From a virus: DNA of 23,382 nucleotides. Position 1 is the first letter of the stretch, and the number at the start of each line of letters is the position of its first letter. The notes under the pieces were generated by a model. That model made no database searches. It was given only the letters and a program-made list of their open reading frames with translations, and had not been told where the DNA came from. Positions 1 to 23,382 of the stretch are shown here, in pieces. The position numbers and the translations under genes were made by a program. The stretch lies in the IMG/VR virus record IMGVR_UViG_3300006916_000402, positions 1 through 23,382 of that record; one strand, 5' to 3'.

Positions 1-168
1 ATACAGGTCTCCGGGCACGACGCCTATCTGCTATTAGGTATCGCAACACACATGAATTTCGCCGGCATTGGGTTGGCCCAGCAGGGAGCGCCCAACGAGC
101 GATTCATACATCTGGACGACGCAGAGCATGAGCATGTACAGCCCCGACCGTGGGTCTGGACGTATTAA
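1..168 (+). CDS. M15-family peptidase, probable endolysin (3' end only)
   Basis: The reading frame enters from the left edge and stops with TAA at 166-168, leaving the last 55 residues. The segment contains GIATHMNFAGIG, then RFIHLDD, and ends in RPRPWVWTY. This is the usual ending of phage M15A-type D-Ala-D-Ala carboxypeptidase/endopeptidases (compare the FTGIG...FIHLD...RPRPW-W-Y pattern); the His in HLD belongs to the zinc-binding motif in this family. Family members cleave peptidoglycan cross-bridges or stem peptides, so the likely role is host lysis. The N-terminal part and the other zinc ligands lie outside the window, so activity cannot be judged. The end of the gene overlaps the next reading frame by about 40 bases. 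The family call rests on recognised motifs, not on a search. Confidence 0.8.
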   Translation: MQVSGHDAYLLLGIATHMNFAGIGLAQQGAPNERFIHLDDAEHEHVQPRPWVWTY

Positions 169-364
169 CGGACCCGATTACGTAACAGAGTTAGAGCAGG
201 AGCGCGACCGGCTGCAGGCAGAAGTCGTGCGGCTGCATCAGGCGTTGGACGCGGTGGACGTGAAGGTGGACGCGATACCGTTACGCGGCGTGTTGACACA
301 GCTGGGGGAGACGCCGGCGTATATCATATCTGTGGGTGACTATAAACGACTGGGTGGCGAATAA
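128..364 (+). CDS. small hypothetical protein with coiled coil (spanin-like position, no membrane segment)
   Basis: This 78-residue protein starts at ATG 128 inside the end of the M15 peptidase gene (a second ATG at 134 is equally possible) and stops with TAA at 362-364. Residues from about 18 to 48 form a heptad-like helix (VTELEQERDRLQAEVVRL) that should be a short coiled coil. The C-terminus (TPAYIISVGDYKRLGGE) is mixed. I see no signal peptide, lipobox or membrane segment, so although it follows a lysis gene it does not look like an Rz/Rz1 spanin or a holin. The frame is open back to 68, but a start there would overlap the peptidase by 100 bases. No strong ribosome-binding site is seen, so coupling to the upstream gene is likely. 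Function unknown. Confidence 0.6.
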   Translation: MSMYSPDRGSGRINGPDYVTELEQERDRLQAEVVRLHQALDAVDVKVDAIPLRGVLTQLGETPAYIISVGDYKRLGGE

Positions 365-537
365 TGGCAAAAAAAAAGACAAAACCGGTATGGGAGCGCA
401 AGAATCCCAAAAAAAAGAGCAAACCACTGTCAAAAGCACAAAAGGCCAGTGCAAAGCGAAGAGCTGCCGCTGCAGGACGGCCCTACCCGAATCTTGTTGA
501 TAACATGGCCGCGAGCAGAAAGAAAACGCGCACATAA
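364..537 (+). CDS. very basic 57-residue protein
   Basis: The start codon overlaps the previous stop (TAATG at 362-366) and the gene ends with TAA at 535-537. The protein is extremely rich in Lys, Arg and Ala, beginning MAKKKTKPVWERKNPKKKSK, and carries the stretch AGRPYPNLVDNM near residues 37-48. I remember similar KPLSxxQKAxAKxRAxxAGRPYPNLVDN endings in small proteins of aquatic phages, but cannot name the family. The charge suggests nucleic-acid or capsid-interior binding; that is inference only. It is too short for most length cut-offs, yet the TAATG overlap, the composition and the good ribosome-binding site of the next gene immediately after it all support a real gene. The A9 run at 369-377 and A8 run at 409-416 encode the lysine clusters. 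Confidence 0.7.
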   Translation: MAKKKTKPVWERKNPKKKSKPLSKAQKASAKRRAAAAGRPYPNLVDNMAASRKKTRT

Positions 538-541
538 GGAG
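536..541 (+). promoter_or_regulatory. ribosome-binding site (AAGGAG) for the 546 gene
   Basis: AAGGAG lies four bases before the ATG at 546 and overlaps the preceding stop codon. It is the best Shine-Dalgarno sequence in the first 8 kb and fixes the start of the next gene. Confidence 0.7.
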
Positions 542-545
542 CGAT

Positions 546-800
546 ATGTTGGGCATAGAGGTAACTGAGCACGAATCCCGCCGGCACGAGGCAGCAGCTA
601 CGCTGGTCCAATCGTTGCGGGATGACATCATGAACGGAAAAATACAGATGCACGGCAGCAAATGCCGAGCTGCGGTCGTCAAACTGCCGGGATTGCAGGA
701 AGAAGTATACATAGACATACCGTGGCCCGTTACTAAAGCAGAGCGCGAGCATATGCGGCGTATGGCCCAGAATCCCGTAGTCGTGGAGATAGATGGTTAG
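546..800 (+). CDS. hypothetical 84-residue protein
   Basis: The gene runs from ATG 546 to TAG 798-800, preceded by AAGGAG. The N-terminal half (residues 5-32) is a charged amphipathic helix with ESRRHEAAATLVQSLRDDI. The second half has alternating hydrophobics (RAAVVKLPGLQEEVYIDIPW) that suggest a small beta region, and the protein ends VVVEIDG. No membrane segment, Cys motif or helix-turn-helix is evident. It sits three bases upstream of the small terminase, so it is probably co-transcribed with the packaging genes. I do not recognise the family. Confidence 0.65.
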   Translation: MLGIEVTEHESRRHEAAATLVQSLRDDIMNGKIQMHGSKCRAAVVKLPGLQEEVYIDIPWPVTKAEREHMRRMAQNPVVVEIDG

Positions 801-803
801 ACA

Positions 804-1229
804 ATGCCAAAAAGAGATAAACATAGCCGCACTTTTACCAAAAAGCAGTTGACCGATCTGATCCGCAAACACGACGGAAACCTGACGGCAATCGCTCGGG
901 AGGCTGACTGCGTGCGTCAGACGGTCTACTCCAGCATAGAGCGGTATGGACTCGGTGAAGTGGTCGACGAGGTCAGGGAGACGCTGGTAGACGTGGCAGA
1001 GCAGAGCCTGCATGAGCTGGTCCGGGAACGTCACCCTTCGGCCATTTTCTTCTATCTAAAAACACAAGGCAAGCGGCGCGGCTACGTGGAGCGCAGCGAG
1101 CAGACGGGCGTGGACGGTGGCCCGATACGAATGCAGATGGATAGGCCACCGCGCGCGGCTACAGTCGAGGAGTGGGTTGGGTATAAGAATCGCATAGCAG
1201 ACGCAGTCGATGACAGTTGGGCAGACTAA
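804..1229 (+). CDS. terS: terminase small subunit (DNA-recognition subunit)
   Basis: This 141-residue protein lies directly upstream of, and overlaps by 20 bases, the large terminase gene, the classical place for the small subunit. Residues about 26-48 (NLTAIAREADCVRQTVYSSI) form a convincing helix-turn-helix, as in small terminases that bind the packaging site. A helical middle (VVDEVRETLVDVAEQSLHELV, about 52-72) would serve ring oligomerisation. It is followed by SAIFFYLKTQGKRRGYVER, a pattern common in small terminases of this type. The C-terminus is likely the segment that contacts the large subunit. The start ATG at 804 follows the previous stop by three bases with only a weak ribosome-binding site. 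The role is inferred from fold pattern and position. Confidence 0.85.
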   Translation: MPKRDKHSRTFTKKQLTDLIRKHDGNLTAIAREADCVRQTVYSSIERYGLGEVVDEVRETLVDVAEQSLHELVRERHPSAIFFYLKTQGKRRGYVERSEQTGVDGGPIRMQMDRPPRAATVEEWVGYKNRIADAVDDSWAD

Positions 1230-2595
1230 GTTTGTCTGGTCCCCGCAGGTGGGGCCACAGGCGATGGCGATCATGTCAGGTGAGGCCATAGACGAGCTGT
1301 TCTATGGTGGCGCAGCCGGCGGGGGGAAGTCCGATTTCTTACTGGCTGATGCTGTGCAGGACGTCGATCAGGGCAGCGACTGGATAGGCATCATTTTTCG
1401 CCGGCATACGACGGACATGGACGAGCTGATCCACCGGTCAATGGAGATTTACGGCCCGATGGGAGGCGAGTATAAGGTCGGCATTCGGACGTGGAGGTTC
1501 CCGGGTGGAGCAGAGATCAGGCTGAGGCACATGGATACTGACGCGGACTTTATGAAGTATATGGGCCACAGCTACGCGTTCATCGGCTGGGATGAGCTGC
1601 CGACGTGGGACAGCTTGCGACCCTATCAGATGATGAAGTCGCGCCTGCGCGGGCCGGCACAGCATAAGCGAATACGGGCTACAGGCAACCCCGGCGGCAG
1701 GTGTCACGGTGAGGTCAAAAGATACTTCGCTATCGACAAATACCCAGACGGCTACGTGCCGCTACTCGACAAAGAGTCTAAAATGGTGCGCTGCTTCATC
1801 CCAGCGCGCGTGCAGGACAACCGTGCACTGCTTGACGCTGACCCAGACTACCCGAACAGGTTGATGGGTATGGGCGATCCTGAGCTGACGGCAGCGTATC
1901 TGGATGGCAACTGGGACGTTAGCCTCGGCGCTATGTTTTCTGCTATGCGCAACGATCTGCTGGTCGACCCATTTGAAGTGCCAGAAAACTGGCCGTTGTT
2001 CATGGCAATGGACTACGGGGAGAATAATCCTACGGCTGCGGTCTTGCTGGCTGTAGACTACGACGATGACGTGTGGGTGGTCAGTAGCTACTACTCGTCG
2101 GGAGCAGGAGCGGAGCACGCTCAGGGCATCGGAGCAATGATAGACGAGTGCAGGTACACGTCCATCGGCGGCGCGTATGGCCGGCAACCACGGTTGCTCT
2201 TAGCGCCCGGGGATATGTGGACAAGGCGTGCTCCGGGAGACGTATCGCAAGCACGTGCACCGGTCGACACGTTCCGGGACCACGGGCTGACGCTGTCGAA
2301 GGCGAACATGGACCGTGTCAATGGATGGCGGAACATAGCTAATTTGCTATACGCTGGCCGGCTAAAGTTTTTCCGTGGATCGACCGAGCGTGTAGTCGAC
2401 AGCTTGCTGAGTCTGCAGCGCGAATCGCGCAACCCAGAGGACGCAAGCAGCGGCGACGACCACGGGGCCGACGCGCTGCGCTACGGAATAAACCACGTCT
2501 ACAAGGCGCGCAAAGTCGAGGATAGACCACTCAACGATGGTGGCCGGCTGATAGACCAGCTCGCCGACGATTTGATAGAGAGCAGATACGGATGA
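1210..2595 (+). CDS. terL: terminase large subunit (packaging ATPase and nuclease)
   Basis: The 461-residue protein has all the landmarks of a large terminase. The Walker A loop is GGAAGGGKS at residues 33-41. Walker B is YAFIGWDE at 122-129, with D128 and catalytic E129. The coupling motif is ATGNPGG at 157-163. The C-terminal RNase H-like nuclease has acidic residues at D268 (in FMAMDYG), D335 (in LLLAPGD) and D417/D421 (in SGDDHGADALRYG). The ATPase drives DNA into the prohead through the portal and the nuclease cuts the concatemer. The length is normal for the compact class. The ATG at 1210 overlaps the end of terS and the stop overlaps the portal start (ATGA), so the three proteins are probably translationally coupled. 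No motif is missing. Confidence 0.97.
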   Translation: MTVGQTKFVWSPQVGPQAMAIMSGEAIDELFYGGAAGGGKSDFLLADAVQDVDQGSDWIGIIFRRHTTDMDELIHRSMEIYGPMGGEYKVGIRTWRFPGGAEIRLRHMDTDADFMKYMGHSYAFIGWDELPTWDSLRPYQMMKSRLRGPAQHKRIRATGNPGGRCHGEVKRYFAIDKYPDGYVPLLDKESKMVRCFIPARVQDNRALLDADPDYPNRLMGMGDPELTAAYLDGNWDVSLGAMFSAMRNDLLVDPFEVPENWPLFMAMDYGENNPTAAVLLAVDYDDDVWVVSSYYSSGAGAEHAQGIGAMIDECRYTSIGGAYGRQPRLLLAPGDMWTRRAPGDVSQARAPVDTFRDHGLTLSKANMDRVNGWRNIANLLYAGRLKFFRGSTERVVDSLLSLQRESRNPEDASSGDDHGADALRYGINHVYKARKVEDRPLNDGGRLIDQLADDLIESRYG

Positions 2596-4706
2596 ATAAG
2601 TACGAGATATCGTGGTATAAAGCAGAAGGAGAAATGCTGGACTCGTTGTATCGGGACCGGCAGGAGAGCTGGCAAAAGCTTTACGATTCATACGAGCTTA
2701 AGTTCGACGAGAAGATACGCGACCTGCGCGCTGAAGACGTCGTGAAGGTCAGCCGGTTTTACCCCATTGTCCGACAGATACTGGGTAGCATTGCCCACAA
2801 CTACCCGGTCATGTCGTTCAATGTAGAAGACGAGGTCAACGCCGACGTAGCGCCCATTCTGGAGCGCGCTGCCGGCAGCTATATGGAGATCACGTCGCTG
2901 AAGAGCCACGTCCATCAGGCCATATTCGACGCGCTCTTCTGTGGCGTTGGCTGGATTCGACTTGACTACAACCCACCCGGGGACGACTTCATTGCCCCCT
3001 ACACGACCAACGACGACTTCGCAGAGGATATGGTGGTCTGCCAGCGCGTTGCCCCCGGTTACGTGCATCTGGACCCCACGGGTAGCCCGCACCGACTGGG
3101 TGACAAGCGATACATCCGCGAGAAGTTTTGGACCCCGATGCAATATTTGCTCGACGACCCGCGCATTCAAAACAAAAAGCAAATCAAGCCGACCCAGTTG
3201 TCACGCGAAGACGAGGTAGGCTACGGCGAGGTGATGGGCGAACGCTACGACGGCCCAGAGCAGGAGGCCCTGCGCGAGTCAATCAGCAACGGCGACTTTG
3301 TGTTGGTGGAGCGGTGGCACAACCGCATGGAACGCCGCGAGGTGATGTTCGTGCCGGGCGTCGACCAGCCTATACTGGACGTCCCGCACCCATTCCGCAA
3401 GATGACGTTCCCGCAGGTAACAGACCTGCTGGGCCAGCCCGTATTCGACATAGACGACGTGACTGGTGAGCCGACAGAGCCCGTGCTGAATTTGCAAGGT
3501 GGTGAGGAGTCGTCCGGGTGGCTGGTGGAGCAGGGCTTTCCGTTTGTCGCTATCAAGTTCGATTTGGCGCAGGAGAGCTTCTACCCGCTGGGACATCTCA
3601 AATATTTAGAAGACATACAAAACAGCATCATTGAGCAGGTCAGCCGCGTATCAGACCTACTTAAGCGCACGTCGCGCATGACTGCGATACGTAACAGCGA
3701 GCTGGAAAGCAACCCAGAGATCGGCGACGTAATGCGCACTGGACGCGACGGCGAGTTTGTGGGCGTCGAGGATCTCAACAACATACGCGAGCTTAACTGG
3801 GGCAACGTCCCGGTCGACGTGTATAACTTCTCCAGCATGATGATGGGTATGGAGCGCGAGATCGCCGCACTTGCGCCACCGCAGGCCGGCCAGTCGGAGA
3901 CGGCAACGGAAGCGGCTGTCGTCGCTGCCGCTGCGCAGGTCAACGGCAACTGGATGGAGGCAGCGGTAAATACTTTCTACGAGACTATCGTGCGCAATGC
4001 GTTTCAAATCATGGGCGATCCGAGGTATACGCCAGAGTCGTTCGTTGAAAACATAGCACCAAACGGGGAGCAGCGAGTCGTGCGCGCACTGAGGACGTCA
4101 GACTTTTTATATACGTATCGCATAGAAACAAAAACGGGCTCAACGCAGCCACTATACGAGCAGCTTGAGCGCGACCGCACGATGGCGTTTGTAGCGTGGG
4201 CAGGCAACCGTCCAAACTACGACCAGCTTGAGGTAGACAAGCTCGCCGCCATTGCGCATGGCGTGCAGGACGTGGAGCGCGTGCTGCAGGATCAGGACAA
4301 CGTGGAGGCGCAGAGGGCGGCACAATACGAAAACGACCGCGTAATGACGGGCGAGCAGATAGAGGTGCTACCACAGCAAGACCACGCAGCGCATCTGGGC
4401 GTGCACTCACTATTCAGAGAGCATCCGACCTTTATACAACTCAACCAACAAGCGCAGGCCACGGACCTGACTGGCAACCCTGCCAACCCGCAAGCGGCAC
4501 AGTTCATCGCACAGATCGAACAAGCTATGGGCCAGCACATGCAGCAGCACGAGCAGGCAGCGCAGAATTCCCAGCAGGGAGAAACCGCGCCCAGCGCGCC
4601 GGCAGGAGCAGCGCAGGCTGCGCAAAACCAGCCTGATTTAATCTCGCAAGTGCAGTCCAATGCACAGCGTACATCCGACGTAATTTCCGCACAGACGCAG
4701 GGTTGA
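2592..4706 (+). CDS. portal protein (P22-like head-tail connector ring)
   Basis: The 704-residue protein starts at the ATGA overlap with terL. Its size is close to P22 gp1 (725 residues), far longer than the 400-500 residues of siphovirus portals. The N-terminus (WQKLYDSYELKFDEKIRDLR, then FYPIVRQILGSIAHNYP) and the later GYVHLDP and KYLEDIQNSIIEQVSRVSDLLKRTS segments match what I know of P22-like portals of aquatic podoviruses. The long stem helices precede a Gln/Ala-rich disordered tail from about residue 615, which would lie in the barrel or crown region. It forms a dodecameric ring through which DNA enters and leaves. Position right after terL and before scaffold and capsid supports the call. 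Confidence 0.95.
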   Translation: MNKYEISWYKAEGEMLDSLYRDRQESWQKLYDSYELKFDEKIRDLRAEDVVKVSRFYPIVRQILGSIAHNYPVMSFNVEDEVNADVAPILERAAGSYMEITSLKSHVHQAIFDALFCGVGWIRLDYNPPGDDFIAPYTTNDDFAEDMVVCQRVAPGYVHLDPTGSPHRLGDKRYIREKFWTPMQYLLDDPRIQNKKQIKPTQLSREDEVGYGEVMGERYDGPEQEALRESISNGDFVLVERWHNRMERREVMFVPGVDQPILDVPHPFRKMTFPQVTDLLGQPVFDIDDVTGEPTEPVLNLQGGEESSGWLVEQGFPFVAIKFDLAQESFYPLGHLKYLEDIQNSIIEQVSRVSDLLKRTSRMTAIRNSELESNPEIGDVMRTGRDGEFVGVEDLNNIRELNWGNVPVDVYNFSSMMMGMEREIAALAPPQAGQSETATEAAVVAAAAQVNGNWMEAAVNTFYETIVRNAFQIMGDPRYTPESFVENIAPNGEQRVVRALRTSDFLYTYRIETKTGSTQPLYEQLERDRTMAFVAWAGNRPNYDQLEVDKLAAIAHGVQDVERVLQDQDNVEAQRAAQYENDRVMTGEQIEVLPQQDHAAHLGVHSLFREHPTFIQLNQQAQATDLTGNPANPQAAQFIAQIEQAMGQHMQQHEQAAQNSQQGETAPSAPAGAAQAAQNQPDLISQVQSNAQRTSDVISAQTQG

Positions 4707-7699
4707 TGAATATCAATAGAGCATATCCCCCAACATTTAGCGGTGCTGGGCAGGGAGCGTATCAAGAATTAGATCCAGAGACGCGTGAAATACTGCAGGC
4801 GCTGCTGACTAAGTCGCCCGGCGGTATGTTGCAGACCACAATGGATACAGCGTCGGACATCGGCAACGTGTTAGGGTCTATAGGACAGCTGGACAAAGCA
4901 GAAGCACTGGGACGGCAGGTTCGACGCACGCTGCCCAATATTGTAGACGCGGTGTCTTCTGACGTCGGCGGCACGTATGATGCAATGAAAGAAGCGTTAA
5001 AGGAGGGCGTGCTGGAACGCGGGTTGGGCGCTGTGATGGGTATAGAAGATGTGGCAATACCCGGGTTCGGTATGATGTCAAAGTTGGGCGCAGCCGGCAC
5101 TGCGCTGGGTATGGCTGCTACGCCAATAGGTAAACGCACGCGAGAGCAACTGATAGAAGAGATTTTGAATCAGCCTACGCAATCAGCGGCAAACAAAGTA
5201 GGCAGGTCGGCAATAGAGCAAGAGGGCTATGATCCTGATATAGTCGATGCGCTGCGGGAGAAGCGGGATAAATCAATATTTGAGAAAACTGAAAGTTTAA
5301 GCTCTGGCAAAGAAAATCCTGCAGCAATTCGCAGAGAAAAAATGCGCGGCAATCCTGAGTTCAAACAGAGGTTGCCGCAAGAAGTAAAAGGCGAAACCAT
5401 TGCCACGCCATTGGATATCAGTCAGCGCGAAATAGTGCAACCCGAGTCGATGGTTGGCAACGTCGCCATCGGCGTTCCCGGCGACAGGTCCGCGCGCACG
5501 CGCATTGAACAACTGGGTGGCGTAAAGTTAGACGAGCCGATAGATGTGCAGGGAGGGCCGACGTATGGTTTCGGCAGGGATGATTTTTCGTGGGCGTCAA
5601 ACTATGGCATAGCGCGAGGCAAACAAAACCACGTAATAACGGCAAGTGAAGCCACTGGACTGCCCGTGCTCGGCATATATACAGCAATGGGCGAAGGCGC
5701 TGTAGACTTTTCTACGCCTGTCGTAGAGTTGCTAATGGGGCAGTTGAATACAATTAGAGTGCCGGCTGCAGCAAGAAAAAAATTAGATCAAAAAATTAAT
5801 GAAGCTATAAAGACGGTAAATAAGCAACGCATTGCTGAAGGTGTGAAAAAAGGTAGACCCGTAGAGGTTATTGAAGACAGCTTGCTTGACGAGTTTTTGG
5901 GCATAGATCACCCAGAGGCGATGGCTCAGTTGTTAGGGACAACAGGCGCATCGGGTAAAGAATACAGAAGGTTTGGCTCGGGCGACCTACGCAAGGTGGT
6001 TGTACAAACAATAGCGCGAGAGGATATGCGCGGTCTGGGCTTTCCCAGCTACAAAGATGCGGCCTACCAAATGACGGAGCCCGAATTGCGGTCTGTGCAG
6101 CGTGGCGATACGGGCGGCGCCATCCTCCGCATGGACCCAGACGCAACACTGCGTGATCCTGACGCCCCGCCAGATGCCGGCCACAGATCCTACGATACGG
6201 GCATACCGGGGCAATATCAAGGCGTCATGGAGCGGGTTGATATACCCGCGCCTATTATGTTTCCAAAAACGTTTGATAGATACCGGACGTTAAAAACTAA
6301 AGAAGGCAATCCTATGGAGCTGCATTCCCAAATGGGCAAGTTCCATATGGGTGCAGACTTTGAGGTGTTAGACCAGCAGTGGCTTGACGGCGTTCGCAGC
6401 TACATGGAGCGCAAGGGCATCACGGATTTGGGTGGTGTGCCTACGCTCGCGTTTCTCTTGCTGGGAGCCGGCGGGCTCAACGCGATGGCAAGCGACGATC
6501 CTGAGATGCAGGCAGCAGGCGGCGCAATGATGGGCGCAGCGGCTATGGGGGGTGCGCCAAAGTTTATCAAGCAAGCGGCGACGGGTGCAAGAAACGCAAA
6601 GAAGCTACGAGAGCAGCAGTTAAAAGAATTTGAAGACTTCGACTATCCTGACGCTGAAGAGTCTATAAGGACACAGATAACTACTACAAAGCCCACGTAC
6701 ATCAAAGCCAATCAATATCTGGATGACCAGCAAGCCGTCGGCAAGACGTTGGACTACGGAGCCGGCTTAGGGTTTTCCAAAGAGATGCTGGGCTACGATA
6801 TGTTTGAGCCAAACACGGCAAGGGGCGAAGCGCTCGGTGTGAAGTACGACTTCACAGATTCCAAAGTCATACCAGACAATCAATACGAGCGTGTTGTCAA
6901 CTTGAACGTGCTCAACGTCGTCAGTCCGCAAGTCAGAGACTTTATAGTCGAAGATATAGCGCGCGTGATGAAGCCGGGCGGCAGTGCGATTATCACGACC
7001 AGAGGGCGAGATGTATTGAACGCGAAAGGGACGCCCGGACCTGAGCCGATGTCGCTTGTCACGTCAACCGGCACGTATCAGAAAGGGTTTACCAACCCAG
7101 AGCTAAAGGAATACATAGAGACGGTGCTGGGGGAAGGCTATGACGTAAAAAGTATAAGCCTCGGTGGAGCCGGCGTTTATGTAAAAAAAAAATCTAATCA
7201 GGTAGACATTGCTACGCAGGCTTCAAGCGGTGTGCGAGTGCCTATGCCTGACAAACAGTTAGGAGTCGGTAAAAAAGTCGGATACGATTACTATGTGCAT
7301 AAATCAGCAGAAGACGTTATCCCTACCGATGTATTGTTAAAGGCAAAAGGAAAAGTTGGTGACTTTGAATACGATATAGTCAAATACAACAACAAGGATA
7401 ATTCGATAAGTTTTATAGAAAGCCCAGATTTTGACATAGCAGACGAACCTACTGTAGGGAAATCCATAAAAGTGGGCGCAGATGGTCAAGTATCCAGTCC
7501 CAGAAAAGGTGGGGTGACTGTATATCACCATAAATGGAATATGGTGAGGCCAGATTACATGGGTTTTGATTATCAGGATGCTATTGAAAGGTCAGTACGG
7601 TGGACGCAAAAGCTTGAAGGTACTGGAATAAATCGTAACAAAATAGGCAACAAAAATTATTGGGAAACTGTAATAATCCCCATGCTAAACAATGAGTAA
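4706..7699 (+). CDS. large multidomain virion-associated protein with methyltransferase-like domain (MuF-slot polyvalent protein)
   Basis: I place the start at ATG 4706, which overlaps the portal stop (TGATG); a TTG three bases earlier is possible. The 997 residues divide into: a helical N-terminus (about 1-160); a conserved-looking segment (about 240-400) with VQGGPTYGFG (from about 280), FSWASNYG and PVLGIYTAMG...DFSTPV; a hydrophobic Gly/Ala stretch (578-620) beginning GGVPTLAFLLLGAGG; a class I SAM-methyltransferase-like domain (about 660-829) with motif I LDYGAGLG (D683-G689), VVNLNVLNVV (730-739) and MKPGGSAIITTRG (from 755); and a C-terminal domain (about 830-997) with YYVHKSAEDV, FIESPDFD and YHHKW. 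It has no (D/N)PP(Y/F) motif, so it is not an ordinary DNA methylase. Its place between portal and scaffold is the MuF slot, suggesting packaging in the virion and delivery into the host. Substrate unknown. Confidence 0.8.
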   Translation: MNINRAYPPTFSGAGQGAYQELDPETREILQALLTKSPGGMLQTTMDTASDIGNVLGSIGQLDKAEALGRQVRRTLPNIVDAVSSDVGGTYDAMKEALKEGVLERGLGAVMGIEDVAIPGFGMMSKLGAAGTALGMAATPIGKRTREQLIEEILNQPTQSAANKVGRSAIEQEGYDPDIVDALREKRDKSIFEKTESLSSGKENPAAIRREKMRGNPEFKQRLPQEVKGETIATPLDISQREIVQPESMVGNVAIGVPGDRSARTRIEQLGGVKLDEPIDVQGGPTYGFGRDDFSWASNYGIARGKQNHVITASEATGLPVLGIYTAMGEGAVDFSTPVVELLMGQLNTIRVPAAARKKLDQKINEAIKTVNKQRIAEGVKKGRPVEVIEDSLLDEFLGIDHPEAMAQLLGTTGASGKEYRRFGSGDLRKVVVQTIAREDMRGLGFPSYKDAAYQMTEPELRSVQRGDTGGAILRMDPDATLRDPDAPPDAGHRSYDTGIPGQYQGVMERVDIPAPIMFPKTFDRYRTLKTKEGNPMELHSQMGKFHMGADFEVLDQQWLDGVRSYMERKGITDLGGVPTLAFLLLGAGGLNAMASDDPEMQAAGGAMMGAAAMGGAPKFIKQAATGARNAKKLREQQLKEFEDFDYPDAEESIRTQITTTKPTYIKANQYLDDQQAVGKTLDYGAGLGFSKEMLGYDMFEPNTARGEALGVKYDFTDSKVIPDNQYERVVNLNVLNVVSPQVRDFIVEDIARVMKPGGSAIITTRGRDVLNAKGTPGPEPMSLVTSTGTYQKGFTNPELKEYIETVLGEGYDVKSISLGGAGVYVKKKSNQVDIATQASSGVRVPMPDKQLGVGKKVGYDYYVHKSAEDVIPTDVLLKAKGKVGDFEYDIVKYNNKDNSISFIESPDFDIADEPTVGKSIKVGADGQVSSPRKGGVTVYHHKWNMVRPDYMGFDYQDAIERSVRWTQKLEGTGINRNKIGNKNYWETVIIPMLNNE
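6671..7192 (+). other. class I SAM-methyltransferase-like domain within the 997-aa protein
   Basis: The domain runs from about residue 656 to K829. The glycine-rich SAM loop is DYGAGLG. The strand-4 equivalent is ERVVNLNVLNVV, helix and loop before strand 5 are IARVMKPGG, and the last strand is GAGVYVKKK. The NVLNV signature followed by KPGG resembles methyltransferase domains I know inside large phage polyvalent proteins. The acidic residue expected after strand 2 is plausibly D697 in MLGYDMFEP. Substrate cannot be read from the sequence. Confidence 0.75.
7183..7192 (+). other. ten-A tract at the end of the methyltransferase domain
   Basis: Ten consecutive A residues encode K827-K829 directly after the last predicted strand of the methyltransferase domain. 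If one A is added or re-read, TAA follows at 7195-7197. If one A is lost or skipped, TAG follows at 7203-7205. Slippage of RNA polymerase or the ribosome here would release the protein just after the methyltransferase domain. Whether this happens is unknown. Confidence 0.5.
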
Positions 7700-7703
7700 G
7701 GAT

Positions 7704-8168
7704 ATGCCAACACACAACTATATATGCGGACTCGGCCACGCCGAGATGGACGTATACTACACGGGTCGGCCCATGAAGGCGCGCGAGTGTCCAGAGTGCG
7801 GCGAGGAGTCGACGATCAATTTTGGGGCAATGGGTGTGTTTAATCGACTTATGTCATCTCAAGGCCACAATCAACACCACCCAGATCCGCAAACGGGGCT
7901 GTATTACGAAAACGCTACAGATCGCCGGCGTAAGCTTAAGAATATGGGGCTGGAAGAGGGTGATATGAAGACTCGCAGCCAGATTGAGCTGGAGACGCAC
8001 GAGGCCCAACAGCGCGCAAAATCGCAACGGACTACAAATAAAGTACTTGCGGCAGACAGCGAAGAGGAGATTATGAATAGTATAGACTGGGACAGTGTCG
8101 ACCGGCAGCAATCGGGCGACCTGAGCCGCAATGTCGAATCTGGATACGGTTTAGACCCAACTGAGTAA
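7704..8168 (+). CDS. FmdB-like zinc-ribbon protein
   Basis: I choose ATG 7704 because the protein then begins MPTHNYICGLGH, the usual beginning of FmdB-type zinc ribbons (MPTYxYxCxxGH). The frame is open to an ATG at 7692, which overlaps the previous gene and would add four residues. The zinc site is C8/H12 (CGLGH) with the CPEC pair at C29/C32. The rest is polar and helical, with Arg/Lys/Gln-rich segments (about 70-115) and an acidic end. The family's function is not established; similar small zinc ribbons occur in the structural gene clusters of aquatic phages. Here it lies between the 997-aa protein and the scaffold gene, so a head-assembly or regulatory role is possible. It is the last gene before a strong terminator-like hairpin. 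Confidence 0.8.
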   Translation: MPTHNYICGLGHAEMDVYYTGRPMKARECPECGEESTINFGAMGVFNRLMSSQGHNQHHPDPQTGLYYENATDRRRKLKNMGLEEGDMKTRSQIELETHEAQQRAKSQRTTNKVLAADSEEEIMNSIDWDSVDRQQSGDLSRNVESGYGLDPTE

Positions 8169-8208
8169 TCACACCGGCATTACGCCGGCACAGTAGTAAC
8201 ACGACACG

Positions 8209-8277
8209 ACCAGCCGTGCGGGGTTGGTAGGAGTGCCGCACCACTCCTACGACGCCCTGTGCGGCTGGTTTTTTATT
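8209..8277 (+). terminator. forked rho-independent terminator-like structure
   Basis: The outer stem pairs ACCAGCCG (8209-8216) with CGGCTGGT (8262-8269), followed by TTTTTTATT (8269-8277). Nested inside is a second perfect 9-bp stem, GTAGGAGTG (8227-8235) with CACTCCTAC (8242-8250), closing a six-base loop. A T-tract directly after the 3' arm of the outer stem makes intrinsic termination likely. It separates the packaging block from the capsid block, and no obvious -35/-10 promoter is visible in 8169-8289. Confidence 0.75.
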
Positions 8278-8283
8278 AGGGAG
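8278..8283 (+). promoter_or_regulatory. ribosome-binding site (AGGGAG) for the scaffold gene
   Basis: AGGGAG lies six bases before ATG 8290 and decides that start. An in-frame GTG at 8224, 66 bases earlier, would put the coding region through the terminator hairpin. Confidence 0.75.
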
Positions 8284-8289
8284 CAGAAT

Positions 8290-9228
8290 ATGTCTGAGAT
8301 TGCCGTGGACTCTGGAGTGGAGTCGGGGCAGACCGATAGTGGCCCATCGTCAGGATCTGCAGAGACCTCATCGCGGGACAGTATGCCCGAGATGGGACTG
8401 GGGATGCTTGAGGTGGATACTCCATCATCGGACCCTGAGCCAGCGACGGAGCAGACCAACGACGACTCAACTCAACAGCGTGCCGAAACAAGCGGCACAC
8501 AACAAACAAACAACGATAACCTATCTGAGTTTGAAAAAGGAAGGCGAGAAGCAGACCGCTACTTCCAACAGGGCAACCAGCGTCTCTTAGACGAGCGTAA
8601 AGCCTTTGAAGAAGAGCGAGCGAAATGGCAGGCTGAACGGCAGCAGCAACCGGCGCAGAATGTAGGAGCAGAGGCGCTCGGTGATGCAGGCACGTTGCGT
8701 GAACGCGCGATGCAGGTCGACGACCCGCAGCAACAACGCGCGCTTATGGAACAAGCAGCTGGTATAGAGTATGTCAATAAACTGGTCGAAGAGCAGATCC
8801 AGCAGCGTATGCAAAGTATGGGGCTGGAAAACTACGATCAGGACAGACAACTCATGCAGTCTCTTGTGCAACAGCAGCGACAGCAGCGCGAAAGCGAGCT
8901 TCTGCAGCAGATTGAAGAAGCAAAGTCATTGCTGGGCGAGCAGACGCTTACAGACCCGTTGACGCTACAGTTCATTACCAACAACCGTGGAATGTTGGAC
9001 GTGCAGAATCCTGACACGGGCAAGAATTTCACGTTGAGCGAGTTGGTAAGCAGATGGACTGGCCGGCAGGCAGAGGACGCAAGCAGGGCGCGGCAAGAGC
9101 AGCGCGCGCAGCGGAACGTCGCAAAGCAGTCGGCAGTAGGGCGCGGCAACGGGGCCACCGTGCGAGACAGTGGTGGTGGAGCCATCAGCAAGTCGGCAGC
9201 AATCGCTGAAATCGGACAGACGATGTGA
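8290..9228 (+). CDS. scaffolding protein
   Basis: The 312-residue protein begins at ATG 8290 with a good ribosome-binding site. Residues 1-75 are acidic, Ser/Thr/Pro/Gln-rich and probably disordered. Residues about 78-120 (FEKGRREADRYFQQGNQRLL, ERKAFEEERAKWQAERQQQ) and 165-215 (VEEQIQQRMQSMG, QQQRQQRESELLQQIEEAKS) are strongly coiled-coil. The last 55 residues are basic, with SRWTGRQAEDASRARQEQRA, reminiscent of the positively charged coat-binding end of P22 gp8. Length, composition and position immediately before the major capsid gene make this the assembly scaffold, which shapes the prohead and then leaves. There is no protease gene nearby, so exit or reuse rather than cleavage is likely. 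Sequence families of scaffolds diverge quickly, so the call relies on composition and context. Confidence 0.88.
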   Translation: MSEIAVDSGVESGQTDSGPSSGSAETSSRDSMPEMGLGMLEVDTPSSDPEPATEQTNDDSTQQRAETSGTQQTNNDNLSEFEKGRREADRYFQQGNQRLLDERKAFEEERAKWQAERQQQPAQNVGAEALGDAGTLRERAMQVDDPQQQRALMEQAAGIEYVNKLVEEQIQQRMQSMGLENYDQDRQLMQSLVQQQRQQRESELLQQIEEAKSLLGEQTLTDPLTLQFITNNRGMLDVQNPDTGKNFTLSELVSRWTGRQAEDASRARQEQRAQRNVAKQSAVGRGNGATVRDSGGGAISKSAAIAEIGQTM

Positions 9229-9238
9229 GGTTAAACAC

Positions 9239-9248
9239 GAGGTATACG
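9239..9248 (+). promoter_or_regulatory. translation leader GAGGTATACG before the capsid gene
   Basis: GAGG acts as Shine-Dalgarno and is followed by TATACG just before ATG 9250. Nearly the same string, GAGGGTATACG, precedes the next gene at 10236-10246. The repeat before the two genes expected to be translated most suggests a shared initiation signal. Confidence 0.5.
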
Positions 9249-9249
9249 A

Positions 9250-10233
9250 ATGGCACAGACCACTTCAGAAACATGGGATAGTCGCTGGTCGTCAACGCGA
9301 CGCACGATTGATCCCGAAGTAATTTCGAACATCTTTGAACCCTATAACGTCATCGACGCGCTTCGCAAGCGTGGTATGCAGATGGTCGACGGTGGGGGTA
9401 AGGAAATTCAGGTCATTCTTGAAACCAGCGCCGGCACTGCTGAAGCGTTCGACAAGTATGATCCCCTAAGCAAGTCGCCCCGCGATCCGTTTGAGTCGGC
9501 TTTCTACAAGCGTCGTTACTACGCCGTCCCCGTGATCCTTTCGGACACTGAGGACTGGGAAAACAGCGGTCCCGAGCAGGTCTTTGACCTACTCTCGGCG
9601 CTGGGTGACAATGCCATGAACAGCCTCCTCAAGACGATCAACGAGGACGCCTGTGGTGCGCAGTCTGGCAAGTCTATGTTGGGCCTGCAGGATCTTATTG
9701 CAGACGCAGGCACAGGCACCGTTGGCGGCATTAACTCAGCCACGAGCACCTACTGGCAAAACCAGAAGGACACGACGGCCACCACGTTTTTGACGCAGAC
9801 GACCACAAACATCTTCGACGGTATCACGCGCTTTAACGCGGTCATGGATGCCGTGCGCAAGCAGGGCGGTCGCACCGATGCCATCTTCACCACCTACAGC
9901 ATCGCCGGCGCGTATCGCGTCGCGTTGACGTCGCAGGGTTACGTGGAGATTTCTGGTAGCGCCATTAACGGGCTGAAGGGGCAGGAGTTCCCGAGCTTCA
10001 TGGGAGCCAAAGTCGTAGCTGACGAAGACATCTCAGCTAACCACGCCTACTTTGTCGACAAGCGTGCGCATCAGTTGCGCGTCATGCGTAACGCAAACTT
10101 CAAGAAGACTCCGTTTGTATCGTTGCAGTCGAACGGTCAGCTTGCCCAGTTGTCCTACATGGTCGCCGGTGTGCAGCAGATTACGAACAACCGCCGTCGT
10201 CTCGGCGTGGCAACTAACATCACTGGAATCTAA
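9250..10233 (+). CDS. major capsid protein (HK97 fold)
   Basis: The 327-residue protein has the composition and landmarks of HK97-fold coats. There is an N-terminal helical region. Next is FESAFYKRRYYAVPVILSD followed by TEDWENSG (about 81-105), the usual pattern of the E-loop and spine helix (compare xKxYxVxIxISxxExxxNSG). Then come LGDNAMNSLLKTINEDACG, a GLQDLI loop, a central domain with GGRTDAIFTTYSI, and a C-terminal HAYFVDKRAHQLRV strand pair. It has no delta domain or prohead protease, consistent with a separate scaffold. It is shorter than the P22 coat (430 residues), closer to the compact coats of podoviruses that use a cement protein, and such a candidate follows. GAGG at 9239-9242 is a good ribosome-binding site. 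High expression is expected. Confidence 0.95.
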   Translation: MAQTTSETWDSRWSSTRRTIDPEVISNIFEPYNVIDALRKRGMQMVDGGGKEIQVILETSAGTAEAFDKYDPLSKSPRDPFESAFYKRRYYAVPVILSDTEDWENSGPEQVFDLLSALGDNAMNSLLKTINEDACGAQSGKSMLGLQDLIADAGTGTVGGINSATSTYWQNQKDTTATTFLTQTTTNIFDGITRFNAVMDAVRKQGGRTDAIFTTYSIAGAYRVALTSQGYVEISGSAINGLKGQEFPSFMGAKVVADEDISANHAYFVDKRAHQLRVMRNANFKKTPFVSLQSNGQLAQLSYMVAGVQQITNNRRRLGVATNITGI

Positions 10234-10235
10234 GA

Positions 10236-10246
10236 GAGGGTATACG
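10236..10246 (+). promoter_or_regulatory. translation leader GAGGGTATACG before the decoration gene
   Basis: This copy lies just after the capsid stop codon and ends four bases before ATG 10251. It matches the capsid-gene leader except for one extra G. Confidence 0.5.
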
Positions 10247-10250
10247 CTGA

Positions 10251-10757
10251 ATGGCAAATTGGAAAATCATCGGAAGTATCGGTGGTGGTCAGAATATTGA
10301 TGAAACCAGCACGTATCAGAATTTCCCGCTGGGGACCATCGTGACCGCTAAAGATATTGACGGCAGCACAGACTACGGTGTGGGCGAGTTCGTCTACGCT
10401 AAAGGTGTTGCTTCAACTGTAGTTGGCAGCGCAGCCTTGATCGACGCCAACGGATTCACGACGTCGCTGGCTACGGCTGACGACACGGGCATGATTGGTT
10501 GTAGCATGTCAGCCAATGTTGCAAACCAGTACGGTTGGTATCAGGTGTCAGGGTTGGGTGTTGTTAAAGGGCTCGCAAGCCTTGCAGACAACAAAGCCTG
10601 CTTCTTGACAGGTACGGCTGGGTCAGTCGACGACGCTGAAGTGGCTGGCGATCTGATTTACGGCATGACTACCGCGTCTGCGCTTGACACGCCGAGCAGT
10701 GGTTTGGCATTAGTAAATCTTGTTCGTCCGCACGTAGCAGACTTCAACTATTCCTAA
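10251..10757 (+). CDS. probable head decoration (cement) protein
   Basis: The 168-residue protein is beta-rich, with few charged residues and much Gly/Ala/Ser/Thr. It begins MANWKIIGSIGGGQNI and contains FPLGTIVTAKDIDG, YGVGEFVYAKGVAS, IGCSMSANVANQYGWYQVSG and a C-terminal strand ALVNLVRPHV. The order FPLGT...GxxxxYxKxxG...YGWxQxSG is one I know from small proteins encoded just after the coat gene in many aquatic phages, usually annotated as decoration or virion structural proteins. It would bind the outside of the capsid lattice and stabilise it. It follows the capsid gene by 17 bases with a matching translation leader, as expected for a partner needed in similar amounts. The call is by composition and position. 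Confidence 0.7.
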   Translation: MANWKIIGSIGGGQNIDETSTYQNFPLGTIVTAKDIDGSTDYGVGEFVYAKGVASTVVGSAALIDANGFTTSLATADDTGMIGCSMSANVANQYGWYQVSGLGVVKGLASLADNKACFLTGTAGSVDDAEVAGDLIYGMTTASALDTPSSGLALVNLVRPHVADFNYS

Positions 10758-10764
10758 TGTGATC

Positions 10765-10793
10765 GCGCGGGGGGTCATCGCGGCTCCCCGCGC
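10765..10793 (+). terminator. GC-rich hairpin after the capsid operon (attenuator or RNA-stabilising stem)
   Basis: GCGCGGGG (10765-10772) pairs perfectly with CCCCGCGC (10786-10793) around a 13-base loop. It begins eight bases after the decoration-gene stop. No T-tract follows, so it is not a classical intrinsic terminator. It more likely protects the 3' end of the abundant capsid message or lowers read-through. Confidence 0.5.
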
Positions 10794-10826
10794 ATTGCTA
10801 TAGACACAAAAACATGAAAGCAAAAT

Positions 10827-11456
10827 ATGGCAAAGCGGCAAAGCAGTGACAGTGGGTTTGATTCAATGGGCCAGCCCGTAGGGTTGAAGAAGGGCGACCC
10901 TGATCCGAAAGCACAAGAGTTGGTCGAAGCGGCAAACGCAAAAGCGGTAGACGAAGAAGACCTACAGCCGCTGGTCGACGTAAAGCCGGCGCGCAAGCGT
11001 AAGAAAGCAGCAGAGCCGGGACGTCTCATTGATCAAATCTTAGCTGAAGCGCAAGACGACCCGAACGCCAAATCTCGACTTGTAGACCTCCTCGCAGCCG
11101 CGCCAAACGCCGCAGAAGTGTTGGGTATCACTGCCGGCAAAGGCGCGCCTAAAGGCGAATACAGCCGCAATTATCGGCAGGAGGAAGCTCTGCGCGTGTA
11201 TGGTGGCGTAGAGGTGGAGCACGAGCCCGGCTGGGAGCCGCTGCCCCCGTCGTGGGTGCCAATGTATATAGCGGACGACGGGCAAACGACGTCCAACAAG
11301 GAACACGCCATGATGGACAACAAGGGCGTGCCGGTAAAAACGCAGGAATACAAGCTCTGGTTAGACCATCACGCTGCCGGCACAAAGATGGACGGCAACG
11401 TGCGCTTTGATATAGCTGCAGACCAGACGTTGCCGAGTGACGTGGGCGCGCTCTAA
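10827..11456 (+). CDS. hypothetical virion-region protein, 209 residues
   Basis: The gene runs from ATG 10827 to the TAA overlapping the next start. The first 65 residues are charged and probably disordered, with the basic patch KPARKRKKAAEPGR near 53-66. Residues about 66-105 are helical (LIDQILAEAQDD, SRLVDLLAAAPNAAEVLGI). The C-terminal half carries aromatic motifs (RNYRQEEALRVYGG, EPGWEPLPPSWVPMYIADDG, EYKLWLDHHAAG). I do not recognise a named family. Its place between the decoration and connector genes suggests a minor head or neck component. The ribosome-binding site is weak. A short ATG-initiated frame at 10814 encodes only 11 residues and is ignored. Confidence 0.7.
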   Translation: MAKRQSSDSGFDSMGQPVGLKKGDPDPKAQELVEAANAKAVDEEDLQPLVDVKPARKRKKAAEPGRLIDQILAEAQDDPNAKSRLVDLLAAAPNAAEVLGITAGKGAPKGEYSRNYRQEEALRVYGGVEVEHEPGWEPLPPSWVPMYIADDGQTTSNKEHAMMDNKGVPVKTQEYKLWLDHHAAGTKMDGNVRFDIAADQTLPSDVGAL

Positions 11457-11680
11457 TGAACCGACGCTCACCGGTCGTTGCCGGTCAGCAGAAACAGGCA
11501 ACGTCGTTTGGGACCATCGCGCAGTTTGACGTAATAGAAGCCGGCACAGTGCTGGCAGCGCCACAGATGACCACAGCAGAGCGGGACGCACTTTCAGCGT
11601 CCAACGGATGGATCATCTACAACACGACAACCAACAAGCTCCAGTGCTACGAAAATGGGGCGTGGGCAAACGTGATATGA
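11456..11680 (+). CDS. small fibre-like structural module, 74 residues
   Basis: The start overlaps the previous stop (TAATG). The C-terminal half, MTTAERDALSASNGWIIYNT then NKLQCYENGAWANVI, matches a short beta motif I know from phage tail fibres and appendages (TTxERDALxAxNGxIIYNTTxNxxQxYENGxW), where it usually occurs inside a much larger protein. The first 35 residues are polar. Here it stands alone between an unknown head gene and the connector. It may be a small neck or appendage protein, or a broken-off fibre module. The family resemblance is from memory and the function is inferred. Confidence 0.65.
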   Translation: MNRRSPVVAGQQKQATSFGTIAQFDVIEAGTVLAAPQMTTAERDALSASNGWIIYNTTTNKLQCYENGAWANVI

Positions 11681-12592
11681 ATGACATTAGCAGAAGGCAT
11701 TGAGCTTGTACTGGACCGCGTAGGGCTTGAAGCGACCAACACTACGTTCAAGAATCGCGCGCGCAGATACATAAACATCAACGCGGTGGAGATCGCCAAC
11801 TTGTTGAAGTGGTGGTGGCTCAACCGAACGGTGACGTTCCGCACGACAAAGACGTTTACCATCACCGGCGCGTCGGGTGTATTTACGGTGGGCGAAACCG
11901 TGACAGGCGGCACGTCCAGCAGCACTGCCGTAGTGGACTCGCACGACACGACGAACGGGTTGCTGTTTGTCTACAACGAGTCTGCCGATTTTACGGCGTC
12001 AGAAACGATTACGGGAGGTTCCAGCAGCACTACAGCGACCTACCAGTCAGCAGCCAACACGCGCGTATACACGCCCGTTGACGGGTACGTGGGCGCGTGG
12101 TGGTCATTTATGAACGTCACGGACGAATGGCCTATAGAGATCATAGGTCCAGACGAGTACGATCTCTGGGATGAGGACCGCAGCCTGTCCGGTAACGTAT
12201 ATAAGGTCTTAGTCGGGGGGACGGACTCCACCACCGGCTACCCAGAGGTCGAGTTTTACTACACGCCGTCTACTACCGGGCAGGAAATACGTGCGCGGTA
12301 TCAGATGGCAATATCGACGTGGGCGGCATCCAATGACGGCGACACATTCTTAAAGCTCGGCATTCCGCAGATAGGCGAATCGGCGCTGGTGTATGGGGCG
12401 ACAAAGCTGTTGCTGCAGGAAAAAGGCGACGAGCAAGGCGCGCAGCGCGAAGCCAACGAGCTGGTGCGCGCTGTTGCGCTGATGAAAAAGCAAAACCTGC
12501 TACAGCAGGGCAACAGGCGCTACCCGTCGCAGGTCGAAGACCATGACTATATGGTCCGCACAGACAACCAGCTTGTTGTTGAGGCGGGCTAA
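11681..12592 (+). CDS. head-tail connector / tail accessory factor (P22 gp4-like) with beta-repeat insert
   Basis: The 303-residue protein starts directly after the previous stop. Its N-terminus (MTLAEGIELVLDRVGL...RARRYININAVEIANLLKWWW) is the helical beginning typical of connector proteins that dock on the portal. The C-terminal part (IPQIGESALVYGATKLLLQE, then a long charged helix) is also typical. Between them, residues about 57-125 are Thr/Ser/Gly-rich, with two copies of an 18-residue motif 36 residues apart, FTVGETVTGGTSSSTAVV and FTASETITGGSSSTTATY. This looks like an inserted beta domain. Immediately downstream is the gp10-like hub, reproducing the P22 order gp4-gp10. It likely plugs the portal after packaging. 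No lysozyme-like motif is seen. Confidence 0.72.
   Translation: MTLAEGIELVLDRVGLEATNTTFKNRARRYININAVEIANLLKWWWLNRTVTFRTTKTFTITGASGVFTVGETVTGGTSSSTAVVDSHDTTNGLLFVYNESADFTASETITGGSSSTTATYQSAANTRVYTPVDGYVGAWWSFMNVTDEWPIEIIGPDEYDLWDEDRSLSGNVYKVLVGGTDSTTGYPEVEFYYTPSTTGQEIRARYQMAISTWAASNDGDTFLKLGIPQIGESALVYGATKLLLQEKGDEQGAQREANELVRAVALMKKQNLLQQGNRRYPSQVEDHDYMVRTDNQLVVEAG
11882..12043 (+). repeat. two-copy beta-motif repeat inside the connector gene
   Basis: Residues 68-85 and 104-121 of the connector repeat the pattern F-T-x-x-E-T-(V/I)-T-G-G-(T/S)-S-S-(S/T)-T-A, with a period of 36 residues (108 bases). The DNA copies have diverged, so the duplication is not recent. Confidence 0.7.
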
Positions 12593-14154
12593 TGCCTATA
12601 GCGGCTGATACGATAAAATACGGCCCGTGGACGATGGGCGTTCGGTATGACCTGCCGCCAGAGGATATCGGTCCCAACGGACTGCAGGACATGCTCAACA
12701 CGCGCCTGACGCAGTCTGCCGGCATTGAAAAGGTCTTAGGGACTAAGAGCTACGAGAATGCTGCGGCGTTAGCAGGCACGCCCACTGTCACGGCGTGTGG
12801 GCAGTTTCGCGTGCCGTCAACCGGAGCCGAGCGCGTGTTTATTGTAGCCGGCGCTGCCATGTATTACTACAACAGCGGCTGGTCAGATATTACGGGCTCC
12901 GTAACGATAACCGCTGGGGATGACAATACGTTTGAGTGGGTCCGAGCGTTTGACACGCTGGTCCTGACTAACGGCGTCGACGCGCCGATCAAGTGGTCAG
13001 GCACGGGCAACGCTGCCGTGCTGGACGTAGACAGCCGGTTCACGACAGCAGATCACGTAGCTTTCTTCGACAACCGCGTATGGATGGCAAACACAAACGC
13101 CGACGAGGACCGCGTGTGGTACTCGGACGCGGGCGATCCTGAGACGTGGGGTGCATCATCCTTTTACAACCTCGGAAGCCCTGTGCGGGGCTTACAGCCC
13201 CTACAAAACGCATTGGCGATCCATACCGAAGATTTTATCGCGGTGCTGATTCCTACGGGCAACGCGACGATCCCTTACCAACTACAGCAGCGCACTACGA
13301 CCGACCCGCGCAACCCACAACAAGGGGGCAGCATCTCTGGGCGGGCCATTGTCACGATCCCCGGTAACGCGCAGGTGTTTGTGTTGGAAGACGGCGTGTA
13401 CATGTGGGCCGGTGGCGAGATCGTAGAAAAGGTCTCATACGCGCTGGACGAGGGTTACTGGGCAAATATAAGCAAGTCGCGCCTTTCGCAGAGCTTTGCC
13501 ATCTACTATGCCGACGAAAACGAGGTGTGGTTTTGGTTGCCCAACGACAACACAAACTGCAACGAGATTATGGTTATGTCGCTGCGCCACCGCTACGCAG
13601 ACGAGACAAGCGGACAAACGCGCTTTGCGTGGTACGGTCCACTCAACGGAATTGGCGCGACGTTTGAGCGCAACTGTGCTGCCATAATTGATGACAAGCC
13701 CCACGCCGGCAGCTTCGGCGGCAAGCTGCTGGACCACGCGCCGGCAGTCACATACAACCACGAGTCTGCAGCCTACGACAGCCACTTTGAGACGGCGTCG
13801 CCGGCCCCATTAGGGGGTGACGTGGACCTGCGCTGGCTCTACGCGCGCACCTACTACGACGCGCTGGGAGCCTATACCCTAACAGTCCAGCAAGAGTCAC
13901 AGGGCGTAGGCGGTAACGTAGGAACACTGACGACGACCGGTGGGGGTGGTGTGATGGATGCGTTTACGCTCGACACGGACGCTGTAGGGACGAAGCGTAT
14001 GGTTAGTAAGGATCTCGACCTAAAGGGATACGACCCACACAGCTCCCTCAAATTCACAAACAATACTAAAGACGAGCCATACCGGATTCGACGAACGCAC
14101 CTGCAGTACAAGGTGATTGGTAGGCAACGGAAACCGAGAGCAGGGGTTAGCTAA
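12592..14154 (+). CDS. tail hub / packaged-DNA stabilisation protein (P22 gp10-like)
   Basis: The 520-residue protein begins at a TAATG overlap with the connector. It shows the pattern of the beta-propeller-like tail hubs of P22-type and related podoviruses. After an N-terminus with LPPEDIGPNGLQDMLNTRLT there are repeated strands such as AERVFIVAGAAMYYYNSGW, TFEWVRAFDTLVLTNGVDAP, RVWYSDAGDPETW, FVLEDGVYMWAGGEIVEKVS and NEVWFWLPNDN. The C-terminal domain (about 410-520) has RTYYDALGAYTLTVQQES and a basic end. P22 gp10 has 472 residues and closes the portal channel below gp4. The same partnership is implied here by adjacency and order. It probably also carries attachment points for fibres. Assignment is by fold pattern and synteny. 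Confidence 0.78.
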   Translation: MPIAADTIKYGPWTMGVRYDLPPEDIGPNGLQDMLNTRLTQSAGIEKVLGTKSYENAAALAGTPTVTACGQFRVPSTGAERVFIVAGAAMYYYNSGWSDITGSVTITAGDDNTFEWVRAFDTLVLTNGVDAPIKWSGTGNAAVLDVDSRFTTADHVAFFDNRVWMANTNADEDRVWYSDAGDPETWGASSFYNLGSPVRGLQPLQNALAIHTEDFIAVLIPTGNATIPYQLQQRTTTDPRNPQQGGSISGRAIVTIPGNAQVFVLEDGVYMWAGGEIVEKVSYALDEGYWANISKSRLSQSFAIYYADENEVWFWLPNDNTNCNEIMVMSLRHRYADETSGQTRFAWYGPLNGIGATFERNCAAIIDDKPHAGSFGGKLLDHAPAVTYNHESAAYDSHFETASPAPLGGDVDLRWLYARTYYDALGAYTLTVQQESQGVGGNVGTLTTTGGGGVMDAFTLDTDAVGTKRMVSKDLDLKGYDPHSSLKFTNNTKDEPYRIRRTHLQYKVIGRQRKPRAGVS

Positions 14155-17100
14155 TGAATATGTACGGGCCGGCAAACATGAACCCATATAACTACACCAA
14201 ACCTAAGCAACAAATGTCTGCAGCGGATTATTTCAGCATGACAGGCAGTGGTAGCGGCCAAAATAGCATGGCAGCTGTGTATAGCGCGTTGGGGTTAAAT
14301 ACTGGGCCTATTGGCGCAGCAAACACAGCTGCAGTGATGCAAAATACAACACAGCAGAGCGGAGCCAATCCGTTTGCCGGCAGAAGCATGGCTGATGCAA
14401 TGGGGGGCATGACGCCGGGTGTGCCACAAGGTGCTGCTAATACCAAATTTGTTATGGGTGGTAATGCTGGTCAGGTCATGAATAGGGGGCCAACAAGCAG
14501 TGCATCTGCAACGGGTTCGATGGCAGGCAATGATGCATATAGGGAGCAGTTTAGCCAATCGCCCGTCCAAACGACGGTGGCTGATCCGAACCAGCAATAC
14601 CGTGATGCCTTTAGCAGTGGCGCAGTGCAGACAACTACGCCAACGCCCACGAGCGATCCGAATGCGGATTACCGAGCGGCATTTACAAAAGCACCAGTGC
14701 AGACAACGGTGGCTGATCCGAACCGGCAATACCGGGACAATTTCGGGACAGCTCCAGTGCAGACAGCAGTTGCAACATATGATCCCAACGCCGCCTACCG
14801 TGAATACTTTTCGCAATCGCCAGTGCAAACTGTAGCACCTCAGTCAGCCAATGAGCCGTTAGACATGACTGGATATGAGGGTGGGCCCGGCATTCCCACT
14901 GGCGGCAGCGGGATGAGCGGAAGTGAGTCTATGGCCGATGCAATGGCGCGACTGGGCATAAACCCCGGGGCGGCAATAGGCGAACAGAATCAAACCGCAG
15001 CAGGATTGGGTAGTGTTGCAGGTGAGACAATGGCCGATGCAATGGCGAGGCTGGGTGTACAGCCCGGGACTGCCGTTGGTGAACAAAACCAAACCGCAGC
15101 AGGTCTGGGTAGCGTGTCTGGCGAGACAATGGCTGACGCAATGGCGAGGCTGGGCTTACAGCCCGGGGCTGCCGTTGGTGATTTCAATCAAGCCGCAGCG
15201 GGATTGTCCGAAGTTAGCACGCCTGAGTTATCCGGTGCTACAGCTCAGTCGGCTGGGACGGGCGTGGCAACGCCCTATAGCACGCTCGGGTTGGACGACG
15301 CGCTCAAGGTTGGAACCGGCACGCCTGTCGGCAGCACGTTAGCAGACCGGGCGGCAGCTACTGCGGATCAGGCGCTACTGGATAGGGTGCGGGCAGGCAA
15401 GCTGGTTAATACGGACACGCCGATGGTTGGCGCAGCCGAGCAGAATGTATTGGATCGTCTTGCGGGCAATCAGTTGGGCTCCAGCGCGGATCTGGACTCG
15501 GCTATGGTCGCGGCGCGGAACCGCCTGTCGAATAGCGGCGTAACACTCGACACGGACCTGACCAATCAGGCGCAGCAGGTCATTATGGATCGCTTGATGG
15601 GTGGCAGTAATCCGTTGGTTGAGCAGCAGCGCGCAGATTTTCTTGAGCGGTCCCGGCAGCAGCAGGAGCAGTTGCGTGAAAACCTTAACCGCATGGGCGT
15701 GTTGCGGAGCGGCGATACGGCAGAGGCGCTGGGAGACTTTATCGGCTCGCGTGAGCGCACGCTCAATGATATTAACGCGCTGGGATATGACCTGCAGACG
15801 CAGGCACTGGCAGACGCACTCAACTTTGAGGGTCGGCGCGACAATCTAAGGCTCGCCAATGAGGATCTGGCGCGCGCAGCCATAGGCGATGTGGCAGGAC
15901 TGGCATCTCAATACGATCAGCGCGCTGCGTTGGAGTCAGGGCTTGCCGGGGATGCGGTGTCGCAGGCGTTGGGGCTGCAGAGCCGACGAGACCAGATGGG
16001 TATCGTCGATCAGGAGATGCAGCGGCAGGCTCTGACTGACGTATACGGACGGCAGGGTCAGCTATCGGCGCTGGAGACGGATCGTCTTAATCGTCAGTTG
16101 GCAATGGACGACGCCAGCCGTGCTGAGAGGGGTCTACAGTCCGATCTTGTTACGGCAGACCTACAGAGACGCTTGTCGCTTGCTGGCGACGAGCGGGCGG
16201 CACAGGCGCTCGGTTCGGACCTTACCAGCGCAGCGCAGCAACGCGCGCTGGCGGGACGTGCGGATCTTCGCGCACAGCAGGCGCTGGGCTCAGACCTCGC
16301 AACGGCTTCCCAGCAACGCGCACTGGCAAATACTGCAGATCAACGCGCTGGGCGGGCGTTGGATAGCGATCTCATCACGCAAGACTTACAGCGCCGGCTA
16401 TCGCAAGCGGCTGATTTACGGGCAACGCAGGCTTTGGGGTCAGACCTTACAGGTGCGGCGCAGGGCCGGCAACTGGCAGCGTCTGCGGACCAGCGCGCAG
16501 CAGACGCACTGCGATCCGATCTGGTGACACAAGATCTACAGCGACGCATCGCAGAGGCGGGCATAACGGGGCAATATTTCACTGGTGCAAATCAGGCCCC
16601 GGTAGAGACGTTATCTGGGCGTGCGATGGGGCTGGAGGAAGACCTCGCCCGCGCCAATGATCTACGCGCCCAGCAGCAGCTTGAGTCCATCTTGTTTGGT
16701 CAGGTCCAGACTGGTGCAGATAGTCCTATACAAACCCTCGCAGGGCAACAAGCAGCAGACGACCTGCAAACGCAGCAGCTCAACCGAAACCTTGCGATGT
16801 CCGACAACGCGCGCAGGACCCAGTTGGCCCAGCAGGACATACTCAATGCGATTGCCGGCAGAGGGCTACAGTCGGCAGCGGATCAACGCGCAGCGCAGGC
16901 GTTGTCCTCTGACTTAAGCACGGCTGACCTGCAGCGCAGGTTGTCCGAGGCTGACGCTACAGGCGACTTCTACGCACGCGGGTATGGGCAAGCGCCTACG
17001 ACGACGTTGCGCGCACGCGCCTTAGATCAAGACATCGCCGCATCGCAGGGCGCGGAAAACCGTGCTGAGAGAGCAATTGAAGACGCACTATTTGGCGAGG

Positions 17101-17432
17101 TTGATGGGACAACGACAGTTGGGGGATTAAATGCGGCGCAGGCGCGCCGACTTGCAAGCGACGCCGATGAGCGCGCCGCCGACTTACAAGAGCGCCAGTT
17201 GCGCGACATGGACATCGTGCAGTTGCTCGCGGCGCAAGATGCAGGGTTTGCTGGGTATACGCCAGTGCGCAATCAGATACTGCAAGCGTTAGGGTTGCCT
17301 ACGCCGGGAAGTTCAGCAACGCTCCCTCCCGGGGCAGTTCCGCGCGCAGATGGGACAATCGAAGCTGACGGCAGAATTTATCGCTATTCGTCAGATGGAC
17401 AAGAATTAATAGACGTAACGCCGGGGGGATAA
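14154..17432 (+). CDS. large repeat-rich internal virion (ejection) protein, 1092 residues
   Basis: The gene starts at a TAATG overlap and ends at another. The protein has almost no Cys or Trp and is rich in Ala, Gln, Arg, Asp and Gly. From the N-terminus: a Met/Asn/Gly/Ser-rich part; five copies of a YRxxFxxxPVQT unit (residues 126-229); three 33-residue copies starting MADAMARLG (259-357); a helical region (about 400-655); six tandem 25-residue helical repeats of the type ALGSDLxTxxxQRxLxxxADxRA (660-809); and two copies of a TG(Q/D)(Y/F)...QAP...LFG(Q/E)V module (805-854, 936-985). The C-terminus ends GRIYRYSSDGQELIDVTPGG. Its place after the gp10-like hub and before two other Ala/Gln-rich genes corresponds to the P22 ejection proteins. 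It probably lies inside the head and extends on injection. No enzyme motif is visible. Confidence 0.75.
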   Translation: MNMYGPANMNPYNYTKPKQQMSAADYFSMTGSGSGQNSMAAVYSALGLNTGPIGAANTAAVMQNTTQQSGANPFAGRSMADAMGGMTPGVPQGAANTKFVMGGNAGQVMNRGPTSSASATGSMAGNDAYREQFSQSPVQTTVADPNQQYRDAFSSGAVQTTTPTPTSDPNADYRAAFTKAPVQTTVADPNRQYRDNFGTAPVQTAVATYDPNAAYREYFSQSPVQTVAPQSANEPLDMTGYEGGPGIPTGGSGMSGSESMADAMARLGINPGAAIGEQNQTAAGLGSVAGETMADAMARLGVQPGTAVGEQNQTAAGLGSVSGETMADAMARLGLQPGAAVGDFNQAAAGLSEVSTPELSGATAQSAGTGVATPYSTLGLDDALKVGTGTPVGSTLADRAAATADQALLDRVRAGKLVNTDTPMVGAAEQNVLDRLAGNQLGSSADLDSAMVAARNRLSNSGVTLDTDLTNQAQQVIMDRLMGGSNPLVEQQRADFLERSRQQQEQLRENLNRMGVLRSGDTAEALGDFIGSRERTLNDINALGYDLQTQALADALNFEGRRDNLRLANEDLARAAIGDVAGLASQYDQRAALESGLAGDAVSQALGLQSRRDQMGIVDQEMQRQALTDVYGRQGQLSALETDRLNRQLAMDDASRAERGLQSDLVTADLQRRLSLAGDERAAQALGSDLTSAAQQRALAGRADLRAQQALGSDLATASQQRALANTADQRAGRALDSDLITQDLQRRLSQAADLRATQALGSDLTGAAQGRQLAASADQRAADALRSDLVTQDLQRRIAEAGITGQYFTGANQAPVETLSGRAMGLEEDLARANDLRAQQQLESILFGQVQTGADSPIQTLAGQQAADDLQTQQLNRNLAMSDNARRTQLAQQDILNAIAGRGLQSAADQRAAQALSSDLSTADLQRRLSEADATGDFYARGYGQAPTTTLRARALDQDIAASQGAENRAERAIEDALFGEVDGTTTVGGLNAAQARRLASDADERAADLQERQLRDMDIVQLLAAQDAGFAGYTPVRNQILQALGLPTPGSSATLPPGAVPRADGTIEADGRIYRYSSDGQELIDVTPGG
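14529..14841 (+). repeat. five YRxxFxxxPVQT repeats, 20-24 residues each
   Basis: Five tandem units read NDAYREQFSQSPVQT, NQQYRDAFSSGAVQT, NADYRAAFTKAPVQT, NRQYRDNFGTAPVQT and NAAYREYFSQSPVQT, joined by short Asp-Pro or Thr/Pro linkers. The DNA shares stretches such as ACGGTGGCTGATCCGAACC between units two apart. Confidence 0.85.
14928..15224 (+). repeat. three tandem 99-bp repeats (33 residues, MADAMARLG type)
   Basis: The ATG codons of MADAMARLG fall at 14931, 15030 and 15129, exactly 99 bases apart. Copies continue with PGxAxGExNQTAAGLGSV. The first two are nearly identical in DNA, pointing to recent duplication. A degenerate copy, SMADAMGGMTPG, occurs earlier in the same protein near residue 78. 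Confidence 0.9.
16131..16580 (+). repeat. six tandem 75-bp repeats (25 residues, SDLxTxxxQRxL type)
   Basis: Six consecutive 25-residue helical units begin GLQSDLVTADLQRRL, ALGSDLTSAAQQRAL, ALGSDLATASQQRAL, ALDSDLITQDLQRRL, ALGSDLTGAAQGRQL and ALRSDLVTQDLQRRI. They alternate between a DLQRR and an AAQQR form. A further detached copy (ALSSDLSTADLQRRL) lies at about 16896-16940. Confidence 0.9.
16566..17108 (+). repeat. duplicated ~50-residue module flanking a helical segment
   Basis: The first copy (16566-16713) reads TGQYF...NQAPVETL...ESILFGQV and the second (16959-17108) TGDFY...GQAPTTTL...EDALFGEV. Both follow an SDL...LQRR repeat ending in Ala-Glu-Ala or Glu-Ala-Asp-Ala, so the larger unit of repeat plus module seems to have been duplicated together. 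Confidence 0.75.
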
Positions 17433-18793
17433 TGCCTGAACCAATGACAATAGCAGCTTTATTAGGGCTGGGCAGCAGCATCGCAAACGCCGGTGCTGGC
17501 TATTACGCTCAGAAAGATTTAGAGCGAGCGCAAAGGCGTCAAGCTGCCGCACAGAAACAAGAAAATGCAATGGCAAACCTTTCTCGTGCGTTTGGGGGCA
17601 ACCCTATTGCCAATCAAGTGCCGTTAGACTTTCGGCCCGGGAAAGGTGCAAACCTTTTGAGCGCGTTAGGGCAATTGGCCGGCGCAGGTTCGCAAGCAGT
17701 CGGTTTGTATGGAGGCATGAAAGACAGGCAAGCACAAAACAGATTGCGGGACTTGCAAACACAGGCAGCTGCAAATCAGTTAGAGCAGCAAGCGGGTGCG
17801 CAGGCACAAACGGCAGGCGGCTATGTGCCAATACAAGTGGATGAGGCATTGCGCGGCACGTCTGAATTACTTGCCGCGCCTATAGAGACGAGCTCTATGG
17901 TATCACCTGCTTTCCGTGCAGGAGCGCAGCAGCAGCGTATGGATGACCTGACGCAGCAAGCGCAGCTAAACCTTATCAATGCAAATGCTCAAAGAGCGCG
18001 TGCGGCTGGAGGGACAAGTTTTAGTGGAAGCAATCGTATCCGAATTGCAGCAGATGCTGGGAGTAACGTGGCTACGTTAAACCCATTTCTTAGAGGTGAC
18101 GAGGCAAAAAAATTAATAGTTGAGCAAAGCGGTTCGATGTCCCCCGAATTGCTTACATCGGCGGTGGCAGGATACAATGAACAGGCAGCACAAATAAGGG
18201 ACAAATTTAATGCCATACTGGACGGTGCAGTAAAGCAAGCGACTAATACAAATTATGAAGACGGCGTGCTTGCATTAGAGGCAGGATTACAAGCGCAAGG
18301 CTACGACCTGTCAGAAAATATGTTGAGTTCATTCTTAGACCGAATTGATGCAGCAAGTGACGCATACAACTTTAGCGCAACTGAGAAAAAACAACTCATG
18401 CAGTTGACGACCATACGTGCGAATGCTTTGAGGGCAATAGAGACCCTGACTGACCCAGAAGCAATAGGGCAAATACAGGAAGCGTTTGGGAGAAGTGAGG
18501 GAGCTATAAAAAAAGCCCGGGCCTATTTAGTAGGCGAGCAAGAAGCGATTGGGCCGGAAGCGGCAAACTTCCTAACACAATTAGGATTCCTCCGTGACAC
18601 GGTAGCACGCTATCGCTCTGGAGCAGCCTTAACCGAAGCCGAGCAGGATTTCTACGAAGGATTAGTAGGGGGAATATTTACACAACCAGAGCAACTCAGA
18701 AACACGTTGGGTGAATTAGTAAATCAAATGAACCGTGAGATAACAAGCCTATATGAAGTAGAAGCAATTAGTCGCGGAAAAGGTCCATACTAA
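17432..18793 (+). CDS. probable internal virion (ejection) protein, 453 residues
   Basis: The gene begins at a TAATG overlap, preceded by a G-run that can act as a ribosome-binding site. The N-terminus (residues 5-25, MTIAALLGLGSSIANAGAGY) is a small hydrophobic Gly/Ala helix, followed by a Gln/Arg/Ala helix (AQKDLERAQRRQAAAQKQEN). This arrangement recurs at the start of podovirus ejection proteins. A second Gly/Ala-rich stretch is at about 72-95. The rest is mainly helical and ends with an acidic/polar region. It lies between the repeat protein and the 673-aa protein, so I place it as the gp7/gp20-like partner that inserts in the host envelope. Base composition is visibly more AT-rich than in the neighbours to the left. 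No enzyme motif seen. Confidence 0.7.
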   Translation: MPEPMTIAALLGLGSSIANAGAGYYAQKDLERAQRRQAAAQKQENAMANLSRAFGGNPIANQVPLDFRPGKGANLLSALGQLAGAGSQAVGLYGGMKDRQAQNRLRDLQTQAAANQLEQQAGAQAQTAGGYVPIQVDEALRGTSELLAAPIETSSMVSPAFRAGAQQQRMDDLTQQAQLNLINANAQRARAAGGTSFSGSNRIRIAADAGSNVATLNPFLRGDEAKKLIVEQSGSMSPELLTSAVAGYNEQAAQIRDKFNAILDGAVKQATNTNYEDGVLALEAGLQAQGYDLSENMLSSFLDRIDAASDAYNFSATEKKQLMQLTTIRANALRAIETLTDPEAIGQIQEAFGRSEGAIKKARAYLVGEQEAIGPEAANFLTQLGFLRDTVARYRSGAALTEAEQDFYEGLVGGIFTQPEQLRNTLGELVNQMNREITSLYEVEAISRGKGPY

Positions 18794-20814
18794 TGGCTAA
18801 AAACCAACTACAGCAATATCGCCAACTATACACTGCGCCTGCATTGCCGTCTGCAAACATACAAAACGAACCACCTACTGCGACTGCAAATCTGGGTGGC
18901 TTAATGAAACAATTCAAAAATCGTATGTTGGCATCGCTCGATCCGGAGCCCGAAGGTAAGGTCGACATATTAGTGAGCCGTGGCGTGCCGCGCGAAGCCA
19001 TACAGATAAAAAATGGCGAGCTGTTTGTAAATACGCGACAAGGATTGAAGAAGTTTGATGAGGATGAGATAACTATTTACGACTTCGCCGATATGCTGGG
19101 AGACGCGATCCCAATGGTGACGAGCATTATGGGATCGTTCGTAAAGCCGGGGACCGGGACTGTGTTAGGTGGCGTGGGTGGAGATGCATTTCGACAGGGC
19201 ATGGCAAAGGAAGCAGGATCAGAGCGAGGATATGACGTAGGGCAAACTGCGTTAGAGGGCGCGTTTGCAGCGGGTGGTGAGTTACTGCAGCGGGGTGTAA
19301 CGGCGCTGCTAAAAGGGCCAGCGGCGAAGAAAGCGCAAACAGGCGCAATGAAGCAAGTCCGCGATCTTGTGGGTCAGGCTGATAAGGCTGCGGGCACAGA
19401 GATGATGAAAGTTGCTCCACCGCAAATCAGGACCGCGTCGCCATTTATAGGAGGCATGGCAAACGTCGCTCGCACAAATCAAGTAACAACTGAAATTATG
19501 CGCGAAGCAGACGAGCCGCTTTTTAGGGAGTTTCAAAGAGCAATTAGCAATCTGCAGAAAAAAGCGGGTTCAAAGGGCGGGCCGACTGCCAGCAGCGCAG
19601 ACGCAGCTATAGAAACCGGCGAGCGGATACGCGGTGCGATAGAAACGACAACGGACATACGGCAAGGTGACATTAATAAGTTGTATACAGACTTCTTTAC
19701 GCAAGGCGGCGTAGATAGGTCTGCACCAATAGACCGCACGGCGATAGATAACGCGCTGAATGCAATAGAAAATACAGACTTGTTCAAGCGTGAGGGCAAC
19801 GTAGGCGTGCGCGGCATAGACAAGCTGGCAAGCTCTATGGAGCTGGCGTTGGGAGCGCGCACGTTTGACGACGTGCGGAGAGTGAAGTCTCAAATTTACG
19901 AAGAGTTAAACTCCAATAGACGGTCGGCTATACCATTTTTCGACGACAAGGTTGAAACACAAATGCGCAACCTTGCCGACTCAATGCACTACGCCGAGAT
20001 GGAGTTCCTGCGTCAAGGTGGCGGCACAAACAGTCCGCAAGCGTACGCGCTCGGGCGTCAAGCGGCAGACGCTGCGGAGTCATTGTTTCGGGTAAAAGAG
20101 TCAGGGGCAGTGCGCAGGGCAATGAGCAACGATGAGAAGGGCAGTCAGATTGCGCGCACAGTATTTGAGAGCATGACGCCTGAAGAGATTATTAATTTTA
20201 AAATCAGTATCGGCCAGCAGGGAACGCCATCCGGGTTGCGGATAACGAAAGAAGGCGCAGACGCGTGGGCGTCAATTATAAACGCATTCTTTGAAAACCT
20301 AAAAACAGCTGGGTCTATTTCATCAGATCAAATGAAATCGGGTATGTATCCACAGGATCTGCAGAGGATCATAAGTGGCAAACATATCAATAACTACTTA
20401 GATGGGTTAGAAAAGAGTAGACCGGGATCAGTAGAAGCGTTGCTGGGGACAGATGTATACAACGAGTTGCGCACCGTGGCGAGGGCATTGCAAGAAATGA
20501 CGCAGGGCGAGCGGTCGATGGCAAACTTTAGCAACACGGCCCGTTATGTAAATTTTCAAGGTGGGTATGGGTCAGACATTGTCGATGCGTTGACAGGCAT
20601 GTTTAGAGAAGGTGGGAAGACGCGAGATGCGTTAGCGCGCCTTGCAGCGCGGGCTGTAACCGACGTGGGTATTGCGCAGTTTATGACTAAGCCCGGGCTT
20701 GCGCGCTACATGCTCGGCGAGACAAAAACCCAACAGGCAATTCCTAATGACATGTTGAGACTGATCGGACGGACGACTTCGCAGGTCGGAGTGCGACAAT
20801 TAAGGGAAGAGTAG
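18793..20814 (+). CDS. probable internal virion (DNA-transfer, gp16-like) protein, 673 residues
   Basis: The start overlaps the preceding stop (TAATG) and the gene ends with TAG at 20812-20814. After a polar N-terminus there is a hydrophobic Gly-rich segment at about 97-165 (DFADMLGDAIPMVTSIMGSF, TGTVLGGVGGDAF, ALEGAFAAGGELLQRGV) with spaced small residues suited to membrane insertion or helix packing. The remaining 500 residues are helical and charged, with no recognised catalytic motif. As the last gene before the tail fibre it occupies the place of P22 gp16, the DNA-transfer protein. Similar long proteins with an early GG-rich membrane-like segment are common in aquatic podoviruses. The role is inferred from position and composition. 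Confidence 0.7.
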   Translation: MAKNQLQQYRQLYTAPALPSANIQNEPPTATANLGGLMKQFKNRMLASLDPEPEGKVDILVSRGVPREAIQIKNGELFVNTRQGLKKFDEDEITIYDFADMLGDAIPMVTSIMGSFVKPGTGTVLGGVGGDAFRQGMAKEAGSERGYDVGQTALEGAFAAGGELLQRGVTALLKGPAAKKAQTGAMKQVRDLVGQADKAAGTEMMKVAPPQIRTASPFIGGMANVARTNQVTTEIMREADEPLFREFQRAISNLQKKAGSKGGPTASSADAAIETGERIRGAIETTTDIRQGDINKLYTDFFTQGGVDRSAPIDRTAIDNALNAIENTDLFKREGNVGVRGIDKLASSMELALGARTFDDVRRVKSQIYEELNSNRRSAIPFFDDKVETQMRNLADSMHYAEMEFLRQGGGTNSPQAYALGRQAADAAESLFRVKESGAVRRAMSNDEKGSQIARTVFESMTPEEIINFKISIGQQGTPSGLRITKEGADAWASIINAFFENLKTAGSISSDQMKSGMYPQDLQRIISGKHINNYLDGLEKSRPGSVEALLGTDVYNELRTVARALQEMTQGERSMANFSNTARYVNFQGGYGSDIVDALTGMFREGGKTRDALARLAARAVTDVGIAQFMTKPGLARYMLGETKTQQAIPNDMLRLIGRTTSQVGVRQLREE

Positions 20815-20865
20815 CCGGCACACGGCCCGGCCAATAAATCATAAGACCGTGGGAGAAAAGGCTGA

Positions 20866-23382
20866 ATGAATCTTACAGCACTAAAGAGTTGGGTGAGCGG
20901 AGAGACACTAACCGCTGCGGACCTCAACGCTGAATTTCAAAACATATACACGCACACAATCAACAATAGCGACATAGACAGCACGGCGTCGTATGTGTTG
21001 GGTGAGCTGGTCATTGGAACCGGACTGGCTGCGGCAGACGGCGGGCAGTTGCACGTTCACACGGGATCTGCCGGCACAGTGCAGGCGGCGTCGGATGCAG
21101 ACGAGGCTGTGTTTGAAAACAGCACGGCGTCAGGTATAACGATCCTTTCGGGTGGCTCCAGTACGGGCAAGATTGCGTTTGGTGATTCTGGCGATAACGA
21201 CGTTGGTCTTATCACATACAACCACGCAACAAACGCGCTTACCCTCGGGACAAACGGCACTACAGCATTAACGCTATCATCAGCACAGGCAGCAACGTTT
21301 GCCGGCGATGTAAGTGTCGGCGGCACACTGACGCTAACGGGTGGCATAACGCTCAACGGTAATACTACCATTGGTGACTCTAGTGCCGACACCCTCACGG
21401 TCAACAGCACCATCACCAGCAACCTCATATTCACGGATGCGACCTACGACATTGGCGCGAGTGGTGCTACACGCCCCCGTGACCTCTTTCTAAGCCGCAA
21501 TGCAGTGATGGGCGGCACATTGGGCGTTACGGGCCTCATCACGGCCTCTGGTGGCGTAAGCGGTGCGTTGACAGGGAACGTAACTGGCAATCTTACGGGT
21601 AACGTCACTGGCGATGTCACGGGAAATATCAGCGGCAACGTCACAGGCGGCACGATCAGCGGCACAACGGCAACCTTAACAGGCGCACTCACAGGCACTA
21701 CGGGAACATTCAGCGGCTTAATCTCTGGCAACGGTGGAGCAGAAATAGGAAGCAACACCGCAAAGGTTAAATTTTATTCTGACTCCACTTACAGCGGAAT
21801 TTATAACGGCTCATCATTAACCTCAGACGAGTCGTATTATTTCGGCAACGGAGACCATTTTTGGTATAGTGACGGTTCTGTGGCGATGAAATTGGACAGC
21901 AGCATCGTCGGCATAGGCACATCATCTCCAAGCACTTACTCTTTTAATAATGACGCAAGGTTAGTAGTCGCTAATACCAGTGCAAACTCTACTATAACGA
22001 TTGCGAGCGGAACGAGTAGTAGCGGCTATTTAGCGTTTGCTGATGGCACCACAGGCACCGACCGCTACAGCGGTCAAGTCCAATATAATCATAGCACCAA
22101 CACAATGTCATTTAAAACGGGTGGCGGCGTTGAGGCTATGACGATCAATTCAGCGCAAGACCTCGCCGTCGACGGCGACACTCTATATATCGACGCTAGT
22201 GCAGATCGCGTCGGCATCAATACGAGTTCGCCAGACAGTGTTTTACATCTATATAAAAGTGGTTCGCTGGCTCAATTGAAAATAGAGGCAAATGGTGTAG
22301 CTAATCCCAGATTGGCACTGTATAACAATTTGACGTATGCCTCGCAAATAACTTACACCAACGATTTGCAAGTTTATGGCAATGGTGGGAGTAATCTTCA
22401 TCTTGTTTTAGACTCGTCTGGCTATTTGGGATTGGGAACCAATAATCCAACAGGTCTGATGAATTTAATGGCCGATGGTGCTACGCCGTTTACGGGTGTG
22501 TCAGACGTTCTGTTAGACATAAAACGAGGAGTTACAAATACAGGTAGTGGCAATGCAACGGCAATCCGATTAGGCAATAACAGCAACGGTTTCAAAATTT
22601 CCTACGGTGGAGCCGCTGACCATTTGCAATTTATTGATGGCGGTAATTCGGCAATTATGACGTTAGTCAATGCCAATAATAACGTCGGCATTGGCACGGA
22701 ATCGCCAGCGTGTCGCACTCATATCCGTGAAAGCACTTTAAGTGGGTTTACGCCAGACAACAATACGAACCTTGCAGTCGAGGAAAACAGCACCTCATTG
22801 ATTGAGATCGCAGGGACGGATTCTGGGATTCTGTTCAGCGATGCAACTGCGTGGGCAGGGCGCATATTCTACACGCACAGCACTGATCAAATGGCCTTTG
22901 CTACAGCGCAGTCGAACAAAATGTATCTCGACTCGTCTGGCAATCTGCTTGTGGGTAAAACAACTACCTCAGCCGCTACTGCGGGCGCGAGTATATCTTC
23001 TACTGGCGCTGCCACCTTTGTTAGAGATTCCGATTGTTTGCTGTTAAATAGGCCGTCAACAACAGGGACTATTGCGGCTTTTAGACAAGCGAACACGGAA
23101 GTCGGAACGATCAGCGTTACTGCGTCTACAACTTCCTATAACACCACCTCTGACTACCGTTTGAAAGAAAATGTAGTAGGCATCACAGACGGCATCACGC
23201 GCATCAAATCGCTCAAACCCTCACGTTTTAATTTCATATCAAACGCTGATCAAACAGTTGACGGGTTTGTGGCGCATGAGGTGTCTGACATTGTGCCAGA
23301 AGCTATTACTGGCGAGAAAGATGCTGTGGACGATGAGGGCAACCCAGAGTATCAAGGCATCGACCAGAGCAAGCTGGTACCG
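20866..23382 (+). CDS. tail fibre with C-terminal S74 intramolecular chaperone (3' end outside window)
   Basis: The frame is open from ATG 20866 to the window edge (839 codons). The N-terminus MNLTALKSWVSGETLTAADL, then NAEFQNIYTH, is a common fibre anchor of aquatic phages. The shaft is Gly/Thr/Ser/Asn-rich, with six TGNV-type units (residues 236-259) and four V/L-G-I/L-G/N-T-x-x-P motifs at about 348, 449, 521 and 607, plus DSSGNLLVGKT. From about residue 760 the S74 peptidase domain begins with TSDYRLKENV. S762 and K767 have the five-residue Ser-Lys spacing of the endosialidase-type self-cleaving chaperone. It continues with RFNF, DGFVAHEV and YQGIDQSKLVP. The chaperone trimerises the fibre and cuts itself off. 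About the last 20-60 residues are missing. The fibre should bind the receptor. Confidence 0.93.
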   Translation, partial: MNLTALKSWVSGETLTAADLNAEFQNIYTHTINNSDIDSTASYVLGELVIGTGLAAADGGQLHVHTGSAGTVQAASDADEAVFENSTASGITILSGGSSTGKIAFGDSGDNDVGLITYNHATNALTLGTNGTTALTLSSAQAATFAGDVSVGGTLTLTGGITLNGNTTIGDSSADTLTVNSTITSNLIFTDATYDIGASGATRPRDLFLSRNAVMGGTLGVTGLITASGGVSGALTGNVTGNLTGNVTGDVTGNISGNVTGGTISGTTATLTGALTGTTGTFSGLISGNGGAEIGSNTAKVKFYSDSTYSGIYNGSSLTSDESYYFGNGDHFWYSDGSVAMKLDSSIVGIGTSSPSTYSFNNDARLVVANTSANSTITIASGTSSSGYLAFADGTTGTDRYSGQVQYNHSTNTMSFKTGGGVEAMTINSAQDLAVDGDTLYIDASADRVGINTSSPDSVLHLYKSGSLAQLKIEANGVANPRLALYNNLTYASQITYTNDLQVYGNGGSNLHLVLDSSGYLGLGTNNPTGLMNLMADGATPFTGVSDVLLDIKRGVTNTGSGNATAIRLGNNSNGFKISYGGAADHLQFIDGGNSAIMTLVNANNNVGIGTESPACRTHIRESTLSGFTPDNNTNLAVEENSTSLIEIAGTDSGILFSDATAWAGRIFYTHSTDQMAFATAQSNKMYLDSSGNLLVGKTTTSAATAGASISSTGAATFVRDSDCLLLNRPSTTGTIAAFRQANTEVGTISVTASTTSYNTTSDYRLKENVVGITDGITRIKSLKPSRFNFISNADQTVDGFVAHEVSDIVPEAITGEKDAVDDEGNPEYQGIDQSKLVP
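21571..21642 (+). repeat. six tandem 12-bp units encoding TGNV-type tetrapeptides
   Basis: Consecutive tetrapeptides TGNV, TGNL, TGNV, TGDV, TGNI and SGNV are encoded in six 12-base units within the fibre shaft. Such TGN(V/L) runs are typical of beta-helical fibre shafts and can change copy number by slippage. Confidence 0.85.
23149..23166 (+). other. predicted self-cleavage site of the fibre chaperone (Ser762-Lys767)
   Basis: The codons encode SDYRLK. In endosialidase-type S74 domains the Ser and Lys of S-D-x-R-L-K form the catalytic dyad, and cleavage occurs at the Ser. Both residues are present, so the domain should be active. Confidence 0.8.

Follow-up and report, generated by a model that had tools for sequence, protein, structure and literature searches.

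A methyltransferase and partner domain related to a DNA phosphorothioation-associated family, in a multidomain protein encoded between viral portal and scaffold-size genes

What a methyltransferase is doing among viral head genes is the question raised by one gene in the 23,382 nt of DNA analysed here (the window; positions 1 to 23,382 of IMG/VR virus record IMGVR_UViG_3300006916_000402). The open reading frame at 4706–7699, which like all features described below lies on the + strand, encodes a multidomain protein of 997 aa. Its ATG overlaps the stop codon of the upstream gene at 4704–4706, and its 3′ end overlaps the next gene at 7692. The upstream gene (2592–4706) encodes a portal (P22_portal, 1.4e-6; phrog_156 portal, 2.6e-7), and downstream are a gene assigned to the scaffold by position (8224–9228), for which Pfam, NCBIfam and PHROG gave no family match, and the gene for the major capsid protein (9250–10233; NF033394 podovirus major capsid, 2.9e-51). 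Hence, the location between portal and scaffold given in a first-pass annotation of this DNA is confirmed by the reading frame, the P22-type portal and the capsid. The genes of the window that have family matches are head and tail genes, and dnd phosphorothioation genes are not among these. A search of the PADLOC anti-defence library returned no match.

On the evidence of its modelled structure, the region of residues 646–836 (6641–7213) is a class I SAM-dependent methyltransferase with an intact SAM-binding loop, LDYGAGLG (residues 682–689; 6749–6772), and is predicted to be catalytic. Pfam gave weak generic matches only (Methyltransf_11, 0.0065, below the cutoff). The AF2 model of residues 639–997, built with 60 aligned sequences from the window and contigs, has a pLDDT of 92.9 and a pTM of 0.63, so that the placement of the methyltransferase and the C-terminal domain relative to one another is uncertain. 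Foldseek found 619 PDB matches at E≤0.001, the best (8.9e-9) being the SAM-dependent methyltransferase 3h2b, and the top 50 matches listed are overwhelmingly SAM-dependent methyltransferases. The fold had been predicted earlier from the SAM loop and an NVLNV motif, with loss of the Rossmann fold or of the SAM pocket named as the contrary outcome; a Rossmann-like methyltransferase fold with the pocket loop intact was what we obtained, and NVLNV is present within NLNVLNVV (residues ~732–739). This last stretch occupies the motif IV position, and the (D/N)PP(Y/F) motif is absent, as had been noted. A DNA N-methyltransferase was considered and rejected on this ground. Substrates of the best PDB relatives are small molecules, lipids (phospholipid), tRNA (METTL6) or protein N-termini. 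When 40 diverse proteins carrying the domain were compared, the SAM loop, an E-P after strand 2, NLNVLNVV, TTRG and TYQKGF were invariant or nearly so, and comparison of the methyltransferase codons with those of a sister virus (L003) gave a dN of 0.041 and a dS of 0.52. The domain is under purifying selection.

The C-terminal domain (residues 851–990; 7256–7675), hereafter the partner domain, carries the motifs YVH, SPDFD, EP, HHKW, DY.GFD and KIG...W and matches phrog_16075 (4.7e-16); a sequence search of solved structures found no match to it. When the two regions were scanned separately, the best NCBIfam match of the methyltransferase (4.6e-4) and the sole family match of the C-terminal region (5.3e-4) were to the same family, TIGR04096 (dnd_rel_methyl, DNA phosphorothioation-associated putative methyltransferase). 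The whole protein matches this family at 1.3e-7 with 30.7 bits and does not reach the curated cutoff of 150. A tblastn search with the C-terminal domain alone recovered TIGR04096-annotated proteins on plasmids of Microvirga, Picosynechococcus and a Rhodobacteraceae strain, and the bacterial members used for comparison were drawn from plasmids. A TIGR04096 search of two genomes and controls gave no match anywhere, the controls included. HHalign comparison with three bacterial members gave 97.8–98.3 % for the methyltransferase and 98.1–99.1 % for the partner domain, against 0.1–0.3 % for decoys made from mismatched or reversed profiles. Judged from these profiles, residues 646–836 and 851–990 are a two-part unit, both halves of which are homologous to TIGR04096.

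The features held in common include, in the methyltransferase, the signature TFQKxYTQxEL (in the window protein TGTYQKGFT, residues 788–796; 7067–7093), the glycine-rich SAM loop and NxxxxNV, and, in the partner domain, YxH, DFD, P and H-K. However, the three bacterial proteins (649–686 aa) consist of an N-terminal partner domain, the methyltransferase, a middle region and a degenerate second partner copy, which stands out best in Picosynechococcus; the clearest copy overall is the N-terminal one. In contrast, the phage unit runs from methyltransferase to partner, is without the middle region and differs in its N-terminal cap (TQ..T..TY); after strand 2 it has Glu where the bacterial proteins have Asp, and it is encoded in a head operon and not with dnd genes. 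Because of the bit score (30.7 against 150), the missing middle region and the other domain order, it is a divergent relative of TIGR04096 and not a full member. The RhodoSC52 (Rhodobacteraceae) member adjoins a cysteine desulfurase gene and is near a gene of the PAPS-reductase family, which is a dnd-like setting. As both halves belong with TIGR04096, nucleic acid regains plausibility as a substrate even without (D/N)PP(Y/F), though our literature search found no functional study of TIGR04096 and the analogy thus settles neither a nucleic-acid nor another substrate.

The methyltransferase lies in the same protein as the partner domain, before or after it, or no more than a few genes away at 31 of 38 viral loci encoding the partner domain, a set that includes several near-duplicates and two records of this virus and represents perhaps twenty independent cases. 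One locus (L138) has the order found in the window, within 469 aa. By way of control, 14 loci found with another domain of the window protein, the N-domain described below, held neither the methyltransferase nor the partner domain. On the Photobacterium plasmid p1_508 (L145, 4576–6471), a methyltransferase of 210 aa and a partner domain protein of 180 aa are encoded by separate nearby genes, which suggests a non-phage two-gene version. In KVP40-like Vibrio phages (L008, 3938–4900, KVP40.0371; L020, 2935–3462), the HHKW partner domain is in a protein of its own and no recognisable methyltransferase was found beside it. A pattern search of genome contigs recovered only two relatives of the methyltransferase; hence, with the patterns used, this form of it looks essentially viral.

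The first-pass annotation counted at least three other regions in the protein, and these can be identified as an N-domain (residues 221–590), a hydrophobic segment (residues 575–596) and the partner domain. The N-terminal 210 residues match no known family. The N-domain (370 residues; 5366–6475), which ends in DQQWLD, was modelled by AF2 with a pLDDT of 82.6 and a pTM of 0.78 and appears to be a phage-only fold: a fold search of the PDB found no match, and the 17 BFVD matches at E≤0.001 are all phage proteins, nearly all of them uncharacterised. One match, from Flavobacterium phage elemoC (4.6e-6), bears the name 'structural protein'. The N-domain also occurs without the methyltransferase in other phages, and phage C72C1 encodes it separately, in a gene just upstream of the portal gene. 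The hydrophobic, Gly-rich segment (6428–6493) has a Kyte–Doolittle mean of 1.46 over 19 residues.

Though the protein was initially placed in the MuF slot, its likeness to the MuF-type minor head proteins (SPP1 gp7, Mu F), which are likewise encoded between portal and scaffold and can carry effector domains, is positional only. No match to the Pfam MuF domain (PF04233) was found at E≤1 and the N-terminal 210 residues match nothing; identification as a MuF minor head protein was therefore rejected. The other comparison made earlier, with phage polyvalent proteins, has held up better. Polyvalent proteins are described, in the portions of Iyer et al. 2017 (PMC5512222) drawn on here, as large multidomain proteins of head operons with interchangeable enzyme domains, and their packaging is argued there from the same kind of context. 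The window protein likewise combines several unrelated domains (N-domain, methyltransferase, partner domain) in a single protein encoded among late virion genes, next to those for portal and capsid. It contains no Pfam polyvalent domain; ART-PolyVal and LPD23 do occur in proteins homologous to it. The methylases named in those portions of PMC5512222 are DNA adenine methylases only (DarB-like, often with a SWI2/SNF2 helicase), and the present methyltransferase family was not seen among them.

Relatives of the methyltransferase are present at no fewer than 288 IMG/VR loci. The best 80 of these were fetched; they are the closest matches and lean to one marine podovirus group. The search for the domain in other portal–scaffold intervals, proposed in the first-pass annotation, found the order terL, portal-size gene, methyltransferase protein at 33 of the 39 loci with at least 4.5 kb of upstream DNA. 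The methyltransferase protein is commonly followed by a scaffold-size gene (~310 aa) and then the capsid gene, and among representatives compared with PHROG most upstream genes are portals (phrog_1216) and the capsid-position genes are major head proteins (phrog_267/283). The methyltransferases of CRP-3 gp36, CRP-738 gp40 (both HMO-2011-type roseophages) and L031 each share 55 % identity with that of the window, and those of Microcystis phage MJing1 and mycobacteriophage Myrna (gp97) share 44 and 42 %, respectively. BLASTP found no similarity between the portal, scaffold-position protein and capsid of the window and those of CRP-3 or L031.

As in the window, CRP-3 gp36, CRP-738 gp40 and Myrna gp97 are multidomain proteins encoded ahead of the capsid gene, but they lack the HHKW partner domain and have SleB, DUF7178 or a head-maturation protease instead. 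In Myrna and Bigswole, both mycobacteriophages, the methyltransferase is inside a protein of ~1,200–1,300 aa, the N-terminus of which is a head-maturation protease (phrog_18299, 1.7e-18 for Myrna and 3.9e-19 for Bigswole); its gene immediately precedes those for the minor coat protein and the capsid (Myrna gp98 is a minor coat protein; PMC7150772). In MJing1, it is a stand-alone gene of 231 aa directly after the portal-position gene, and small stand-alone versions without an obvious packaging signal were also found in L030, L041 and L087–L091. Portal-slot methyltransferases are mostly without the partner domain, which among the best 80 loci is found only in this virus's two records, and the partner is therefore dispensable in some cases. 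The simplest reading of this distribution is repeated transfer of a methyltransferase cassette into proteins made inside the prohead; the methyltransferase tree is too poorly resolved for dating or counting transfers.

Cassette exchange can be seen in the sister virus. The DNA of L003 is 89 % identical to the window up to 7191 and about 82 % identical from 7687, and between these points the stretch holding the partner domain (7192–7686) is replaced by a segment encoding an ART-PolyVal domain (2.9e-11). DNA similarity to L003 is lost in one more stretch, at 4813–5125 (residues ~36–140), so the 997 aa protein exchanges segments near both ends. A comparable exchange is found in the Bixzunavirus phages RoMag and Wally (L169, L170), whose proteins are ~80–94 % identical to that of Bigswole (L017) over the matched parts and have another domain in the position of the methyltransferase. 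In C1 mycobacteriophages, the head-maturation-protease protein has an internal position that holds either the methyltransferase or an unrelated domain of ~140 aa. Elsewhere, the domains fused to the methyltransferase are a SleB cell-wall hydrolase (CRP-3), a phage lysozyme (HTVC104P) and ART-PolyVal (L003), and other homologous proteins carry DUF7178 or LPD23. Within a head protein, the methyltransferase–partner unit has the character of an exchangeable effector cassette.

The reading that we prefer, with a probability of about 0.5, is that this is a multidomain polyvalent-type head protein that is packaged and ejected, and the methyltransferase–partner unit of which methylates a target in the new cell, probably blunting a defence. 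The protein would be incorporated, along with portal and scaffold, as the prohead forms and would leave the particle with the DNA, its hydrophobic segments possibly aiding membrane crossing. Packaging, ejection and action in the newly infected cell are all probable, and there is now better indirect support for packaging and for action in the new cell: in other phages the same methyltransferase is fused to SleB, lysozyme, ART-PolyVal and head-maturation-protease domains. Once inside, the unit would methylate its target, and the partner domain would recognise the substrate or hold it in position. A nucleic acid would be the most likely target, whether the genome of the entering phage or a host nucleic acid connected with defence, and the benefit would probably be the blunting of an intracellular defence in the first minutes of infection. 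The nucleic-acid substrate is the least certain step; a defence-related one is favoured because of the TIGR04096 link, and caution is needed because there is no DNA N-methyltransferase motif and the structural neighbours include small-molecule, tRNA and protein methyltransferases. Also counted against this reading are the stand-alone methyltransferase genes, the PDB relatives with substrates other than nucleic acid, the partner domain's absence from most relatives, and a literature search that found no virion proteomics for proteins bearing this methyltransferase.

If the protein is injected, it could instead reprogramme the host by methylating one of its proteins, lipids or small molecules, with no role against anti-DNA defences. 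T4 Alt is an injected, host-directed effector of this kind, acting by ADP-ribosylation. An ART-PolyVal segment stands in place of the partner domain in L003, motif IV of the DNA N-methyltransferases is absent and the PDB relatives include METTL6 and small-molecule, phospholipid and N-terminal protein methyltransferases, all of which fit a host-directed effector; the homologous bacterial family, however, is found in or near DNA-phosphorothioation loci (the RhodoSC52 member), and we regard this alternative as rather unlikely. Less likely again is an enzyme of the assembly stage, a structural or scaffold-associated head component whose methyltransferase acts on capsid proteins, or on DNA during its packaging, in the producing cell. 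The position among late head genes and the fusion to a head-maturation protease in mycobacteriophages would suit it, but close relatives of Bigswole swap the enzyme for another domain while keeping the head gene, and the methyltransferase co-occurs with ART and with host-entry enzymes (SleB, lysozyme). It is similarly improbable that the product is a late-expressed enzyme that is not packaged, its gene having been inserted by chance at a permissive spot in the head operon: though stand-alone versions occur elsewhere and the literature search yielded no virion proteomics, the slot recurs in phages whose portals and capsids are unrelated, and the fusions are to peptidoglycan hydrolase and head protease domains. 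A dead enzyme, with the fold kept for structure or binding only, is very hard to reconcile with a dN so far below dS and with the invariance or near-invariance, in the 40 proteins compared, of the SAM loop, NxLNV, QKGF and the acidic residue that follows strand 2.

Head proteins that bear effectors are already known, and a Dnd-associated-type methyltransferase with its partner in the head slot was not found in the literature searched. The domain is widespread (288 or more IMG/VR loci, HMO-2011-type marine phages among them, and mycobacteriophages) and unannotated in this slot, and it is tied to a bacterial defence-associated enzyme family. A bolder proposal, which we consider a long shot, is that many unrelated phages deliver in the particle a Dnd-type methyltransferase from the phosphorothioation world, which would modify the incoming genome or the host phosphorothioate-sensing machinery and so defeat Dnd/Ssp-like or other DNA-backbone defences. 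If true, this would be a virion-borne counter-defence with new chemistry, methyl transfer linked to phosphorothioation. Culturable carriers include Bigswole and Myrna (M. smegmatis) as well as the roseophages CRP-3 and CRP-738; with these, and with sister phages that have other domains at the same place, the role of an injected methyltransferase is directly testable. Knowing that role could also clarify the function of the Dnd-associated methyltransferase. At the far end of the window, 20866–23382 encodes a tail-fibre-like protein with a Peptidase_S74 intramolecular chaperone domain at its C-terminus.

Follow-up and report, generated by a model that had tools for sequence, protein, structure and literature searches.

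The 23.4-kb window, by which we mean the whole stretch of DNA analyzed here, is the entire IMG/VR entry of a podovirus. Its genes follow the order TerL, P22-like portal, a 998-aa gene, a gene in the scaffold position, MCP (which matches PHROG 9953), SU10-type adaptor, nozzle, REP, ej2, ej3 and S74 fibre. As listed in Table 1, REP is a large repeat protein, and its features together with those of the adjacent genes are the subject of this analysis. The REP gene was found nucleotide-identical in two further IMG/VR contigs, each from a different metagenome, and is therefore not an assembly artefact. TAATG overlaps join the adaptor, nozzle, REP, ej2 and ej3 genes, a sequence arrangement consistent with translational coupling.

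Table 1. Coordinates (window numbering) of REP, its internal features and its neighbours.
Feature	Position	Strand	Basis or remark
Adaptor (SU10_adaptor, TubeA-like)	11681..12592	+	PF24175, 29.5 bits, exceeds its cut-off
Tail nozzle (TubeB / P22 gp10 / T7 gp12 type)	12592..14154	+	AF2 model and Foldseek
REP, 1092-aa modular repeat protein, first ejection-gene slot	14154..17432	+	Open frame, ATG start
N-terminal cassette, recently exchanged tract	14154..14724	+	87-97% nt identical to L002/L005; rest of locus ~70%
Degenerate fourth MADAM copy, residues 79-83	14388..14402	+	Missed in the first-pass annotation
Short linear motif SASATGSM, residues 116-123	14499..14522	+	Kept across lineages; missed in the first-pass annotation
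Five YRxxFxxxPVQT units	14538..14831	+	Spacing 20/24/20/22 residues
Three exact 33-residue MADAMARLG units	14931..15227	+	Autocorrelation, TRF
Conserved helical core, residues 460-590	15531..15923	+	Common to whole family
Six exact 25-residue SDLxTAxxQRxLA units	16140..16589	+	Shuffle comparison
Duplicated module copy 1, with TG...ANQAPVET hairpin	16479..16781	+	Local alignment
Duplicated module copy 2	16872..17201	+	Local alignment
ej2, Mx8 p56 homologue (P22 gp20-type ejection family)	17432..18793	+	hmmsearch, hhalign, PHROG 917 via Mx8 p56
ej3, third slot gene (gp16 position)	18793..20814	+	Mx8 p57 homology weak

The genes on both sides of REP were identified by fold and by profile comparison. 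A first-pass annotation of the sequence had placed a "hub" in front of the repeat protein. The model of this gene product matched tail proteins of Pa223, VP1, SU10, P22 (gp10), Sf6 and T7 in Foldseek searches, with a best E of 3.5e-10, and on this modelled fold the hub, correctly placed before REP, is the podoviral tail nozzle. Downstream, ej2 is homologous to Mx8 p56 (hmmsearch E 3.7e-17; hhalign 92%), and Mx8 p56 in turn matches PHROG 917, annotated in the same way as P22 gp20: "released from the phage upon host infection". Since a direct comparison of ej2 with P22 gp20 gave no match, the gp20-type link runs via Mx8 p56. The two genes after REP had been described as membrane-like ejection proteins; the ejection part of this description agrees with the homology of ej2, but the membrane-like part is not supported, as neither protein contains a 19-residue window above KD 1.6.

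Two further observations were made outside the REP region. The gene after the portal (4703-7699) has a weak methyltransferase match and relatives at 1992-4388 of L015 and 610-2607 of L017; it encodes 666-1274 aa across relatives and belongs, together with REP and ej2, to the few genes that are swapped where the structural genes are 95-99% identical. A 24-nt tandem repeat encoding (N.TGN.TG) units lies at 21577-21623, within the S74 fibre gene.

Repeat families, conserved core and predicted fold of REP

The YRxxFxxxPVQT units of about 22 residues begin at REP residues 129, 149, 173, 193 and 215 and have no exact period. By contrast, the MADAMARLG units, at residues 260, 293 and 326, recur exactly every 33 residues (autocorrelation z 18.9; TRF 99 nt x 2.9), and there are three of them in the window compared to two in relatives. 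An exact period of 25 was observed for the SDL..QR.L units at residues 663-788, which on average share 45% pairwise identity, compared to 12% in shuffles (z 24.5). One degenerate 25-mer precedes this array at residue 638, another stands apart at residue 919, and TG..G..T hairpins break the array up. These analyses recovered all three families, well in excess of shuffled sequences, as the first-pass annotation had described them, with five, three and six units, respectively. The duplicated module reported there was likewise found (about residues 776-876 versus 907-1016; alignment score of 167 compared to a shuffle maximum of 70), but it exceeds the 50 residues proposed once gaps are allowed in the alignment. 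When the PVQT, YASG, FDFF and MADAM motifs were sought in other virion genes, matches were essentially confined to REP. A pentapeptide resembling [AS]P[VIT][QET]T occurs both in the N-terminal repeats (residues 136, 180, 200 and 222) and in the TG hairpins (815, 857 and 946).

Scans with REP, the nozzle, the REP core and a distant nozzle revealed REP homologues in the same slot of about 35 viral contigs, and synteny was observed in about 30 contigs. A core of about 130 residues is present in every homologue whose core is covered, and the IMG/VR podovirus homologues (L013, L015, L018, L029, L034 and others) match the core profile with E values of about 1e-16 or better, while differing from the window REP in repeat families, length and N-terminal cassette. 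Members of the family range from 795 to 1475 aa (CV 17%) compared to 502-527 aa (CV 0.9%) for the nozzle. Their N-terminal repeats include DPYASGTSTP, FDxFF and VMGGPGDLGEDY, and the ratio of 25-mers to TG hairpins differs from member to member. In the class formed by L034, L039 and L041 the core lies near the C-terminus, with almost no array after it, and none of the window's three repeat families is present. No relatives of REP were detected by tblastn in 50,697 phage records or in 84,980 bacterial and archaeal genomes. Searches of PHROG, Pfam and PDB sequences with REP gave nothing credible, nor did PHROG and Pfam searches with its relatives, and nothing relevant was found in the literature on repeat-containing or copy-number-variable ejection proteins.

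When REP residues 385-1092 were modelled with AlphaFold2 using 21 family sequences, the result had low confidence (pLDDT 64, pTM 0.25) and consisted of helices throughout, apart from short strands where the TG...T hairpins lie; a mostly helical C-terminal part, as previously suggested, is supported. Foldseek searches of the PDB with this model retrieved generic long helices only. Against viral models they retrieved internal virion proteins and S74 slot proteins, several with a probability of 0.96-1.00 but with E >1e-3; the two matches whose genomes could be checked, BPP-1 Bbp12 (0.87) and SopranoGao_9 (0.96), both follow a nozzle gene and thus occupy the slot that REP has. VIA-align superposed REP 452-570 onto residues 25-143 of a DNA-ejected T7 chain (116 of 119 residues, 3.3 A) with a Z of 9.5, a value in the chance range for helical bundles. 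The superposed chain is very probably gp14, because T7 entry 9jz0 contains gp14 and not gp15. In sequence comparisons with known slot members, hhalign gave E values of 0.15-0.26; with trimmed cores, REP against IVPB gave 0.027, a value that column shuffles reached in 2 of 150 cases. The REP core did not match IVPB, T7 gp14 or P22 gp7 significantly in sequence, and its relation to these proteins, by sequence or by fold, is only suggestive.

Copy-number change and exchange of the N-terminal cassette

The repeat content of REP changes between closely related phages. The nozzle genes of L002 and L005 are 99.6% identical and their REP genes 98.5%, yet the latter differ by one in-frame block of 132 nt that corresponds to two PVQT units. 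Comparison of repeat copy number across related genomes, which the first-pass annotation had recommended, therefore did reveal a change.

The N-terminal part of the gene has in addition been replaced as a unit. Between the window and L002, synonymous sites of REP are saturated over most of the gene (pS about 0.78), whereas pS is 0.18 in codons 1-125 and 0.40 in codons 126-232. This tract of high identity starts at the REP start codon and stops near position 14724 inside the PVQT array, which indicates that the N-terminal cassette was exchanged recently. In L017 and L015, with scaffold, MCP, adaptor and nozzle 95-99% identical, the N-terminal cassettes are unrelated (PVQT versus YASG), the other strongly differing gene being the post-portal gene. 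Similarly, the window shares structural genes with L013 at 81-97% identity, compared to 40% for REP and 67% for ej2. The first two repeat families had been read as looking like partner-binding repeats. Given that the cassette is replaced completely at near-constant structural genes, a virion partner co-evolving with it among portal, scaffold, MCP, adaptor and nozzle is unlikely as judged from these sequences, and binding of such a virion partner by the N-terminal repeats is not supported. The cassette motifs may instead be interchangeable, or their contact may lie in the host. A further gene of the family, at 2844-6887 of L019, is an intragenic recombinant with a core and array like those of L013 and a final stretch of ~100 residues that is nearly identical to L018.

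Within these exchangeable N-termini one short motif is conserved. A longer form of it, approximately PTxSASATGSMGG, occurs in REP homologues with otherwise unrelated N-termini. The pattern [AS]-S-A-[TS]-[GSQA]-[SAV]-[MI] occurs in 9 of 17 lineages, between residues 86 and 118, compared to 0.006 expected from shuffles, a ratio that is optimistic in its exact value, as the pattern was composed after the sequences were seen, but whose margin is still large. The N-termini that bear it are otherwise unalignable, with 15-38% identity, and the motif was absent from the other ORFs scanned. The motif could be a docking site or a processing site, both of which are possible. A role as a recombination linker at the DNA level was ruled out, as its codons vary synonymously.

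Candidate role of REP among ejection proteins

Several explanations of REP were weighed against these results. The first-pass annotation proposed that REP could be a length-adjustable conduit or scaffold that unfolds during DNA injection. In the form weighed here, the helical repeats would form an oligomeric rod across the envelope with a length set by repeat number. The long helices predicted by AF2, the helical tunnels formed by gp15-type ejection proteins (PMC8954989) and the wide variation in total length of REP would all fit such a conduit. However, the hydrophobic residues of the 25-mers show power at 25/6 (4.18) and 25/8 (3.12) residues and not at 25/7 (3.5-3.6), so that the hydrophobic face alternates within each 25-mer, unlike in a coiled-coil rod. 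With no single heptad or hendecad stripe and with hairpins interrupting the array, the helical rod expected of the 25-residue units is not borne out. Furthermore, phages with 93-96% identity in nozzle, adaptor, MCP and ej3 differ by ~300 residues in the array, near-identical phages vary copy number in the N-terminal linker and not in the helical array, and the L034/L039/L041 class has almost no array to adjust. Relatives lacking all three repeat families, which the same annotation considered contrary to its proposal, exist both in that class and among the slot proteins of isolates (231-451 aa). The conduit is thus possible but disfavoured, and we regard it as improbable. The missing heptad periodicity also bears on an external tail part, that is, a needle or fibre plugging or decorating the nozzle in the manner of P22 gp26, which we consider unlikely; a needle of the gp26 type is a long trimeric coiled coil with heptads. 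The needle gene gp26 is indeed the first gene after gp10 in P22, slot proteins of several isolates carry the S74 domain typical of fibres, and tail parts that contact the host typically exchange cassettes, but REP contains neither a Peptidase_S74 nor any other fibre domain, the window has its S74 fibre as a separate gene at 20866, and the REP model is mostly helical.

It was also considered that function might reside in the core only, the repeats being slippage products tolerated in disordered or filler flanks and drifting neutrally. The wholesale replacement of repeat families between lineages and the 132-nt indel between near-identical genes would fit such drift. On the other hand, drift would hardly keep the SASATGSMGG motif, with synonymous codon change, in unalignable N-termini, nor the aromatic and proline positions of the repeat units, and the 25-mer array is maintained between the window and L002 at a pN of 0.155 against a pS of 0.78. 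This explanation therefore appears quite unlikely to us.

Gene position, the neighbouring genes and the weak evidence from the fold all point to an ejection-slot protein. We consider that REP is probably an enlarged, modular internal-virion (ejection) protein in the first ejection slot of a podovirus of the P22/Mx8/phiGT1 type, its position being equivalent to that of T7 gp14, P22 gp7 and phiGT1 IVPB. In such a protein, the helical-hairpin core would do the conserved job. The N-terminal arm is predicted to be disordered; besides the conserved short motif, it carries aromatic short motifs in an array that is specific to the lineage. The C-terminal flank is predicted to consist of helical 25-mers and TG-hairpin units. 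REP may be packaged near the portal and may pass the nozzle largely unfolded, together with the other ejection proteins. The arm could act as a multivalent, swappable tether, and its variability would then reflect contacts made after ejection, with the envelope or cytoplasm of different hosts, and not a partner in the virion. More tentatively, REP might be a giant ejection protein of the gp14/gp7 slot whose disordered N-terminal arm is a mobile, repeat-built cassette, delivered to the host and exchanged independently of the virion; as a whole we hold this reading to be doubtful.

Compared to most other parts of short-tailed phages, ejection proteins are poorly understood. REP appears to be a known kind of part in a large and fast-changing form, with its repeats and front end swapped freely between otherwise near-identical phages. 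If REP is ejected, this would suggest a rapidly changing role that faces the host, in the cell or in the envelope, and the family, with its natural variation in length and motifs, would provide a series for probing the function of ejection proteins. Should the arm truly be a swappable cassette, ejection proteins would carry a host-interaction module, as tail fibres do outside.

Comparison with known ejection systems

Podoviral gene order and the relation to Mx8 have been described previously (PMC10386132), as have the functions of gp14, gp15 and gp16 (PMC8954989). The REP gene lies between the nozzle and the pair ej2 and ej3, as the gp14/gp7/IVPB slot requires, and the window order adaptor - nozzle - REP - ej2 - ej3 - fibre matches gp12-13-14-15-16-17 of T7. 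In P22, with the order gp10-26-14-7-20-16, the likeness to the window is in nozzle - ... - gp7 - gp20 - gp16.

The size of REP departs from that of its counterparts. The first ejection protein has been described as small and as the most constant of the set, with gp14 homologues of 181-240 aa (PMC8954989), whereas REP is 3-7 times longer and its family spans 795-1475 aa; we therefore describe REP as an occupant of the slot and do not file it as a member of gp14. T7 gp14 and BPP-1 Bbp12 (196-231 aa) gave no significant sequence match to REP, and P22 gp7, with 229 aa and no repeats, gave none either. Transmembrane helices have been predicted in T7 gp14 (PMC8954989), whereas hydropathy analysis detected no hydrophobic segment in REP.

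A like arrangement is found in phiGT1, whose order of tubeB - gp14-like - IVPB slot - two injection proteins resembles that of the window (PMC10386132). In sequenced relatives the slot holds internal virion protein B, in the position of T7 gp14 and P22 gp7, and the slot proteins of isolates are without the window's repeats. The IVPB-type proteins (IVPB of phiGT1, Mx8 p54, PHROG 6121) differ from REP in their length, 282-451 aa in the records examined, in having no repeat arrays and, in many cases, in an S74 C-terminus. Like REP, they follow the nozzle, in some cases with an acetyltransferase gene in between, and precede the ejection pair, and both they and REP have a helix-turn-helix core pattern, L..xG[IV]..G[ST].A.
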